From assembly GCA_004298505.1 (NCBI GenBank), contig SCRO01000120.1, positions 1-61,082 of the forward strand: a DNA stretch of 61,082 nt. The letters are read 5' to 3'. This document shows positions 1 to 61,082 of this stretch, one piece after another; position 1 is the first letter of the stretch, and every line of letters begins with the position of its first letter. Below the pieces are notes generated by a model. It ran no database searches. It was not told where the DNA came from and saw only the letters and a program-made list of their open reading frames with translations. Source of the stretch: Rhodanobacter sp. (lineage in GTDB: Bacteria > Pseudomonadota > Gammaproteobacteria > Xanthomonadales > Rhodanobacteraceae). A program made the position numbers and the translations under genes.

Positions 1-30
1 TGTGCGAGGACAGATTTTCGACGGTTCGCC

Positions 31-53
31 GGCCCATGGTGGTTCCATGGGCC
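31..53. terminator. Perfect 9-bp hairpin, possible terminator
   Basis: GGCCCATGG and CCATGGGCC form a perfect 9-bp stem around a 5-base loop (TGGTT). It has no clear T-run on either side, so it could be a Rho-independent terminator of an upstream gene outside the window or only a palindromic intergenic element. Confidence 0.35.
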
Positions 54-107
54 AAGAATCGGCGGAAATATGGACCGCACAGACGGATTCGCAGCCCGGC
101 CAATCAA

Positions 108-142
108 AGTCCGACAGGCTCCTAGGAGTCCGACAGACTCCT
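108..142. repeat. Tandem 16-bp direct repeat that can fold into a hairpin
   Basis: AGTCCGACAGGCTCCT (108-123) is repeated with one change as AGTCCGACAGACTCCT (127-142), 19 bp apart. The second copy is also an inverted repeat (GGAGTC / GACTCC around CGACA). It lies in the non-coding leader ahead of moaA. Its function is unknown. Confidence 0.5.
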
Positions 143-207
143 GGTGGAAATTACCACGCCTCGCCGCTTCATGTATCCACGGTCGTGACAACGTGCCACA
201 CCCGCGG

Positions 208-221
208 TTGATGTCGATCAA
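208..221 (+). promoter_or_regulatory. FNR/ANR box upstream of moaA
   Basis: TTGATGTCGATCAA matches the FNR consensus TTGAT-N4-ATCAA in all ten conserved positions. A TAGTCT hexamer at 245-250 would be the -10 element, placing the box centre about 42 bp before a start near 257, the class II activator geometry. The target is moaA, which starts at 369. Confidence 0.85.
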
Positions 222-368
222 TTGTGCGGGTGTGTTCGCGGGTTTAGTCTGGCGTCGGTTTCGTGCACGCGGCCGGCCGGGTCCGCACGCGGGCACCCTG
301 GCCACGGGTTGTGGCACGATGGAACTGGCCGGGAGCCGCCACGGTTTTCGAATGGGAGTGGAGCGGCG

Positions 369-1349
369 ATGCGGGCTCTGGTTGATCATCACGGGCGTTC
401 CTTTCCCTATTTGCGGCTGTCGCTGACCGAAGCGTGCAACTACCGCTGCACGTATTGCCTGCCGGATGGCTACCAGGCCGATGGCAGCCCCAAGTTTCTC
501 GCTCTGGACGAAATCGAGCGGCTGGTGCGCGGATTCGCGGCGCTGGGCATGAGCAAGATCCGCCTCACCGGGGGCGAGCCGAGCCTGCGCAAGGACCTGC
601 CGGCGATCATTGCCGCGGTGGCTGCGGTGGCGGGAGTCCGCCGGATCGCGCTGACCACCAATGGCTGCCGCCTGCCGCGCCTGGTGCGCGGTTGGCGCGA
701 GGCGGGGCTGACCGCGCTCAACGTGAGTCTGGACAGTCTGGATGCCGCACGGTTTCTCGCCATCACCGGGCACGACCGTTTTGCCGAAGTCAGCGCAGGT
801 ATTGAACAGGCGCTGGGGCTTGGCTTCGATGCCGTGAAAGTCAACGTGGTGTTGTTGCGTGGGCGCAATGACGACGAGCTTCCCGCCTGGCTGGAGTATC
901 TGCGCGAACGCGACCTGGCCGTGCGTTTCATCGAACTGATGCAAACCGGCGACAATCGCGAATTCTTCGAGCGCCATCATCTGCGCGCCGAGTCGCTGCA
1001 GCAGCAATTGCTGGCCGCCGGTTGGCAATTGCGCGAGCGTGCGGCCGATGCCGGTCCCGCGCTGGAATATGCGCACCCGGACTACCGCGGGCGCATCGGC
1101 GTGATTGCGCCCTACGCCAGGGACTTCTGCGCCGGCTGCAACCGTCTGCGGGTCACCGCGCGCGGCGATCTGCGGTTGTGCCTGTTCGGCAACTTCGGTA
1201 TCCCGTTGCGACCGTTGCTGCAGTCTGACGACGACCACGATGCCCTGGTCGCACGCATTGCCGTCCAGCTGGGCCTGAAGGCAGCCGGCCACGGCTTGCA
1301 CGAGGGCCTGACCGGCATCACCCCGCACCTGGCCTCGATTGGAGGATGA
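369..1349 (+). CDS. moaA: GTP 3',8-cyclase MoaA
   Basis: This radical-SAM enzyme starts molybdenum cofactor synthesis by rearranging GTP to 3',8-cyclo-GTP. The N-terminal CxxxCxxC (C23, C27, C30) binds the SAM-cleaving 4Fe-4S cluster. A second cluster motif near the C-terminus (FCAGCNRLR followed by a later Cys in LRLCLFG) binds the substrate-side cluster. The protein ends in the Gly-Gly dipeptide that MoaA needs for activity. The open frame extends upstream to 222, but the ATG at 369 follows a GGAGTGGAG Shine-Dalgarno and gives the normal length (326 aa). It heads an operon with moaCB and moeA under a perfect FNR box, which fits supply of cofactor to the nitrate reductase downstream. Confidence 0.95.
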   Translation: MRALVDHHGRSFPYLRLSLTEACNYRCTYCLPDGYQADGSPKFLALDEIERLVRGFAALGMSKIRLTGGEPSLRKDLPAIIAAVAAVAGVRRIALTTNGCRLPRLVRGWREAGLTALNVSLDSLDAARFLAITGHDRFAEVSAGIEQALGLGFDAVKVNVVLLRGRNDDELPAWLEYLRERDLAVRFIELMQTGDNREFFERHHLRAESLQQQLLAAGWQLRERAADAGPALEYAHPDYRGRIGVIAPYARDFCAGCNRLRVTARGDLRLCLFGNFGIPLRPLLQSDDDHDALVARIAVQLGLKAAGHGLHEGLTGITPHLASIGG

Positions 1350-1351
1350 GC

Positions 1352-2356
1352 ATGTCCGTCGCTACTGACTACCCGGCCGCTTTCCACATGGCCGACATCC
1401 GCAACAAGCGGCCAACCCGTCGCCGCGCCGTGGCCGTGGGTGAATTGCAGGCCGGCCCGGTGGCCTATCCATTGATTGTTGAGCGCCGTCTGCCCAAGGG
1501 CGACGCTCTACTCATGGCTGAGGTGGCCGGACTGCAGGGCGCCAAGCAGGCGTCGGCGTTGATGCCACTATGCCACCCGCTGACGCTGGAGTTGGTGCGC
1601 GTACGCTGCGAGCCGGTGGCCGAGCGCTTCGCGATCCGGGTCTACTGCGAGGTGGCGACCGAGGCCCGCACGGGCGTGGAAATGGAGGCGCTGGCCGGGG
1701 TCAGCGCGGCTGTGCTGACGCTGTATGACCTGAGCAAGCCGGTCGAGCCGGCCCTTGCCATTGGCGGCATTCGGCTGTTGTTCAAGGAAGGTGGCAAGAG
1801 TGGCTTGTGGCGACACCCTGAGGGCATGAGCGAGGCGGAATGCGCGCAGTACCGGCCGCGCGACAGCGCGCGTCTGGACACCGTGCCGTGTGCGGTGATC
1901 ACCCTCAGCGACCGTGCCTACGCCGGCACCTACGAGGATCGCTCCGGCCCGCTGCTGGTGGATCGCCTCAAGGCGCTCGGCGCGCGGGTGGAGCAGGTCG
2001 AGCTGCTGCCCGATGGCATCGAGCCACTGGCCACGCGGCTGCGTGCGCTGGCGCACGCCGGAATCCGTCTGTGCCTGTGCACCGGCGGCACCGGTTTGGG
2101 GCCGCGCGATGTCACCCCCGAGGCGCTGGCGCAGGTGGCGGATCGTCGCATCACCGGGCTGGCCGAGATGTTCCGCAGCGAAAGTGCGCGCCACACCCCG
2201 CTGGCCTGGCTGAGCCGGGCCGAGGTGGTGCAGGTTGGGGGCATGCTGGTGTTCGCGCTGCCGGGCAGCCCCCGCGCCGCGCAGCAGGGCATCGACATCC
2301 TGGCCCCGTTGCTGGCGCACGCGCTGGCGATGATCGACGCGGAGGCGCACCCGTGA
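1352..2356 (+). CDS. Fused MoaC-MoaB molybdenum cofactor protein
   Basis: A two-domain fusion of 334 aa. Residues about 10-155 are MoaC (cyclic pyranopterin monophosphate synthase), with MPLCHPL, GVEMEAL and YDLSK holding the catalytic Asp and Lys, and the closing GGKSG. Residues about 175-330 are a MoaB/Mog-type domain (molybdopterin adenylation) with TGGTGLGPRDVTPEA and LPGSPRAA. An ATG at 1346 overlaps the moaA stop, but GGAGG at 1341-1345 is correctly spaced only for the ATG at 1352. Fusing the second and a late step of one pathway is unusual but is known as a MoaCB arrangement. The gene overlaps moeA by four bases. Confidence 0.92.
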   Translation: MSVATDYPAAFHMADIRNKRPTRRRAVAVGELQAGPVAYPLIVERRLPKGDALLMAEVAGLQGAKQASALMPLCHPLTLELVRVRCEPVAERFAIRVYCEVATEARTGVEMEALAGVSAAVLTLYDLSKPVEPALAIGGIRLLFKEGGKSGLWRHPEGMSEAECAQYRPRDSARLDTVPCAVITLSDRAYAGTYEDRSGPLLVDRLKALGARVEQVELLPDGIEPLATRLRALAHAGIRLCLCTGGTGLGPRDVTPEALAQVADRRITGLAEMFRSESARHTPLAWLSRAEVVQVGGMLVFALPGSPRAAQQGIDILAPLLAHALAMIDAEAHP

Positions 2357-3606
2357 TCGGCTACTATGATGCGCTGACGATCATTCTCGAGCGCTCGCCG
2401 CGGCTGGCGAGCCGGCGCTGCACGTCGATGCAGGCGCTCGGACAGATCCTGGCCGGGCCGGTAGTCAGTCCGGCCGACCTGCCGCCGTTCGACAACAGCG
2501 CGATGGATGGCTTCGCGCTGTGCGCCGGCAGTGCGCGACTGCCGGCCGGAAGCGAATATACAGTGATGGGAGCGCAGGCTGCCGGGGACGTCCTGGTGCA
2601 GGCCGCTGGCGGTGCCTGGGAAATCATGACCGGTGCACGCATGCCGGCGGGCATGGATACGGTGGTACCGGTGGAACAGGTCGAGGTCACCCGGCACGAT
2701 GACAGCGGTCGCCCGCTGCATATACGGTTGGGCATGGAGGTCGCGGCCGGACAGCATGTACGCCGCGCTGGCGAGGACGTGCCGCGCGAGGCCGAGGTGA
2801 TGGCGGCGGGCGAACTGCTGCAGGCGCCGCAGCTGGCACTGCTGGCGGCGCTGGGGATCACCGAGGTCCAGGTGGTGCGACACCCCCGGGTGGCGCTGAT
2901 CTGCACCGGACGCGAGCTGGTGGACGATCCCGCGCAAGCGCTGCAGTCAGGGCAGATCCGCAACAGCAACGGCCCGTTCCTGGCTGCCCGCATCGTCCTG
3001 GCCGGCGCCGAGGTGGTGTACCAGCAGACGGTGGGCGATGAGCCGGCGGCGTTTGTGCAGGCGTTGCAGCAGGCGTTGCAGGCGGGCGCGGAGGTGGTGC
3101 TGAGTACCGGCGCGGTCTCGATGGGACGCCATGACTTCGTGCCGCAGGCGTTGCGCGGACTGGGTGCCGAAGTGCATTTCCACAAGGTGCAGATTCGTCC
3201 GGGCAAGCCGCTGCTTTTTGCCAGCCTGCCCGGTGGTGCCCTGTGCTTCGGGCTGCCGGGCAACCCGGCATCCGGTGCGGTGGGCCTGCGTTTTTTCGTG
3301 GAACCGGCGCTGCGTCACATGCTTGGCCTGCCGCTGGAGCGGCCGCTGCGGTTGCCGCTGCGCGAGCGCTTCGCCAAGCGCGTCCCGCTGCGCTGCTTTC
3401 TCAAGGGCAAGGTAATATTGACCGCGAACGGCCAGCTGTGTGCCACGGTACTGCCGGGGCAGGAGTCGTTCAAGATCCGGCCGCTGCTGGACGCCAATGC
3501 CTGGGTGGTGGTCGCCGAGGACGCCGATATTTGCGAGGCTGGTAGCCTGGTCGATGTGTATGGGCTGGGGCATCTGCAGCCTGCGATGATCGAGGGTACG
3601 CCATGA
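2353..3606 (+). CDS. moeA: Molybdopterin molybdenumtransferase MoeA
   Basis: MoeA inserts molybdate into adenylated molybdopterin, the last general step of Moco synthesis. The 417-aa protein has the expected motifs: DNSAMDG near the N-terminus, MTGARMPAGMDTVVP, TGRELV, LSTGAVSMGRHDFVP and GLPGNPASG. The start is a GTG at 2353 that overlaps the moaCB stop (GTGA) and is preceded by GGAGG at 2341-2345. The only longer in-frame extension runs through the MoaB domain and is a shadow. This is the third gene of a tightly coupled Moco operon. Confidence 0.94.
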   Translation: MIGYYDALTIILERSPRLASRRCTSMQALGQILAGPVVSPADLPPFDNSAMDGFALCAGSARLPAGSEYTVMGAQAAGDVLVQAAGGAWEIMTGARMPAGMDTVVPVEQVEVTRHDDSGRPLHIRLGMEVAAGQHVRRAGEDVPREAEVMAAGELLQAPQLALLAALGITEVQVVRHPRVALICTGRELVDDPAQALQSGQIRNSNGPFLAARIVLAGAEVVYQQTVGDEPAAFVQALQQALQAGAEVVLSTGAVSMGRHDFVPQALRGLGAEVHFHKVQIRPGKPLLFASLPGGALCFGLPGNPASGAVGLRFFVEPALRHMLGLPLERPLRLPLRERFAKRVPLRCFLKGKVILTANGQLCATVLPGQESFKIRPLLDANAWVVVAEDADICEAGSLVDVYGLGHLQPAMIEGTP

Positions 3607-3956
3607 AACTGCAGATCAGCGACCAGCAGTGGCGTCTGCGCGTGAGCGAGGATGAGTTGCAGCGTCTGCGTGGCGGCCATGCTCTGGTGAGCGCCAGCAC
3701 ACTGCCCGGTGACGCCGTCTTGCGCTTCGTGCTGGAACTGGTCCCGACGTCACAGGCGAGTGTCGGCAGGGATGGCGACAGCTGGAAATTCTCGCTGCCC
3801 GCGGCGTCTGTCGACGCCTATGTCGAGCGCCTGCCGTGTCGGGATGGCGTGGACTTCGTCCTGCCCGGTGGGTCGGACGTGGCGCTGCAGTTGGCATTCG
3901 AGGTGGACGTGCGCGACAGCGTGCGCCGGCGTGGCGCAAGGCCGCGCCGACACTGA
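3603..3956 (+). CDS. Small conserved protein, DUF7009-like, downstream of moeA
   Basis: A 117-aa protein whose ATG overlaps the moeA stop (ATGA), so it is translationally coupled to the Moco operon. The opening MKLQISDQQWRLRVSEDEL and a central WKFSLPAASV strand pattern resemble the small all-beta DUF7009 family, but the match is from memory of the pattern and not certain. It has no signal peptide, no membrane segment and no catalytic motif I recognise. The C-terminus is Arg-rich. By position it may assist cofactor handling, but no function can be assigned. Confidence 0.7.
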   Translation: MKLQISDQQWRLRVSEDELQRLRGGHALVSASTLPGDAVLRFVLELVPTSQASVGRDGDSWKFSLPAASVDAYVERLPCRDGVDFVLPGGSDVALQLAFEVDVRDSVRRRGARPRRH

Positions 3957-4195
3957 GTGCGTAGCGGCCACCGGCCGTGGCTCGGGTTGTCTCATTCACG
4001 CGGTGTACGTCCGATGCTGCCTCCCGCTACTGCGGCAGAAAGCCGCAGCCGCGCCAGCGTGGATTTCTTCTCCGGGAAGGGCCCGGACCTACCCGCACGA
4101 CGCAAACGCACGCATGGCAAGGCTTGTGTCGTCCTGACGCCCGCGCCGGTACCGCCGCGAGCGTCACTGGGCCCGGCGGATTGCGGATTGCACAA

Positions 4196-4209
4196 TTGAT
4201 CGAAGTCAA
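4196..4209 (+). promoter_or_regulatory. FNR/ANR box of the nar operon
   Basis: TTGATCGAAGTCAA fits TTGAT-N4-GTCAA, nine of ten conserved bases of the FNR site. A TAGGCT hexamer at 4232-4237 sits where the -10 of a class II FNR promoter belongs, predicting a start near 4244 and a leader of about 70 bases before narG. The remainder of the 3957-4315 gap holds no gene I can support. Confidence 0.8.
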
Positions 4210-4315
4210 TAACCGGACCAAACCGCACACCTAGGCTGCCATGGCCGTGGCGCTGGCGCGTGCCGGGAATGCGGCCTTTTCCCGTTGGCAGAATCGATTT
4301 CCAAGAGGTTTCCGC

Positions 4316-7300
4316 ATGAGCTACTTGCTTGACCGGCTGCAGTTTTTCAAGCGCAGCAAGACGACATTCTCAGACGGTCACGGCATCACTCGTGACGACA
4401 ACCGCGACTGGGAAAACGCCTACCGCGGGCGTTGGCAACACGACAAGATCGTGCGCTCCACCCACGGTGTGAACTGCACCGGCTCGTGCAGTTGGAAGAT
4501 CTACGTCAAGAACGGCCTGGTGACCTGGGAGACCCAGCAGACCGACTACCCGCGCACGCGGCCGGACCTGCCCAACCATGAGCCGCGTGGCTGCCCGCGT
4601 GGCGCCAGCTACTCGTGGTACCTGTACAGCGCGAACCGCCTGAAATATCCGCTGGTGCGCGGCGCGCTGCTGCGCCTGTGGCGCGAAGCACGCAAGACGC
4701 TGAGCCCGGTCGAGGCGTGGGCCAGTATCGTCAGCGATCCAGTCAAGGCCAAGGCCTACAAGAGCAAGCGCGGCATGGGTGGTTTTGCCCGGGTGCGCTG
4801 GGACGAGGCGAACGAGATCATCGCCGCATCCAACCTGTATACGGCGAAAAAGTTCGGCCCCGATCGCGTCATCGGCTTCTCGCCGATCCCGGCGATGTCG
4901 ATGATTTCCTACGCTGCCGGTGCGCGCTATCTGTCGCTGCTCGGTGGCGCAAACCTGTCGTTCTACGACTGGTACTGCGATTTGCCGCCGGCCTCGCCGC
5001 AGGTGTGGGGCGAGCAGACCGACGTGCCGGAGTCGGCCGACTGGTACAACAGCCGCTACATCATCGCCTGGGGCTCGAACGTGCCGCAGACGCGCACGCC
5101 GGATGCGCACTTCTTCACCGAGGCGCGTTACAACGGCACCAAGACGGTGGCGATCACGCCGGACTATGCCGAAGTGGCCAAGCTCACCGACCACTGGCTG
5201 CATCCCAAGCAGGGCACCGATGCGGCACTGGCGTTCGCCTTTGGCCATGTGATCCTGAAAGAGTTTCACGTCGATCACTCGATTCCGTATTTCAACGACT
5301 ACTGCCGTCAGTACAGCGACATGCCGATGCTGGTGCAGTTGGAGCAGCGCGACGACGGCCGTCTTGTGCCGGGTCGCTTCCTGCGCGCCAGCGACCTGGG
5401 TGGGCTGGGCGAGACCAATCACCCCGACTGGAAGACCTTGGCCTGGGACGAGAGCAGCGGTCAGATCACCGTACCCAATGGTTCGGTCGGTTTTCGCTGG
5501 GGTGAGAAGGGCAAGTGGAACATCGAGGAAAAGGACAGTGCTGGTCGCGCCACTCGCCTGCGCCTGAGCCTGGCTGATTGCAACGACGGCATCGAAGCGG
5601 TCAGCTTCCCCTACTTCGGCGGCATCGAGCACGATCGCTGGACGGCCTCGAAATTCGAGGATGTGCTCGAGCGCAACATTCCGATCCGCAAGCTGCAACT
5701 GGCTGACGGCAAGGAATGGGCGGTGGCGACGGTGTACGACCTGCTGCTGGCGCAGTACGGCGTGGATCGCGGCTTTGGCGGTGGCAACGTGGCCAGCAGC
5801 TTTGATGATGACTTGCCCGGCACGCCGGCGTGGCAGGAGAAGATCACCGGCGTGCCACGCGCCGAGGTGATCGAGATCGCCCGCGAGTTCGCCAACACCG
5901 CGGCCAAGACCAACGGCCGCAGCATGATCATTGTCGGCGCCGGCATGAATCACTGGTTCCACAACGACATGAACTACCGCGGCCTGATCAACATGCTGAT
6001 CATGTGCGGTTGCGTCGGCCAGACTGGCGGCGGTTGGGCGCATTACGTCGGTCAGGAAAAATTGCGACCGCAGACCGGCTGGATACCGCTGGCGTTCGGC
6101 CTGGACTGGAGCCGTCCGCCGCGGCAGATGAACGGCACCTCGTTCTTCTATTTCATGGCCGACCAGTGGCGCTACGAAAAGCTGCAGATGAAGGAGATCC
6201 TCTCGCCGCTGGCCGACCCGGCCAAATACAGCGGCAGCCAGGCCGACTTCAACCTGCGCGCGATCCGCATGGGCTGGCTGCCGAGTGCGCCGCAGCTCGA
6301 CCGCAACCCGCTGCATATCGTGGCGGCCGCCAAGCAGGCCGGACAGACGCCCGCCGACTACGTGGTCGAGCAGATGCAGCACGGCAAGCTCGACTTCGCC
6401 TATGCCGACCCGGATGCGCCGGAGAATTTTCCGCGCGCCATGTTCATCTGGCGCTCGAATCTGCTCGGCTCGTCCGGCAAGGGCCACGAGTACATGCTGC
6501 GGCATCTGCTCGGCACGCGGCACGGCGTGCAGGGCAAGGATCTGGGCGAACTGGGCGCGGTCAAGCCTGAAGAGATCAAGTGGCGCGACGAGGTGCCCGA
6601 GGGCAAGCTCGACCTGCTGGTGACGCTGGACTTCCGCATGTGCACCACGGCGCTGTATTCCGACGTCGTGCTGCCGACCGCCACCTGGTACGAGAAGAAC
6701 GATCTCAACACCTCGGACATGCACCCGTTCATCCACCCGCTGTCCAAGGCGGTGGACCCGGCGTGGGAGTCGCGCAGCGACTGGGATATTTTCAAGGGCA
6801 TCGCCCACGCCGTGAGCGCGATGGCGCCGGGCGTGCTCGGCGTCGAGCAGGACGTGGTGCTGGTGCCGACCCTGCACGACACGCCCGGAGAGCTGGCGAT
6901 GCCGCTCGGCGTCAAGGACTGGAAGAAGGGCGAATGCAAGCCCATCCCGGGCCAGACCATGCCCTCGATCACGGTGGTCGAGCGCGACTACCCGAACCTG
7001 TACAAAAAGTTCACCTCGCTCGGCCCCTTGCTCGACAAGCTGGGCAATGGCGGCAAGGGCATGCAGTGGGATACCCGCGACGAGGTCGAGTTCCTCGGCA
7101 AGCTCAACCACAGCGTGACCGAGGAAGGCATCAGCCAGGGTCGCCCGCGGATCGACAGCGCGATCGATGCCTGCGAAGTGGTGCTGCATCTGGCGCCAGA
7201 GACCAATGGGCATGTCGCGGTCAAGGCATGGGAATCGCTGAGTACCTTCACCGGCCGCGAACACGCGCATCTGGCACGTGGCAAGGAGCATGAGGCGATC

Positions 7301-8110
7301 CGTTTCCGCGACATCCAGGCGCAGCCGCGCAAGATCATCTCCTCGCCGATCTGGTCGGGGCTGGAGGACGACCATGTCAGCTACAACGCCGGCTATACCA
7401 ACGTGCATGAGCTGATCCCGTGGCGCACGATCACCGGTCGCCAGCAGTTCTACATGGATCACGAATGGATGATCGCGTTCGGCGAAGGCTTCATGAGCTA
7501 CCGCCCGCCGGTCGATACCAAGACGGTGCTGCCGCTGCACAACAAACGCAGCAACGGCAATCGCGAAATCCTGTTGAACTGGATCACGCCGCACCAGAAG
7601 TGGGGTATCCACAGCACCTACAGCGATAACCTGCTGATGCAGACGCTGTCGCGCGGCGGTCCGATCGTGTGGCTCAGCGAGGATGACGCGCGCGCGGCCG
7701 GCATCGAGGACAACGACTGGATCGAGCTGTTCAACGTCAACGGTGCCATCACCGCGCGCGCCGTAGTCAGCCAGCGCGTGATGCCGGGTATGGCGATGAT
7801 GTACCACGCGCAGGAACGCATCATCAACATCCCCGGCTCGGAGATCACCGGTACCCGCGGCGGTATCCACAACTCGGTGACCCGCGTGGTGCTCAAACCG
7901 ACCCACATGATTGGTGGCTACGCCCAGCTGAGCTACGGCTTCAACTACTACGGCACCTGCGGCACCAACCGGGATGAATTCGTGATCGTACGCAAGATGG
8001 ACAAGGTTGATTGGCTGGATGGCGAAGCACAGGGAAGTACAAGTGCCGCGGGCGCAGGACGCGCAGGAGCGGCCGAAGTGGTGCCCGCGTCTGCCAAGGA
8101 GGTGGTGTGA
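4316..8110 (+). CDS. narG: Respiratory nitrate reductase alpha subunit NarG
   Basis: Catalytic Mo-bisMGD subunit of the membrane-bound nitrate reductase, reducing nitrate to nitrite on the cytoplasmic side. The 1264-aa protein has the FS0 cluster motif with H50, C54, C58 and C93, and the Mo ligand D222 in WYCDLPPAS, numbered as in E. coli NarG. The N-terminus lacks a Tat or Sec signal, as usual for NarG. The frame is open from 4241, but the ATG at 4316 follows AAGAGG and gives the family N-terminus (MSYLLDRL). First gene of narGHJI, with one-base overlap into narH. Confidence 0.98.
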   Translation: MSYLLDRLQFFKRSKTTFSDGHGITRDDNRDWENAYRGRWQHDKIVRSTHGVNCTGSCSWKIYVKNGLVTWETQQTDYPRTRPDLPNHEPRGCPRGASYSWYLYSANRLKYPLVRGALLRLWREARKTLSPVEAWASIVSDPVKAKAYKSKRGMGGFARVRWDEANEIIAASNLYTAKKFGPDRVIGFSPIPAMSMISYAAGARYLSLLGGANLSFYDWYCDLPPASPQVWGEQTDVPESADWYNSRYIIAWGSNVPQTRTPDAHFFTEARYNGTKTVAITPDYAEVAKLTDHWLHPKQGTDAALAFAFGHVILKEFHVDHSIPYFNDYCRQYSDMPMLVQLEQRDDGRLVPGRFLRASDLGGLGETNHPDWKTLAWDESSGQITVPNGSVGFRWGEKGKWNIEEKDSAGRATRLRLSLADCNDGIEAVSFPYFGGIEHDRWTASKFEDVLERNIPIRKLQLADGKEWAVATVYDLLLAQYGVDRGFGGGNVASSFDDDLPGTPAWQEKITGVPRAEVIEIAREFANTAAKTNGRSMIIVGAGMNHWFHNDMNYRGLINMLIMCGCVGQTGGGWAHYVGQEKLRPQTGWIPLAFGLDWSRPPRQMNGTSFFYFMADQWRYEKLQMKEILSPLADPAKYSGSQADFNLRAIRMGWLPSAPQLDRNPLHIVAAAKQAGQTPADYVVEQMQHGKLDFAYADPDAPENFPRAMFIWRSNLLGSSGKGHEYMLRHLLGTRHGVQGKDLGELGAVKPEEIKWRDEVPEGKLDLLVTLDFRMCTTALYSDVVLPTATWYEKNDLNTSDMHPFIHPLSKAVDPAWESRSDWDIFKGIAHAVSAMAPGVLGVEQDVVLVPTLHDTPGELAMPLGVKDWKKGECKPIPGQTMPSITVVERDYPNLYKKFTSLGPLLDKLGNGGKGMQWDTRDEVEFLGKLNHSVTEEGISQGRPRIDSAIDACEVVLHLAPETNGHVAVKAWESLSTFTGREHAHLARGKEHEAIRFRDIQAQPRKIISSPIWSGLEDDHVSYNAGYTNVHELIPWRTITGRQQFYMDHEWMIAFGEGFMSYRPPVDTKTVLPLHNKRSNGNREILLNWITPHQKWGIHSTYSDNLLMQTLSRGGPIVWLSEDDARAAGIEDNDWIELFNVNGAITARAVVSQRVMPGMAMMYHAQERIINIPGSEITGTRGGIHNSVTRVVLKPTHMIGGYAQLSYGFNYYGTCGTNRDEFVIVRKMDKVDWLDGEAQGSTSAAGAGRAGAAEVVPASAKEVV

Positions 8111-9654
8111 TGAAAGTCCGCGCGCAGATCGCGATGGTGCTGAACCTGGACAAGTGCATCGGCTGCCACACCTGCTCGATCACCTGCAAGAACGTGTGGA
8201 CCTCGCGCGAAGGCGTCGAGTACGCGTGGTTCAACAACGTCGAAACCAAGCCCGGTATCGGCTATCCCAAGGAATGGGAAAACCAGGACAAGTGGAACGG
8301 CGGCTGGGTGCGTACCCGTGCCGGCAAGCTGATCCCGCGTGCCGGCGGGCGTTGGCGGATGCTGGCCAAGATCTTTGCCAATCCCGACCTGCCGCAGATC
8401 GACGATTACTACGAGCCGTTCGACTTCGATTACCAGCATCTGCACGAGGCGCCCGAAGGCCAGCATCAACCGACGGCGCGCCCACGTTCGCTGATTACCG
8501 GCCAGCGCATGCAGAAGATCGAATGGGGCCCGAACTGGGAGGAAATTCTTGGCACCGAGTTCGCCAAGCGCGCCAAGGACCGTAATTTCGACGGTATCCA
8601 GAAGGAGATCTACGGCGCCTTCGAGAAGACCTTCATGATGTACCTGCCGCGTCTGTGCGAGCACTGTCTCAATCCGGCGTGCGTATCGGCATGCCCGTCC
8701 GGGGCGATCTACAAGCGCGAGGAAGACGGTATCGTGCTGATCGACCAGGACAAGTGCCGCGGTTGGCGCATGTGCGTGTCGGCGTGCCCGTACAAGAAGA
8801 TTTACTACAACTGGAAAAGCGGTAAATCCGAGAAGTGCATCTTCTGCTATCCGCGCATCGAGATGGGCGAGCCGACCGTGTGCGCGGAAACCTGCGTCGG
8901 TCGCATCCGCTATCTCGGCGTGATGCTGTACGACGCCGATCGCATCCAGGAAGCGGCATCGGTACCGGCGGAAAAGGATTTGTATCAGGCGCATCTGGAT
9001 ATCTTCCTCGACCCGTTCGATCCGAAGGTGATCGAGGCGGCGCGCCGGGAAGGCATCCACGACAACTGGCTGGAAGCGGCCAAGGCGTCGCCGGTGTACA
9101 AGATGGCAATCGACTGGAAGCTGGCACTGCCGTTGCACCCTGAGTACCGCACGCTGCCGATGGTGTGGTACGTGCCGCCGCTGTCGCCGATCCAGTCCGC
9201 CGCCGAACGTGGCCGCATCGGCATGAACGGCGAGTTGCCGGATGTGGCCTCGTTGCGCATCCCGGTGCGCTACCTCGCCAACCTGCTCACCGCCGGCGAC
9301 GAGGCGCCGGTGGTGCGGGCGCTGGAACGGATGATGGCGATGCGTGCCTGGCGCCGGGCGCGCAACGTCGACGGGGTCGAGGATCTGGCCGTGCTCAAGC
9401 AGGCCGGGATCACCGTCGCGCAAGCCGAGGAAATGTATCGCTACCTCGCCATTGCCAACTACGAGGATCGCTTCGTCGTTCCCACCGCGCACAAGGAGTA
9501 CGCCAACGACGCGTTCGGCGAGCGCGGCGGCTGCGGCTTCACCTTCGGCAACGGTTGCAGTGGCGGCAGCCCGGCCGACCTGTTCAGTCAGCGCAAGACC
9601 ACGACCTATGTCGTGCATCCGAACCGGCAGGAAAAAAACGAGGTGACCTCATGA
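8110..9654 (+). CDS. narH: Respiratory nitrate reductase beta subunit NarH
   Basis: Iron-sulfur electron-transfer subunit, 514 aa, close to the 512 aa of E. coli NarH. Four Cys groups are visible: CIGCHTCSITC at the N-terminus, then CEHCLNPACVSAC, CRGWRMCVSAC and the group beginning CIFC with CAETC. The Trp in CRGWRMC replaces a cluster Cys and is the mark of the 3Fe-4S centre. The start codon overlaps the narG stop (TGATG). It relays electrons from the NarI hemes to NarG. Confidence 0.97.
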   Translation: MKVRAQIAMVLNLDKCIGCHTCSITCKNVWTSREGVEYAWFNNVETKPGIGYPKEWENQDKWNGGWVRTRAGKLIPRAGGRWRMLAKIFANPDLPQIDDYYEPFDFDYQHLHEAPEGQHQPTARPRSLITGQRMQKIEWGPNWEEILGTEFAKRAKDRNFDGIQKEIYGAFEKTFMMYLPRLCEHCLNPACVSACPSGAIYKREEDGIVLIDQDKCRGWRMCVSACPYKKIYYNWKSGKSEKCIFCYPRIEMGEPTVCAETCVGRIRYLGVMLYDADRIQEAASVPAEKDLYQAHLDIFLDPFDPKVIEAARREGIHDNWLEAAKASPVYKMAIDWKLALPLHPEYRTLPMVWYVPPLSPIQSAAERGRIGMNGELPDVASLRIPVRYLANLLTAGDEAPVVRALERMMAMRAWRRARNVDGVEDLAVLKQAGITVAQAEEMYRYLAIANYEDRFVVPTAHKEYANDAFGERGGCGFTFGNGCSGGSPADLFSQRKTTTYVVHPNRQEKNEVTS

Positions 9655-10331
9655 GCGTGCTGAAATTGATTGGCGTGCTGCTGGATTATCCGCAGGACGA
9701 GTTGTGGGAGTGCGGCGAGGAGCTGCTGGCTGCGGCGCACGAGTCGACACTCCCGGTGACGCGTCAGCAGGAACTGGTAACGTTCGTCAAGAACCTGCTC
9801 GACACCGATACGCTCACCGCGCAGGATGACTGGCTGCAAACCTTTGACCGCGGCCGCTCGATGAGCCTGTTGCTGTTCGAGCACATCCACGGCGAGTCGC
9901 GCGATCGTGGCCAGGCGATGGTCGATCTGATCGCGGCCTATCGCAAGAACGGTTTCGAGCTGTCGGCCAAGGAGCTGCCTGACTATCTGCCGCTGTTGCT
10001 GGAGTACCTCGCGCACCGACCGCAAACCGAAGTCAGCGACTGGCTGAGCCACATCAGCCACATCGTCGGCATGCTGGCGGCGCGTGCGATGGAGCGCCAC
10101 AGCCCGTATCAGCTCCTGTTCCAGATTCTCGTCGATTTGGCCGATGGTCGCGTCGATCTGGGCGCGCTGCGTCAGCGTGCCAGCGAGGAGCCGCGCGACG
10201 ATACCGCCGAGGCGATGGATCGCGTGTGGGAAGAAGAGGTGGTGCGCTTCGGCGCCGAGGCGCCCGCCGACGACTGTGCGCCAGCAGGGCGCAAGCCCCG
10301 ACCTTCCGCCGCCGTGCAGGTGCAGCCATGA
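9651..10331 (+). CDS. narJ: Nitrate reductase molybdenum cofactor assembly chaperone NarJ
   Basis: A 226-aa cytoplasmic chaperone that helps insert the Mo cofactor into NarG before NarGH docks on NarI; it is not part of the final enzyme. Features of the TorD/NarJ helical family are LLDYPQDEL at the start, SLLLFEHIHGESRDRGQAM and a central PDYLPLLLEYL. The ATG overlaps the narH stop (ATGA). The tail after about residue 190 is acidic and then Pro/Arg-rich, as is common and variable in this family. Confidence 0.95.
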   Translation: MSVLKLIGVLLDYPQDELWECGEELLAAAHESTLPVTRQQELVTFVKNLLDTDTLTAQDDWLQTFDRGRSMSLLLFEHIHGESRDRGQAMVDLIAAYRKNGFELSAKELPDYLPLLLEYLAHRPQTEVSDWLSHISHIVGMLAARAMERHSPYQLLFQILVDLADGRVDLGALRQRASEEPRDDTAEAMDRVWEEEVVRFGAEAPADDCAPAGRKPRPSAAVQVQP

Positions 10332-11032
10332 ATTATCTCGATGAGTTTGCCTTTCAGTTCTATCCCTACATCGCCATGGCCGTGTTCTTCATCGGCAGTT
10401 GGGCGCGCTACGACCGCGCCATGTACACCTGGCGCACCAGTTCCAGCCAGTTGCTGTCCAGCCGTGGCATGCGCGTGGGCAGCAACCTGTTCCATGTCGG
10501 CATCCTGATCATCCTCGGTGGCCATCTGGTGGGGTTGCTGACCCCGCACGCGGTCTACACGTTGCTGATCACGGCGCCGCAGAAGCAGGTACTGGCGATG
10601 GCGGTCGGCGGTGGCGCCGCCGTGCTGTGCTTCATCGGCATCAGTATCTTGCTGGTACGCCGGCTCACCAACCCGCGGGTGCGTGCCACCGGTACGGTGG
10701 GCGACGCGGCGATCCTGATTCTCTTGTTCATCCAGCTGGTCTTGGGCATGGGCACCATCTTCGTGTCGGCGCATCACCTGGACGGTGGCGAGATGATCCT
10801 GCTGGGCGACTGGGCGCAGCACATTGTCACTTTCCGTCCTGGTGCCGCCAGTTATATCGCCGGCGTTCCCTGGATCTATAAGGTGCATGTGTTCCTCGGC
10901 ACCACACTGTTCCTGCTGGCGCCATTCACCCGCCTGGTGCATGTGTGGAGTATTCCAGTCAGTTATCTGTGGCGACCCTACCAGGTGGTGCGCAAGCGCC
11001 AGGCGGCCTTGCGTTACGGACCGAGGGCATAA
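10328..11032 (+). CDS. narI: Respiratory nitrate reductase gamma subunit NarI
   Basis: Membrane diheme cytochrome b that oxidises quinol and anchors NarGH, 234 aa with five hydrophobic segments. Heme ligands are seen in FHVGILIILGGHLVG (two His ten residues apart) and in the last helix region HVFLGTT...TRLVHVWS. The start at 10328 overlaps the narJ stop (ATGA); the longer open frame upstream is a shadow within narJ. Confidence 0.96.
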   Translation: MNYLDEFAFQFYPYIAMAVFFIGSWARYDRAMYTWRTSSSQLLSSRGMRVGSNLFHVGILIILGGHLVGLLTPHAVYTLLITAPQKQVLAMAVGGGAAVLCFIGISILLVRRLTNPRVRATGTVGDAAILILLFIQLVLGMGTIFVSAHHLDGGEMILLGDWAQHIVTFRPGAASYIAGVPWIYKVHVFLGTTLFLLAPFTRLVHVWSIPVSYLWRPYQVVRKRQAALRYGPRA

Positions 11033-11034
11033 GC

Positions 11035-11946
11035 ATGGGCACGCCCAACCTCAAACCGCGGCGCATACCGCTGACCATCATCGATTCGACCAAACCGGTA
11101 ACGCAGGAGGCCCACGAGCATCAGCACGACAGCAAGGGCGAAGGCCCGCGCACGTTGGGCCAGCCTGCACCGTGCTACCTGTTCGTCGGCGACTTGCCGA
11201 TCAGTGAAGCCGAGATCGCGCAGGAGATGCAGCACCATCGTGCGCTCACCCCGGAGCATTCCCGCGCCGGTGCCGCGCGGGCGCTGGTGGTGCGCGAGCT
11301 GCTGCGTCTGGAAGTGCAGCGGCTCGACCTGGCCGACCAGGTGCCGGCCAGCAGCCATGAAACGGCGGAGGAGGCCGGCATCCGCGTGCTGCTGGAACGC
11401 GAAATAGAGGACCGCGTGCCGACCACGGACGACTGTCGACGCTATTACGAACAAAATCGCGAGCGGTTCCGCGCGCCTGATCTCATCCGCGTGCGGCACA
11501 TCCTGCTTGGCGCAGCCGCCGATGACGTCAGCGGTCGCATCCGCGCCAGTGCCGAGGCCGAGCGACTGGTCGCCGAGCTGAAGGCCAATCCCGTACTGTT
11601 TGCCGACTTCGCCATGCGTCATTCCGACTGTCCGTCGAAGACGCAGGGCGGTGAGCTCGGTTGGTTGCAGCGCGGCCAGACCACGCCGGAGTTCGATCGC
11701 CAGGTGTTCCGTCTACGGGTGGGTCTGGCCGCGTTTCCGGTTGAGTCGCGCTGGGGCTACCACGTGGTCAGCGTCGATGAAATCCAGCCCGGCGCCGCGC
11801 AGGAATTTGACGCGGTTCGCGCGCAGATCTCCGATTATCTGGAACTGCAGGTGCGCCAACGCGAGCTGCAGCTCTACCTGCTTGGCTTGCAGGAGCGTTA
11901 TGAGGTGAGGGGACTTAAGGAGATAGAGGCACTCGCACCGGACTGA
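11035..11946 (+). CDS. PpiC/parvulin-type peptidyl-prolyl isomerase of the nar operon
   Basis: A 303-aa protein with a parvulin domain at about residues 155-265 (IRVRHILLG, FADFAMRHSDCPSK, GGELGWLQRGQ, WGYHVVSVDEI) and an N-terminal helical SurA/NifM-like region. It has no signal peptide, so it should act in the cytoplasm. It starts two bases after the narI stop. A PpiC gene right after narI is also found in Pseudomonas nar operons, where it is presumed to help NarG or NarH folding. NifM, a relative, matures a metalloprotein, which makes a similar job plausible here. Confidence 0.9.
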   Translation: MGTPNLKPRRIPLTIIDSTKPVTQEAHEHQHDSKGEGPRTLGQPAPCYLFVGDLPISEAEIAQEMQHHRALTPEHSRAGAARALVVRELLRLEVQRLDLADQVPASSHETAEEAGIRVLLEREIEDRVPTTDDCRRYYEQNRERFRAPDLIRVRHILLGAAADDVSGRIRASAEAERLVAELKANPVLFADFAMRHSDCPSKTQGGELGWLQRGQTTPEFDRQVFRLRVGLAAFPVESRWGYHVVSVDEIQPGAAQEFDAVRAQISDYLELQVRQRELQLYLLGLQERYEVRGLKEIEALAPD

Positions 11947-11996
11947 AGCGGCATCCTGCTGGGGGGAATTTTCAACTTGGAAGATTCGATCTCGAT

Positions 11997-13334
11997 ATGA
12001 CCACTCAATCGGCAAGACAATTTCCGTCGCGCGGAAGTAACGTCAAGGCCTTGCTGGGCGCCACCGTTGGCTTCTTCATCGGTTTCGGGGGCGTCTCGCT
12101 GTTCGGGCCGACCGCGCACAGCTTCATGCTGGCCATGAAACTGACGCCCACCCAAGTCGGTTTTCTGGTGGCAATTCCGATGCTGACCGGTTCGCTGCTG
12201 CGGATCCCGTTCGGTGCCTGGGTAGATCGCAACGGCGGCAAGCTTCCGTTCCTTATCCTGCTGCTGGCTTCCCTGGCAGGGATCGCCGGGCTTTGGTTCA
12301 TGCTACTGACGCTCTATCCGGATAAATTGACTGCCCAGTATTACCCGCTGCTGCTGCTGTTCGGTGGTCTCGGGGGCTGTGGCATCGCGACATTTTCCGT
12401 CGGAATCGGCCAAGTTTCGTACTGGTACCCGAAAGCGCAGCAGGGCAAGGCACTGGCGATCTACGCCGGTCTCGGCAACACGTCCCCCGGGTTGGTAGCG
12501 ATCGTGTTGCCGATGATCATTGCCGGCGGTGGCCTGTGGTTCGGCTATCTCGTATCGGTCGGTATCGTGATCGCCGGCATCCTTCTATACGTGGTGTTGG
12601 GATTCAATGCACCTTACTTTCAGATGCGCCAGCACGGGCTCTCGCGCGAACGTGCTGCCACAGCCGCGCAGGCCCATGGCCAGGAGCTGTTTCCCGCCGG
12701 CAGCATGCTGCAGACGCTGTGGGATTCGGCCGCCAAATGGCGCACCTGGGCACTGGTGGCGCTCTATTTCACGTCGTTTGGCGGGTTCCTCGGGCTCACT
12801 GCCTGGCTGCCGACCTTCTGGACCAGTTTCTACGCTGCTCCGCATTGGCTGGCATTGGCGCTGACGGCGGGGTTCTCTCTGTTTGCCTCGTTGATCCGGG
12901 TGCCAGGTGGAAGTTGGGCCGACCATTTCGGCGGCGAGGGAATCGCGGCGGGTGCTTACGTCGCGCTCCTCGTCGGCGCCCTCTTCATGACGCTGTCGGC
13001 AAGCTTCGCATGGACGGTGGTGGGCGAGGTGCTAGTCGCCGCCGGGATGGGTATCGCGAACGCTGCCGTTTTCAAGCTCGTTCCGCAATATGTACCGGAA
13101 GCGGTAGGCGGCGCGGCCGGCTGGGTCGGCGGACTGGGCGCGCTCGGTGGCTTTGCGATACCGCCCATCCTCGGCGCCGTAGCCCAGTCGTTCGGAGCCG
13201 TCGGCTATGCGCGAGGTTATGCCGTATTTGTCGCGCTTGCCGTACTCAGCCTGGTGTTGACCTTCGTGCTTTATCGCGGCCGTCGGAACGTCGCAAGCGT
13301 CCACCCGACGATGACGGCGGAGCCTGCCCGATGA
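11997..13334 (+). CDS. narK: NarK-family nitrate/nitrite transporter (first copy)
   Basis: A 445-aa MFS protein with about twelve membrane segments. NarK signatures are visible: GFLVAIPMLTGSLLRIPFG in the first half, GGLGGCGIATFSVGIGQVS, and the glycine-rich GGAAGWVGGLGALGGF near the end. The pore-lining Arg of the first signature is present. It follows the parvulin gene by 50 bp on the same strand and is probably in the nar transcript. It likely brings nitrate in and/or exchanges it for nitrite. A second, divergent NarK follows directly. Confidence 0.92.
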   Translation: MTTQSARQFPSRGSNVKALLGATVGFFIGFGGVSLFGPTAHSFMLAMKLTPTQVGFLVAIPMLTGSLLRIPFGAWVDRNGGKLPFLILLLASLAGIAGLWFMLLTLYPDKLTAQYYPLLLLFGGLGGCGIATFSVGIGQVSYWYPKAQQGKALAIYAGLGNTSPGLVAIVLPMIIAGGGLWFGYLVSVGIVIAGILLYVVLGFNAPYFQMRQHGLSRERAATAAQAHGQELFPAGSMLQTLWDSAAKWRTWALVALYFTSFGGFLGLTAWLPTFWTSFYAAPHWLALALTAGFSLFASLIRVPGGSWADHFGGEGIAAGAYVALLVGALFMTLSASFAWTVVGEVLVAAGMGIANAAVFKLVPQYVPEAVGGAAGWVGGLGALGGFAIPPILGAVAQSFGAVGYARGYAVFVALAVLSLVLTFVLYRGRRNVASVHPTMTAEPAR

Positions 13335-13611
13335 TCATGCATGGTTTCACAAGTCGGCTGGCCGGGTGCTCGAAAGCCAGGTCGACTGCAAGATGGCGCG
13401 GGCCGCCGGTGCGCACGTGGTTGACCGGCTTCGCCGTTGAGAAGCGCCGCTGGTGATCTGGCTGCTGACCGAAAACAAGAATGGTATCGCGGCGCTGGTG
13501 CCGCGACTCATCGTCGCTGCTGCGCGGACCCCACCCCTGCCTACCGACTCGCAACCTTGGACCCTGGATGCGTAATATGAGGAATCAGGATAACCTGAGG
13601 ATGCGAAGTCC

Positions 13612-14934
13612 ATGAGCACATCACCCGTCGTCACACCCAGCCAGCGATCGCGAGCGTTGTGGCTGAGCACCGTCGCCTTTGGCGTGTGCTTCGCGGTCTG
13701 GGTCATATATTCGATCATCGGCGTCGAGCTCAAGCAGGAGCTCGGCTTCTCTGATTCCGCTTTCGGTCTGCTGGTGGCCACGCCGATCCTGACCGGCTCG
13801 CTGAGCCGTCTGCCGCTCGGCATCTGGTCGGAAATGTACGGCGGACGACTGGTCTACACGCTGTTGATGCTGGTAGTGGCGGCCTGTGTCTTCACGCTGC
13901 CGTTCGTGAGTTCCTACCCGATGCTGCTGCTGGTCGGACTCGGTCTGGGGCTGGCTGGCGGTTCCTTCGCCGTGGGTGTGGTCTACGTGTCCGCGTGGTT
14001 TCCGAAGGAGCGTCAGGGTACCGCGCTCGGACTGTTCGGCATGGGCAACGTGGGTGCTGCGGTGACCAGTTTCGGTGCGCCACAATTGCTTGCGTTCATG
14101 AACTGGCGCCACGTCGCCACGGTGTACGGTGTGGTCATGCTGGCCATGGCATTCGTGTTCTGGTTCAGCACCCAGCAGGATCCGCTCACCCGCAATCGCA
14201 GTGCCGGTGGCATGAGCCATTCATCGATGCGCGAACGCCTGCAGCCGCTGCGCAATCTGCAGGTATGGCGCTTTTCTCTCTACTATTTTCTGGTCTTTGG
14301 CGGTTTCGTGGCGCTGACGTCGTGGCTGCCGCGCTACTACATCGGCGCCAATGGCGTGGACATCCGCATGGCCGGCATATTGACTGCCAGCTTCGCACTG
14401 CCGGCGGCGGTGATTCGCGCCATCGGTGGCGTGCTTTCCGACCGCTTCGGCGCACGCACGATCATGTACGTCGCGTTCGGCGTGTCGGTCATCTGCCTGT
14501 TCCTGCTGTCCTACCCCAACACGCAATACGTGGTGGATGGTATCCACGGACCGATCGCGTTCACCATTGCGCCCGCCCTGGCCGAGCGGGTGATCGTGCT
14601 GTTTGTGCTCGGCTTCGTGATGTCGTTCGGCATGGCGGCCGTGTTCAAGCATATCCCCACGTACTATCCCGACCATGTCGGCGCCGTGGGTGGCATGGTC
14701 GGCATGATCGGTGGTCTTGGCGGCTTCTTCCTGCCCATCGCATTCGGTGTCGTGAACGACTGGATCGGCATCTGGACCAGTTGCTTCATGCTGCTGTTCG
14801 GCATCGCTGTCATCAACCTGGCGTGGATGCATTTCGCCATCCGGCGCATCGAACGCAAGCACTTCCCCGAAATGGTCGGCGAAACCGACCTGCCGGAAAT
14901 CATGGGGGCGACGGCGTCCTCGCGTACCCCCTGA
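13612..14934 (+). CDS. narK: NarK-family nitrate/nitrite transporter (second copy)
   Basis: A 440-aa twelve-helix MFS protein of the NarK family: GLLVATPILTGSLSRLPLG, GLGLGLAGGSFAVGVVYVS and GGMVGMIGGLGGFFLP are the nitrate/nitrite-porter signatures. It differs clearly from the preceding NarK, so the pair is a tandem of two NarK subtypes (as NarK1/NarK2 in Pseudomonas and Paracoccus), one presumably a proton symporter and the other an antiporter. GAGGATGCG precedes the ATG. The 3' end of a close relative of this gene survives at 25127-25246. The 277-bp gap upstream holds no gene I can support. Confidence 0.92.
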   Translation: MSTSPVVTPSQRSRALWLSTVAFGVCFAVWVIYSIIGVELKQELGFSDSAFGLLVATPILTGSLSRLPLGIWSEMYGGRLVYTLLMLVVAACVFTLPFVSSYPMLLLVGLGLGLAGGSFAVGVVYVSAWFPKERQGTALGLFGMGNVGAAVTSFGAPQLLAFMNWRHVATVYGVVMLAMAFVFWFSTQQDPLTRNRSAGGMSHSSMRERLQPLRNLQVWRFSLYYFLVFGGFVALTSWLPRYYIGANGVDIRMAGILTASFALPAAVIRAIGGVLSDRFGARTIMYVAFGVSVICLFLLSYPNTQYVVDGIHGPIAFTIAPALAERVIVLFVLGFVMSFGMAAVFKHIPTYYPDHVGAVGGMVGMIGGLGGFFLPIAFGVVNDWIGIWTSCFMLLFGIAVINLAWMHFAIRRIERKHFPEMVGETDLPEIMGATASSRTP

Positions 14935-14974
14935 GTCGGGCGCGTCTGGATGCGAAGCAAGAGCTTTCGCGCAC

Positions 14975-15175
14975 CTGCGGTGCCCGAGTTACTATTCTCT
15001 TGCGTGGCCAAGAGAAAAGTAACCAAAAGAGAAGGCCACCCCGCTTGGCGCTTGCCGGGCTTCGGGCAACCGCTCCTGCGTTGCCTCAACTCGGGCATCC
15101 ATGCCCTCGCCATGTCGACTCCCGCTGCGCGGCCTGTCGTCCCCGACTCACCGCCGCACAGGGGCCCCGGGTAGA
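14975..15175. repeat. Dispersed Xanthomonadaceae-type repeat
   Basis: The stretch beginning near TTACTATTCTCTTGCGTGGC and running through AAGAGAAAAGTAACCAAAAG belongs to a family of dispersed elements I recognise from Xanthomonadaceae intergenic regions. In one frame it reads AKRKVTKREGHPAWRLPG, which is often mis-annotated as a small gene. The purine-rich block is flanked by GC-rich segments able to pair. It is not a coding gene; it probably marks a recombination or insertion site after the narK pair. Confidence 0.55.
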
Positions 15176-15479
15176 GCAGCGGACCATCCTGGCCCGCACT
15201 CTTCAGGAAGGCCAGAAGCAAATGACGTGCAAATCGAGGGCCAGAGAACTTGGATCGCCTGGTGAAAGCTCAGCGACTCGCATGGCCAATCTGGCTAAAG
15301 GCAAGCAGAAAGGATTCAACTTCCTCCACCCTTGGCTCTAAAATGCACTCTGCTCCGGGTTTCGCAAGTGCCTCGTCATATCAGCTGATTGAGGTCGTTT
15401 CGACCTTGACGCGCTCAAATGAAAACCACGATCAAGTTCGTGATAATGGGTGGTCGGGCGTATGAGGATCCCTATCAGA

Positions 15480-15831
15480 TGACGTTCTAGACGCCGCATG
15501 CACCACTCGAAGCTTCGATGACAACGGCTGCGTGCGAGCTCTCGCCGATGCTGTCAATGCTCTCAGAGTTTGGCTCGATCATCCGATCACTCTGGAGCTA
15601 TGGATTCCCACACTGGAAGTGGCCGAACCATTACACGCCCAGTTGGTCACCGGTACGTTGGTGATCGTGAACCACGGCGAAGGTTACGTGCTGCTTCCAC
15701 GCACAGCGTGCGGACAAGGTTTACGAACGCTATGCCACGATGAACATGCTCGACCAGAGCCCATACCTGCCAGCGACGCGGGCGACAAGTACTACAAGCA
15801 ATTTGAAGTGTCTGACGACCTGATCAGGTAG
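15480..15831 (+). pseudogene. Degenerate coding remnant, unidentified
   Basis: An open frame from 15532 to 15831 (99 codons) has a middle part, about VWLDHPITLELWIPTLEVAEPL, that looks like real protein. The 3' third appears to switch frames: one frame reads ADKVYERYATMNMLDQSPYL and another ends GDKYYKQFEVSDDLIR. Base composition is markedly lower in GC than the neighbours. I read it as a decayed gene of foreign origin, with no family identified. Most of the 14935-15889 gap otherwise holds only the dispersed repeat. Confidence 0.35.
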
Positions 15832-15889
15832 CTCCACAGCGCACGAATGCCCCGGAATTGCTCTTTGCAACATCGATAGACACAACCAC

Positions 15890-15905
15890 TAGACGACCGG
15901 TCTAA
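15890..15905 (+). promoter_or_regulatory. TetR-family operator 1 (autoregulatory)
   Basis: TAGACGACCGGTCTAA contains the inverted repeat TAGAC-N5-GTCTA. It lies 21 bp before the TetR gene start and recurs with one internal change at 16587-16602 before the next gene. A shared palindrome at both sites is strong evidence for the binding site of the adjacent repressor. Confidence 0.8.
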
Positions 15906-15926
15906 TCTCGTCTATCATTCCCGCTT

Positions 15927-16538
15927 ATGGACACCGAACGCAGCAGCGTGCGCCAATACATCATCGACACCGCCAAGCCGATCATTCTTGGCAAGGGCTT
16001 CTCGGCGGTGGGCTTGAACGAGGTATTGAGCGCGGCCGCTGTCCCCAAGGGCTCGTTCTACCACTACTTCAAATCGAAGGAGATGTTCGGCGAAGCCCTG
16101 CTGGACAGTTATTTCGACGACTACCTGAACCAGCTGGATGCACTGCTCACGCGCCCCGGCCACTCTGCGGCCGAGCGTTTGATGGCGTACTGGCAGCAAT
16201 GGCAGGAAAGCCAGGTCAGCGAATGTGTCGATGGCCGATGCTTGGCGGTGAAGCTGGGCGGTGAGGTCTCCGATCTTTCCGAAGCGATGCGGATCGCCCT
16301 GCACCGCGGTACCAACCGGGTCATCGATCGGCTGGCCCGCTGCATCCGTGAAGGCATCGCTGACGGCTCGCTGCGCTCGACCCTCGATGCGCAACAAACC
16401 GCCCAGACGTTGTATGAAACCTGGCTGGGTGCCACCTTGCTGAGCAAGTTCAGGCACGACCGCAGCAGTCTGGATGGTGCCATGGCGGCTACCCGGCAAT
16501 GGCTGCAACTCCCCCCCGACACCACTCTTCCCGCATAG
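15927..16538 (+). CDS. TetR-family repressor, NemR-like
   Basis: A 203-aa TetR regulator. The helix-turn-helix lies at about residues 28-50 (GLNEVLSAAAVPKGSFYHYFKSKE), and the C-terminal ligand domain resembles the TetR_C (NemR/AcnR) type, with LAVKLGGEVSDLSEAM. One Cys pair (SECVDGRCLAVK) sits where NemR-type sensors carry redox-active Cys residues, so electrophile or hypochlorite sensing is plausible. Operator copies lie before this gene and before the yqhD-like gene, implying autorepression and control of the downstream operon. Confidence 0.88.
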   Translation: MDTERSSVRQYIIDTAKPIILGKGFSAVGLNEVLSAAAVPKGSFYHYFKSKEMFGEALLDSYFDDYLNQLDALLTRPGHSAAERLMAYWQQWQESQVSECVDGRCLAVKLGGEVSDLSEAMRIALHRGTNRVIDRLARCIREGIADGSLRSTLDAQQTAQTLYETWLGATLLSKFRHDRSSLDGAMAATRQWLQLPPDTTLPA

Positions 16539-16586
16539 ATTTCTACCCCATCAGGCACGCAATCCCACCTTATTGCCCACCCACTT

Positions 16587-16602
16587 TAGACGACCAGTCT
16601 AA
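16587..16602 (+). promoter_or_regulatory. TetR-family operator 2 (controls yqhD-like operon)
   Basis: TAGACGACCAGTCTAA repeats the palindrome of 15890-15905 (TAGAC-N5-GTCTA) 15 bp before the ATG of the alcohol dehydrogenase gene. Binding here should block transcription or translation initiation of the three detoxification genes. Confidence 0.8.
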
Positions 16603-16617
16603 TCCAAGGACATTTCC

Positions 16618-17775
16618 ATGCAGAATTTCGAATTCCATAACCCCACCCGCATCGTGTTCGGCACGGAAACGATCGGCAAGCTGAATACCTTGCTGCCCGC
16701 CTCGGCCAGGGTATTGATCCTCTACGGCGGCGCCAGTGCGAAGGCAAATGGCACGCTGGACGAGGTGAAGGCCGCGCTCGGTGATCGCCACGTTCAGGAG
16801 TTTTCCGGCATCGAACCGAACCCCACGTTCGAGACGCTGATGCGCGCAGTTGAACTGGTTCGCCAGGAAAAGCTGGGCTACCTGCTGGCTGTCGGCGGCG
16901 GTTCGGTGATCGACGGCACCAAGTTCGTCGCCGCCGCGGTGCCGTTCGATGGTGACCCGTGGAGCATCCTGGAAAAGCACGGCCGCAATATCACCACGGC
17001 GCTGCCGTTTGGCAGCGTGCTCACCCTGCCGGCTACCGGTTCGGAAATGAACAACGGCGGCGTGGTGACGAAGAGGGCGATCCACGCCAAGCTGGCGTTC
17101 TCCAGCACGCATACGTTCCCGCAGTTCTCGATCCTCGACCCGACCAAGACCTACACCCTGCCGCCGCGCCAGATTGCCAACGGCGTAGTGGATGCCTTCG
17201 TGCATATCGTTGAGCAGTACCTGACCTACCCGGTGCAGGCCAAGGTGCAGGATCGCTTCGCCGAAGGTTTGTTGCAGAGCCTGATCGAAACCGGCCCGGA
17301 GGCACTGGCCAACCCGCAGGATTACGCCACCCGCGCCAATTTGATGTGGATCGCCACGCTGGCCCTGAACGGCCTGATTGGTGCCGGCGTACCGCAGGAC
17401 TGGAGCACCCACATGATCGGCCATGAACTGACCGCACTGCACGGCATCGATCACGCCCGCACGCTGGCCATCGTGTTGCCGGCCAGCCTGCATGTGCGTC
17501 GCGACACCAAGCACGCCAAGCTGCTGCAGTACGCCGAGCGGGTCTGGCAGATCCACGAAGGCAGCGAAGACGAGCGCATCGACCAGGCGATTGAAAAGAC
17601 CCGCGCGTTCTTCGAGCGCATGGGCATCGCCACCCGCCTGCCGGATTACGAGCTGGGCGCTGAGGCGATCGACACCGTCATTGCCCAGCTCGAAGCACAC
17701 GGCATGACTCAGCTCGGTGAACACCGCGATGTCACCCCGGCCACCAGCCGGCACATTCTGGAAGCCGCGCTCTGA
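16618..17775 (+). CDS. yqhD: Iron-containing alcohol dehydrogenase, YqhD-like
   Basis: A 385-aa NADPH-dependent aldehyde reductase close in length to E. coli YqhD (387 aa). Metal ligands D192, H196, H265 and H279 occupy the same relative positions as D194, H198, H267 and H281 of YqhD. The cofactor loop GGGSVIDGTKF is intact. The enzyme reduces reactive aldehydes such as those from lipid peroxidation or methylglyoxal. It is the first gene of a three-gene set behind a NemR-like operator, followed after about 50 bp each by a curA-like reductase and a DJ-1-like protein. Confidence 0.92.
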   Translation: MQNFEFHNPTRIVFGTETIGKLNTLLPASARVLILYGGASAKANGTLDEVKAALGDRHVQEFSGIEPNPTFETLMRAVELVRQEKLGYLLAVGGGSVIDGTKFVAAAVPFDGDPWSILEKHGRNITTALPFGSVLTLPATGSEMNNGGVVTKRAIHAKLAFSSTHTFPQFSILDPTKTYTLPPRQIANGVVDAFVHIVEQYLTYPVQAKVQDRFAEGLLQSLIETGPEALANPQDYATRANLMWIATLALNGLIGAGVPQDWSTHMIGHELTALHGIDHARTLAIVLPASLHVRRDTKHAKLLQYAERVWQIHEGSEDERIDQAIEKTRAFFERMGIATRLPDYELGAEAIDTVIAQLEAHGMTQLGEHRDVTPATSRHILEAAL

Positions 17776-17828
17776 ACGATGACGCCGGCCTTCGGGCCGT
17801 CCTTTCACAGTCACAAGAGGTCACTCTC

Positions 17829-18863
17829 ATGTCTTCCAATGCAACCATGCAACGTGCCATCGTGCTGAACTCCCGCCCGGTCGGCGCGCCCACGCCTGAC
17901 AACTTCCGCCTGCGCGAAAACCCGTTGCCCACGCCCGCCCACGGCGAGCTGCTGCTGCGCACGCTGTATCTCTCCCTCGATCCGTACATGCGCGGGCGCA
18001 TGAGCGACGCCAAGTCCTATGCCGCACCCGTCGCCATTGGCGACGTGATGGTCGGCGGTACCGTGTCGCGGGTGCAGGCCTCGAAACATCCGGACTTCAA
18101 GGAAGGTGATCTGGTGCTCGGCTTCAGCGGCTGGCAGGACCACGCACTGTCCGACGGCACCGGCCTGAGCAAACTGGACCCGCAGATGGAAACCTCGTCG
18201 CTGGCGCTTGGCGTGCTGGGCATGCCCGGTTTCACCGCCTACATGGGCCTGCTCGACATCGGCGAGCCGAAGGCCGGTGAAACCGTAGTCGTCGCGGCAG
18301 CCAGCGGCGCGGTGGGTTCGGTGGTGGGCCAGATCGCCAAGCTCAAGGGCTGCCGCAGTGTGGGCATCGCCGGCGGTCCGGAAAAATGTCGCTATGTGGT
18401 CGAGCAACTGGGCTTTGATGCCTGCATCGATCATCGCAGCGTGAACTTCGCCGCCGAGCTGGCGGCCGCCTGCCCCGATGGCATCGACGTGTATTTCGAG
18501 AATGTCGGCGGCGCGGTCTTCGATGCGGTGCTGCCGCTGCTCAATGCCTCGGCGCGCGTGCCGGTATGTGGCCTTATCGCCAACTACAACGACACCGCAC
18601 TGCCCGACGGCCCCGACCGGCTGGGCCTGCTTGCGCGCACCATCCTGACCCGACGCATCCGCATGCAGGGCTTCATCATCTTCGATGACTACGGCCATCG
18701 TTACGGCGAATTCATGCAGCAGATGAGCCAATGGGTACAGGCCGGCAAGATCAAGTTCCGCGAAGACATCGTCGACGGTCTCGACCAGGCGCCGCAGGCC
18801 TTCATTGGCATGCTCAACGGCAGCAATTTCGGCAAGCTGGTGGTTCGCGTCGCCAGCGAATGA
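17829..18863 (+). CDS. MDR-family NADP-dependent oxidoreductase, CurA/YncB-like
   Basis: A 344-aa zinc-free medium-chain reductase of the prostaglandin/alkenal reductase group. The N-terminal half has the family motifs LYLSLDPYMRGRM and VGGTVSRV; the NADP-binding Rossmann part has AASGAVGSVVGQIAKLKGCR and YFENVGG. These enzymes reduce activated carbon-carbon double bonds of alpha,beta-unsaturated carbonyls. It fits between an aldehyde reductase and a DJ-1 homologue as an electrophile-detoxification step. curA is the best-matching E. coli relative, but orthology is not proven. Confidence 0.88.
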   Translation: MSSNATMQRAIVLNSRPVGAPTPDNFRLRENPLPTPAHGELLLRTLYLSLDPYMRGRMSDAKSYAAPVAIGDVMVGGTVSRVQASKHPDFKEGDLVLGFSGWQDHALSDGTGLSKLDPQMETSSLALGVLGMPGFTAYMGLLDIGEPKAGETVVVAAASGAVGSVVGQIAKLKGCRSVGIAGGPEKCRYVVEQLGFDACIDHRSVNFAAELAAACPDGIDVYFENVGGAVFDAVLPLLNASARVPVCGLIANYNDTALPDGPDRLGLLARTILTRRIRMQGFIIFDDYGHRYGEFMQQMSQWVQAGKIKFREDIVDGLDQAPQAFIGMLNGSNFGKLVVRVASE

Positions 18864-18917
18864 GGCCTCGCCGGCAAGACCGCTCGCTTCCCCATCTCCA
18901 TTCAAAGAAGGCACTCC

Positions 18918-19595
18918 ATGAAAATCCTGATGGTTCTCACTTCGCACGATCAACTGGGCAACACCGGCAAGAAGACCGGTTTCTGGCTGGAAGAATTCGC
19001 CGCGCCTTACTACGCGTTCAAGGACGCGGGCGCGCAGATCACGGTGGCCTCACCGCATGGCGGGCAGCCGCCGCTGGATCCCAAGAGCGACGATCCGTCG
19101 GCGCAAACCGACGCCACTCGCCGTTTCAAGGCTGACCCGGCAGCGCAGGCCGTACTGGCCAGCACGCACAAACTGCAGGACATGAAAGCCGGTGATTTCG
19201 ACGCGGTGTTCTACCCGGGCGGCCACGGCCCGCTGTGGGATCTGGCCGAGGATGCTGCCTCGATCGCGCTGATCGAAACCACGCTGGCCGCCGGCAAGCC
19301 GGTGGCTGCGGTGTGCCACGCTCCGGGCGTGTTGCGCCATGTGAAGTCAGCCGATGGCAAACCGTTGGTCCAGGGCAAGTCCGTCACCGGCTTCACCAAC
19401 ACCGAGGAAGAGACCGTTGGCCTGACCAAGGTAGTGCCGTTCCTGGTGGAAGACATGTTGAAAAAGAACGGTGGCAACTACAGCAAATCCGGCGACTGGC
19501 AGCCGTACGTGGTCACCGATGGCCTGTTGATCACCGGCCAGAACCCGGCGTCATCCGAACCCGCCGCGCAGACATTGCTGAAGATGCTGGGCTGA
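18918..19595 (+). CDS. DJ-1/PfpI superfamily protein (type 1 glutamine amidotransferase-like)
   Basis: A 225-aa protein of the DJ-1/PfpI superfamily. The nucleophile elbow AAVCHAPG carries C133, with the partner Glu in FWLEEFAAP near residue 25 and GGHGPLWDL forming the oxyanion-side loop. This resembles the Hsp31/YhbO group that detoxifies methylglyoxal or repairs glycated targets. It closes the operon of the TetR regulator and aldehyde reductases. AAAGAAGG precedes the ATG. Confidence 0.88.
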   Translation: MKILMVLTSHDQLGNTGKKTGFWLEEFAAPYYAFKDAGAQITVASPHGGQPPLDPKSDDPSAQTDATRRFKADPAAQAVLASTHKLQDMKAGDFDAVFYPGGHGPLWDLAEDAASIALIETTLAAGKPVAAVCHAPGVLRHVKSADGKPLVQGKSVTGFTNTEEETVGLTKVVPFLVEDMLKKNGGNYSKSGDWQPYVVTDGLLITGQNPASSEPAAQTLLKMLG

Positions 19596-20089
19596 TCAAC
19601 CCGCGCCAGCGATGCTGCCTGCGGCATCGCTGGCGCAGCGGTTCTCTCTGCTTCGGCGCGCGCGTCAGTGGTGCGCGATGCTCGACGCTTCCCGAACATC
19701 CGTTCTGGGGCGCGTATTTGGGGCAGCCGACCGTCCGTTGTTGGCCGGTCAGCGACTGTTGGTTGACGGCTGTTGCTCGACGATCGTGGCGACCCGTTTC
19801 AGCCCCTCGCGAACGACTGCTTAGCGGCAGGCAACTTAGCTGGCTGACCGCCTCTCCCTGGCCGGTTGCGGCTGATCGGTTGTGTCTGACAAGCGACCCT
19901 CATGCAGGTGGTCAGCCTGTTGGCGATGCCGATCCAGTCGGGTGCCAACCGTGGTCAACTGTGTGGGCAATGGGTACTCAGTTCATTGGCAATACGCACG
20001 GGTGGTTGACGAGATCGCGCGCAAACAAGCCGGAGCAGCGCGCCAGGCAACCAGCGTCCCGGCAGTAACTTCCGCAAAGCGTCTAACGA
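19596..20089. other. Non-coding gap, no gene supported
   Basis: Roughly 500 bp between the DJ-1-like gene and the convergent narK. Short open frames exist on both strands, but none has a ribosome binding site, recognisable protein sequence or codon pattern like the neighbours. Nothing is annotated here other than the terminator at its right end. Confidence 0.6.
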
Positions 20090-20108
20090 GCCGGGCGCTT
20101 GGCCCGGC
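20090..20108 (-). terminator. Terminator hairpin after narK (third copy)
   Basis: GCCGGGC and GCCCGGC form a perfect 7-bp stem with a 5-base loop, 12 bp beyond the stop of the minus-strand narK. The trailing sequence is only weakly T-rich, so termination strength is uncertain. Confidence 0.5.
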
Positions 20109-20120
20109 CCGTCATTGCGA

Positions 20121-21773
20121 TCAGGGATTCTTCACATACGCGTTCTTGCGCAGGTAGAACCACCAGTTGAGCACCAGGCACAGGGCATAGAACACCGCGA
20201 AGCCGTACATCGCCATCTCGGGTGTTCCGAGTTTGATTTGCGCGCCGATCACGACCGGCGCGGCGAACGCGCCATAAGCGGCGACGGCCGACGTCCAGCC
20301 AAGCACCGGTCCGGCCTGCTGGCTGTCGAAGATCGCACCAATGCTGCGAAAGGTCGAGCCGTTGCCGACGCCGGTGGCGGCAAACAGCACGATGAAAAGC
20401 GCGAGGAAGATAAAGAAATACTCCTCGGGCGTCGCTGAGTGGTAGGCCTTCATCATCACGTAGCCGACCGCCACCGCCGCGACAACCATCACGGCGCAGA
20501 CCCACTGCGTGATGATCGAGCCGCCGACCTTGTCCGAGATCCAGCCACCGAGCGGGCGCGTCAACGCGCCGACGAAGGGGCCGATCCAGGCGTAGGCGAG
20601 TACCGGTAGCGCATTCGGATTCACGTGCGACGTCATCACGCCGTTCGCGTCGGGCACGTGAATGACGTCGAAGATGACCTTCATTGACAGCGGCAGCGCC
20701 ATCGAGAAACCGATGAACGAACCGAAGGTGACGATGTAGAGGATCGTCATCGCCCAGGTGTGCTTGTTGCGGAAAATCTGGAACTGCTTGGCGACGCCCT
20801 CCTTCATCGGGCCGAAGGCGGCGAGCTTCATCACCGTCACCATCAGGATGATGTCAAGCAGGATCGCGACCCAGACGTTGAGCATCCCCAGGCCCGTCGG
20901 CGCCGGCAGGTACAACCAGAGCATGAAAATCGACGGCACAAACGCGAGTGTGTACAGGTAGATGATCTTCGAGAACGCGACGAGCGGGTTGCCGGTGGCG
21001 GGCGAGATCGTCTTCAGGTTGTTCATGCCAAACCAGCCCAGGATCGACAGCGGCACGAGTGACAGCACCCAGGCGAAGCCGGAGTTCTGTATCCAGGTCA
21101 AGGTGCCGGCTGGAATCTTGCCGAAGATCCAGCCGCTATCCTTGAGCAGGGTCTCGGGCCCGCCGCCGATGGCGCCGAAGAGGCCCACCGTCATGACGAA
21201 CGGAACAACGACCTGCATCGTCGTCACGCCGAAGTTTCCCAGCCCCGCGTTCAGGCCGAGCGCCGTGCCCTGCAGCCGCTTCGGGAAAAAGCCGCTGATG
21301 TTGGACATCGACGAGGCGAAGTTGCCGCCACCGACGCCGCACCACAACGCCATCAGCTGGAAGGACCACAACGGCCAGTCCTTGTGCTGCAGCACGATGC
21401 CGGTGCCGATGGCCGGCGCGAGCAGCATCGCCGTCGTCAGGAAGATCGTGTTGCGTCCGCCCGCGAGGCGGATCAGGAACGATGCCGGGATGCGCATCGT
21501 CGCGCCGGCAATGCCGGCGATCGCGGTCAGCGTGAAGAGCTCGGCCTGCGTGAACGGAAAGCCGAGGTTCAACATCTGCACCGTGATGATGCCCCACATA
21601 CCCCAGACCGCGAAGCCGCACATCAGGGCGGGGATCGAGATCCACAGGTTGCGGTAGGCGATCTGCTTGCCGGTCGTCTCCCAGAACGTGGGATCCTCCG
21701 GACGCCAATCGTCGATATCGGCGCCGCTTGATCGCGATCGTGGCACGGCGCCAGTGCCTGCTTTGGTGTTCAT
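20121..21773 (-). CDS. narK: NarK-family nitrate/nitrite transporter (third copy, long form)
   Basis: A 550-aa MFS protein, over 100 residues longer than the other two NarKs here. It has NarK signature loops (AGIAGATMRIPASFLIRLAGG, CGVGGGNFASSMSNISGFFP, GNGSTFRSIGAIFD) and extra sequence between helices (residues about 215-260 and 375-400). The first signature Arg is retained. The long form is the NarK subtype often called the nitrite-exporting antiporter in denitrifiers, but the direction is inferred. A 47-codon ORF and an FNR box lie directly upstream on the same strand. Confidence 0.92.
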   Translation of the reverse strand: MNTKAGTGAVPRSRSSGADIDDWRPEDPTFWETTGKQIAYRNLWISIPALMCGFAVWGMWGIITVQMLNLGFPFTQAELFTLTAIAGIAGATMRIPASFLIRLAGGRNTIFLTTAMLLAPAIGTGIVLQHKDWPLWSFQLMALWCGVGGGNFASSMSNISGFFPKRLQGTALGLNAGLGNFGVTTMQVVVPFVMTVGLFGAIGGGPETLLKDSGWIFGKIPAGTLTWIQNSGFAWVLSLVPLSILGWFGMNNLKTISPATGNPLVAFSKIIYLYTLAFVPSIFMLWLYLPAPTGLGMLNVWVAILLDIILMVTVMKLAAFGPMKEGVAKQFQIFRNKHTWAMTILYIVTFGSFIGFSMALPLSMKVIFDVIHVPDANGVMTSHVNPNALPVLAYAWIGPFVGALTRPLGGWISDKVGGSIITQWVCAVMVVAAVAVGYVMMKAYHSATPEEYFFIFLALFIVLFAATGVGNGSTFRSIGAIFDSQQAGPVLGWTSAVAAYGAFAAPVVIGAQIKLGTPEMAMYGFAVFYALCLVLNWWFYLRKNAYVKNP

Positions 21774-21838
21774 GGTGTTCCTCGGTTTGTCTCGTTTGAA
21801 TCAGCCGGCGAGGCTGAACGTGGGGAATTTCCTGCCCA

Positions 21839-21982
21839 TCATTCCTGTTGGCAGGTGGTTTTCGTGGCCCACAGCATGCCCGCACCACAGGGCACGGTGC
21901 CAAGCAGCCGGATCCAGATCAATACGTTGTTGGTGCCATCTTGCGGACCGGCCGGCCCCGCATAGGGCACGGTTGCAGTCAT
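21839..21982 (-). CDS. Small putative membrane protein in front of narK
   Basis: A 47-codon ORF (MTATVPYAGPAGPQDGTN...) with a good Shine-Dalgarno (AGGAG, 8 bp before the ATG). One hydrophobic stretch at about residues 19-40 (VLIWIRLLGTVPCGAGMLWA) could span the membrane. It ends 65 bp before narK on the same strand. Its ATG is 63 bp after an FNR-like site, so it would be the first gene of the narK transcript. I do not recognise a family. It could be a leader peptide, a transporter accessory subunit or a fortuitous ORF. Confidence 0.55.
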   Translation of the reverse strand: MTATVPYAGPAGPQDGTNNVLIWIRLLGTVPCGAGMLWATKTTCQQE

Positions 21983-22044
21983 TCCCACTCTCCTCATGCG
22001 CGTCGGCACAGGAAGGCATGTTGATCCCAAGCCAGGCATCCGAA

Positions 22045-22058
22045 TTGACGAATATCAA
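22045..22058 (-). promoter_or_regulatory. FNR-like box ahead of the small ORF and narK
   Basis: Read on the plus strand it is TTGACGAATATCAA, so the minus-strand reading is TTGAT-N4-GTCAA, nine of ten conserved bases. A CAACAT hexamer (22023 down to 22018) lies at -10 spacing for a start near 22011, giving the class II centre at about -41. It faces the minus-strand small ORF and narK. Confidence 0.75.
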
Positions 22059-22360
22059 AAACCGGACGTGGCAAACTGTCGCGCTCGGTGAATGAGTGCC
22101 TCGATCTGCTCAGTTCTTTTGAACGAAAGTTGCCGCCAGGAAGACTCATCACCAGCGCGCGACGCGACGTCGGCCATCGACCGTGCCGTATCGAACCAAG
22201 AGCCCTCAGGCACTGGCCCTAATCATTTCGCCGCAACTCAGCCACGTTTCATGGTTCGCGAAAAGGCATGGCGTTCGGGGTGTAGCACAAGAAGCTCAAT
22301 CAGGTGCCATTTGGCGCCGACCATCTTTCACCGGGTGCGACGCTTCGCCACGTCCGCTTT

Positions 22361-22374
22361 TTGATCTTCGTCAA
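22361..22374 (+). promoter_or_regulatory. FNR-like box upstream of nirK
   Basis: TTGATCTTCGTCAA matches TTGAT-N4-GTCAA, nine of ten conserved bases, about 180 bp before the nirK start. No convincing -10 is seen at class II spacing, so another promoter arrangement or a long leader is possible. The rest of the 22059-22551 gap contains no gene I can support. Confidence 0.7.
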
Positions 22375-22551
22375 TCGAAATATCTGGCTTTGGAAACACC
22401 ATCTTTGACGGCGTCGACTGCGCGAGGATCGATGGCATGAAGACAACCATGCTCTATTCAGGGCCGGCTGGTCCGCAGGATCGGACCAGCAAGGTCGTGC
22501 CGACGTGGTTTCAATTTTCGTGGTTCCAATTTCCCAACGGAGTAAACGTTC

Positions 22552-23676
22552 ATGAAAAAAGACGACGGTAAATCGTTCGACGACATCAACACACTCGATC
22601 CGTCGCGGCGACACTTCCTGGGCACGGCAGGCACCGGTGCATTGTTGCTGGGATTGGGTGGGCTGGCCGTGCAGCAGCGTGCCGTTGCCGCAGAGAAGAC
22701 CCTGGCTGCCACTTCTCCCGCGCACGACGACATCAGCGGCACGATTCTGCGTGCCGACACCGTGGTCGCGGATCCTACCCGGCTGCCTCCTCCCATCCAG
22801 CGCGCGCATTCGATCCATCACGAGATCGCTCTCGAGGCCCGTGAAGTGCGAGCCAGTTTGGATAGCGGTATCGAGTTCATGTACATGACCTGGGACGGGC
22901 AAGTCCCCGGTCCCATGATCAGGGTACGCCAAGGCGACACCGTGACCCTCACCGTAACAAGTGCCAAGACCAACTTCATGCCACACAATGTTGACATGCA
23001 TGCGATCTACGGCACCGGCGGCGGCGCTGGTGCAACCTTGGTCAACCCGGGGCAAAGCCGTTCTGTATTCTTCAAGTGCGAGTATCCCGGGGCCTTCATC
23101 TACCACTGCGCAGTTTTTGACATGGACCTGCACATCAGCAGTGGCATGTACGGGATGATTCTGGTCGAGCCCTACGAGGGCCTTGCCAAAGTGGATAGGG
23201 AAATCTACCTGGGCCAGAATGAGGTCTATACCAAGGAGCCGTTCGGCACCAAGGGAGTGGCTCACTTCGACAACACCTCGATGGCTGCCGAAGACCCTAC
23301 CTACGTGCTGTTCAACGGTGCCGTCAATGCGCTCACCCCCAGTCGCTTCGGGCCAATCAAGGCCAGGGTTGGCGAGACCATGCGAGTGTTCATGGTCTGC
23401 GGCGGCCCCAATCTGGGATCGAATTTCCATCCCATCGGCAACGTCTGGAAAGAGTGCTGGCCGCAGGGCGCGCTGGCCAATCCACCGCTGCGCTACATCC
23501 AGACCCAACCGGTCGCTCCCGGCAGTTGCTTTGTCGGACATCTGGATCTACCGGTGCCTGAAACCGTCAAGCTGGTTGACCACGCCTTGAGCCGGGTTAC
23601 CCACAAGGGTCTGTTGGCCGAAATTGCCGTGAGTGGACTCGCGCAACCGGATATCTACCGGGCAATCAGCCAGTAA
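22552..23676 (+). CDS. nirK: Copper-containing nitrite reductase NirK
   Basis: Periplasmic enzyme reducing nitrite to NO, 374 aa. A Tat signal (SRRHFLGTAGTGALLLGLGG, R19-R20) precedes two cupredoxin domains. Type 1 copper ligands are H145, C186, H194 and M199. Type 2 copper ligands include H150 and H185, with the catalytic D148 (HNVDMH) and H293 (NFHPIG). The spacing YHCAVFDMDLHISSGM is that of the shorter-loop NirK class. ACGGAG precedes the ATG. The porin gene follows on the same strand. Confidence 0.96.
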   Translation: MKKDDGKSFDDINTLDPSRRHFLGTAGTGALLLGLGGLAVQQRAVAAEKTLAATSPAHDDISGTILRADTVVADPTRLPPPIQRAHSIHHEIALEAREVRASLDSGIEFMYMTWDGQVPGPMIRVRQGDTVTLTVTSAKTNFMPHNVDMHAIYGTGGGAGATLVNPGQSRSVFFKCEYPGAFIYHCAVFDMDLHISSGMYGMILVEPYEGLAKVDREIYLGQNEVYTKEPFGTKGVAHFDNTSMAAEDPTYVLFNGAVNALTPSRFGPIKARVGETMRVFMVCGGPNLGSNFHPIGNVWKECWPQGALANPPLRYIQTQPVAPGSCFVGHLDLPVPETVKLVDHALSRVTHKGLLAEIAVSGLAQPDIYRAISQ

Positions 23677-23703
23677 CCACCCGCTTGCCCGCATGCGGGG
23701 TGG
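23677..23703 (+). terminator. Hairpin after nirK, possible terminator
   Basis: Directly after the nirK stop, CCACCCGC and GCGGGGTGG pair imperfectly (one bulged G) around a short loop. No T-run follows. It may be a terminator or an mRNA-stabilising hairpin between nirK and the porin gene. The 164 bp after it hold no gene I can support. Confidence 0.35.
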
Positions 23704-23867
23704 CCAAGCCGCTCCGCACACCGCTCATGCCATGGCCTGCAGTTTCACGTACCAGCCGGAGCTGATGCCGCAGGGTGCGCAACCCCACTCGAATCACACG
23801 GGAATTTGTCACCACCAATCGACCCGTTGGTGGCAAGACTCGCGCACAATCAACAGGTAGGAAAGTA

Positions 23868-25109
23868 ATGAAAAACCTTCAGACAAAGCTACTTCTAGCC
23901 GCGCTGGCTGCCGTGCCGGCGTCACCGGCGTGGGCAGATACACCCCCCAGCGATGCGTCTGCGAATTCGTCGCAAGCTGCACCGGTCCAGTTGTTGTGGA
24001 ATGCGCGACTGCGCGACGAATCGGTTGACGATGACGCATTCGCGAAGGATGCCCGCGCCGACACGCTGCGACTGCGCCTTGGATTGCTGGGCAACTTCGG
24101 TAACGGCTGGAGCGGTCTGATCGAGGGCACCGGGACCGCCAGTGCCGACAATCGTTATAACAGTGGTGCCAATGGCCAAACGCAATACCCCGGGATCACC
24201 GATCCCCATGGGGCTGGGCTGAATCAGGCCTGGCTGCGTTGGCAGAATCAGCAGTTCATCGCGACGGTTGGGCGGCAGAGGCTGATCCTGGACAACCAAC
24301 GCTGGGTCGGCCCCGTAGGCTGGCGTCAGCTCGAACAGACCTACGATGCGATTGCGTTGCAGTGGCACCCTGCCAGTGACTGGACCGTGCGTTATGACTG
24401 GCTTGGTCGTGTCCATCGGGTGAACGGCCCCGATGCCATTAATCCGTTGGCCGCCAGACGTAAACTCGATACCAGCCTGTTCAATGTAGCCTACGCGCGC
24501 GGCACGCAAACTTGGGTGGGCTACGCCTATCTGCACAAGGATCGCGATGTGCCCACAGCCTCTACCAGCACCTACGGTCTGCGCTGGCTTGGCAGCTACG
24601 TCAAGCAAGGCAGCGGTCCCGGCTGGGCCGCCGAGTTCGCCCGGCAGTCCGATTACGCCAACAACCCGGCCAGTTACACGACCAACTATTGGCTGCTTGA
24701 ACCGAGCTGGACGCTACGACGGGTGACAGCCAAGCTTGGGTGGGAACACTTGGGTGGTAACGGCCGGCACGCCCTGCAGACCCCGCTGGCCACGTTGCAC
24801 GCCTTCAATGGCTGGGACGACCAGTTCGTGGTCACTCCGCCCGGTGGGCTGAACGACCATTATGCGTCGCTCAATGGCAAGTTCGCTCTCGGCATGCTGA
24901 AACCGCTTGGCTGGAACGTCACCTACCACAACTTCCGTGCAGCAACCGACGGTCACTACGGCAACGAGTGGGATGCGTCGGTCGGCTTTCCGTTGGCTTC
25001 AGGTGTACAGGCCCTGGTGAAGGTAGCTAACTACCAGGCGGACTGGTTCGGCCACGATGACACCAAGTTATGGTTCCAGATCGAGTGGAGCGGCAAACAG
25101 AATTTGTAG
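23868..25109 (+). CDS. Outer-membrane porin, alginate-export-like beta-barrel
   Basis: A 413-aa protein with a Sec signal peptide (about residues 1-22, cleavage near AWA-DTP). It then has alternating amphipathic strands typical of a monomeric beta-barrel (LRLRLGLLGNFGNGWSGLIE, FIATVGRQRLILDNQRWVG and others). The pattern GRQRL..DNQRW is that of the Alginate_exp family. It ends in strand-forming LWFQIEWSGKQNL. AGGTAGGAAAG precedes the ATG. Standing between nirK and a narK scar in an anaerobic cluster, it may admit nitrate or nitrite, but its substrate cannot be read from sequence. Confidence 0.82.
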   Translation: MKNLQTKLLLAALAAVPASPAWADTPPSDASANSSQAAPVQLLWNARLRDESVDDDAFAKDARADTLRLRLGLLGNFGNGWSGLIEGTGTASADNRYNSGANGQTQYPGITDPHGAGLNQAWLRWQNQQFIATVGRQRLILDNQRWVGPVGWRQLEQTYDAIALQWHPASDWTVRYDWLGRVHRVNGPDAINPLAARRKLDTSLFNVAYARGTQTWVGYAYLHKDRDVPTASTSTYGLRWLGSYVKQGSGPGWAAEFARQSDYANNPASYTTNYWLLEPSWTLRRVTAKLGWEHLGGNGRHALQTPLATLHAFNGWDDQFVVTPPGGLNDHYASLNGKFALGMLKPLGWNVTYHNFRAATDGHYGNEWDASVGFPLASGVQALVKVANYQADWFGHDDTKLWFQIEWSGKQNL

Positions 25110-25126
25110 CCAAGCACCCACGTATC

Positions 25127-25246
25127 AGCCTGGCCCGGATGCACTTCGTGGTTCGACGCATGGAACGCCGGCGCTTCCCGGAGGTGGTCAGCGAGACCGA
25201 CCTGCCGTAAATCATGGAGGCGACGGTACTCTCGCGTGGCCGCTGA
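25127..25246 (+). pseudogene. narK: 3' remnant of a narK gene
   Basis: This 120-bp piece translates as SLARMHFVVRRMERRRFP, EVVSETDLP, stop, IMEATVLSRGR, stop. It aligns codon by codon with the last 39 residues of the NarK encoded at 13612-14934 (NLAWMHFAIRRIERKHFP...EIMGATASSRTP). The internal stop is a GAA-to-TAA change. Nothing of the rest of the gene remains; the porin gene ends 17 bp before it. It is a scar of a lost narK copy. Confidence 0.88.
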
Positions 25247-25346
25247 GGCTACCGCGTTTCCCGTGTGGCACACGGCCGCGACCGCGCCGCCGACCCGGAT
25301 CGCCGGATTGGTGGCGGGTGCGGCGAGTGAATGCCGCACGAAGCGA

Positions 25347-26408
25347 TCAGCTCGATGGTGCGCGCGCGTGCCGTGCGAGGTGCCACAGGTTGCGTGCGAC
25401 GCCGATGAACGCGGCGAACCATGCCACCAGTGCAATGGCGAAAAACAGTTTCGGCAACCAGTGCAGGAAACCGAAGCCCATCGCGCGGGTCAGCTCCAGC
25501 GTGCTGGTGGCATACATGCCCAGCGGAAACACCGCGCCCCAATACAACGGGTCGTAACGCAGCGGGAAACGCTTGTAGACGTAGCGCCACACGCCCAGCA
25601 CCAGCAGCATCGGGATCCACCAGGTGCCGGTGGTCCAGTAGAAGATCGTGAAGCCCTTGATGAACGGGCGTAGCAGCAGCAGGAAGGGTGCATCCACCGT
25701 GTTGATGCTGAGCAGCGAGCCGGCCAGGGTCGAGATCGCCATCGCGCCCATGTTGATCCAGTACGGCGGCGACAGGTCGTCGGGGCGAAACGGGAAGAAG
25801 GTGTAGCGATAGAAGATCAGCGACATCATCCAGATGTACAGCATGCCGCCCCACAACCACATCGACAGCGCAAGGAAATTCATCTCCAGCTTGTACGGCT
25901 GCGTGGTGTGCGCCGCCAGCAGCGCACTGAGCACCGCGATCGACTGGGTCGCCACCACGGCCAGCAGCCAGCCGCCGCTGATGCCGCGATCCAGCGTGGG
26001 TTTGTTCTCCTTGATGGTGAACGCGGCAAAGATCGAGTAGGTCAGCAGCAGCCACAGTACGATCGCCACGCACCACAGGGCCAGGCCAGCGCGGATGTTG
26101 TCGGCCTGCAGCAGAAACTGGCTGCCCAGGATGCTGGAGGCGGCCACCATGGTGAAAAAGCCCGGGCCCTGCAGGTGGTCGACCAGATCGCGTGCGAACA
26201 ACCGCGGGTAGCGGATCAACCGGGCGAGGAACAGCAGCCAGAGCACGCCATAGGCCGCCACATTGAGTCCGAACAGACCCCACGCAAGCCGGGGCAAGCC
26301 CAGCCGCCAGGCCCCGATCGAGATGATGCCGGTGGCCATGACCATGCCGAAATAGGCCGGCGACAGCTCGGCCAGTGCGGAAGACGGCGAGCGCGATACC
26401 TGTTGCAT
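25347..26408 (-). CDS. TDT/SLAC1-family transporter or anion channel
   Basis: A 353-aa integral membrane protein with about ten hydrophobic helices, of the tellurite-resistance/dicarboxylate transporter (TDT) family that includes TehA and plant SLAC1. Typical features are PAYFGMVMATGIISIG at the N-terminus, TYSIFAAFTIKENKP and YWGAVFPLGMYATST near the end. The frame is open to 26600, but the family N-terminus begins at the ATG at 26408. An FNR box lies at class II distance upstream. Because SLAC1 relatives conduct nitrate, transport of nitrate or nitrite is a plausible role in this setting; dicarboxylates or sulfite are alternatives. Confidence 0.85.
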   Translation of the reverse strand: MQQVSRSPSSALAELSPAYFGMVMATGIISIGAWRLGLPRLAWGLFGLNVAAYGVLWLLFLARLIRYPRLFARDLVDHLQGPGFFTMVAASSILGSQFLLQADNIRAGLALWCVAIVLWLLLTYSIFAAFTIKENKPTLDRGISGGWLLAVVATQSIAVLSALLAAHTTQPYKLEMNFLALSMWLWGGMLYIWMMSLIFYRYTFFPFRPDDLSPPYWINMGAMAISTLAGSLLSINTVDAPFLLLLRPFIKGFTIFYWTTGTWWIPMLLVLGVWRYVYKRFPLRYDPLYWGAVFPLGMYATSTLELTRAMGFGFLHWLPKLFFAIALVAWFAAFIGVARNLWHLARHARAPSS

Positions 26409-26586
26409 GGGCGTTTCTCGATAGGGAGTGCCGGGATCGTTGGTGGGAAGCCAGGAATGACCACGCTGCATCCATCGAGCGTGGCCCCTCGAGTGGCTGC
26501 GGCTGCGCCCCGCGGGGTCGATTCGCAGGTCAGCGCCAGCGGGACCCCGCGTGGTTACAGCGTAGGTGCATCGAGCGGCGTGTGAG

Positions 26587-26600
26587 TTGATTACAGTCAA
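26587..26600 (-). promoter_or_regulatory. FNR-like box upstream of the TDT channel
   Basis: TTGATTACAGTCAA on the plus strand matches nine of ten conserved FNR positions. On the minus strand a TACGCT hexamer (26564 down to 26559) sits at -10 spacing, giving a start near 26552 and the box centre at about -41. A CCACGCT/AGCGTGG stem at 26461-26484 would fall in the leader of this transcript. No other gene is seen in the 26409-26878 gap. Confidence 0.75.
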
Positions 26601-26878
26601 GTCGCGGGCGAGAACGGCCGGGCAGGCCGCCGGGATAGGCCAGGCACTGGCGGCGGTGGCGCAACCTGGGCGACCGGTGCAGCTTTTCGACGCACCACGC
26701 CTGTGCCCCCGCGGTTGTACGATGGCGACGATTTCCTGCGTTAATGCAGGAAGGGATTTGTACTTGGCAAGCCGCTTACAGCAGAGAGGCTTGGCGCGTT
26801 GACCGCCAGTCTACTCCCAGACAGTCGGGCGTCTGGTCGTGCCTGCGGGATTATCGGCAATCGGCGGAGGAATAGCTT

Positions 26879-27475
26879 GTGGAGGTCTGGTTTTCGCGCA
26901 TCGAGCCGGTACTGCACGAGGCTCTTGCACATCGCGACACTTACACGGCTACCCATTGCCATCGGGTCGGCATGCTGGCCTCCGCACTGGCACAGGTGCT
27001 TGGCCTCGCGGCTGATGCGCTGGAGATGATTGGCGTGGCCGCCCGCCTGCACGACGTCGGCAAAATCGGTATTCCCGACTCGGTCCTGCTCAAGCCAGGT
27101 CCGCTGGATGCAGCCGAGTGGGTCATCATGCGAGGCCATAGCGAGCGCGGCGAGCGCATCGTTCTGGCTGACTCTGGCCTGCCGTGGCGGAATAAGTTGG
27201 CCTCGATCATTCGACACCACCATGAGCACTACGATGGTGGTGGTTATCCCGACGGGTTGTGCGGACAGGCGATACCGCTGCTGTCACGCTTGCTGGCGGT
27301 AGTCGACAGCTATGACGCGATGACAGAGCCGCGTCCCTATCAGCCGGCACGATCTCACCGCGAAGTCATGGGGGCCCTGGCGGACGAGCGCGGCAACAAG
27401 CACGATCCACAGATGGTGGACCTCATGCTGTCGCTGCCAGAGGCATGGTTTGCCCGGCTTGATCGTCCGAGGTAG
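26879..27475 (+). CDS. Stand-alone HD-GYP domain protein, putative c-di-GMP phosphodiesterase
   Basis: A 198-aa protein consisting only of an HD-GYP domain. HDVGKIGIPDSVLLKPGPL carries the metal-binding HD pair, and HHHEHYDGGGYPDGL carries the GYP signature. Further conserved parts are AVVDSYDAMT and RPYQPA. It lacks the receiver or membrane sensor usually fused to this domain, so control must come from expression or a partner. The start is a GTG preceded by GGAGG. It lies divergent from the TDT channel and near an FNR-like site, suggesting a link between anaerobiosis and c-di-GMP. Confidence 0.88.
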   Translation: MEVWFSRIEPVLHEALAHRDTYTATHCHRVGMLASALAQVLGLAADALEMIGVAARLHDVGKIGIPDSVLLKPGPLDAAEWVIMRGHSERGERIVLADSGLPWRNKLASIIRHHHEHYDGGGYPDGLCGQAIPLLSRLLAVVDSYDAMTEPRPYQPARSHREVMGALADERGNKHDPQMVDLMLSLPEAWFARLDRPR

Positions 27476-27733
27476 ACACACCCGCACTGCTGCGAGCATC
27501 TTCTTGATGCGTGGATGGCGTGGGATACAGGCACCCGCCGGACCCAACGGTCCGAGGCGATACTAGGAAGGACTATCGAGAAAGAGGCCTGTGGCAGCCG
27601 ATCAACATCAAGCACGGCCAACGAGATTTCGCGCGCCGGCTTGGAGACGTTCCTGCGCGGGGCATCCTTGTCCCCGGGTGACCGGGTTTGTGCCGCCACG
27701 GAAGGCTGCCGCGGCACGACGTCGCGGCGTGCT

Positions 27734-28807
27734 TCAGACCAGCAGCGCGACGGCCTTGATCTGTGCCCATAGTGGCAAGCCCTCACGCAACTGCAGGCGC
27801 ACTGCCGACTGGTGCGACACTCGCGCCAGCAGCAGCGCCTCGCCGGCGCGAAGTCGGAGCTGGAGCTGGCCGTTGGGCAGGGGCGACAACGATTCCAGCA
27901 CCGCCGGAATGATGTTCAGCACGCTGGTGTCGGCATGTGCGCTCATGGCCACACTGACATCGCGCGCCTGCACGCGTAACCGCACGATGGTGCCGGTCGG
28001 GTGTGCGGCGCCGTGGACGTGCAAGCTGCCGGCCGGTGTGTCGAGCAGCAGCATGCCATGGCCATCGTGCGCCGCCACGGTCGCTTCGAGCACCGCTGCC
28101 GCATCGTCGCGCAGCGCCCATGGCAGATCGGGACGATTGAGTACTTCCAGTGCCGGCCCGGCAACGAACACCTTGCCGGCTTCGAGCAGCACCAGATGAT
28201 CGGCCAGGCGGGCGGCTTCCTCCACCGCATGGGTCACGTACAGCATCGGGATGTCGGCCTGCTGCCGGATCGTCTCCAGGTACGGCAGGATCTCGCTACG
28301 GCGCTCGACATCGAGTGCACTCAGCGGCTCGTCCAGCAGCAACCAGCGCGGACGGCACACCAGCGCGCGGGCCAGCGCAACGCGTTGCCGCTCGCCGCCG
28401 GACAGGGTGGCCGGCGAGCGCGCCAGCAACGTGCCCAGCGCCAGCTTGTCGATCCATTCCGGCACGGCGCCTGCCGCTGCGCCGGAGCGGCGCCAGCCAT
28501 AGCGCAGGTTCTCGTGTACTGACAGGTGCGGCAACAGGGCCGCGTGCTGGAATACCACGCCGACCGCTCGCCGATGTGGCGGCAGGTACTTGTCCCCGTC
28601 CTGCCAGACGGCAGCGCCGATGCGCACCCGCCCGCGTGCGGCGGGCTCCAGGCCGGCAATCGCCCGCAACAAGGTGCTCTTGCCGCTGCCGGAGGGGCCG
28701 AAGACCACGGTGACGCCCTGCGCAGGCAGGCTCAGCGCCACATCCAGCGTGAAAGCCTTGCGCCGCAGCTGCAGGCGCAGTTCGATGTCCTGGCGGGTTT
28801 CAGTCAT
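27734..28807 (-). CDS. modC: Molybdate ABC transporter ATP-binding protein ModC
   Basis: A 357-aa ATPase. Walker A is GPSGSGKST, the signature is LSGGERQRVALARAL, Walker B is LLLDEPLSALD, and the switch His follows in YVTHAVEEA. The C-terminal third (about residues 285-357) is the MOP-type molybdate-binding domain that senses oxyanion. The start at 28807 overlaps the modB stop by eight bases. Third gene of modABC, powering molybdate uptake for the Moco pathway encoded elsewhere in this window. Confidence 0.93.
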   Translation of the reverse strand: MTETRQDIELRLQLRRKAFTLDVALSLPAQGVTVVFGPSGSGKSTLLRAIAGLEPAARGRVRIGAAVWQDGDKYLPPHRRAVGVVFQHAALLPHLSVHENLRYGWRRSGAAAGAVPEWIDKLALGTLLARSPATLSGGERQRVALARALVCRPRWLLLDEPLSALDVERRSEILPYLETIRQQADIPMLYVTHAVEEAARLADHLVLLEAGKVFVAGPALEVLNRPDLPWALRDDAAAVLEATVAAHDGHGMLLLDTPAGSLHVHGAAHPTGTIVRLRVQARDVSVAMSAHADTSVLNIIPAVLESLSPLPNGQLQLRLRAGEALLLARVSHQSAVRLQLREGLPLWAQIKAVALLV

Positions 28808-29474
28808 GCGCGATCGCCGCGCGCCGCCCCAGCCATTGCATGACCAGCAGCATGCCGAAGGAGAACACCAGCAGGCCGGCCGCCAGGCGGTGGGCATCGC
28901 TGTACGCCATAGCCTCGAACTGGTCGTACAGCAGCACCGAGAGCACCCGCGTCTGGCCGTCGATGTTGCCGCCCACCATCAGCACCACGCCGAATTCGCC
29001 GACGGTATGCGCAAAACCAAACAGCGCGGCAGTCACCAGCGCAGGTCGTGACAGCGGCAGCACCACGCTGGTGAAGCGGTCGAACGGGCCAGCGCGCAGG
29101 GTCGCGGCGGCCTCCAGCACGGCAGGGTCGATCGAAGCGAAGCCGGACTGCAGCGGGTGCACCACGAAGGGCAGCGAGTACAGCACCGAGGCGAACAGCA
29201 GGCCTTGGAAAGTGAACGCCAGTGTGCCCAGTCCCAGCGCCGAAGTCAGCTGGCCGATCGGGCCGCCCGGGCCCATCCCCAGCAACAGGTAGAAGCCGAG
29301 CACGGTCGGCGGCAACACCATCGGCAGGGCCACCAGCGCGCCGATGGGAATGCGCCAGCGCGAACGCGTGCGCGCCAGCCACCAGGCCAGTGGCATGCCC
29401 AGCAGCAACAGAATCAGTGTGGTCAGCCCGGCGAGCTTCAGGGTGACCAGGATGGCCGCAAGGATCGGACTCAT
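28800..29474 (-). CDS. modB: Molybdate ABC transporter permease ModB
   Basis: A 224-aa inner-membrane permease with about five or six helices. The ATPase-coupling EAA loop is visible as EAAATLRAGPFDRFTSVVLPLSRPA. FAHTVGEFGVVLMVGGNI is the typical ModB region lining the pathway. It lies 21 bp after modA and overlaps modC, an ordinary modABC operon. Confidence 0.94.
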   Translation of the reverse strand: MSPILAAILVTLKLAGLTTLILLLLGMPLAWWLARTRSRWRIPIGALVALPMVLPPTVLGFYLLLGMGPGGPIGQLTSALGLGTLAFTFQGLLFASVLYSLPFVVHPLQSGFASIDPAVLEAAATLRAGPFDRFTSVVLPLSRPALVTAALFGFAHTVGEFGVVLMVGGNIDGQTRVLSVLLYDQFEAMAYSDAHRLAAGLLVFSFGMLLVMQWLGRRAAIAHD

Positions 29475-29495
29475 GCCGCTGGGTACGGTACCGCT

Positions 29496-30272
29496 TCAAT
29501 CATAACCATGGGCTGCAATGATGCGCCGTGCCGCCGCGCTGCGCAGGTATCTCAGGAAGCCGATGGCGGCCGGATTCCCGCGGCCGTGATTCAGCAGCAC
29601 CGCGCTCTGGGTGATCGGCGGGTGCCAGCTGGCGGGAACCAGCCAGGACGAGCCGCCCATTTGCCGCTGCGCCTGCATTACCAGTGAACGCGGCAGCAGG
29701 CCCGCTTTGGCGTTGCCACTGATCACGAACTCGGTGGCCTGTCCCACGTTCTCGCCGAGCACCAGCCGTGGCTTGAGTGCGTCCCAGCGGCCGACGTGGC
29801 GCAGCACGGCGCGTGCGGCGGCGCCGTACGGCGCCAGCTCGGGGTTGGCGATCGCGAACTTGTGGAAGTCATGCTGGCGCAGTACGCGCTCGCCGTCGGT
29901 GATCAGCGTGGGGTCGCGGCTCCACAACACCAGCCGCCCGGTGGCGTAATCGTACAGCGACGAACGCACTGCCAGCCCCTCGTCGACCAGGCGCTGCGGC
30001 GTGGTGTTGTCCGCGGCAAGCAAGATATCGAACGGCGCACCATGGCGGATCTGCGCGTACAGTTTGCCGGTCGATGCGGCACTGATCTCGATGCGGCTGC
30101 CGCTCTGGTGCGCGTACTGGTCCGCCAGCAGGCGCGCCACTCGGGTGAAATTGGCGGCCACTGCCAGGCGTGCCTGCCCGGCCGGTGCCGCGGCGATGGC
30201 GACACGACTTGAAGGCCAGGCGAGCAGACCGACGATGGCCAGCAGGCTGAGTAGCAGGCGACGAAGTGGCAT
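29496..30272 (-). CDS. modA: Molybdate-binding periplasmic protein ModA
   Basis: A 258-aa substrate-binding protein. A Sec signal (MPLRRLLLSLLAIVGLLAWP, cleavage near AIA-AAP) leads into the ModA fold: LAVAANFTRVARLLADQY, ISAASTGKLYAQI and FDILLAADNTTPQ. The Ser in SAASTGK and the Tyr/Val positions fit an oxyanion site. GAGG precedes this ATG by eight bases; longer starts lie in the fnr end region. It starts 50 bp after the fnr stop on the same strand, so fnr and modABC may share a transcript. Confidence 0.92.
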   Translation of the reverse strand: MPLRRLLLSLLAIVGLLAWPSSRVAIAAAPAGQARLAVAANFTRVARLLADQYAHQSGSRIEISAASTGKLYAQIRHGAPFDILLAADNTTPQRLVDEGLAVRSSLYDYATGRLVLWSRDPTLITDGERVLRQHDFHKFAIANPELAPYGAAARAVLRHVGRWDALKPRLVLGENVGQATEFVISGNAKAGLLPRSLVMQAQRQMGGSSWLVPASWHPPITQSAVLLNHGRGNPAAIGFLRYLRSAAARRIIAAHGYD

Positions 30273-30322
30273 CCGGGGTCCTCGGGTTTGGGTTCGATCC
30301 GGCATCAACATGGCCGGCGGGT

Positions 30323-31105
30323 TCAGCCGGTGCCGCGACGTTTCGACGTGGACACGCTGCTGCTCCGGCACAGGTCAGCCAGCAGATCGGGACGCAGGAT
30401 GCGCACCGATTTGCGGTCGACCTCGAGTACGCCCATCTCCTTCATGCGCGAGAACAGGCGGCTGACCGTCTCGACGACTAAGCCAAGGTACTTGGCGATA
30501 TCGTAGCGTGACATCGGCAAGGTTAGCGTGATGGCGTCGCGCTGCAGGCGCTGGTATCGCTGGTATCGGTCGGTCAGGTTCTTCAGGAAGATGGCCAGTT
30601 GCTCCTGCGCCTGCTGCCGGCCCATCATCACCGTGTGGCGGTGCTCCTCGACCATCTCGCGGCTGATCACCCGCATCAATTGTCGATGCAATGCCGGCAC
30701 TTCGATGGCGACCTGCTGCAGCCGGGCATACGGCAGCTCGCAGATGCTGGAAGCTTCCAGCGCCTCGGCGTGGCTGACATGCCGGTCGGTGGCCAGCGCA
30801 TCGAATCCGACGATTTCCCCGGGCAGGTGGAAACCGAGGATCTGTACCTCGCCCGCCTCATTCAGGACGAAGGATTTCAGCGAACCGGAGCGCACCACGT
30901 AGAGCGCCTGCAAGCCATCACCGTCGCGGTACAGCATGCTGCCCTGGTCCAGCGCCCGCCTGTCCCTGACTGCGCTGTCCAGCCGTACCAGGTCGTCGCG
31001 ACCGATGCCAGCGGGCAGGCACAGCTCGTGCAATGCACAGGAGCCACAGCTTCGGCGCAACTGGTTCAGGTCGAGAATGTTCGCGTTGGACTCCATGGGA
31101 ACCAT
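30323..31105 (-). CDS. fnr: FNR/ANR-type oxygen-sensing regulator
   Basis: A 260-aa CRP/FNR activator. With the ATG at 31105, the cluster ligands fall at C20, C23, C29 and C122, exactly as in E. coli FNR, indicating a 4Fe-4S oxygen sensor. The helix-turn-helix near residue 210 has VVETVSRLFSRMKEM, whose E-x-x-S-R pattern is the FNR recognition helix for TTGAT half-sites. Those half-sites occur before at least seven genes in this window. It lies between the cyclitol/quinone-like operon and modA on the same strand. The 31106-31373 gap upstream should contain its promoter, but I see no clear FNR box there. Confidence 0.95.
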   Translation of the reverse strand: MVPMESNANILDLNQLRRSCGSCALHELCLPAGIGRDDLVRLDSAVRDRRALDQGSMLYRDGDGLQALYVVRSGSLKSFVLNEAGEVQILGFHLPGEIVGFDALATDRHVSHAEALEASSICELPYARLQQVAIEVPALHRQLMRVISREMVEEHRHTVMMGRQQAQEQLAIFLKNLTDRYQRYQRLQRDAITLTLPMSRYDIAKYLGLVVETVSRLFSRMKEMGVLEVDRKSVRILRPDLLADLCRSSSVSTSKRRGTG

Positions 31106-31373
31106 CTACAGGTGGGGAACGGCTCCGCCAGGGCAGTCTGCCGTTGAATCTGCATCGATTGAACTTAGCACGGAAGTCTGCTTCAGCACGCCGCCGCCAG
31201 TGCGGCACAACCGCGCAGGGCGCTTGGCAGGGAATGCTTCGAACGCAACCACGGGCAACCCGCTGCGTCATGCACCGCGCGCGCTCGGTCATGCGCGACG
31301 CAAACGCGGCAGGCGAGCCATGTGCATGACTGCGGCCCGCATGCCGCTGCCTGACTGGATCAGTCGCCGACGG

Positions 31374-32282
31374 CTACTGCCAGGATGCCGGCATCAACAC
31401 AAAGATCGCGATCAGCGCCAGCTGCACCAGCGGGTAGTAGCTGGCGCGATCGAACAGGCGGGCGGCCTGACGGCTTGCGCCTGAGCGCAGCAGTTGAAGC
31501 CCTGGCCACAAGAGCAGGAATACGCCGGCCAGGGCACTGGGGATCAGGTAGGGCAGGCCCAGCTTCAGTGGCGACATCCGGGGCAGGAACAAGCTGGTGA
31601 TGACGGCCAGGGTCAAACTGACGACGACCAGCCAGCCGGCGCCGCGCGGGCCGAAGACGAGCGGAATCGTGCGCGCGCCGATGCCGCGATCCTCCTCGAT
31701 GTCGTTCCAGTCCGCCGGGATGTTCTGTCCGCCGATTTCCCACAGCATGATCCATGCCACCAGCACGCCGAGCAGCGGCAGCGAAGGATCGGGCTGGACC
31801 ACGAACACCGCAGCGACCGGTCCGCACGACTTCACCAGCCCGCTGACCAGGGTGCGCCAGTAGGTCACCTTCAGCAGCATGCAGTAGGCCACTTCCAGCA
31901 CGGCGGCGGCCAGTACGACGAACACGATCGGGGGGTTGATCAGCCAGGCACCGATCAGGGTCAGCACATACCAGAACCCGAACCAGGCCAGTCCGCTGCG
32001 CACGCTGAGCAGTTTCTGTGCCAGCGGATAGCGCAGCGCGCTGGCTTCCACCGAATAGCCCGCATTGATGCCGGCGACAGCGAATTTCTCCTGATCGGCC
32101 TTGACGCCTACCAGGTCATTCAGGGCGTAGATCGCGGTGTAGCCCGCGACCGCGGTGAACAGCGACAGCGCCAGTACCGGCCAGGCCGGGACGGTGCCCA
32201 GCCACAGCAGGGCAGCAAAGCCGGGCAGGGCCACGTCGAGGACGCCATGGGTGGAGCGGGACAGGGCGAGGAATCGGCGCAT
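31374..32282 (-). CDS. UbiA-family prenyltransferase
   Basis: A 302-aa membrane protein of the UbiA superfamily with about eight or nine helices. The first Asp motif reads NDLVGVKAD, an NDxxDxxxD variant with Gly in the middle position. The second is DWNDIEEDRGIGARTIP, keeping the Asp residues and the following G-x-x-T. Such enzymes attach polyprenyl chains to aromatic or other acceptors within the membrane. It is the last gene of a five-gene coupled operon and starts five bases after the UbiG-like stop. Acceptor and prenyl chain are unknown; it is unlikely to be the housekeeping ubiA, given this context and the altered motif. Confidence 0.82.
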   Translation of the reverse strand: MRRFLALSRSTHGVLDVALPGFAALLWLGTVPAWPVLALSLFTAVAGYTAIYALNDLVGVKADQEKFAVAGINAGYSVEASALRYPLAQKLLSVRSGLAWFGFWYVLTLIGAWLINPPIVFVVLAAAVLEVAYCMLLKVTYWRTLVSGLVKSCGPVAAVFVVQPDPSLPLLGVLVAWIMLWEIGGQNIPADWNDIEEDRGIGARTIPLVFGPRGAGWLVVVSLTLAVITSLFLPRMSPLKLGLPYLIPSALAGVFLLLWPGLQLLRSGASRQAARLFDRASYYPLVQLALIAIFVLMPASWQ

Positions 32283-32287
32283 TGGGC

Positions 32288-33013
32288 TCAGCTCTTTTTG
32301 ACGAAGGAGGCCATGTAGTTGACATCTTCACGGCCGGCATCGACCCGGAAGCGGCGCGTCAGCGGGTTGTACATCAAGCTGGCGATGCCGGTGAATTCCA
32401 GCCCGGCGGCGCGCGCCCACTCGCGCAGTTCGCGCGGTCGGATCAGCTTGCGGTAGCTGTGCGTGCCGCGCGGCAGCAGGCGCAACACATACTCGCCGCC
32501 GATGATGGCGAACGCGAACGCCTTGGGGGTGCGGTTGATGGTCGAGAAGATCGCCCGCCCGCCGGGCTTGAGCGCGCGTGCGCAAGCGGCAATCACCTGG
32601 GCCGGATCGGGCACGTGTTCGAGCATTTCCATGCAGGTCACGACGTCGAAGCTGCCAGCCTGCTCCTGCGCGAGCTGCTCGGCATTCTGGTAGCGGTAAT
32701 CGATCGCCAGGCCATGCGCGCTGGCATGCTTGCGGGCGACCTCCAGCGACAGCTCGGACAGGTCGATGCCGGTTGCCTCGGCGCCGGTTTTCGCCAGGGC
32801 TTCGGTCAGAATGCCGCCGCCGCAGCCGACGTCGACGACGCGCGGAGGGGGCGTGTCGATCTGCGGCGCAGCCATCTGCTGCAGGATGAACTTCAGGCGC
32901 AGCGGGTTGATCGTGTGCAGCATGCCCATCTTGCCGTGGGCGTCCCACCACAGTTTGGACACGCGGTCGAACTTGGTGATTTCCTGGGCGTCAGCATTCG
33001 AGAACTGGGTCAT
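32288..33013 (-). CDS. UbiG-like SAM-dependent O-methyltransferase
   Basis: A 241-aa class I methyltransferase very like UbiG: KFDRVSKLWWDAHGKMGMLH at the N-terminus, SAM motif VVDVGCGGGILTEALAKTG, and YNPLTRRFRVDAGREDVNYM at the C-terminus. UbiG methylates the ring hydroxyls of ubiquinone precursors. The gene start overlaps the end of the cyclase gene by 23 bases, and the UbiA-like gene follows after five, so it belongs to this operon. It could be the cell's only ubiG, or a paralogue for a different product; sequence here cannot decide. Frame is open to 33079, but MTQFSNADAQEI is the family start. Confidence 0.85.
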   Translation of the reverse strand: MTQFSNADAQEITKFDRVSKLWWDAHGKMGMLHTINPLRLKFILQQMAAPQIDTPPPRVVDVGCGGGILTEALAKTGAEATGIDLSELSLEVARKHASAHGLAIDYRYQNAEQLAQEQAGSFDVVTCMEMLEHVPDPAQVIAACARALKPGGRAIFSTINRTPKAFAFAIIGGEYVLRLLPRGTHSYRKLIRPRELREWARAAGLEFTGIASLMYNPLTRRFRVDAGREDVNYMASFVKKS

Positions 33014-34139
33014 GTTGCCTGGATGTCCGTGCGATGAGCGATTCGATGGAAGCGGTGATTTCGGCCGGGTTGATGTCATTGACGAAAACGCAATGGCCGA
33101 GTCCGTCCGGGAGTGGCACCCGTTGCCAGCCGTTGCGGTGTTCGATCCGGTCCAGCAACGAGTGCCACATCAGGTCGGTGTCCAGCACGCCGGTGTCCAG
33201 GGTGATCCCCAGCGCGGCAATCAATGCAAACACCCGCTCGACTTCCACGGCGTCGAGTAGCCCCCGGCGCCGGGCGATCAGCACCGAAACGGCGATGTCG
33301 AGCAGCACTGCCTCGCCGTGCAGCAGGCGCTCCTCGTGGTGTGTCTCGAGCCCGTAGCTGAAGGTGTGGCCGAAATCCACGTTGCGCGCCAGCTCGTTCT
33401 CGAACAGGTTCGGTTGCAGTTCCTCCAGCATGCCGGAGATGGCGCGGTCGAGAATCCTGCCGCCGTGATCGCTCTGGAAACAGCTGGCGATACTGTCGGT
33501 GCCATGCTGTTCGAGTTGTTCGAACAGGGCGACATCCTTGATTACCGCCAGCTTGATGATCTCGCACACGCCGTTGAGGATGTGCCGGTGCGGCAAGGTG
33601 GTCAGGAATGCGCGGTCGAGCAGCACCTGCCGCGGCGCTTCGAAGCTGCCCAGACGGTTCTTGTGGCGGTTGAAATTGACGCCGGTCTTGATGCCCACCG
33701 AGGCGTCGACGTAGCCCATCAGCGTGGTGGGCACCTTGATGTGCGGCATGCCACGGCGGTAGCTACTGGCGACGAAGCCGACCACGTCGGTCAGCACGCC
33801 GCCGCCGATGGCGATGATCGGTTCATCCCGGCGGTGGATCGGGAAGGCGTCCAGTTCATGCAGGATGCCCAGCCAGGCATCCATCGTCTTGGCCGCCTCG
33901 CCACCGGGAAAGCGTACGATCCGGGCCTCGATCCCATGCTGTGCGAAATAGGTATCGAGCGCGGCAGAGCAATGCTGCGCGACATGCTCGTCGACCACGA
34001 CGAAGCGGCGTCCGGGGTTGCTACGGCCGGACGACAGCAGGGCGGGGTTGCCGGGGTCGAGCAGATCGGGCGCGCTAAGGATGTCGTATTCGATCCGGCG
34101 CCGGTGGCTGACATGCCAGCGGGTGGCGGCGTGGGTCAT
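32991..34139 (-). CDS. Sugar phosphate cyclase, sedoheptulose-7-phosphate cyclase-like
   Basis: A 382-aa member of the dehydroquinate synthase superfamily. NAD-binding GGGVLTDVVGF and the Zn ligands E193, H258 and H274 are in place. Several features favour the sedoheptulose-7-phosphate cyclase branch (2-epi-5-epi-valiolone synthase and relatives) over AroB: GGEAAKTMDAWLGILHELD, KTGVNFNRHKNRLGSFEAP, and FGHTFSYGLE where AroB has GHTFGHAIE. The product would be a C7 cyclitol, but substrate choice needs testing. It overlaps luxS by four bases and the UbiG-like gene by 23. Confidence 0.82.
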   Translation of the reverse strand: MTHAATRWHVSHRRRIEYDILSAPDLLDPGNPALLSSGRSNPGRRFVVVDEHVAQHCSAALDTYFAQHGIEARIVRFPGGEAAKTMDAWLGILHELDAFPIHRRDEPIIAIGGGVLTDVVGFVASSYRRGMPHIKVPTTLMGYVDASVGIKTGVNFNRHKNRLGSFEAPRQVLLDRAFLTTLPHRHILNGVCEIIKLAVIKDVALFEQLEQHGTDSIASCFQSDHGGRILDRAISGMLEELQPNLFENELARNVDFGHTFSYGLETHHEERLLHGEAVLLDIAVSVLIARRRGLLDAVEVERVFALIAALGITLDTGVLDTDLMWHSLLDRIEHRNGWQRVPLPDGLGHCVFVNDINPAEITASIESLIARTSRQHDPVLEC

Positions 34140-34618
34140 ACCGCCTCCAGCCAGTGCGCCCTTGCCTGCAGCAGCTGCCGGGCTACCTCGCGCGCCAATT
34201 CCAGGTCGTGGTTCTGGTAGTGGCCGCACTGGTCGATGCGCTGATACGGTACGCCGGGCGCAGCGAGTACCTCGGTCAGGATGCTTGCCAACGTGTCGCA
34301 CAGGACTTCGCTGCGCCCCTCGTTGAGGAAGATCAGGTAGAAGCCGGTCTGGCAGCCCATGACGCCCACCGAGATGAAACTCTCCGGCAGGTAGCGCTGG
34401 AAGCCTTCCAGCAGGAAGTGCTCCAGCGAGTGCAGCTCCGTGGTGGACAGGTAGTGCCCGGCGTTCGGCACGCACACGCGCAAGTCCACGCAATAGACCA
34501 CATCACCGTGCCGACCCGTGCGCGCCGAGCGCAGTTTCACGCGGGGTGCCTTGAGCAGGCGATGATCAAGTTCGCCGACCAGCTGCGGATCCCAGCCCAG
34601 TTCTGTTAGTGCAATCAT
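34136..34618 (-). CDS. luxS: S-ribosylhomocysteine lyase LuxS
   Basis: A 160-aa LuxS. The metal ligands H63 and H67 (HSLEH) and C131 (QCGHYQNHD), catalytic E66 and C89 (MGCQTGFY), substrate-side R47 (VDLRVC) and H19 (ELDH) are all conserved, so the enzyme should be active. It cleaves S-ribosylhomocysteine to homocysteine and DPD, the autoinducer-2 precursor. It is translationally coupled to both neighbours (TGATG with the TIM-barrel gene, ATGA with the cyclase), which is not a usual luxS context. It may recycle SAH from the UbiG-like methyltransferase or act on a related sugar. Confidence 0.9.
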   Translation of the reverse strand: MIALTELGWDPQLVGELDHRLLKAPRVKLRSARTGRHGDVVYCVDLRVCVPNAGHYLSTTELHSLEHFLLEGFQRYLPESFISVGVMGCQTGFYLIFLNEGRSEVLCDTLASILTEVLAAPGVPYQRIDQCGHYQNHDLELAREVARQLLQARAHWLEAV

Positions 34619-35898
34619 CAGCGGCCTCCGGCGGTCAGTCGTGCCTGTTCGCCCGGCGCGACCGTGAATGCGCTCAGGTGCCGATAGCTGTCGGCGAGCG
34701 CCTTCTCCCACGAGGCGACATGGTGGTACAGCTCGACGGCGCCGTAACCGGAGAAGCCGTGGTCGGTGAGGGCCCGGAAACTGGCCGCGAAGTCCAGGGT
34801 TCCCTCGCCGGGTATTTCGTGGAAGTGCACGACGCCGGTCAGCGTGTTGGCCACCATCCGCTCGACCAGCGGTGGGTTCCGGGCCCCGCGCAAGTACGCA
34901 ATGATCGGCCGGGCCCGCTCCAGCACATCGAAACTCAGGCCGGGCACGGAAATCAGATAGGTGAAGATCTCGTCGTCCAGCGGCGAGCCGCCGGCATACA
35001 GGCTGGCGTAATCCACCCACGTCACCGCCTGGTCCACGCCGGCGCGTTGCAGCAGGGTGTCGATGCGTCGCCGTTGCGCGGGGTTCGCCGGCTCGTCGCT
35101 GAAATACAGCGGATGCGCCGCGTCCAGCAGCAAGTAGTCGGCGGTTTGCGGAAAGTAGACCAGGGTGCTGGCAAATCCCAGGTCGAAGGCCAGCTCGTCG
35201 GCGTCGCTGACAATTTTCAGGTTGTAGCCCTGGCGCGTGTCCGAAATGTGCAGGTAGCGCGTCAGCGGGGCGGCCCGGGCCAGTGCCGCGATGTAGTCGG
35301 GCTCGGAGCAGTACGCGTGACACAGGTCGACGTGCAGCCGGAAATGTGGCGAGTCGATTTCGTTGATCAGCGCCAGGCCGTCGTCGATCGTCTCGATCAG
35401 CATGCCCGGTTCGGGCTCGATCAGCAGCGTGATGTCCTCGTCGGGGCGGATCTCGCGCAGGCATTGCCGGATGCTGTCCAGCAGCAGGGCGTGCGGGTCG
35501 ATCGAAGGGTTGCTGACGTGCTCGGCGCGGATGAAACCGCTGCCGAAGGTGACCAGCGACACGCCCAGCTGGCGCGCGACGTGGATTCCGCGCTTGACCA
35601 GGTCGATGCGGCGTTTGCGCCCGGCCAGGTCCGGATCCATCAACGAGGGTTCATGTGGCCGCAGCGGGTCGAAGAAGTGCGAGGCGGTGGCGACGCAGGC
35701 GCCTTTCACCCCGGCCGTGGCCAGACGCTGCCTGACCGTGGCCAGATAGTCGTCGCCGAGGTCGAACGGATTGAACTGATCGCGGTGGAAGGAGATCTCG
35801 ATACCTTCGTAACCGGTGGCAGCGACGACGTCGATGGCCGCCAGAAAGTCCAGATTGGTCAGACCAAACGTGCTGTAACTGAGTTGTACTTTGCCCAT
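34618..35898 (-). CDS. Xylose-isomerase-like TIM-barrel protein with a large insertion
   Basis: A 426-aa protein of the sugar phosphate isomerase/epimerase fold. Recognisable metal-site strands are LLIEPEPG (E161), LHVDLCHAYC (D191, H194), RYLHISDT (H217), VHFHEIPGEG (about residue 361) and GAVELYHH (E389). An insert of about 130 residues (about 223-353) separates strand 6 from the usual next element, so the protein is far longer than the family's roughly 280 aa. It is the first gene of the five-gene operon. An aldose-ketose isomerisation or epimerisation feeding the cyclase is plausible. The EboE protein of ebo clusters is a comparable partner of an AroB-like and a UbiA-like protein. Confidence 0.8.
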   Translation of the reverse strand: MGKVQLSYSTFGLTNLDFLAAIDVVAATGYEGIEISFHRDQFNPFDLGDDYLATVRQRLATAGVKGACVATASHFFDPLRPHEPSLMDPDLAGRKRRIDLVKRGIHVARQLGVSLVTFGSGFIRAEHVSNPSIDPHALLLDSIRQCLREIRPDEDITLLIEPEPGMLIETIDDGLALINEIDSPHFRLHVDLCHAYCSEPDYIAALARAAPLTRYLHISDTRQGYNLKIVSDADELAFDLGFASTLVYFPQTADYLLLDAAHPLYFSDEPANPAQRRRIDTLLQRAGVDQAVTWVDYASLYAGGSPLDDEIFTYLISVPGLSFDVLERARPIIAYLRGARNPPLVERMVANTLTGVVHFHEIPGEGTLDFAASFRALTDHGFSGYGAVELYHHVASWEKALADSYRHLSAFTVAPGEQARLTAGGR

Positions 35899-35935
35899 GA
35901 CTGCTCAATCTCAGTGTCCGTGCTTGCTGGCACAG

Positions 35936-35970
35936 GAAAGGGCCACCAGGAAAAGCCTGGCGGCCCTTTC
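35936..35970 (-). terminator. Strong hairpin between norB and the five-gene operon
   Basis: GAAAGGGCC-x-CCAGG pairs with CCTGG-x-GGCCCTTTC around a 5-base loop: 14 pairs with one mismatch, 43 bp after the norB stop. There is no long T-run. It ends only about 37 bp before the next start codon, leaving little room for an independent promoter, so it may be a partial terminator or attenuator. Confidence 0.6.
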
Positions 35971-36012
35971 GATTATCGCCTGTCATGCCCCGGACGGATA
36001 GACCTCAGCCTC

Positions 36013-37710
36013 TCAGGCTTGCGCCGGCAGGATTCGCAACAGCGACGTGGCATCGCTCATGCTCCCGCGCGCCTCCAGCGAGGCCAGGAAGCGCCACACA
36101 AACCCGATCGTCACCAGAAACAGCCCCGGATAACCCACGCCAGCGAGCAGATAGGGCAGGGTCGGGTCACCCACCACGCGTACGCGCGGCAGGTTGAAGC
36201 TGAGCAGGCTGAGCGTGATCATGAATCCGAAGACCCACATGCCCATCAACCAGATACCTGATTCGAACCCGGTGAGCGGGCGATGCCAGCCGGTGGCATC
36301 GCGAGGTGCTGCGGTATCGGCATGGGTCGTGTCGGCCGGAACCTGGATTCGCCGCCCCAGTGTGAACAAGTCATAGGCCAGGATGCCGGCACCTGTGGCA
36401 AAGACCAGGCCAAACATCGGCAGCAGCAGCTTGTAGACGTTCATCGCCGGCGAGACGTCGCCGCCGAACCAGTCCAGCCCGAGCACGCGGTAGACGTAGA
36501 CCTGCACGGTGCCGCCGATCGAGAACGCGAACGCCATGCCGAGTACGCCGATAAACACCAGCCAGAAGCCGAGCTTGCCCAGGCGTTGGTCGTAGTTCGG
36601 CACCTTGCGCATGATCGGGATGGCGTAATAGGCGGCGGCAATACCCAGCATGCCGAAGGTGCCAAACAGCGCCAGATGCGCGTGCCCGGCCGTGATCCAG
36701 GTGCCATGCGACCACACGTTGGTAAGTGCAAAGGTCATCACGAAACCGAGGATGCCCGCGCCGACCAGCTCCAGCACCGTCGAGCCCAGGATAAAATAAA
36801 ACGCCGGCGCATTTTCCAGTGGGCGCTTGTTGGTGTGGGCGTCCAGGTAGATGTGCCAGAAGCAGAACACCAGCGGCAGCGGCTCCAGTGCACTGAACAG
36901 CGAGCCCCAGAACTGCCAGAACTCCGGCGTGCCGATCCAGAAATAGTGGTGTGCGTTGCCGATCAGCCCGGACAGCCACACCAGCGTGATGCCCCAGAAC
37001 ACCGCAAAGCCCACCGACTTGATGTCGGCCTTGAACATCAGCACAAGGAACATGCCGATCAGGCTGATGTGGATGACCTCCCACACGCCCTCTACCCAGT
37101 AGTGCACCACAAACCAGCGGAAGTATTCCTGCAGGTCCAGCCGCTGTATGTAGAACAGGCCGAACACCCACACCACCATCAGTGCGGTAAAGCCCAGGCC
37201 GAGGCCCCAGTGCACCTCGTTCCACTCGCGTACCGGCGGGAACGTGCGCAGTACCACGAAACACATGATGGCGAAGCCGACGAGAATCAGGATGCCGGCA
37301 ATCCGCCCGGCCTCCAGGTACTCCAGCCCCTGCTGCAGCCAGGGCTGCCCCAGCCACCAGCCGGCGATGCCGCGTTCGGCCAGGAACTGGGTGAAGAAGT
37401 TCCACACCACGATCACGATCACCGCGTAGAACAGGAACTTGATCAGCCAGGGCGTGACCATCTCGCGCTTCGACAGCAATGGCCCGACAAACAGCATCGC
37501 GCCGATGAAGCCGCACACGATCCACATGATGCCGAGGTTGAGATGCTCGGCGCGGGCGACGTTGAAGTTCAGTATGCCCACGAGCAAGCTCGGGTCGACT
37601 TGCTGCGCCGCCAGGATCAAGCCGTCCGCGACCTGGGCCATGAACAGCACCAGCATCAGCATGAAGAAGCGCAGGCTCAGCCGTTGGGTCTGGTATTCAA
37701 TCTGCATCAC
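36013..37710 (-). CDS. norB: Nitric oxide reductase catalytic subunit, NorB-like, extended
   Basis: Heme-copper-superfamily NO reductase subunit, 565 aa, reducing NO to N2O. Residues line up with Pseudomonas NorB at a constant offset of four: H56, H343 and H345 for hemes; H203, H254 and H255 plus E207 for the non-heme FeB; and E276 in SALEPLP. The motif HYWVEGVWE identifies a true NOR rather than an oxidase. It is about 100 residues longer than usual, with a hydrophilic segment (about 455-490) and two extra C-terminal membrane helices. Its start overlaps the norC stop (ATGA). Confidence 0.9.
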   Translation of the reverse strand: MMQIEYQTQRLSLRFFMLMLVLFMAQVADGLILAAQQVDPSLLVGILNFNVARAEHLNLGIMWIVCGFIGAMLFVGPLLSKREMVTPWLIKFLFYAVIVIVVWNFFTQFLAERGIAGWWLGQPWLQQGLEYLEAGRIAGILILVGFAIMCFVVLRTFPPVREWNEVHWGLGLGFTALMVVWVFGLFYIQRLDLQEYFRWFVVHYWVEGVWEVIHISLIGMFLVLMFKADIKSVGFAVFWGITLVWLSGLIGNAHHYFWIGTPEFWQFWGSLFSALEPLPLVFCFWHIYLDAHTNKRPLENAPAFYFILGSTVLELVGAGILGFVMTFALTNVWSHGTWITAGHAHLALFGTFGMLGIAAAYYAIPIMRKVPNYDQRLGKLGFWLVFIGVLGMAFAFSIGGTVQVYVYRVLGLDWFGGDVSPAMNVYKLLLPMFGLVFATGAGILAYDLFTLGRRIQVPADTTHADTAAPRDATGWHRPLTGFESGIWLMGMWVFGFMITLSLLSFNLPRVRVVGDPTLPYLLAGVGYPGLFLVTIGFVWRFLASLEARGSMSDATSLLRILPAQA

Positions 37711-38666
37711 TGCTTCTCCAAGGTGTGGAGGTAGGCGACGATCGCGTTGACGTCGTCTTCCTTCAACAAGGTGCCATAGGCAGGCATGACGCTGGCCGGA
37801 TAGCCCGCCACGATCTTTGCGTTGGGGTGAAGGATCGATTCGCGCAGGTACGCGTCGTCGGCGCTGACCGTGCTGCCGTCGGCAAGGCTGACCTTCGAGT
37901 TGTACAGGCCGCCCCAGCCGGGACCGACCAGGCGTTTGTCATCGGTCGCGTGACAGGCGAGGCAACCGTTGTCCTTGACCAGCTGCGCGCCGTACGCTGC
38001 GGGGTCGACCTTGGTCGGCTCCGGCGCTGCTGCCGCAGGCGCCGCCGCAGCCAAAGCGGCGCTGCCGTGGGCAAGCTGCAGGCGATGATCGAGCCCTTGC
38101 ACTTCCACTTTCGGCGGCCAGCCCTCGGTGTTCATCGCCGAGGTGTACTTGAGATAGGCGATCAGCTGGCCGATCTCGTCCTTGCTCAGTGGTAGGTTCG
38201 GCATCATGGTGGTCTTGCCACCGCGTCGCTCGATTTGTACCGCCGCGACCGGGAATTTCTTCAGGTAGGCGTCGATCGAGTCGGTGCCGGTGTCGGCGCG
38301 CTGATCGGGATCGAGCAGTTGGGCACGGACTGCGCCGGTAGTCGGCCAACCGCCCGCCGACGGCAGGAAGGCCGCGAGCCATGCCGGTCCCACGCGCTTG
38401 TATTCGCCGGTCAGATCCGGGCCCAGGTAGGCACCGTTGCCGACCATGGTGTGGCAGCCCATGCAGTTGTAGGCCTGAAACACCCGCTTGCCCTCGTTCG
38501 CGGTGTACTTGCCATAGGTGATCGTGTACGGCGTCGCCTGGCCGCGCGATTTCATGAACGAAAAGATCGACAGCGCGATGAAGATCGCCGTCATCACCGC
38601 CAGCATCACCAACGCGCCGCGCCGGCGTGGCGTCTCGCAGCTGCTGCCGCCCACTCCGCAACTCAT
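37707..38666 (-). CDS. norC: NorC-like subunit with a second cytochrome c domain
   Basis: A 319-aa membrane-anchored cytochrome. One N-terminal helix (about residues 17-38) is followed by a NorC domain with heme motif C68-x-x-C71-H72 and the NorC-like EGWPPKVE. An Ala/Pro-rich linker (about 203-216) leads to a second cytochrome c domain with C235-x-x-C238-H239 and likely axial Met in SVMPAYG. Canonical NorC is about 150 aa with a single heme. The second domain resembles the c domains fused to oxidase subunit II and may receive electrons from periplasmic donors. Confidence 0.88.
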   Translation of the reverse strand: MSCGVGGSSCETPRRRGALVMLAVMTAIFIALSIFSFMKSRGQATPYTITYGKYTANEGKRVFQAYNCMGCHTMVGNGAYLGPDLTGEYKRVGPAWLAAFLPSAGGWPTTGAVRAQLLDPDQRADTGTDSIDAYLKKFPVAAVQIERRGGKTTMMPNLPLSKDEIGQLIAYLKYTSAMNTEGWPPKVEVQGLDHRLQLAHGSAALAAAAPAAAAPEPTKVDPAAYGAQLVKDNGCLACHATDDKRLVGPGWGGLYNSKVSLADGSTVSADDAYLRESILHPNAKIVAGYPASVMPAYGTLLKEDDVNAIVAYLHTLEKQ

Positions 38667-38932
38667 GAGCGTTCCCCTTTGTTGGCGGCCGGACCCGGGT
38701 CGGTCGTGGCCGCCGCGGCTTCCTCGTTACCATGCAGAAACAGGATGTGCAGGCTGCCGATGAAGACATAGAACACGTAGACCGCCAGCACGAAGCCGAG
38801 CACGAAATAAATCCACCACGCCACGTGCGATGTGGGCCAGTACGCAAAATCGCGCCAGAATGGCCAGGACAACAGGAACGCTGCCACGCTGGCCAGCACT
38901 GAAAGCGTCAGGTCCGTGATTCGTTGCGACAT
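38663..38932 (-). CDS. Small two-helix membrane protein of the nor operon
   Basis: An 89-aa protein with two hydrophobic segments (about residues 9-25 and 37-64) and a hydrophilic Ala/Pro-rich tail. AGGGG lies seven bases before this ATG; the open frame upstream belongs to a nuclease remnant. Its stop overlaps the NorC start (ATGA), so it is the first gene of a three-gene nor operon. No family is recognised with certainty. By position and topology it may be an accessory or assembly subunit of the NO reductase, comparable to small extra subunits in other NOR operons. Confidence 0.75.
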   Translation of the reverse strand: MSQRITDLTLSVLASVAAFLLSWPFWRDFAYWPTSHVAWWIYFVLGFVLAVYVFYVFIGSLHILFLHGNEEAAAATTDPGPAANKGERS

Positions 38933-39052
38933 GCGATTTCCCCTGAGGTTGGTTCGAGCACTACCGGGAAGTATCGAGAACCACCGAATCCCTTCCCCAA
39001 AGGATTCGCGTGTAATGCGCCTCGACTCTAGTGGGCCGGCGGCCGCGGCGAT

Positions 39053-39066
39053 CTGATCCAGGTCAA
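39053..39066 (-). promoter_or_regulatory. FNR-like box and promoter of the nor operon
   Basis: On the minus strand this reads TTGACCTGGATCAG, eight of ten conserved bases of the FNR consensus. A TAGAGT hexamer (39030 down to 39025) lies at exact -10 spacing, putting the box centre at about -41 relative to a start near 39018. The leader to the small membrane protein gene would be about 86 bases. Confidence 0.7.
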
Positions 39067-39094
39067 GCCGAACCATCTTTTCGGTGCGCCCGCT

Positions 39095-39323
39095 GGCGTG
39101 TCGGCACGAGTCGACGATGCGTCGCGCCAGGGTGCCCTCGGCGGCGTAGCCGACAAACACCACGCTGCAGCGTTCACGCCACAGGTTGTGCTTCAAGTGG
39201 TGACGTACGCGACCGCCGTTGCACATGCGGTGGGATCGCGCCGCTGCGGATGCCGCGATGCAGGTAGTACAGGATTTTCTGGGTGCGCTCCAGCGCGAAG
39301 CTGGGGATCACCACGTTGCCGCC
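39095..39323 (-). pseudogene. Remnant of a beta-CASP metallo-beta-lactamase-fold nuclease, internally deleted
   Basis: From 39323 downward one frame reads GGNVVIPSFALERTQKILYY...IPP, a beta-CASP segment of RNA-processing MBL-fold proteins. It joins at about 39226, in a different frame, MCNGGRVRHHLKHNLWRERC and VVFVGYAAEGTLARRIVD, which in intact relatives lies roughly 80-100 residues further on. Both ends and the middle are missing, so this is a dead fragment. It now contributes the nor promoter region. Confidence 0.82.
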
Positions 39324-39393
39324 TTAAGACTCACATAAGCCGTCGGGGTTGCAATGGCACCCAAGGCAATCATGCCGATACCGAAGAAGCACC

Positions 39394-39663
39394 GTGAAAC
39401 CCGCACTCATCGCACCCTTGTTGCTTGCCGCCGCCTTGTCGGCACCCGTCTTCGCCTCACCACAATGCAACACTGCGTTGCGCGCACAGTGGCTGACCGA
39501 GGCGGCGATGAAGCAGCAGGTTCTCGACCAGGGTTACACCTTCAAGGTGTTCCAGGTCACCGGCAACTGCTACGAGATCTACGGCAAGGACAAGGCCGGC
39601 AAGAACGTCGAGATCTACTTCGACCCGACCGATGGCCGCATCGTCAAGAAGAAGGGCGGCTGA
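39394..39663 (+). CDS. Periplasmic PepSY-domain protein
   Basis: An 89-aa secreted protein. A signal peptide (VKPALIAPLLLAAALSAPVF, cleavage near VFA-SPQ) precedes a PepSY_2-type domain ending in YFDPTDGRIVKKKGG. Two Cys residues (PQCNTAL and GNCYEIY) may form a disulfide. The start is taken as the GTG at 39394; an upstream ATG at 39349 would place the signal peptide internally. PepSY proteins of this size are commonly paired with a cytochrome b561 and a QseBC-type two-component system, as here. Confidence 0.8.
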   Translation: MKPALIAPLLLAAALSAPVFASPQCNTALRAQWLTEAAMKQQVLDQGYTFKVFQVTGNCYEIYGKDKAGKNVEIYFDPTDGRIVKKKGG

Positions 39664-39845
39664 TCGGGTGCGCTGTTGAAAACAAGCTGTGCGGTAAGCC
39701 ACGGACGGCCACCGCACGAGAGTCGTCAGCAACGAACCCGGGCGGCGAGGCTGTTCCGAAGGATGCGACTCAAGCACGAACTGCAGCCGCAAGCCCACGC
39801 GGATTGCGGCGGTTTCCCCCGACAGGCCGAAGAGGAATACATGAG

Positions 39846-40403
39846 ATGAACTGGAAGAACACAACCGATCGCTACGGTAGCCTGTCGATCACCATGCATT
39901 GGCTGATGCTGGCCTTGCTGGTCGCGGTGTACGCCTGCATCGAATTGCGCGGGATCTACCCCAAGGGCAGCGCCGCGCACGACGCGATGAAAACCTGGCA
40001 CTTCATGCTGGGGCTGAGCGTGTTCGCGCTGGTCCTGCTGCGTCTGGCCATCCGCTGGTTCAGCGGCCCCGCTCCGGGCATCCAGCCACCGCTACCGCGC
40101 TGGCAGCATCGGCTCGCGGCCTTGATGCACCTGGCGCTGTACGCGTTCCTGATCGTGATGCCGCTACTGGGTTGGCTCACGCTCAGCGCCAAGGGCCGGG
40201 TGATCCCGTTATTCGGCCTCGAGCTGCCACCCTTGCTCGATACGGACAAGGGATTGGCGCACGCGCTGGAGGACATTCACGAGACCATCTGCACCATCGG
40301 CTATTACCTGATCGGCCTGCATGCGGTCGCGGCGCTTTATCACCAGTACTTTGCCCGCGACAACATGTTGCGGCGCATGCTGCCGGCGCGACGCCGGACC
40401 TGA
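39846..40403 (+). CDS. Cytochrome b561 family protein
   Basis: A 185-aa four-helix membrane diheme cytochrome of the CybB type. Heme His candidates are in TMHWLML, TWHFMLG, MHLALYAFL and IGLHAVAALYHQ, the normal spacing for this family. It probably passes electrons from quinol to a periplasmic acceptor such as the adjacent PepSY protein or superoxide. The start MNWKNTTDRYG is the family N-terminus and follows an in-frame shadow extension upstream. The 40404-40622 gap after it contains no gene I can support. Confidence 0.88.
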   Translation: MNWKNTTDRYGSLSITMHWLMLALLVAVYACIELRGIYPKGSAAHDAMKTWHFMLGLSVFALVLLRLAIRWFSGPAPGIQPPLPRWQHRLAALMHLALYAFLIVMPLLGWLTLSAKGRVIPLFGLELPPLLDTDKGLAHALEDIHETICTIGYYLIGLHAVAALYHQYFARDNMLRRMLPARRRT

Positions 40404-40622
40404 TCGGGGTCGTTTCAGCCGCGTCGGGCAAGGCGGGACGGAAAGTCGTGGTGCACGTGCTAGCGGCGGTTGGCGAGAGCGTGCATTACGGCGAGCACCT
40501 GATTGGCGCGATGATCCACGGCCGCAAGCGTGCCCTGGGGCAGGATGTCGCAGGCGATGAAAAGGGCGAGGTGACTTGCGCGAGGTCAAGTCGGCCGGCC
40601 AGTCGTTGAATAAGATGACCTC

Positions 40623-41294
40623 ATGCGCATCCTGTTAGCCGAGGACGATCAGTCACTGGGGCAGGCGCTGGCCGAGGGCCTGCGCCAGCTCGGCTATGCG
40701 GTGGACTGGATCACCGATGGCCCCCAGGCGGCGGCTGCCTTGAGCGACACCGATTACGCCGCCGCGATACTCGACTGGAACCTGCCACGCAGCAGTGGTC
40801 CGGCGATCATCGCCGACATGCGCCGGCGCCAGGACGCCACGCCGGTGCTGTTGCTGACGGCGCGCGATGATTTGTCCGATCGCGTGGCCGGGCTCGATGC
40901 CGGCGCCGACGATTACGTGGTCAAGCCGGTCCACCTGGACGAGCTGGCAGCACGGCTGCGTGCCTTGCTGCGCCGTGCCGACGGCCAGCTTGAACCGGCT
41001 ATCCGCCTCGATCAGCTTGAAGTTGTGCCGGCCGCGCGCCGCGCCACGCTGGCCGGTGCGGCGCTGCAACTCACCGCACGCGAGTACGCGGTGCTGGAAA
41101 CCCTGGTGCGTCACCCCGGCCGCGCCTATTCGCGCGAGCAGCTGGAGGACGCGCTGTACGGCTGGGACCAGGAAGTGGCCAGCAACGCGGTCGAGGTGCA
41201 TGTCCATCACTTGCGCCACAAGCTGGGACCGGGCTGGATCCGTACCTTGCGCGGCATCGGCTACGCCATCAACCCGCCGGCTCCACGTCCATAA
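40623..41294 (+). CDS. OmpR-family response regulator, QseB/PmrA-like
   Basis: A 223-aa two-domain regulator. The receiver has the acidic pair D8-D9, phosphoacceptor D51 in AAILDWNLP, the Thr in LLLTARDD and the Lys in VVKPVH. The winged-helix output domain has LTAREYAVLETLVRHPGRAYS and VEVHVHHLRHKLG. The stop overlaps the kinase start (TAATG), so the pair is coupled. It likely controls the adjacent PepSY and cytochrome b561 genes. Confidence 0.92.
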   Translation: MRILLAEDDQSLGQALAEGLRQLGYAVDWITDGPQAAAALSDTDYAAAILDWNLPRSSGPAIIADMRRRQDATPVLLLTARDDLSDRVAGLDAGADDYVVKPVHLDELAARLRALLRRADGQLEPAIRLDQLEVVPAARRATLAGAALQLTAREYAVLETLVRHPGRAYSREQLEDALYGWDQEVASNAVEVHVHHLRHKLGPGWIRTLRGIGYAINPPAPRP

Positions 41295-42652
41295 TGCATC
41301 CCTCGCTCAACCGGCGTCTGGTGCTGCGCCTGGCTGCCGGTATCGTGCTGGTGTGGTGTGTGGCCACGGGTTGGATGGCCTGGCGCAGCCTGCACGAAGT
41401 CAACGAGATCTTCGATCAGATGTTGGTGCGAACTGCAGCCAGCGTGTTTGCGGTCATGCCGGAAACGCCCACCGCGGGTAGCACGGCGCGCCTGCCCGAC
41501 AAGCACGTCATCAAGTCCGATCGTACGGCACAACGCCCTGCCATTGCGTTGCGCAACGCGCACGGCCGGTTGTTGATTGATAACGAAGAGCTGCCTGCGC
41601 TCCACTTTGATCGCGACGACGCGCATTTTCATACCGTGACCTACGGCAAGCGACGTTGGCGCGTATTCCAGCGCTGGGATCGCGAACGACAGTACTGGAT
41701 CCAGGTCGCAGCACCACTGGACGAGCGCAACGAACTGATGCGCAAGCTGCTGGCGCCGACCTTGCTGGCCTTGCTGGCCTTGCTGGTGCTGGTGCCGCCC
41801 ACCGTGTTTGTCGGGTTGCGCGGTGGCTTGAAGCCGCTGCGCCGGCTGACCCGCAGCCTGGCGGCCAGCACCATGCCGCTCATTCCCGTGCTCACCGACG
41901 CGCAGGTGCCGGTCGAGCTGGGGCCCTTCACCCGCGCCGTCGATTGCCTGGTCGAACGACTCAGGGTCGGCCTGGAGCACGAGCGGCACTTCACCGCCGA
42001 TGCCGCGCACGAACTGCGGCATCCGCTGGCGGCGCTGCGGCTGGAACTGGATCTGGTCGGGCGCAGCGAGGAAGCCGCCGCCCGCGCGCAGCATCTGCAG
42101 CGGGCGCAGCATGCGCTGGACCGTATGCAACGATTGGTCACCCAGTTGTTGATGCTGGCGCGCGTCGAGCAGCTGACCGAGCTCGCTGACGTCGAACGCC
42201 TGCGCCTGGTGAGTGTGGTCGAAACCGCGTTGCGCGATCTCAGCGAGCGCGCGGCTGCGCGCTCGATCGAATTGTCGCTGGATCACGACGGCAACGATTT
42301 CGTGCGGGGTAGCCGCGGATTGCTCGACATCCTGGTGCAGAACCTGCTCGACAACGCCCTGCGGCACGCTCCCGAACGCGGCCAGGTCAATGTACGCGTG
42401 GGCGGCGCGGCCGATCGGGTGACGCTGGAAGTGAACGACAACGGGGCCGGCTTTGCGAGCACCGATCCGGCGCAGCTCGGTGAACGGTTCCATCGGCCCG
42501 CCGGCAGCCTGGGCGAGGGCAGCGGGCTGGGGCTTTCCATCGTGCGGGCGATCGCCACCTTGCATCACGGCCAGCTCGAGTTCGATCGCTCCGACCTGGG
42601 CGGTGCGCGCGTGCGTCTGATCCTGCCGCAGGCGACGGCTGCGCCGCCCTGA
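41294..42652 (+). CDS. Sensor histidine kinase, QseC-like
   Basis: A 452-aa membrane kinase. Two membrane helices (about residues 11-30 and 152-174) enclose a periplasmic sensor domain of about 120 residues rich in His and Asp (LPALHFDRDDAHFHTV), suggesting metal or redox sensing. The H-box is FTADAAHELRHPLAAL with H239; NLLDNALRHA, DNGAGF and GEGSGLGLSI are the N and G boxes. HAMP is short and lies at about 175-225. Partner of the response regulator directly upstream. Confidence 0.92.
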   Translation: MHPSLNRRLVLRLAAGIVLVWCVATGWMAWRSLHEVNEIFDQMLVRTAASVFAVMPETPTAGSTARLPDKHVIKSDRTAQRPAIALRNAHGRLLIDNEELPALHFDRDDAHFHTVTYGKRRWRVFQRWDRERQYWIQVAAPLDERNELMRKLLAPTLLALLALLVLVPPTVFVGLRGGLKPLRRLTRSLAASTMPLIPVLTDAQVPVELGPFTRAVDCLVERLRVGLEHERHFTADAAHELRHPLAALRLELDLVGRSEEAAARAQHLQRAQHALDRMQRLVTQLLMLARVEQLTELADVERLRLVSVVETALRDLSERAAARSIELSLDHDGNDFVRGSRGLLDILVQNLLDNALRHAPERGQVNVRVGGAADRVTLEVNDNGAGFASTDPAQLGERFHRPAGSLGEGSGLGLSIVRAIATLHHGQLEFDRSDLGGARVRLILPQATAAPP

Positions 42653-42888
42653 CTTGGGCCGCGGACCAGACCGAGAAAACGTGCATTGCGAAACCTGGGC
42701 GACAGGTGACTGAGAAATTCAAACTCGAGTTTGGCATCTTGCGGGCCGATCGAGCGTATCCGCACGGACGTACCGTCGTGCAGCTTCTCGGTCCAGCCGC
42801 TGCTGGGGGTGTGTTGGTTTGTGGCGTGACTCGCTCCATCCTCAACCAGGTACTTCAGCCTACCAGTTGTCTGCAGTTGTCTATTGAT

Positions 42889-42909
42889 CAGCCGGTCGCG
42901 GACCGGCTG
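42889..42909. terminator. Perfect 9-bp hairpin downstream of the kinase gene
   Basis: CAGCCGGTC and GACCGGCTG form a perfect 9-bp stem with a GCG loop, between the kinase and the next gene. No T-run follows. An open frame at 42706-43050 runs through it, but it has no recognisable protein and overlaps the next gene, so the region 42653-43046 is treated as non-coding. Confidence 0.45.
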
Positions 42910-43046
42910 GTGGCACTGACGGCACACACCCGCACCGTGCGACAAGACGAGATCACCACCGAATTGCTGGATGCTATCATCGGCTTCGAGGCACGCAAAG
43001 ACCGTGAAAAGCGCAAACGCACATCGTGCTCGGCGGACCACACGCC

Positions 43047-44648
43047 ATGACCCCACTGATCACTGCCCTGACCAACCCTGATGCCTATCGTCACCCGGCT
43101 CCCGGTGTCGAGATCATCGAGACGCACATCTCCTGGGTGCTGCTCGCCGGTGACTATGCCTACAAGATCAAGAAACCGGTAGTGTTGCCGTTTGTCGACT
43201 TCGGCACGCTGGCTGCGCGCCATCGCTACTGTGAGGACGAAGTGCGGCTGAATTGCCGGCTCGCCCCGCACGTCTATCTGGGGGTCGTGCCGATTACCGG
43301 CAGCGTCAAAACCCCGATCGTCGACGGCCGCGGCACCGTCTTGGAGTACGCGGTCAAGATGCGCCGCTTTGAACAAGACGCCTTGTTCGACCATATGCTC
43401 GCCCGCGGTGCATTGAACCCTGAACTCATCGACGGCCTCGCCGAGCGCATCGCGGCGTTTCATGCCAAGGCGCCAGCCACGACGAGTCCGGACTTCGGCA
43501 CGCCGGACAAGGTGCTGCAGCCGGCACTGGACAACTTTTCGGAAATGCTGCCACATGCGGATTCCGCACGCCGCGCCAGGCTCGACGCGCTGGCCGACTG
43601 GACGCGACAGACCTTCGCGCGGCTTGAACCCGTGTTCGCCGCACGCCACCGCGACGGCTGGGTGCGTGAGTGCCACGGCGACCTGCACCTGCGCAACATC
43701 GCCCTGATCGACGGTTGTCCGGTGCCGTTCGACTGCATCGAGTTCAGCACCGAGTTTCGCTGGATCGACGTGATCAACGAGGCGGCATTCCTGGTCATGG
43801 ATCTGATGGATCGCGGGCGGTCCGATCTCGGCTACCGCTTCCTGGACGGCTATCTGGCGGCAAGCGGCGACTACGCGGGCGTCTCCGTGCTGCGCTTTTA
43901 TCTGGTGTACCGCGCGCTGGTGCGGGCCAAGATTCACGACCTGCGCGCCCATCAGGCAAATGCCGACCCGCACGAAGTGGCGCGGCTGCAGGCCGCCGCC
44001 GACCATTATCTGACGCTGGCACACGACATCGCGCGCGCAGAGAAGCCGGCCCTGATCCTGATGCACGGTTTTTCGGGCGCCGGCAAAAGCCGGGTAGCTG
44101 CCGCGCTGACCGAGGCCCACGGCGCCATCCGCTTGCGCTCGGACGTCGAGCGCAAGCGCCTGTTCGGGCTGGATGCCAGCGCCCGCAGCCACTCGGACCT
44201 CAACGCCGGCATCTACAACCGCGAATCTGGTACGAAGACCTATGCGCGCCTGGCCGAACTGGCGCAGACGATCCTGACAGCCGGCTACCCCGCCATAGTC
44301 GATGCCGCGTTTCTGGCGCGCTGGCAACGTGAACCGATGCGCGAGCTGGCCGACAGACTGGGCGCGCCACTGCGGATCGTCGACTGCACCGCCGACAGCG
44401 ACACCCTGCGTGAACGGGTGAGTGCCCGCGCCGCGCGAGGCGATGACGCCTCCGAAGCAACGCTCGAGGTTCTCGAGCGCCAGATGACCTCACACGAGCC
44501 CTTCACCACCGCCGAGCAAGCGCAAGTCGTGCGCTGCGCGATGGAAGGCGCCGAAGCCGGCAGTGTCGCGGCTTGCGTGGAAAACGTCGTGAGCCACTTG
44601 AGTGATCCGGGATGCGATCATCCTCCACGGCGGGCACGTCGCCCTTGA
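43047..44648 (+). CDS. Aminoglycoside-phosphotransferase-like / P-loop kinase fusion
   Basis: A 533-aa two-part protein. The first 330 residues resemble an APH-type kinase fold, with the catalytic loop ECHGDLHLRNIAL and metal-binding FDCIEFS. The last 190 carry a P-loop NTPase (GFSGAGKSR, then RSDVERKRLFG) of the zeta-toxin/gluconate-kinase-like type. This AAA/APH fusion is widespread and uncharacterised. The ATG at 43047 is chosen over a GTG at 43026 because the family N-terminus starts at the former; neither has a strong Shine-Dalgarno. A role in resistance should not be assumed. Confidence 0.82.
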   Translation: MTPLITALTNPDAYRHPAPGVEIIETHISWVLLAGDYAYKIKKPVVLPFVDFGTLAARHRYCEDEVRLNCRLAPHVYLGVVPITGSVKTPIVDGRGTVLEYAVKMRRFEQDALFDHMLARGALNPELIDGLAERIAAFHAKAPATTSPDFGTPDKVLQPALDNFSEMLPHADSARRARLDALADWTRQTFARLEPVFAARHRDGWVRECHGDLHLRNIALIDGCPVPFDCIEFSTEFRWIDVINEAAFLVMDLMDRGRSDLGYRFLDGYLAASGDYAGVSVLRFYLVYRALVRAKIHDLRAHQANADPHEVARLQAAADHYLTLAHDIARAEKPALILMHGFSGAGKSRVAAALTEAHGAIRLRSDVERKRLFGLDASARSHSDLNAGIYNRESGTKTYARLAELAQTILTAGYPAIVDAAFLARWQREPMRELADRLGAPLRIVDCTADSDTLRERVSARAARGDDASEATLEVLERQMTSHEPFTTAEQAQVVRCAMEGAEAGSVAACVENVVSHLSDPGCDHPPRRARRP

Positions 44649-44720
44649 GGATATGCGGATCGGTGCTGCAAATGGGTCGCAAAACGCTGTGCGTGATCCA
44701 GCGGTATTTTCAGGTGAGGC

Positions 44721-44861
44721 ATGGGCAGCGTGGTTGGCCATGTGGTGGCTCGGCGTATTACTCAACGGCGCTTGCGCCAGGTACTCGGCACGTTCCTGAT
44801 CGCGATGTGCGGCTTCATCCTCTGGCGCACGGGCGCTCGTCGAGGCGCGAACTACCTCTGA
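44721..44861 (+). pseudogene. C-terminal remnant of a TauE/SafE-family permease
   Basis: A 46-codon frame reads MGSVVGHVVARRITQRRLRQ followed by VLGTFLIAMCGFILWR, a good match in pattern to the last helix and preceding Arg-rich loop of TSUP (TauE/SafE) sulfite exporters. The remaining seven or so helices are absent. It is probably the 3' end of a deleted permease gene. The rest of the 44649-44885 gap holds nothing else I can support. Confidence 0.5.
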
Positions 44862-44885
44862 CGCCTTGTCCTCGCGTTGTTCAGG

Positions 44886-45530
44886 TCAGGAATCCGGTTG
44901 GCTCGCGATCGCCAGAAAAATCGGATAATCCTGCACGGTTCCGTCGTCAGCTTCGCGACTGACGGTAAACGCGGTTGAAAACCGCACGTCGGCAAAGCCC
45001 GCGTCACGCAGCCAGTTGCCAAAGGTGTCCCGCGCAAAACCGTGGTGCACGACGCCTTTCGCCTCATGGTGAAAACCACCGTCCTCGGCATCGAGGTCGG
45101 CCAACGCGATGCGTCCTCCGGGTTTGACGTGATCGGCCAGCGTCTTGAGCAAAGCGGGCACGTCGTCGACGTGATGCATGGTCATCGAGCTGTAGATCAG
45201 GTCGTATCGCGTATCGGGCAACTGGTCCGGCACCATTCCCTCGATGGTTTCCACCTGGGTGAGCTGCTTGCTCTCGCATTTTTGCCGCAGCACATCCAGC
45301 ATGCCCGCAGAGCTGTCCAGCGCCGTTACATGGGCCAGCGTGGGCGCCATCAACAACGTCACCAGGCCGGTCCCGGCACCAAACTCCAATGCTTGCTCCC
45401 GGCCTGTGGGCGACAACGCCGTGCGCATGGCCCGTGCCACTTTCTGCGCCATGAGGACGCGGCCAGGGTCACTGTCCCACTCGGACGCGATGGTATTGAA
45501 ACGTTCGACGTTGGCTTGCCTGGTATCCAT
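44886..45530 (-). CDS. Class I SAM-dependent methyltransferase
   Basis: A 214-aa soluble methyltransferase of the Methyltransf_11/UbiE-like type. The SAM loop is LEFGAGTGLVTLLMAP, followed by the acidic ALDSSAGML and post-I motifs SSMTMHHVDD and LKPGGRIALADLD. The substrate is unknown. It is convergent with the P-loop kinase and lies about 30 bp beyond the outer-membrane factor gene on the same strand, so it may share that transcript. Confidence 0.85.
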   Translation of the reverse strand: MDTRQANVERFNTIASEWDSDPGRVLMAQKVARAMRTALSPTGREQALEFGAGTGLVTLLMAPTLAHVTALDSSAGMLDVLRQKCESKQLTQVETIEGMVPDQLPDTRYDLIYSSMTMHHVDDVPALLKTLADHVKPGGRIALADLDAEDGGFHHEAKGVVHHGFARDTFGNWLRDAGFADVRFSTAFTVSREADDGTVQDYPIFLAIASQPDS

Positions 45531-45559
45531 GGATCCGCTCCTGATCGGTACCGCCTACC

Positions 45560-47092
45560 CTACGCCAGTTGAGGAATGCCGGGCAAACGGAAGGCGTGGA
45601 ACTCAGGCATGCATACCCCCATCGCCCACCCGGGAATGGCAGCCGCACGCGGTGCAAGGGGTATCCAGCCGCCACCCAGTGCCTTGAACAGCGCCACCAG
45701 ATCGATCGCAGTGGCGGTGTGGGTGCGCGCGTACGCATCCTCGGCATCGCGCAGCACGCGCTCTTCGGCGAGCAGATCGGTGAGTGCGATGTCCCCTGCC
45801 TTGAAGCGCGCTTGTGCGTGCGCGTAGCTGCTGCGCGCAGCCTCCAGCGCCACGTTCTGGCGCTGCACTGCGTCCAGACCCGACTGATAGTTGCTCAGTG
45901 CGCGCTCCGCATCACCCAGCGCGGACAGTACGGTCTTTTCATAGGCCAGTGCGGCTTGCTGCTGCCGTGCTTCGCTGGCGTGGATCTCCGCCCGCACGCG
46001 ACCGCCGTCGAACACGCGCCAGGAGATCAGCGGCAGGATCGAAAACGTCTGGCTGGCGGACTCGAGCAGGTTGCCCGCATCCAGCGACTGGAAGCCGCCG
46101 CTGGCGCCGATCGACAGCTTGGGAAACAGCTCGGCGGTGGCCACGCCGATATCGGCGGTGCGGGCGGCCAGGCGACGCTCGGCCGCACGCACGTCGGGGC
46201 GGCGGCGCAGGATGTCGGCGCGCTCGCCCACGGGTATCGGGGCCAGCGTGATCGGTGCGGTGCGGGTGTCGAGCAAGGTCAGCTCACGCTCCGGCGGTGC
46301 ACCGAGCAGCACGCTGAGGCCCAATGCAGCGGCGCGCTGCCGCGCGTGGATACCGGGCAAGCCTGCAGAAGCGGCCGCCAGGCGTGCCCGCGCGGCGTCG
46401 ACATCGGATTGCGCTGCATCGCCTGCGTCGAGACGTTTGCGGACCAGCTCCAGGGTCTGCTGCAGGGTCGCCAGCGAGGCTTCGCGCGCGGCCAGTTCGC
46501 GCTGCGCGCCGCGCAGCGTGAGGTAGCTGCGCGCGACTTCGGCGGCGACACTGATGCGCACATCGTTGGCATCGGCCTGCGCGGCCTGCATGCCGGCATT
46601 TGCGCTTTCCAGCGCACGCCGGGTTCGGCCAAACAGGTCGATCTCCCAGGCCGTGTCGAAGCCGGCATCGTAGATCGTCTGGTCGCGATCGAGTCCGGGA
46701 ATGGACCCGATCGGCAACGGCCCGTTCTTGCTCTGTCGGCGCCGGTTCACGCTGCCGCTGGCTCCGACGGACGGTGCGTAACCGCCGGCGGCACGGTCGC
46801 GCAGTGCGCGCTCCTCGCGAATACGCGCCTGCGCCTGACGCAGATCGAGGTTGTCGGACAGCGCCGTGGCCACCAGCCGGTCCAGCACGGGATCGCCCAG
46901 CGTCGTCCACCAGGTCGCCAGGTCGGCCGATGTGCGTGTGTCCTCGGCTGGTTGCGTCCAGCCGCTGCCGGTGTCGACCCGCGGCGGCCCGCGATAAGTC
47001 GGACCGACCGCGCAGGCGCCAAGCCACAGCGCACCCAGCGCGGTAACTGCGGTGCGCGCTGCGTGAGCTTGGATGTTCGGTGAACGTTTCAT
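45560..47092 (-). CDS. RND/ABC efflux outer-membrane factor, NodT/OprM family lipoprotein
   Basis: A 510-aa TolC-type channel. The N-terminus has a lipoprotein signal with lipobox LGAC, then AVGPTYRGP, typical of NodT/OprM proteins. Two repeats with long helices (SYLTLRGAQRELAAREASLA and the Ala/Gln-rich coils) and LRRRPDVRAAERRLAARTAD identify the family. It is the last gene of the exporter set behind ybhR-like permeases and gives that inner-membrane ABC pump an exit through the outer membrane. Confidence 0.92.
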   Translation of the reverse strand: MKRSPNIQAHAARTAVTALGALWLGACAVGPTYRGPPRVDTGSGWTQPAEDTRTSADLATWWTTLGDPVLDRLVATALSDNLDLRQAQARIREERALRDRAAGGYAPSVGASGSVNRRRQSKNGPLPIGSIPGLDRDQTIYDAGFDTAWEIDLFGRTRRALESANAGMQAAQADANDVRISVAAEVARSYLTLRGAQRELAAREASLATLQQTLELVRKRLDAGDAAQSDVDAARARLAAASAGLPGIHARQRAAALGLSVLLGAPPERELTLLDTRTAPITLAPIPVGERADILRRRPDVRAAERRLAARTADIGVATAELFPKLSIGASGGFQSLDAGNLLESASQTFSILPLISWRVFDGGRVRAEIHASEARQQQAALAYEKTVLSALGDAERALSNYQSGLDAVQRQNVALEAARSSYAHAQARFKAGDIALTDLLAEERVLRDAEDAYARTHTATAIDLVALFKALGGGWIPLAPRAAAIPGWAMGVCMPEFHAFRLPGIPQLA

Positions 47093-47113
47093 GGCAACTC
47101 CTTCATCAATCGG

Positions 47114-48238
47114 TCACTGCAGGCGACTGCGCACCAGCAGCGTCGCCAGCGTCAGCGACACCAGGGCGATCACCGCCAGCGGCCAGGTATTGGCGAGAAT
47201 GTCCGAAGCCGGCATCGCCTTGAGGAACGTGCCTTCGACGATGACCAGGAAGTGGGTGAGCGGAATCCCCTGTGCTATCCATTGCAGCACCAGCGGCATG
47301 TTTTCCACCGGTGTGGCGAAACCCGACATCAGCACCGCCGGCACGCCGATCGCGAAGGCCCCCATGATGGCCTGCTGCTGCGTCGCGGAAACCGCGGAGA
47401 TCATTAGGCCGATGCCCACCACCGACGCGATGAACAGCAGCAGGCTCGGCAGCAGCAGCCAGAACGAACCGGTAAAAGGAACGCCAAACAGGAACGCCGC
47501 CGCGGCGATCATCATCAATCCCAGCACGGTGCCGATGGCAAGCGCGGGGACGGTCTTGGCGACGATGATTTCCAGCGTGGTGGTCGGCGAGACCAACAAC
47601 TGGTCGAACGTACCCAGCTCGCGCTCGCGGGCGATCGACAGCGCGGTGATCATTAGTGCGCTGAAGAACACCAGGATGCCCGACAGCGCCGGCACCACGA
47701 ACCAGCGGTAGATCAGGTTGGGGTTGAACCAGTGACGGACGACCACCGGGGACGCGCGCTGCGGCTCCTTCCTGGCCGCGCTGCCGACATTCGCCGCGAT
47801 GGCGTTGAGATAGCCGACCGTGATCTGACCGGCATTGCTGCGGCGGCCGTCGACGATGACCTGCAACTTGCCGGTACCGCCAGCCACGATGTCGCGCGAG
47901 AAATCCGGTCCCATGTCGAGCGCGGCAATCACCTTGCGTTGGTCGATCAGCCGACGCAACTGGTCACGGTTGTGCACCGTGTACACCTTGTTGACGAACT
48001 CGGCGGCGCCGACTCGGGCTTCCATTTCGTACGACCAGTGGCCGGTATCCTGGTTGTAGACGGCGATGTTGGCGTTGCGTACTTCCAGCGTGGTGGCGAA
48101 GGTGAAGATCAGCAACTGCAGCAGCGGCGGCGCGAATACGATAAGGCGGCTGCGCGGGTCGCGCAGGATGCTGAGCAGCTCCTTGACGATCTGCGCACGC
48201 AAGCGGCCATTGATCCATGTGTTGAACAGGCGCCGCAT
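47114..48238 (-). CDS. ybhR: ABC-2 type permease, YbhR-like
   Basis: A 374-aa permease. One N-terminal helix (LIVFAPPLLQLLIFTFATTL) is followed by a large periplasmic domain of about 140 residues and five C-terminal helices with ALSIARERELGTFDQLLVSP, the mark of ABC-2 drug exporters. It starts three bases after the stop of the companion permease, so the two are one transcript and probably heterodimerise. Order and partners match the E. coli ybhG-ybhF-ybhS-ybhR set. Confidence 0.88.
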   Translation of the reverse strand: MRRLFNTWINGRLRAQIVKELLSILRDPRSRLIVFAPPLLQLLIFTFATTLEVRNANIAVYNQDTGHWSYEMEARVGAAEFVNKVYTVHNRDQLRRLIDQRKVIAALDMGPDFSRDIVAGGTGKLQVIVDGRRSNAGQITVGYLNAIAANVGSAARKEPQRASPVVVRHWFNPNLIYRWFVVPALSGILVFFSALMITALSIARERELGTFDQLLVSPTTTLEIIVAKTVPALAIGTVLGLMMIAAAAFLFGVPFTGSFWLLLPSLLLFIASVVGIGLMISAVSATQQQAIMGAFAIGVPAVLMSGFATPVENMPLVLQWIAQGIPLTHFLVIVEGTFLKAMPASDILANTWPLAVIALVSLTLATLLVRSRLQ

Positions 48239-48241
48239 CGC

Positions 48242-49417
48242 TCAAGCCTCCAGGTTCTTGCGCGTCTTGTACTTGGCGATCGCGAAGAAGAACACGCCGA
48301 TCGCCGCCATCGCCGCCAGGTTCGGCAGAAACACGGCCCAGACGTCACCGGCCAGGAATACCGTCTGCAACGAGGACACGAAGTAGCGCGCGGGTATCAG
48401 GTAGGTAATGGCCTGGATCGGTGCCGGCATCGCGTCGATCTCGAACAGGAAACCCGAGAGCAGGAAAGACGGCAGGAAGCCGGAGAACAACGCGATCTGC
48501 GAGGCGAGAAACTGATTCTTGGTAACCGCCGAAATCAGCAAGCCCTGGCCGAGTGCGGGAATCAGGAATACGGCGGACAAGGTCAACAGCGCCAGCAGCG
48601 AACCGCGCAACGGCACATCGAACACGAAGATCGCGAGGGCCGCGGAGGCCAGGGTGGCGAGCATGCCGAGGATGAAATACGGCAGCAGTTTGCCGATCAG
48701 GATCTCCGCCACCGACGCCGGGGTGGACAGGATGGCTTCCATGGTGCCGCGCTCCCACTCGCGCGCGACCACCAGCGCGGTGAGCATGGTGCCGATGATG
48801 GTCATCACGATCGCGATCGCGCCGGGCACCAGCGCGCGGCGACTTTCGAGCTCGGCGTTGAACCAGTAGCGTGGCTCCAGCTTGATGGCTGCCGGCGGCG
48901 CGCTGGTACGGCGGCCTGCTGCCCAGGTCTGCACCACACCCTGCGCGTAATTGGCGACGAAGTTGGCCGTGTTCGGTTGCGAACCGTCGGTGATCACCTG
49001 TACCAGTGGTTGCGCTACGGGAGAGGCCAGCCGGCGTTCGAAATCCTGTGGAATCACCACAAAGCCGCGCAGTTTGCCGGATACCAGTTGCTCGGCCACC
49101 TCGCGGCGGTCGCGCGCCGGCGTGACTTTCAGGTAGCGGGTGCCGGCAAAGGCGGCGGCCAGCGACTGCGCCGAGGCAGCATCGGATTCCAGCACCACGC
49201 CAATGCGCACCTCGCGCACGTCCAGCGACACCGCATAGGCGAACAGGAACAGCAGCACGACGGGCAGCACGAAGGCGATCAGGATGGTGGACGGGTCGCG
49301 CATCGCCTGCAGGCTTTCCTTGCGCACCAATGCCAGCAGACGGCGCCAGTCGAATTTTCGGCTGGCTCGTTCCGGCGGTGTTTCGTCCGGACGAATAGCG
49401 GTGGTTTCCCTGTTCAT
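48242..49417 (-). CDS. ybhS: ABC-2 type permease, YbhS-like
   Basis: A 391-aa permease with the same plan as its neighbour: N-terminal helix (LIAFVLPVVLLFLFAYAVSL), periplasmic domain and five C-terminal helices, including ALVVAREWERGTMEAILSTP. Its start overlaps the stop of the ATPase gene (ATGA). Together with the YbhR-like protein it forms the membrane channel of the exporter. Confidence 0.88.
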   Translation of the reverse strand: MNRETTAIRPDETPPERASRKFDWRRLLALVRKESLQAMRDPSTILIAFVLPVVLLFLFAYAVSLDVREVRIGVVLESDAASAQSLAAAFAGTRYLKVTPARDRREVAEQLVSGKLRGFVVIPQDFERRLASPVAQPLVQVITDGSQPNTANFVANYAQGVVQTWAAGRRTSAPPAAIKLEPRYWFNAELESRRALVPGAIAIVMTIIGTMLTALVVAREWERGTMEAILSTPASVAEILIGKLLPYFILGMLATLASAALAIFVFDVPLRGSLLALLTLSAVFLIPALGQGLLISAVTKNQFLASQIALFSGFLPSFLLSGFLFEIDAMPAPIQAITYLIPARYFVSSLQTVFLAGDVWAVFLPNLAAMAAIGVFFFAIAKYKTRKNLEA

Positions 49418-51204
49418 GCCGCCGCCTTGGCGTCTGTGCGCGCCTCGTCTTCGAGATCGGCCGATTCAACCAGATGGATGAAGGCGTCTTCCATCGTCGG
49501 GTCGGGGTGCTGGTCGCTGCGGGAATCGCGCTTGAGCGCGTCAGGTGTATCGAGCGCGATCAGCCTGGCGCGGTACATCATCGCCACGCGGTCGCAGTAC
49601 TCGGCCTCGTCCATGAAATGGGTGGTGACCATCACCGTCACACCCTTGCGCGCCAGGCCGTTGATGTGGGTCCAGAACTCGCGCCGGGTGATCGGATCGA
49701 CGCCAGAAGTCGGCTCGTCCAGGAACAACACCGGCGGACGGTGCATCAGCGAACAGGCCAGCGCCAGGCGCTGCTTGTAGCCCAGCGGCAGCGCGTCCGG
49801 CGAGGTGCCGAGGTATGGCGTCAGGTCGAAGGTCTCGATCATCTCGTCAATGCGCTCGCGCTTGCTGGCGCCTTCCAGCCCGTACACGCCGGCGGAGAAT
49901 TCGAGGTTCTGGCGTACCGACAGCAATCCGTACAGGGAGAATTTTTGCGCCATGTAGCCAAGCTGGCTCTTGGCGGCTCCGGTGGCGCGGCGCAGGTCGA
50001 GCCCGACCACGTGTGCCTCGCCTGCGGTCGGTTTCAGCAGGCCACAGAGCATCTTGAAAGTCGTCGACTTGCCGGCACCATTGGGGCCGAGCAATCCGAA
50101 GATCTCACCCCTGCGGACTTCGAAGCTGACGCTGTCGGTGGCGGTGAAATCACCGAAGCGTTTGGTCAGGTCCGTGCAGGACACCGCGATGTCCGAATCG
50201 AGTTTGACCGGATCCATGCGATCGGCCAGTGCCGACGTGCCACCCGGGCCGCCGCCGAGCAGATCGATGAAGGCGTCTTCGAAGCGCGCCTGCACGGACT
50301 CGAGTTGGGCGCCGACCTGGTTAGCCAGTGCATTAATCTCTTCGCGCCCGGCATCGGCGCGCAAGACCACGCGCACGGCGTCGCCCTGGATCACGCCGTC
50401 GCCGACGCTGCCCAGATCCAGTGCCCGCGCCAACACGGTGCGGCGCTCGCCGCTGACTCCGGTCAGGCGAAAGCTGCGCTGCTTGAGACGATCGGTAAGC
50501 TGCTGTGGCGGGCCGTCGAACTCGAGCTTGCCTTCGTTGAGCAGCAGCACGCTTTCGCAGCGCTCGGCTTCATCGAGATAGGCCGTCGACCAGACTACCG
50601 CCATGCCGTCATCGGTGAGTTCCTGCACCATGCGCCACAGATCCTGGCGGCTGACCGGATCGACGCCGACGCTGGGCTCGTCCAGCAGCAGCACTTCGGG
50701 TTTCGCCATCAGTGCGCAAGCCAGTCCCAGCTTCTGCTTCATGCCGCCGGAGAGTTTGCCGGCCAAACGTTGGGTGAATGGACCGAGCCGGGTAAATTCG
50801 AGCAGGCTTTCGAAGATGTCGGCGTGCTGGTCGGTATTCATGCCGCGCAACTGCGCGTACAGGCGCATGTTCTCCAGCACCGACAAGTCTTCGTACAGGC
50901 CGAAGCGCTGCGGCATGTAGCCGCTGACGACGTGGATCGCATCGTTGTCCTTGACCACATCCAGGCCGGCCAGCGTGACGCTGCCGCCATTGGGCACCAG
51001 CAGCCCGGTCATGATCCGCATCAGCGTGGTCTTGCCGGCGCCATCGGGGCCGACCAGGCCGGTGAGGCGACCGTAATGAATTTCAGCGCTGAAGCCGCGC
51101 AGGGCGTGGACCTCACCGAAGTGCTTGGCGACGCTGTCGATGATGACGGCGGGGTGATCCTTGCCGCGTTCGCGCGTCGTGTTGCTGGCGGGGTGCGCAC
51201 TCAT
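49414..51204 (-). CDS. ybhF: Tandem ATP-binding subunit, YbhF-like
   Basis: A 596-aa protein with two nucleotide-binding domains in one chain. NBD1: GPDGAGKTT, LSGGMKQKLGLACAL, LLLDEPSVGVDP. NBD2: GPNGAGKST, a degenerate signature PLGYKQRLALACSL, and FLDEPTSGVDP. The asymmetric second signature is typical of YbhF. The start at 51204, two bases from the end of the membrane-fusion gene, is preferred over an upstream in-frame ATG at 51252 that lies inside it. It energises the YbhS/YbhR permeases. Confidence 0.9.
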   Translation of the reverse strand: MSAHPASNTTRERGKDHPAVIIDSVAKHFGEVHALRGFSAEIHYGRLTGLVGPDGAGKTTLMRIMTGLLVPNGGSVTLAGLDVVKDNDAIHVVSGYMPQRFGLYEDLSVLENMRLYAQLRGMNTDQHADIFESLLEFTRLGPFTQRLAGKLSGGMKQKLGLACALMAKPEVLLLDEPSVGVDPVSRQDLWRMVQELTDDGMAVVWSTAYLDEAERCESVLLLNEGKLEFDGPPQQLTDRLKQRSFRLTGVSGERRTVLARALDLGSVGDGVIQGDAVRVVLRADAGREEINALANQVGAQLESVQARFEDAFIDLLGGGPGGTSALADRMDPVKLDSDIAVSCTDLTKRFGDFTATDSVSFEVRRGEIFGLLGPNGAGKSTTFKMLCGLLKPTAGEAHVVGLDLRRATGAAKSQLGYMAQKFSLYGLLSVRQNLEFSAGVYGLEGASKRERIDEMIETFDLTPYLGTSPDALPLGYKQRLALACSLMHRPPVLFLDEPTSGVDPITRREFWTHINGLARKGVTVMVTTHFMDEAEYCDRVAMMYRARLIALDTPDALKRDSRSDQHPDPTMEDAFIHLVESADLEDEARTDAKAAA

Positions 51205-51205
51205 C

Positions 51206-52240
51206 TCAACGCTCTTGCGCGGGTTTGTCAGTGGTGCGGGCGGTATCGACATCGACCGTTACCGGCATGCCCTGACGCAGGCCCTGATCGGCATCGGCAA
51301 CCACCACACGCAGCCGGTAGACCAGGTCGGTACGCAGGTCGGTGGTCTCCACCGTCTTCGGAGTGAACTCCGCGCGCGGCGAGATGAAACCGATCTGGCC
51401 ACGATAGATCTTGTCGGAGGAATCGGTGTGCACGCGCACCGACGCACCGGGCGCAATGCGGCCCAGGTCCGGCTCGCTGACATAGGCGCGCACGTAAACC
51501 GGATCGCGCAGGCTCAAGGTGTATACGGGCGTGCTGCTCGCCACCATGCTGCCCGGTTCACGCACCCGCGCGATCACGATGCCGTCGCTAGGCGCCACCA
51601 GTTCCGTGTCCGCCAGCGCGGTGCGCGCCTGGGCCAGGGCTGCATCGGCCGCAGCTACCCGCGCCGCGCCGGCGGCGACATCCTCGCTGCGGAATCCATC
51701 CCTGGCCAGTGACAGTGCGGCCGCGGCCGATGCCAGGTCGGCCGCGGCCCGGTCACGCGCGGCACGGGCGACGTCGACGGTGCGTTGGCTGCTGGCACCC
51801 GATTCGAGCAGGGTGCTCTGACGCCTGAAATTGCGCTCGGCCTCGCGCGAGCCTGCCTGTGCCTGGCGCACGCGCTCCTGTACCTGCGCGATCTCCTGCG
51901 GCCGGTTGCCGCTGCGCAATTTGTCGAGTCCAGCCTGCGCTGTGTGCAATTGGGCCTGCGCTGCGGCGAGCTTCTCGCGATACGGCGTGGCGTCAAGTCG
52001 AGCGAGCACCGTGCCGGCGGTCACAGCATCGCCTTCGTCGAAGGCCATGCTGGTCACGCGGCCGGGCTGGCGGAAGGCCAGCTCCACCTCGCGGATGTCC
52101 ACGTTTCCGTACAAACGCAGTACATCGGGATTGCCCCTGTCGTGCATCAGCCAGAACAGCGACCAGCCAGCGACGGCGATGACGGCGATGGCGAGCGCGA
52201 TCCAGCGAGTCTTGCCAGTGGGGAGGCTTGGAGTCTTCAT
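51206..52240 (-). CDS. ybhG: HlyD-family membrane fusion protein, YbhG-like
   Basis: A 344-aa periplasmic adaptor with one N-terminal membrane helix (IALAIAVIAVAGWSLFWLM). A lipoyl/barrel part follows (LRLYGNVDIREVELAFRQPG, almost the YbhG pattern), then a long Ala/Arg/Gln coiled-coil hairpin (about residues 85-200) and a C-terminal barrel ending FTPKTVETTDLRTDLVYRLR. It bridges the ABC pump and the outer-membrane factor. First structural gene behind the TetR repressor, with about 130 bp between. Confidence 0.9.
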   Translation of the reverse strand: MKTPSLPTGKTRWIALAIAVIAVAGWSLFWLMHDRGNPDVLRLYGNVDIREVELAFRQPGRVTSMAFDEGDAVTAGTVLARLDATPYREKLAAAQAQLHTAQAGLDKLRSGNRPQEIAQVQERVRQAQAGSREAERNFRRQSTLLESGASSQRTVDVARAARDRAAADLASAAAALSLARDGFRSEDVAAGAARVAAADAALAQARTALADTELVAPSDGIVIARVREPGSMVASSTPVYTLSLRDPVYVRAYVSEPDLGRIAPGASVRVHTDSSDKIYRGQIGFISPRAEFTPKTVETTDLRTDLVYRLRVVVADADQGLRQGMPVTVDVDTARTTDKPAQER

Positions 52241-52373
52241 CGGCGGGTTTCCGTTCGGGACGATGCTTCGATCCTGATCAGCAAGTGATCGTCGTCGAGG
52301 GGTCAGTTTGGGCAAATGGCGGGAACGTGTTTTCGAATATCCCGGTTCCGACCTGATTGAGTGAAGCGTTTCA

Positions 52374-52982
52374 TCAGCGGGCCTTGGCGATGCCTCGACG
52401 GTAGATGGCGAACGCCGCAGGGGCGCTCTTGCGCATCTGTTTGTTGTTGCCGAGCAGGAGTGCCTGTATGACCAGGCCCTGGATGCTGCCGATGAACAAC
52501 GTGGCCGCGGCCGGGGCGTCCACCTTTGGATCCAGTTCGCCGCTGGCCTTGCCATCTTCGATCATTGCGCGCAGATGCTCGCCGTAGCGGCGGATCAGCG
52601 TTTGCACCATGCGCTTGGCCGCGGTCTCCTCGGCGCGTTGCAGTTCGCCAAACACCATGCGCGGCACACCGGGGTGTTCGATGACGAAGCCGATGTGCGC
52701 CAGGTACATCGCTTCGAGCGCTGCCAGCGGAGACGTTGCGCCACTGGCCGCACGCTCGATTCGCGCCAGCAGGCGATCGGCCGCCCACTCCAATGCCGCC
52801 TGCCAGATCGCGTCCTTGTTGGGGAAGTGCCGGAACAGCGCCCCCTGGGTCAGGTGCATGCGCGCGGCGATCGCGGCGGTGGTGATTTCGCTCGGGTTCT
52901 GCTCGGCGGCCAGCTCGATCACCGATTCGACCGTGCTCGTGCGACGGTCTTCAGCGGACAGGCGCTTGCGCGGGTGGTCCAT
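52374..52982 (-). CDS. cecR: TetR-family repressor, CecR-like
   Basis: A 202-aa TetR regulator. The helix-turn-helix at about residues 32-55 reads ITTAAIAARMHLTQGALFRHF. The C-terminal domain resembles CecR (YbiH), the regulator beside ybhGFSR in E. coli. An AGTAAT/ATTACT palindrome sits 22 bp before its start. The ATG at 52982 gives the usual N-terminus; the frame is open to 53012, where the palindrome would be coding. Likely represses itself and the exporter genes downstream on the same strand. Confidence 0.85.
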   Translation of the reverse strand: MDHPRKRLSAEDRRTSTVESVIELAAEQNPSEITTAAIAARMHLTQGALFRHFPNKDAIWQAALEWAADRLLARIERAASGATSPLAALEAMYLAHIGFVIEHPGVPRMVFGELQRAEETAAKRMVQTLIRRYGEHLRAMIEDGKASGELDPKVDAPAAATLFIGSIQGLVIQALLLGNNKQMRKSAPAAFAIYRRGIAKAR

Positions 52983-53003
52983 GGCTACATCCAGAAATAA
53001 GTA

Positions 53004-53017
53004 AGTAATCAATTACT
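53004..53017 (-). promoter_or_regulatory. Putative operator of the CecR-like repressor
   Basis: AGTAAT-CA-ATTACT is an inverted repeat just upstream of the TetR gene, in an AT-rich patch that contrasts with the GC-rich surroundings and probably also contains the promoter. Confidence 0.65.
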
Positions 53018-53112
53018 ATCTTAGCCAGATGCCAAGCGTTGTCAACAGGTTTGTGGAAAACGACCCGGGTGGAGCGGGCGTGGCTGCTGCGGGTGCCTTC
53101 CCGCGGCAAAGA

Positions 53113-53209
53113 GCATCGCCCGCGAGTGGGCTCCTGCGCCAGGAACAGATGTGGGGTGCCCGAACCCGGCCACGATCAAACCCGGCAGGAGCCCGCTTGC
53201 GGGCGATGC
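53113..53209. repeat. Inverted pair of REP elements
   Basis: GCATCGCCCGCGAGTGGGCT (from 53113, ending CCTGCG at 53138) and GCAGGAGCCCGCTTGCGGGC (from 53185, ending GATGC at 53209) are the two orientations of the same REP sequence, about 47 bp apart. This is the BIME-like arrangement known for REP/RAYT elements. A third copy lies at 54881-54908. No RAYT transposase gene is in the window. Confidence 0.8.
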
Positions 53210-53290
53210 CCTTGCTCTAAACGCCTGATGTGCCGCGTCGTTTTGACAGCTGGAAGTTCGACGCCGCTCAGCAACAGTGTTCACCTGCAT

Positions 53291-53304
53291 TTGATGCAGG
53301 TCAT
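53291..53304 (+). promoter_or_regulatory. FNR-like box upstream of the CopD-like gene
   Basis: TTGATGCAGGTCAT matches eight of ten conserved FNR positions. A CATATT hexamer at 53327-53332 sits at -10 spacing for a start near 53339, box centre about -42. It faces the small membrane protein and tpx. Confidence 0.6.
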
Positions 53305-53364
53305 GGCCGCTCAATGTGATGCGGCACATATTGCCGGCTCTGCATGGTTTTCATGGTCTTGCGC

Positions 53365-53700
53365 ATGGCTGACTGGTATCCGTGGATCGTCCTGTTGCAC
53401 CTGGCTTGCGCCATCGTTTTCGTCGGCGCGGTGGCGTTCGAGGTAATCGTGGTCGAATCGCTGCACAAATGTTTCGACATCCGCTGTGACGGCTTCAGCT
53501 GCGTCGGTTCACGCTTTAGTAACTGGCTGCTGCTCAAGGTTGTGCTCGCGTTCGGCGTGCTCGGCGTGTTCGTCAACGCGATGTGGGCGATGCGCCACGG
53601 CAAGATGGACGTGTGCCGCTTCAAGTACACCCATTGCCTAGTGCTCGCGCTGATGGTCGGCATCGTGTTCCTGGCCAAGACCATGTTCTACTACTTGTAA
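53365..53700 (+). CDS. Small CopD-like membrane protein
   Basis: A 111-aa membrane protein with three hydrophobic segments: [40 protein letters not shown] and [20 protein letters not shown]. It resembles CopD-like proteins of about 150 aa, but the middle (around [14 protein letters not shown]) is short, as if a helix had been lost. In-frame ATGs also occur at 53344 and 53353; I take 53365 because it begins at the typical MADWYPW and leaves room for a leader from the predicted start site. tpx follows 26 bp later. Confidence 0.65.
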
Positions 53701-53726
53701 CCATTCACTCGCGCAGGAGTTTCAGC

Positions 53727-54227
53727 ATGTCCAAAGTTACCTTCCATGGCCAGCCGGTCAGCGTCAACGGCCAGTTTCCCGCTGTGGGATCCGCCGCGCC
53801 AGCATTCGCGCTGGTTGCCGGCGATCTTTCCGACGCCACGCTTTCGACCTTTGCCGGCAAGCGCAAGGTGCTCAATATCTTTCCCAGCGTCGATACGCCG
53901 ACCTGCGCCGCCTCGGTGCGCCACTTCAACGAATCGGCCAGCAAGCTCGACAATGCCGTGGTGCTGTGCATCTCGGCCGACCTGCCGTTCGCGCAGGCGC
54001 GCTTCTGCGGTGCCGAGGGCCTGGATAAGGTGGTCAACCTGTCGCTGATGCGCGGTCGCCAGTTCCTCAACGACTACGGGGTGGCGATTGCCGACGGTCC
54101 GCTGGCCGGGCTGGCGGCCCGTGCCGTGGTGGTGCTGAACGAGCACGACAAGGTCATCCATACCGAGCTGGTCAGCGAGATCGGCAATGAGCCGGACTAT
54201 GGCGCTGCGCTGCAAGCACTCGCCTGA
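53727..54227 (+). CDS. tpx: Thiol peroxidase Tpx (2-Cys atypical peroxiredoxin)
   Basis: A 166-aa peroxidase that reduces hydroperoxides using thioredoxin. Peroxidatic C60 in DTPTCAASV and resolving C94 in ARFCGAEG are at the positions of E. coli Tpx. GAGTTTCAGC precedes the ATG; the longer open frame upstream is a shadow of the membrane protein gene. It may be co-transcribed from the FNR-like promoter at 53291, which would make it an anaerobically induced peroxide defence. The 54228-54460 gap that follows has no gene I can support. Confidence 0.95.
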
Positions 54228-54460
54228 TGTCATAGGGCCGGCACCGTCCGCCAGCTTCGGGTCTGCTCACGGATCAGACAGAAAATGGTCGGCAAGCGTG
54301 GCGCTCACGGCGTCGTCGAAAGCTGTGGCGGGATTCATGTGCATCATGCGTACAGGGTAAGAGAGGTCAGGTGTGGAACGGAGGAGAGCGTATCCCGTCG
54401 TGATGACGGGGGAATTGGGAAGATGCCCGCGCTTTCTGCATAGGCTGCGCTGAATCCGCT

Positions 54461-54474
54461 CTGATCTGAGTCAT
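54461..54474 (+). promoter_or_regulatory. Weak FNR-like box upstream of fdxA
   Basis: CTGATCTGAGTCAT matches seven of ten conserved positions of TTGAT-N4-ATCAA, or eight of ten of the GTCAA variant. A GACACT hexamer at 54497-54502 would be the -10. Location and spacing before fdxA support it; the sequence match alone is weak. Confidence 0.4.
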
Positions 54475-54537
54475 TGCGCCATGGCGTGAGCTGCCCGACA
54501 CTGGGTGCATGTCTCGATCTCGTCTGGAGGAGACACC

Positions 54538-54861
54538 ATGACCCACGTCGTCACCGATAACTGCATCAATTGCAAATACACCGATTGCGTGGAGGTGTGC
54601 CCGGTGGATTGCTTTCACGCCGGTCCGAATTTTCTGGTGATCGATCCGGACGAGTGCATCGACTGCACGTTGTGCGTGGAGGAGTGCCCGGTCGGGGCGA
54701 TCTTCCCCGAGCTGGACGTGCCGGCCGGGCAGGAGATTTTCATGTCGATCAACGCGGAACTCGCACCGAAGTGGCCCGTGCTGACCAGCAAGATCGCCGC
54801 GCTGGAAGACGCCGAAAAGTGGGACGGCGTGCCGAACAAGTTGCCGTTGCTGAAGCGCTGA
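54538..54861 (+). CDS. fdxA: Seven-iron ferredoxin FdxA
   Basis: A 107-aa ferredoxin with one 3Fe-4S and one 4Fe-4S cluster: [17 protein letters not shown] followed by [16 protein letters not shown]. The C-terminal acidic extension (about 45 residues) is typical of the Azotobacter-type FdxA. CTGGAGGAG gives a strong ribosome binding site 6 bp before the ATG at 54538. It is a low-potential electron carrier; relatives in pseudomonads are induced under low oxygen. Confidence 0.95.
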
Positions 54862-54880
54862 GCCGGCGTTCGCAACAAAA

Positions 54881-54908
54881 GGCATCGCCTGCAAGCGGGC
54901 TCCTACGG
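54881..54908. repeat. REP element overlapping a gene end
   Basis: GGCATCGCCTGCAAGCGGGC with the following TCCTACGG is a third copy of the REP sequence seen at 53113-53209. The TAG stop of the minus-strand GMC gene (54905-54903) lies inside it, so the repeat supplies the end of that reading frame. Confidence 0.75.
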
Positions 54909-56246
54909 CCTGCGCGTAATCAGTGCGCTGGCCCGCTCGGCAATCATGATCGTCGGCGCGTTGGTGTTGCCGGTGGGAATGCTCGGCATGATCGAGGCAT
55001 CGACCACACGCAGTGCCTCGACGCCGCGCACGCGCAGCTCGCTGTCGACCACCGCACGATCGTCCTTGTCCATGCGGCAGCTGCCGACCGGGTGGTAGAC
55101 GGTTTCGGCCTTGCGCCGGATGAAGTCCAGGTACTCGGCGTCGGTGTCCAGCTCGCGCTCGGGGAAGACCGGCTGGCCACGGCAGTAATCGAACGCGCCC
55201 TGCGCCAGGATCTTGCGCGACAGCCGCGCCGCCTCGAGCATCCGCTTCAGGTCATGCCCCTCGGCGTCGCCGAGATAGTTCGCGTGGATCGCCACGGGCT
55301 GCGCCGGGTCGGCCGAACGCAGGCGCAGGAATCCACGGCTGCGCGGGTGCAGATAGCACGCGTGCACGGTGTAGCCGTCGCCAGGCAGGCGATGGCGGCC
55401 ATGGTCGTCGAGCTGCGCGGGCACGAAATGGAACTGGATGTCGCAGCGCTCGTCGTCGGCCAGACGACTGCGCACGAAACCGCCGGACTCGGCGATGTTC
55501 GAGCTGCCCGGGCCGTCGCGGGGGCGCCACCAGCGGATCGCCGTGCCGAGCTGGTCGAGGTGGTCGTAGGTGAGGTGCTTCTGGCGGCTGCCGACCACGG
55601 TGCAGATGTCCAGGTGATCCTGCAGCCCGGTACCGACGTCGGGCAGATCCGCCACCACGGCGATTCCATGTTCGCGCAAGTGATCCGCCGGCCCCAGCCC
55701 CGACAGCATCAGCAACTGCGGCGAGTTGATCGTGCCGCCGCAGATCAGCACCTCGCCGGCCGCGATCCGCCGCAACTGCACGCCGACCGCACGCCCTTGC
55801 TCCAGCAGCACCCGCTCGACCAGCACGCCGGTGCGTACCGTCAGGTTGCGGCGATCGCGTACCGGCTTCAGATACCCGGTCGCGGCCGAGCAGCGCGCGC
55901 CGTTGCGCTGGGTGACCTGGTACAGGCCGAAGCCGGCCTGCTGGGCACCGTTGAAGTCGTCATTGCGCGCATAGCCGGCCATGACTGCCGCCTCGACGAA
56001 AGCCTCGGACAGTGGGTTGTGATAGCGCAGGTCGCAGACGCCGAGCGGGCCGTCGGCGCCGTGCAGGGCGCTGGTGCCGCGGCTGTTGTCTTCGCTATGC
56101 ACGAACCACGGCAGCACCTGTTGCCACGACCAGCGCGGACCGGCCTCCAGCAACAGCACGCGGGTGGTGGGGTTCGCGCTGAGCCGGTTGGCCAGCACGC
56201 AGCCGGCCGCGCCGGCGCCGACGATCACGTAGTCGTAGTTGTCCAC
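54903..56246 (-). pseudogene. GMC oxidoreductase with an internal in-frame deletion
   Basis: The frame encodes 447 aa of a glucose-methanol-choline oxidoreductase. FAD-binding VIVGAGAAGCVLANRLS, signature 2 (GGTINSPQLLMLSGLGP), catalytic YHPVGSCRM and the C-terminal NTNAPTIMIAERA are present. However, LLLEAGP is followed at once by RWSWQQVLPWF. Intact relatives have about 80-90 residues between these, including the PRGKVLGGSS-type signature 1 that contacts FAD. The reading frame is open, so a protein may still be made, but it is probably inactive. The start is the GTG at 56246, after AGGGG. Confidence 0.75.
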
Positions 56247-56283
56247 GCGAAATCCCCTGCTCTGGCGGCGGGCCCATGTCGGC

Positions 56284-57624
56284 ATGTTAGTCTTTTCGCG
56301 CTTCTCATTGGATGGGCCCTTGAGTCTGCCTCGCTCCGCTGTCCAGGAACAAGCTGCCGCGTCGAGGTTGTCCACGCTGGCGTTTTTCTTTCTGATGACG
56401 TCGTACTACATCATCCGGCCGGTCCGCGACCAGCTCAGCGGGGCCGTCGGCTCGACCTCGCTGCCGCTGTTCTACGGCGCGGTGTTCCTGGTGATGCTGC
56501 TGATCACGCCGCTATTCGGCTTGCTGGTGGCGCGATGCCGGCGGCGCCCATTGCTGGCCTGGAGCTACAGTTTTTTTATCGTGTGTCTACTCGCTTTCGT
56601 GCCCGCGTTCATGGCACAGGAACGCATCGGTGCGCGCGAACTTGGCGTGGTGTTCTTCGTCTGGGTCAGCGTGTTCATCCTGTTCGTGGTGTCGCTGTTC
56701 TGGAGTGTCATGGCCGACATCTTCAGCCGTGGCGAGGCGCGGCGGATGTTTTCGCTGATCGCGCTGGCCGGCATGGGTGGTGCGCTGTTTGGCCCGCTGC
56801 TGACCAAGCTGCTGGTGCAGGTGATTGGCGTGGCGCCATTGCTGGTGGTCTCGGCGCTGGCGTTGTCGGTGTCGCTTGCGCTGCTGCTGCGCCTGTCGGC
56901 CAGTCAGGCAAGCCAGGCTGGCGGGCATGCCGAGGATGCTGTCGGCGGCTCTCTCTGGGCTGGCGTCAAGCAACTCTGGTCGCACCCCTTCCTGCGCTAC
57001 ATGGCCTTGCTGATGTTGTTCGGTGACGGTATCGGCACGCTGGCCTACGCTCTGGTAGCCGACTATGCCAAGGCGCATTTCACCGATGCGGTGGCGCGCA
57101 CCGCGTTCTACAACAACCTCGACCTGGCAACCAACCTACTCGGCGCACTGTTGCAGTGGAGCCTGACGCGCTGGTTGCTGATCCGTCACGGCGCCGGTTG
57201 GGGGCTGCTGATCCCGGCACTGATAAACGTGACGCTGCTGGGCGCGGTGGCGCTGCTTGGCGGTGGCAGCGTGGCGTGGTTGTATGGCGTGCCGCTGCTG
57301 GCGGTGATGCTGGTGGTCACGCGCGGGTTTGCCTACGGCATGACCAAGCCGGCGGTCGACGCGCTATATACGCGAGTACCGCGCGAGACACGCTACAAAG
57401 GCAAGAATTTCGTCGAGACCGCGGTCTGGCGCTTCGGCGACGTGGTGGTGACCAGCGCGGTGAGCGGGTTGCGCATGCTGGGTTGGGGCGTTGGCGGCCT
57501 CGCGCTGGCCGGCGCCGGTGTCGCTACGCTGGCGGTCGCGGCAGCCCGGCGTGCCGGCTGGTCGCCGGATCTGGCTCCCGAGGAGCCTGTGCACGACGGT
57601 ACCGTCGGAAAGACCAAAGTCTGA
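56284..57624 (+). CDS. NTP/NDP exchange transporter family (MFS-like) protein
   Basis: A membrane protein of about 446 aa with some twelve helices. The motif TSYYIIRPVRDQLSG near the N-terminus and KGKNFVETAVWRFGDVV near the C-terminus belong to the NTT/AAA-like transporter family found in free-living bacteria as well as in intracellular ATP thieves. The substrate in free-living relatives is unknown. The start is uncertain: ATGs at 56239 and 56284 and a TTG at 56320 with GGATGGG before it are all possible. Divergent from the GMC gene. Confidence 0.78.
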   Translation: MLVFSRFSLDGPLSLPRSAVQEQAAASRLSTLAFFFLMTSYYIIRPVRDQLSGAVGSTSLPLFYGAVFLVMLLITPLFGLLVARCRRRPLLAWSYSFFIVCLLAFVPAFMAQERIGARELGVVFFVWVSVFILFVVSLFWSVMADIFSRGEARRMFSLIALAGMGGALFGPLLTKLLVQVIGVAPLLVVSALALSVSLALLLRLSASQASQAGGHAEDAVGGSLWAGVKQLWSHPFLRYMALLMLFGDGIGTLAYALVADYAKAHFTDAVARTAFYNNLDLATNLLGALLQWSLTRWLLIRHGAGWGLLIPALINVTLLGAVALLGGGSVAWLYGVPLLAVMLVVTRGFAYGMTKPAVDALYTRVPRETRYKGKNFVETAVWRFGDVVVTSAVSGLRMLGWGVGGLALAGAGVATLAVAAARRAGWSPDLAPEEPVHDGTVGKTKV

Positions 57625-57668
57625 GTCGCCGCACGTGGTGCTTTCGCGCCAATTACCGGGTACGGCGC

Positions 57669-58097
57669 TCAACCGGTGATGTAACGCTCCAGGTGCTCGA
57701 TCTGTTCGGCCTGGGCGTCGATCACCGCCTTGACCAGGTCGCCAATCGAGATGATGCCGACCACCTTGCTGTCTACCACCACCGGCAGGTGCCGCACGCG
57801 ACTGTCGGTGCACAGGCGCATGCATTCGAAAACATCCGTGTCCGGGCCAACGGTGAGTGGGGCGGCAGTCATGATGTCGCACACAGCGGTCTGCGACGAG
57901 GATTTCCCCTGCAGGATGACCTTGCGCGCATAGTCGCGCTCCGACACGATGCCGACCAACCCGGCATCACGCATCACCAGCAATGCGCCAACGCGGTGTT
58001 CGGCCATCTGCTTGATCGCCTCGAGTACCGGAGCTTCCGGTGCTACGCTAAAGATGGTGCTGCCCTTGTCTTGCAGGAGGTGTCTGACTTGGCTCAT
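57669..58097 (-). CDS. Two-CBS-domain protein
   Basis: A 142-aa soluble protein made of a CBS pair: residues about 8-65 (VGALLVMRDAGLVGIVSERDYARKV) and about 75-130 (VRHLPVVVDSKVVGIISIGDLVK). Such stand-alone modules bind adenine nucleotides and act as energy sensors or accessory regulators. GGAGGTGTCTGACTT is partly upstream of the ATG. No partner can be inferred from its neighbours. Confidence 0.88.
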   Translation of the reverse strand: MSQVRHLLQDKGSTIFSVAPEAPVLEAIKQMAEHRVGALLVMRDAGLVGIVSERDYARKVILQGKSSSQTAVCDIMTAAPLTVGPDTDVFECMRLCTDSRVRHLPVVVDSKVVGIISIGDLVKAVIDAQAEQIEHLERYITG

Positions 58098-58185
58098 CTT
58101 GGGTCTCCGGGCGGTAGCCGTGCGCTGTCAGGCTTGAGTCTAGCGCGCAGCGGCGTTCGCGTGTAGTGAAGCCCGAAGCGCGGGC

Positions 58186-59124
58186 TCAGCGCGGGGTTTG
58201 CGGCGGATGCTGTTCCTCGACGAAATACAGCGGCCGCTGCTTGCTTTCGGCGTAGTTGCGCCCCAGGTACTCGCCGATCACGCCAAGCGCCAGCAACTGC
58301 ACGCCGCCGAGGAACAGGATGACCAGGATCAGAGTCGGATAGCCGGCCACCGGATCTCCATAGATCAGCGTGCGCAGCAGTACCCACAATCCATAGACGA
58401 AGGAGGCCGCGGCCGACGCCAGGCCAACCCAGGTGGCGAGCCGCAGTGGGGCAGTCGAGAACGAGGTGATGCCCTCGATGGCGAGCTGGGCGAGCCGCCA
58501 GTAGTTCCACTTGGTGGTGCCACCATGGCGTGGTTCGCGCAGATAGTGCACGGCGGTTTGGCGGAATCCGATCCAGCTGAACAGGCCTTTCATGAAGCGT
58601 TGGCGTTCGCGCAGTTGTCCCAGTGCGTCCAGCGCGCGGCGGGAGAGCAACCGGAAGTCGCCGGTGTCGCGCGGGATCGCCGTGTCCGACAATTTTTCCA
58701 TGCTGCGGTAGAACGCCGCCGCCGTGAATCGCTTGAAGCGGCTTTCGCCATCGCGCGCGGTGCGTGTGGCGTAGACCACGTCATACCCGGCCTGCCATTG
58801 TTCGACCAGGGCCGGGATCAGTTCCGGTGGATCCTGCAGGTCCGCATCGATCACCACCACGGCATCGCCGCCAGCGGCGTCAAGCCCGGCGGTAAGCGCC
58901 GCCTCCTTGCCGAAATTGCGCGACAGCCTGAGTGCGCCCACGCACGAGTCCGCGGCGAGCAGCGAGACGATGATCGACCAGGTATCGTCGCAGCTGCCGT
59001 CATCCACGTAGAGCACACTGCACGCCAACGGCAGATGATCGATGACCTCGCCCAGGCGCCGATGAAACAAACGCAGTACGGCCGCTTCGTTGTACACGGG
59101 AACGACGATGGTGAGTTGCGGCAT
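58186..59124 (-). CDS. Family 2 glycosyltransferase, DPM1/GtrB-like
   Basis: A 312-aa enzyme. The GT-A domain has VVPVYNEA, YVDDGSCDDTW, LSRNFGKEAAL and the metal-binding VVIDADLQDPPELI. Two C-terminal membrane helices (about residues 225-250 and 262-290) anchor it, as in bactoprenol-phosphate glucosyl- or mannosyltransferases. It likely transfers a sugar from a nucleotide donor to undecaprenyl phosphate for surface glycan or lipid modification. No flippase or acceptor enzyme gene is adjacent. Confidence 0.88.
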   Translation of the reverse strand: MPQLTIVVPVYNEAAVLRLFHRRLGEVIDHLPLACSVLYVDDGSCDDTWSIIVSLLAADSCVGALRLSRNFGKEAALTAGLDAAGGDAVVVIDADLQDPPELIPALVEQWQAGYDVVYATRTARDGESRFKRFTAAAFYRSMEKLSDTAIPRDTGDFRLLSRRALDALGQLRERQRFMKGLFSWIGFRQTAVHYLREPRHGGTTKWNYWRLAQLAIEGITSFSTAPLRLATWVGLASAAASFVYGLWVLLRTLIYGDPVAGYPTLILVILFLGGVQLLALGVIGEYLGRNYAESKQRPLYFVEEQHPPQTPR

Positions 59125-59185
59125 GGGCGGCGCCAGTGAAAGTCCAGTTGCATGCTAACCAACGACGGACGACAGAGCGAGCCTC

Positions 59186-59926
59186 TCAGTGCGGCGGATG
59201 CGGCGGGGCGCGACCGTCGACATAGCCGGGGCCACCCAGCTGTTCCATCTGCTGCTGGATCCAGTTGGCGCGGCGCATCACGTAGGCACTGGGTCGGTCC
59301 GCGTGCAACCGGCGCGGGCTCGGCAGCACCGCGGCCAGACGCGCCGCCTGGGCCGGGCCCAGCTGGGCCGGCGGGGTGCGGAAATACGCCTCGCTGGCCG
59401 CACCCACACCGTAGATGCCGTTGCCCAGCTCGGCAATGTTCATGTAGACCTCAAGGATGCGCCGCTTCGGCCAGGTCAGCTCGAGCAACACCGTAAAATA
59501 GGCTTCCAGGCCCTTGCGCACGAAGCTGCGTCCATTCCACAGGAACAGGTTCTTGGCGGTCTGCTGGCTGATCGTGCTGGCGCCACGCAGGCGCTTGCCG
59601 TCGTCCGCGGCATCGATCGCCTGATTGATGGAGTCGAAATCGAAGCCGTGGTGGTAGGGAAATTTCTGGTCCTCGGCGGCCACCATCGCCAGCGGAACCC
59701 ACGGCGATATCTGCTTCCACGGTACCCAGTGCTGGCGCAGCCGGAAACCCTTCTCGCCATGCATCCACGCACCGACCTGACGCTCCAGCATCACCGCCGA
59801 GGTCCACGGCGGCACGAAGCGCAGCAGCAGCACCGCCAGCCACGTCGACGCCAGCCAGGCCAGAGCGAGGATGCCCAGCCAGCGCAGCAGCTTGCGCCAT
59901 CGGATGTGGTGGAACAGGCGAGTCAT
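59186..59926 (-). CDS. mtgA: Monofunctional peptidoglycan glycosyltransferase MtgA
   Basis: A 246-aa membrane-anchored GT51 transglycosylase that polymerises lipid II. One N-terminal helix (about residues 12-32) is followed by the catalytic motif AAEDQKFPYHHGFD, then GASTISQQTAKNLFLW, RKGLEAYFTVLLE and EVYMNIAELG. There is no transpeptidase domain. The ATG at 59926 gives the family N-terminus (MTRLFHHIRWRK). The frame is open to 60031, but without other support. Confidence 0.94.
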   Translation of the reverse strand: MTRLFHHIRWRKLLRWLGILALAWLASTWLAVLLLRFVPPWTSAVMLERQVGAWMHGEKGFRLRQHWVPWKQISPWVPLAMVAAEDQKFPYHHGFDFDSINQAIDAADDGKRLRGASTISQQTAKNLFLWNGRSFVRKGLEAYFTVLLELTWPKRRILEVYMNIAELGNGIYGVGAASEAYFRTPPAQLGPAQAARLAAVLPSPRRLHADRPSAYVMRRANWIQQQMEQLGGPGYVDGRAPPHPPH

Positions 59927-60039
59927 GGTGGTGCACCAGCGAAGGTGAGGGCAGTATAAGAGGCGTTGTGTCGCCGCCGCCGAACCCCCATCTGGTGGGC
60001 CTGCTCCCGACGAGAACCTCGATTGTGCCAAGCCAGCCC

Positions 60040-60266
60040 CCCGATACGCGGGCGCTGACGTTTGGCTGCAGCTGCAGCCGTGAGCGGGTCACCGCGATGC
60101 TGCGTACGCTCGTCGCGATGAGGTGGAGGCGGCGCTGGCGGCCCGCGGCGATGAAATCGAGGTGATCTGCGAGTTCTGCGCGCCGCGCTACCAGTTCGAC
60201 CGGATCGACGCCGAACACCTGCTCAGCGAAGGCGCGGTACCCGGCGCACCAGCCACGGCCCAGTAG
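60040..60266 (+). pseudogene. hslO: 3' remnant of hslO (Hsp33) with a frameshift
   Basis: One frame reads ALTFGCSCSRERVTAMLRTL (CxC zinc motif, Cys at 60067 and 60073). A second frame continues RDEVEAALAARGDEIEVICE and FCAPRYQFDRIDAEHLL with the CxxC motif at 60168-60179, ending at the TAG at 60264-60266. Together they are the C-terminal redox switch of the chaperone Hsp33. Restoring one G near 60110 (CTCGTCGCG to CTCGGTCGCG) joins the frames. The first two-thirds of the gene is missing, so it is a remnant. The 59927-60039 stretch holds nothing else. Confidence 0.85.
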
Positions 60267-60280
60267 ATCCGGGATCCGCC

Positions 60281-61082
60281 TCAGGCGAGCAGCAGCGGCT
60301 TGTCCGTGCCGAGCCACGCGCTGGCCGGCTGCGCGGTGGCGAACAGGAAGCCCTGTCCGTAGCGACAACCCACGCGCAGCAAGGCCTGGCGCTGTGAGTC
60401 TTGCTCGATGCCCTCGGCGATCACCTTCATGTGCAGCGAGTCGGCCAGCACCTGGATCGCGCGGACCAGGGCCAGGCCCTGGGTTTCACCGTCATCCGGT
60501 GGCAGCTCGGTGATGAACGAGCGATCGATTTTCAGGCTCTCGAACGGGTACTGATGCAGGTAGCTGAGCGAGGAATAGCCGGTGCCGAAATCGTCCAGCG
60601 AGATGCCGACGCCGTTGTTGCGCAGGTTCTGCAGCATCTGCTTGACCTGGGTCGGATTTCCCAGCAGCGCGTGTTCGGTGACCTCGATATGGATGCAGTG
60701 GGTAGGGACGGCGTATTGGTCCAGCAGGGCAAGCAGGCGCTGATCGAGGTCGACCGAGCGGAAGTGCCGGCCGGATACATTGATGCTGATCGAGCCTTCG
60801 GTTCCGATCAGGCGTACCGCCTGGATGCATACCTGTTCGAAGATCTGCCAGTCGATCGCCTCGGCGCAGCCGCATTCCTCGGCGATCAGCAGGAAATCAT
60901 CCGGCAACAGCAGGCCGCGCCGGGGATGGTGCCAGCGCAGCAGGGCCTCGTAGCCGATCACGCGGCCGTCGGCCAGCGCGACGATCGGCTGGTAGTACGG
61001 TTCGAACTCGTTGCGGCTGAGCGCGTGGCGCAGGTCGCTCTCCATGTCCAGCAGCGACAGCGCCTCGCGGCGCAGACGGTCG
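60281..61082 (-). CDS. EAL-domain c-di-GMP phosphodiesterase, truncated by the window edge
   Basis: The visible part is an EAL domain: YEALLRWHHP, ISINVSGRHF, IEVTEHALL, LDDFGTGYSSLSYLHQYPF, KIDRSF and VIAEGIEQDSQ hold the metal and substrate residues of an active phosphodiesterase. An ATG at 61045 begins the domain, but the frame continues upstream to the edge (RRLRREALSLLDMESDLR), typical of the linker after a GGDEF domain. The full protein is therefore probably a GGDEF-EAL protein whose 5' part lies outside. Confidence 0.9.
   Translation of the reverse strand, partial: DRLRREALSLLDMESDLRHALSRNEFEPYYQPIVALADGRVIGYEALLRWHHPRRGLLLPDDFLLIAEECGCAEAIDWQIFEQVCIQAVRLIGTEGSISINVSGRHFRSVDLDQRLLALLDQYAVPTHCIHIEVTEHALLGNPTQVKQMLQNLRNNGVGISLDDFGTGYSSLSYLHQYPFESLKIDRSFITELPPDDGETQGLALVRAIQVLADSLHMKVIAEGIEQDSQRQALLRVGCRYGQGFLFATAQPASAWLGTDKPLLLA

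Follow-up and report, generated by a model that had tools for sequence, protein, structure and literature searches.

A conserved five-gene cassette joining LuxS to a C7-type cyclase, UbiG and UbiA, and a possible sugar-derived quinol-like lipid

Locus and conservation of the cassette

The window analysed here, a stretch of 61,082 nucleotides from Rhodanobacter sp., carries on its minus strand five overlapping or abutting genes (31374-35898) whose families (TIM barrel, LuxS, cyclase, UbiG and UbiA) were confirmed by Pfam. The features are as follows:

35936-35970, minus strand: perfect 15-bp hairpin in the norB-cassette interval, possible terminator or attenuator (folding test)
34618-35898, minus strand: TIM-barrel sugar isomerase/epimerase/lyase-like protein, 426 aa, cassette gene 1 (PF01261, 126 bits)
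34136-34618, minus strand: LuxS-family metalloenzyme, 160 aa (PF02664, 105 bits)
32991-34139, minus strand: EEVS-like sugar-phosphate cyclase, 382 aa (398 bits to the ValA EEVS 4p53)
32288-33013, minus strand: UbiG-type O-methyltransferase of a cassette-specific clade (TIGR01983, 260 bits)
31374-32282, minus strand: UbiA-superfamily membrane prenyltransferase (PF01040, 87 bits)

The TIM-barrel and LuxS genes overlap by 1 base, LuxS and cyclase by 4 bases (ATGA), and cyclase and UbiG by 23 bases, if UbiG is taken to start at its in-frame ATG, position 33013; UbiG and UbiA are separated by a gap of 5 bases. This spacing confirms the one given in the initial annotation, and the abutting and overlapping genes support its view of the locus as one unit. 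An earlier alternative ATG for UbiG, at 33079, is present in the open reading frame list. The cassette is compact (4.5 kb), movable and testable in one construct, and the window has no match in Rfam.

Searching 149 related genomes for LuxS gave matches in 11, the window's own among them, and all ten other LuxS-positive relatives possess the five genes in identical order. When 84,980 species genomes were scanned with the TIM-barrel alignment, 109 stretches matched, 85 of which were relatives; among the best 80 of these 85, which were kept, 73 loci had all five genes matched on one strand and in one order. The co-occurrence of the five families, put forward as a check in the initial annotation, was thus found in both samples. 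Represented among the best 80 loci are Anaerolineae and Proteobacteria, as well as two mycobacteria and a single Eremiobacterota MAG. Of the seven loci outside the 73, six are truncated where their contig stops (L065, L068, L069, L075, L084 and L110), and the seventh, L101, is missing UbiG. Counted in the 73 are L050, whose UbiA match spans just 46 residues at a contig end, and L051, whose best cyclase piece is partial. Across 76 non-redundant rows, the distance matrices correlate for all ten gene pairs (rho 0.65-0.84; maximum of 200 permutations 0.13). The five genes are a conserved cassette, associated more than by chance, and they are inherited together. A plasmid search returned no TIM-barrel record covering 80% of the query, no match to UbiA, and LuxS and cyclase matches that were all below 60% identity; matches in a phage search with LuxS as the sole query were likewise below 60%.

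The initial annotation had suggested a possible link to denitrifying conditions, with the operon following norB. The upstream gene does encode a relative of cytochrome-type NorB, scoring 217 bits against 4xyd, but a strong hairpin lies between it and the cassette (region z-score -4.65; none of 200 shuffles folds as well), and norB was absent from the other 90 stretches (80 + 10, some sharing genomes, most reaching no further than about 8 kb to each side; tblastn, E 1e-10), leaving the norB link weak and a norB-cassette operon unsupported. A terminator scan of 30200-39400 did not call the hairpin; hairpins of similar strength occur in 8 of 83 upstream regions, the window's included, the other seven differing in sequence. 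What stands of the proposed link, besides the NorB relative itself, are FNR-type boxes upstream of the cassette in 8 of 81 regions (none in the other 73), evaluated against single-base shuffles, in which 0.075 loci would be expected, and by comparing box density; of the 22 such boxes in the 80 loci, 8 are located upstream of the cassette. They hint at anaerobic control in part of the carrier set. FNR-family genes lie near the cassette in 4 of 80 loci, as does hemN in 4 of 80. At the clustering used, flanking families are shared by at most 10 of the 83 stretches, and the commonest, an ABC-transporter ATPase at varied distances (10 of 83), is not a redox gene.

Family assignment and conserved residues

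Beyond its match to the ValA EEVS, the cyclase scores 299 bits against 5tpr, which we take to be an EVS, and 183 bits against the best DHQS. In the tree it forms its own clade beside EEVS/DDGS (fork support 100/99, with long branches as a caution), distinct from AroB and EboD. It does not reach the cut-off of the AroB model TIGR01357 (222 versus 305 bits), and a canonical aroB is present besides the cassette cyclase in all ten other related carriers. On these grounds an identity with AroB was rejected, and the earlier assignment as a C7-type cyclase is upheld. The initial annotation had named as contrary evidence a cyclase inside AroB with no other aroB in the genome; the cyclase falls outside AroB, although the assembly of the window's own genome yielded no canonical aroB. 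Comparison with EboD profiles indicates clear homology (hhalign probability 100), as expected within one superfamily. The presumed metal ligands E193, H258 and H274 are kept in all 82 rows. Position 262 is Tyr in 78 of 82 rows and His in 4, whereas EEVS/DDGS have Pro (two EEVS compared) and AroB/EboD have His; because this private residue replaces the Pro of EEVS/DDGS, the product may be other than EEV.

The nearest folds to the AlphaFold model of the TIM barrel (pLDDT 91.6) are ketose 3-epimerases, with the 2-hydroxy-3-keto-glucal hydratase 8ro4 at rank 14 and the 3-dehydroshikimate dehydratase AsbF at rank 47. Candidate metal ligands, assigned by analogy with the family, are E161, D191 and H217 (82 of 82 rows) and E389 (81 of 82, with one gap).

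LuxS is best known for by-product recycling and the production of a signal molecule. The zinc ligands (His, His, Cys) and the catalytic Glu and Cys are present in 82 of 82 rows, selected with no motif filter, the kept residues being H63, H67, C131, E66, C89, H19 and R47. The sites of canonical S6, F7, A61, D78, S80 and P81 are mostly replaced (six canonical LuxS compared), and the best score against the NCBIfam equivalog is 111 bits (cut-off 158, not reached). Pfs, the supplier of the LuxS substrate, passes its cut-off in 7 of the 30 carriers searched and stays below it in 23; 15 of the latter have a weak match, so that 22 of 30 carriers match the Pfs model at least weakly. The Pfs match of G168 lies near the cut-off and in two pieces, and the window's genome has none. 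SahH was found in all 30 carriers. Because of this distribution of Pfs and SahH and the changed canonical positions, the cassette LuxS is predicted to act probably on a cyclitol ring ketose and not on S-ribosylhomocysteine. The same findings disfavour a methyl-cycle enzyme and speak against the S-ribosylhomocysteine cleavage assumed in the initial annotation. If the prediction is true, LuxS would also serve biosynthesis, apart from the methyl cycle and AI-2, and AI-2 could no longer be read from a LuxS annotation in these bacteria.

The cassette UbiG lies well over the TIGR01983 equivalog cut-off of 103 bits, which is passed in all 30 carriers searched. Known UbiG substrates are polyprenyl phenols and quinols. 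Cassette copies form a separate clade; the window's UbiG is 45-54% identical to 15 non-cassette copies, and 49% identical to the second UbiG of its own genome (contig C6). Two copies occur in 15 of the 30 carriers, all proteobacterial, and in the other 15 (11 Chloroflexi, 2 mycobacteria, HdN1 and one Dokdonella MAG) the cassette-clade protein is the only copy over cut-off. Chloroflexi and mycobacteria make menaquinone and are not known to make ubiquinone. By its Pfam fold and two Asp-rich motifs (NDxxGxxxD and DWNDxEED, with residues kept in 80-82 of 82 rows), UbiA is a member of its superfamily. Its predicted model (pLDDT 77) is nearest to archaeal DGGGP synthase (6m31, 7bpu; TM about 0.73-0.79) and UbiA homologues, and it scores 31.8 bits against the 4-hydroxybenzoate prenyltransferase model (cut-off 275).

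A proposed pathway and its rivals

The product of the cassette is, we consider, likely to be some lipid derived from a C7 cyclitol, prenylated and methylated; the cyclitol or quinone-like membrane compound suggested earlier remains the natural reading of the gene set. More tentatively, and with somewhat less than an even chance of being right, we propose an oxygen-independent route from sedoheptulose 7-phosphate (S7P) to a prenylated, O-methylated aromatic quinol-like membrane lipid. The EEVS-like cyclase would turn S7P into a C7 cyclitol ketone (C7H12O6), and the LuxS-like and TIM-barrel metalloenzymes would move the keto group and remove two molecules of water to give a trihydroxybenzyl-alcohol-type phenol (C7H8O4), LuxS applying its ketone-shift and beta-elimination chemistry to the ring instead of S-ribosylhomocysteine. 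UbiA would attach a polyprenyl chain and UbiG, acting as it does in ubiquinone synthesis, would methylate a hydroxyl of catechol type, yielding a benzoquinol/benzoquinone without chorismate origin. We infer every chemical step, the aromatisation and the redox role; what was observed is that the genes are linked, belong to these families and keep their catalytic residues, that cyclase and UbiG form clades of their own, and that Pfs is below cut-off in most tested carriers. Five-gene co-inheritance, an EEVS-side cyclase, an altered LuxS with Pfs below cut-off in most tested carriers and the UbiG equivalog match would argue, still tentatively, for the quinol-like product, as would the lower-ranked hydratase and dehydratase folds of the TIM barrel and the precedent of BE-40644 described below.

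Its main rival, which we judge somewhat unlikely, is a non-aromatic prenylated cyclitol lipid (ether or C-prenyl), for which LuxS and the TIM barrel would only isomerise or epimerise, UbiA would O-prenylate and UbiG would O-methylate. The folds nearest the UbiA model include DGGGP synthase, an enzyme whose prenyl acceptor is a polyol and not an aromatic ring, and the top folds of the TIM barrel are epimerases, not dehydratases; both model-based comparisons may count against a quinol and would suit the non-aromatic lipid, as does the isoprenoid-cyclitol product proposed for ebo in the accessible part of the literature. Locus L101, without UbiG, also sits uneasily with the quinol-like version. 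Against the non-aromatic lipid stands the closeness of the cassette protein to true UbiG, with its phenol and quinol substrates.

A lipid carrier or exported compound without respiratory role, comparable to ebo in scytonemin export, seems quite improbable. The cassette has three broad enzyme classes in common with EboC/D/E, the cyclase is homologous to EboD, the accessible text of PMC6282210 offers a carrier model for ebo, and the ABC-transporter ATPase is the commonest neighbour; but the five genes come without EboA, EboB and EboF, the UbiA and EboC profiles, both shallow, barely match (hhalign probability 1.5%), the TIM barrel aligns with EboE over just 59 columns, and cyclase and EboD fall in different clades. 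Very improbable is a methyl-cycle accessory, in which LuxS and UbiG would serve the recycling of S-adenosylmethionine by-products among coincidental neighbours: the intact LuxS catalytic residues, the use of S-adenosylmethionine by UbiG and the seven carriers with Pfs are outweighed by Pfs below cut-off elsewhere and unmatched in the window's genome, SahH in all 30 carriers, altered LuxS positions and a five-gene linkage that spans phyla. We give least credence of all to an auxiliary route into ordinary ubiquinone; the presence of UbiG and UbiA families and the duplicate UbiG of the proteobacterial carriers would fit it, but the separate UbiG clade, its role as sole over-cut-off copy in menaquinone-making Chloroflexi and mycobacteria, and the weak 4-hydroxybenzoate score of UbiA do not.

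Major isoprenoid quinones are taken to derive from chorismate or tyrosine-derived rings, and a sugar-derived quinol, if true, would give electron carriers a new biosynthetic origin. We regard as unlikely the full version of the quinol-like reading, namely that the product is a quinone active in respiration or other redox reactions, that its benzenoid ring is built from S7P with no need of chorismate or oxygen, and that a neofunctionalised LuxS carries out the ketone shift and dehydration on the ring. UbiE/MenG is over cut-off in 31 of 39 carriers searched, and therefore most carriers probably make a known quinone. Seven cassette-bearing Anaerolineae have no UbiE/MenG over cut-off, and an S7P-derived quinone may be the main quinone of some of them; UbiA-superfamily matches number 5-10 in every one of the seven, and their MAGs are possibly incomplete, so that they may still make menaquinone. 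Among 10 proteins scanned from two of the seven, G179 and G189, both have MenA-like paralogues below cut-off, the cassette UbiA and a heme O synthase over cut-off, and G179 also has a decaprenyl-phosphate phosphoribosyltransferase. Four anaerolinean loci (L074, L075, L090 and L106) carry a MenA-like prenyltransferase and a UbiE-like methyltransferase near the cassette, sub-cut-off where scored. Many Chloroflexota have no known quinone pathway and further quinones may await discovery (PMC13386864), a gap that a sugar-derived quinol could help to explain. The octaprenyl form would be C48H72O4 (hand calculation), the formula of demethyl-ubiquinone-8, and therefore the product could have escaped notice in mass spectra.

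Comparison with known systems

The claim that no pathway with this gene set has been described holds for our searches of the openly accessible literature. The gene list itself, however, is already in print, in a single place among the papers that these searches returned: Table A1 of PMC8756737, in its accessible part, lists exactly these five genes in the nirS neighbourhood of SURF MAG 42 (Chloroflexi), one listed gene from nirS by protein numbering, as neighbours only and with no function proposed there.

Like the cassette, ebo (eboA-F) encodes together a UbiA-superfamily protein, a sugar-phosphate cyclase homologous to that of the cassette and a xylose-isomerase-like TIM barrel, and an isoprenoid-cyclitol product has been postulated for it in the accessible literature. 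The cassette, however, has LuxS and UbiG in place of EboA/B/F, its cyclase belongs to another clade, and the similarity of its UbiA to EboC and of its TIM barrel to EboE is weak; an ebo cluster was therefore rejected, in agreement with the initial annotation. With LuxS/AI-2 it shares the fold family, zinc ligands and catalytic Cys and Glu, but differs in the Pfs and SahH distribution, in the other canonical positions and in the location of LuxS inside the cassette in all ten relatives retrieved by the LuxS search. Ring prenylation and O-methylation are reaction types of the ubiquinone pathway, whose UbiG equivalog model the cassette protein matches; here, however, the ring seems to be supplied by a sugar-phosphate cyclase rather than chorismate, UbiA is not the 4-hydroxybenzoate enzyme, and some genomes with the cassette have no second UbiG that reaches the cut-off. 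BE-40644 of Actinoplanes is made, according to the accessible text of PMC5133447, via an EEVS-type ring that is dehydrated and, it is presumed, farnesylated by an enzyme of the UbiA superfamily; whereas that compound is an actinobacterial secondary metabolite, described in this text with no mention of LuxS or UbiG, the cassette is present in members of four phyla.

Architecture, spread and setting of the cassette

The cassette of five minus-strand genes at 31374-35898 (TIM barrel, LuxS, sugar-phosphate cyclase, UbiG and UbiA) is real and widely conserved. As the initial annotation held, the genes form a single unit: successive genes overlap by 1, 4 and 23 bases, and 5 bases separate UbiG from UbiA. 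Their Pfam families are AP_endonuc_2, LuxS, DHQ_synthase, methyltransferase and UbiA, respectively. The only NCBIfam equivalog placement among the five is that of the methyltransferase as UbiG (260 bits versus a cut-off of 103); LuxS remains under its equivalog cut-off (111 versus 158 bits), and the cyclase under that of aroB (222 versus 305 bits).

Searching 149 related genomes for LuxS identified 11 carriers, the window's own included, and the other carriers (10/10) hold all five genes in the same order at ~58-80% identity. Scanning 84,980 species, one genome apiece, with the TIM-barrel alignment yielded 85 relatives. The best 80 loci were retained and belong to Anaerolineae/Chloroflexi, Gamma- and Betaproteobacteria, Mycobacterium szulgai, M. 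simulans and one Eremiobacterota metagenome-assembled genome (MAG), whose locus sits on a 5.3 kb contig. All five genes are matched in order in 73 of these 80 loci, a co-occurrence that is conditional on TIM-barrel presence because this gene was the search handle; six more loci run into contig ends, and a single one, L101, is without UbiG.

Protein distances correlate across the five cassette proteins (rho 0.65-0.84, 76 rows). Joining the proteins and rooting the resulting 71-row tree at its midpoint gives a topology that requires three phylum changes; in it, the mycobacteria are nested within the Chloroflexi clade, Eremiobacterota lies among Proteobacteria and the window's row adjoins the Chloroflexi clade. 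Flanking genes are variable, and since even the commonest recurrent family, an ABC-transporter ATPase, occurs in at most 10 of 83 stretches, the cassette looks self-contained. The association with norB drawn in the initial annotation is weak: in the stretches compared, norB precedes the cassette in the window alone, with a 15-bp hairpin between them.

Of 81 regions, 8 carry FNR-type boxes within 350 bases upstream of the cassette, where shuffling would give 0.075; 22 such boxes occur across 80 loci, 8 of them falling in this upstream region. None was found upstream of the window's own cassette. Elsewhere in the window there are five FNR-type palindromes, with 0.07 expected:

26587-26600, FNR-type palindrome
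22045-22058, FNR-type palindrome
22361-22374, FNR-type palindrome
4196-4209, FNR-type palindrome
208-221, FNR-type palindrome

The palindrome at 26587 sits where a SLAC1-family channel gene is listed as starting. An FNR-family gene lies ~270 bases beyond UbiA in the window; FNR-family genes are matched in 4/80 loci, as is hemN. The ORF at 38663-39226 opens with 37 residues of a Beta-Casp domain, followed by an apparent small membrane protein; these residues probably stem from the end of a truncated gene, with the start codon set too early.

The cyclase and LuxS

In profile comparisons the cyclase scores 398 bits to the EEVS ValA (4p53) and 299 to 5tpr, titled 3-dehydroquinate synthase in its database entry and taken here to be an EVS; the best DHQS reaches 183 bits. 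In a 34-row tree that includes 21 chosen cassette cyclases, these form a single clade; EEVS and DDGS lie on its side of the fork, and EboD, AroB and one other sequence lie on the opposite side (support 100/99, long branches flagged). The metal-ligand positions are unchanged in 82/82 aligned rows. Position 262 is Tyr in 78 and His in 4 of the 82, Pro in EEVS and DDGS, and His in AroB and EboD. Passages of PMC4426668 treat EEVS and identify 4p53 as ValA.

The initial reading as a C7-sugar cyclase distinct from AroB is supported by the tree. The assembly that holds the window (99.59% complete, 3.78 Mb in 139 contigs) yielded no canonical aroB. Canonical aroB is present in 20/20 other relatives tested, in addition to the cassette in the 10/10 other related carriers (352-370 bits) and alone in 10/10 non-carriers. 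Its absence reflects either an assembly gap or a true loss.

Cassette LuxS retains the zinc ligands 63, 67 and 131, the catalytic Glu66 and Cys89, and also His19 and Arg47 in 82/82 rows. Positions matching canonical Ser6, Phe7, Ala61, Asp78, Ser80 and Pro81, which presumably line the homocysteine pocket, are altered in most rows. Ser6 survives in 5/82, Pro81 in 7/82 and the remaining four in 0/82, relative to six canonical sequences in which, at three of the six compared positions, the canonical residue is itself found in 5/6. Pfs, which makes S-ribosylhomocysteine, is over the cut-off in 7/30 cassette-bearing genomes, with weak matches in 15 more, and a profile search of the window's genome gave no Pfs match; SahH is over the cut-off in 30/30. 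The altered positions, Pfs below the cut-off in most of these genomes and SahH over it in all 30 argue against the S-ribosylhomocysteine cleavage first assigned to this protein, and the simplest reading would be the same chemistry applied to a different ketose.

UbiG, UbiA, the TIM barrel and quinone genes

UbiG exceeds the cut-off in 30/30 carriers, in two copies in 15 and in one copy in 15. The single-copy genomes are those of 11 Chloroflexi, 2 mycobacteria, HdN1 and a Dokdonella MAG, and their copy groups in the cassette clade. In a tree whose rows were pre-sorted by identity to the window's copy, this clade (30 rows, some identical) is split from 15 other UbiG rows at 100/99. In gamma proteobacterium HdN1 (L098), the cassette copy is the sole UbiG over the cut-off despite the proteobacterial host.

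The window's genome has three UbiA-superfamily genes, counting that of the cassette. Cassette UbiA retains both Asp-rich motifs. Its predicted fold (pLDDT 77) resembles archaeal DGGGP synthase and UbiA homologues; a PDB sequence search returned no match. For the TIM-barrel model (pLDDT 91.6) the closest solved folds are ketose 3-epimerases; a 2-hydroxy-3-keto-glucal hydratase comes 14th in the list and AsbF dehydratase 47th. The candidate metal ligands of the TIM barrel are conserved.

UbiE/MenG is over the cut-off in 31/39 carriers. Among the other 8, G153 carries it in two adjacent pieces, and none over the cut-off was found in seven cassette-bearing Anaerolineae (the genomes of L066, L073, L082, L090, L092, L102 and L106). 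Four Anaerolineae loci have MenA-like and UbiE-like neighbours, under NCBIfam cut-offs where scored:

L074, 5333-11889, MenA-like prenyltransferase and UbiE-like methyltransferase near the cassette
L075, 2326-4195, the same pair
L090, 12591-14532, the same pair
L106, 8489-10456, the same pair

Quinone gaps in Chloroflexota are dealt with in part of PMC13386864.

Proposed product and known systems

We propose that sedoheptulose 7-phosphate would be cyclised with loss of phosphate to C7H12O6, and that loss of two waters would then give C7H8O4, a trihydroxybenzyl alcohol. Two cassette enzymes are candidates for the second step: the TIM barrel, as epimerase or dehydratase, and LuxS, whose chemistry combines beta-elimination with a shift of the ketone. 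Prenylation by UbiA and methylation by UbiG would follow, and none of these steps would require oxygen. The main rival to such an aromatic product is a non-aromatic prenyl-cyclitol lipid; the likely product class, which takes in both, is a prenylated, methylated lipid derived from a C7 cyclitol.

Within the open-access literature searched, no paper was found that treats the five genes as a system, and the cassette is in this sense undescribed. The five genes do appear as nirS neighbours in Table A1 of PMC8756737. The ebo cluster, with its UbiA-like EboC, AroB-like EboD and xylose-isomerase-like EboE, is covered in sections of PMC5133447, together with BE-40644, and of PMC6282210, and a portion of PMC9235831 concerns quinolines farnesylated by an EboC-type enzyme. 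An ebo-like cluster on a Streptomyces plasmid (L131) includes an inositol-3-phosphate synthase gene and no EboD within the stretch shown, a hint that the ebo ring may likewise be a cyclitol.
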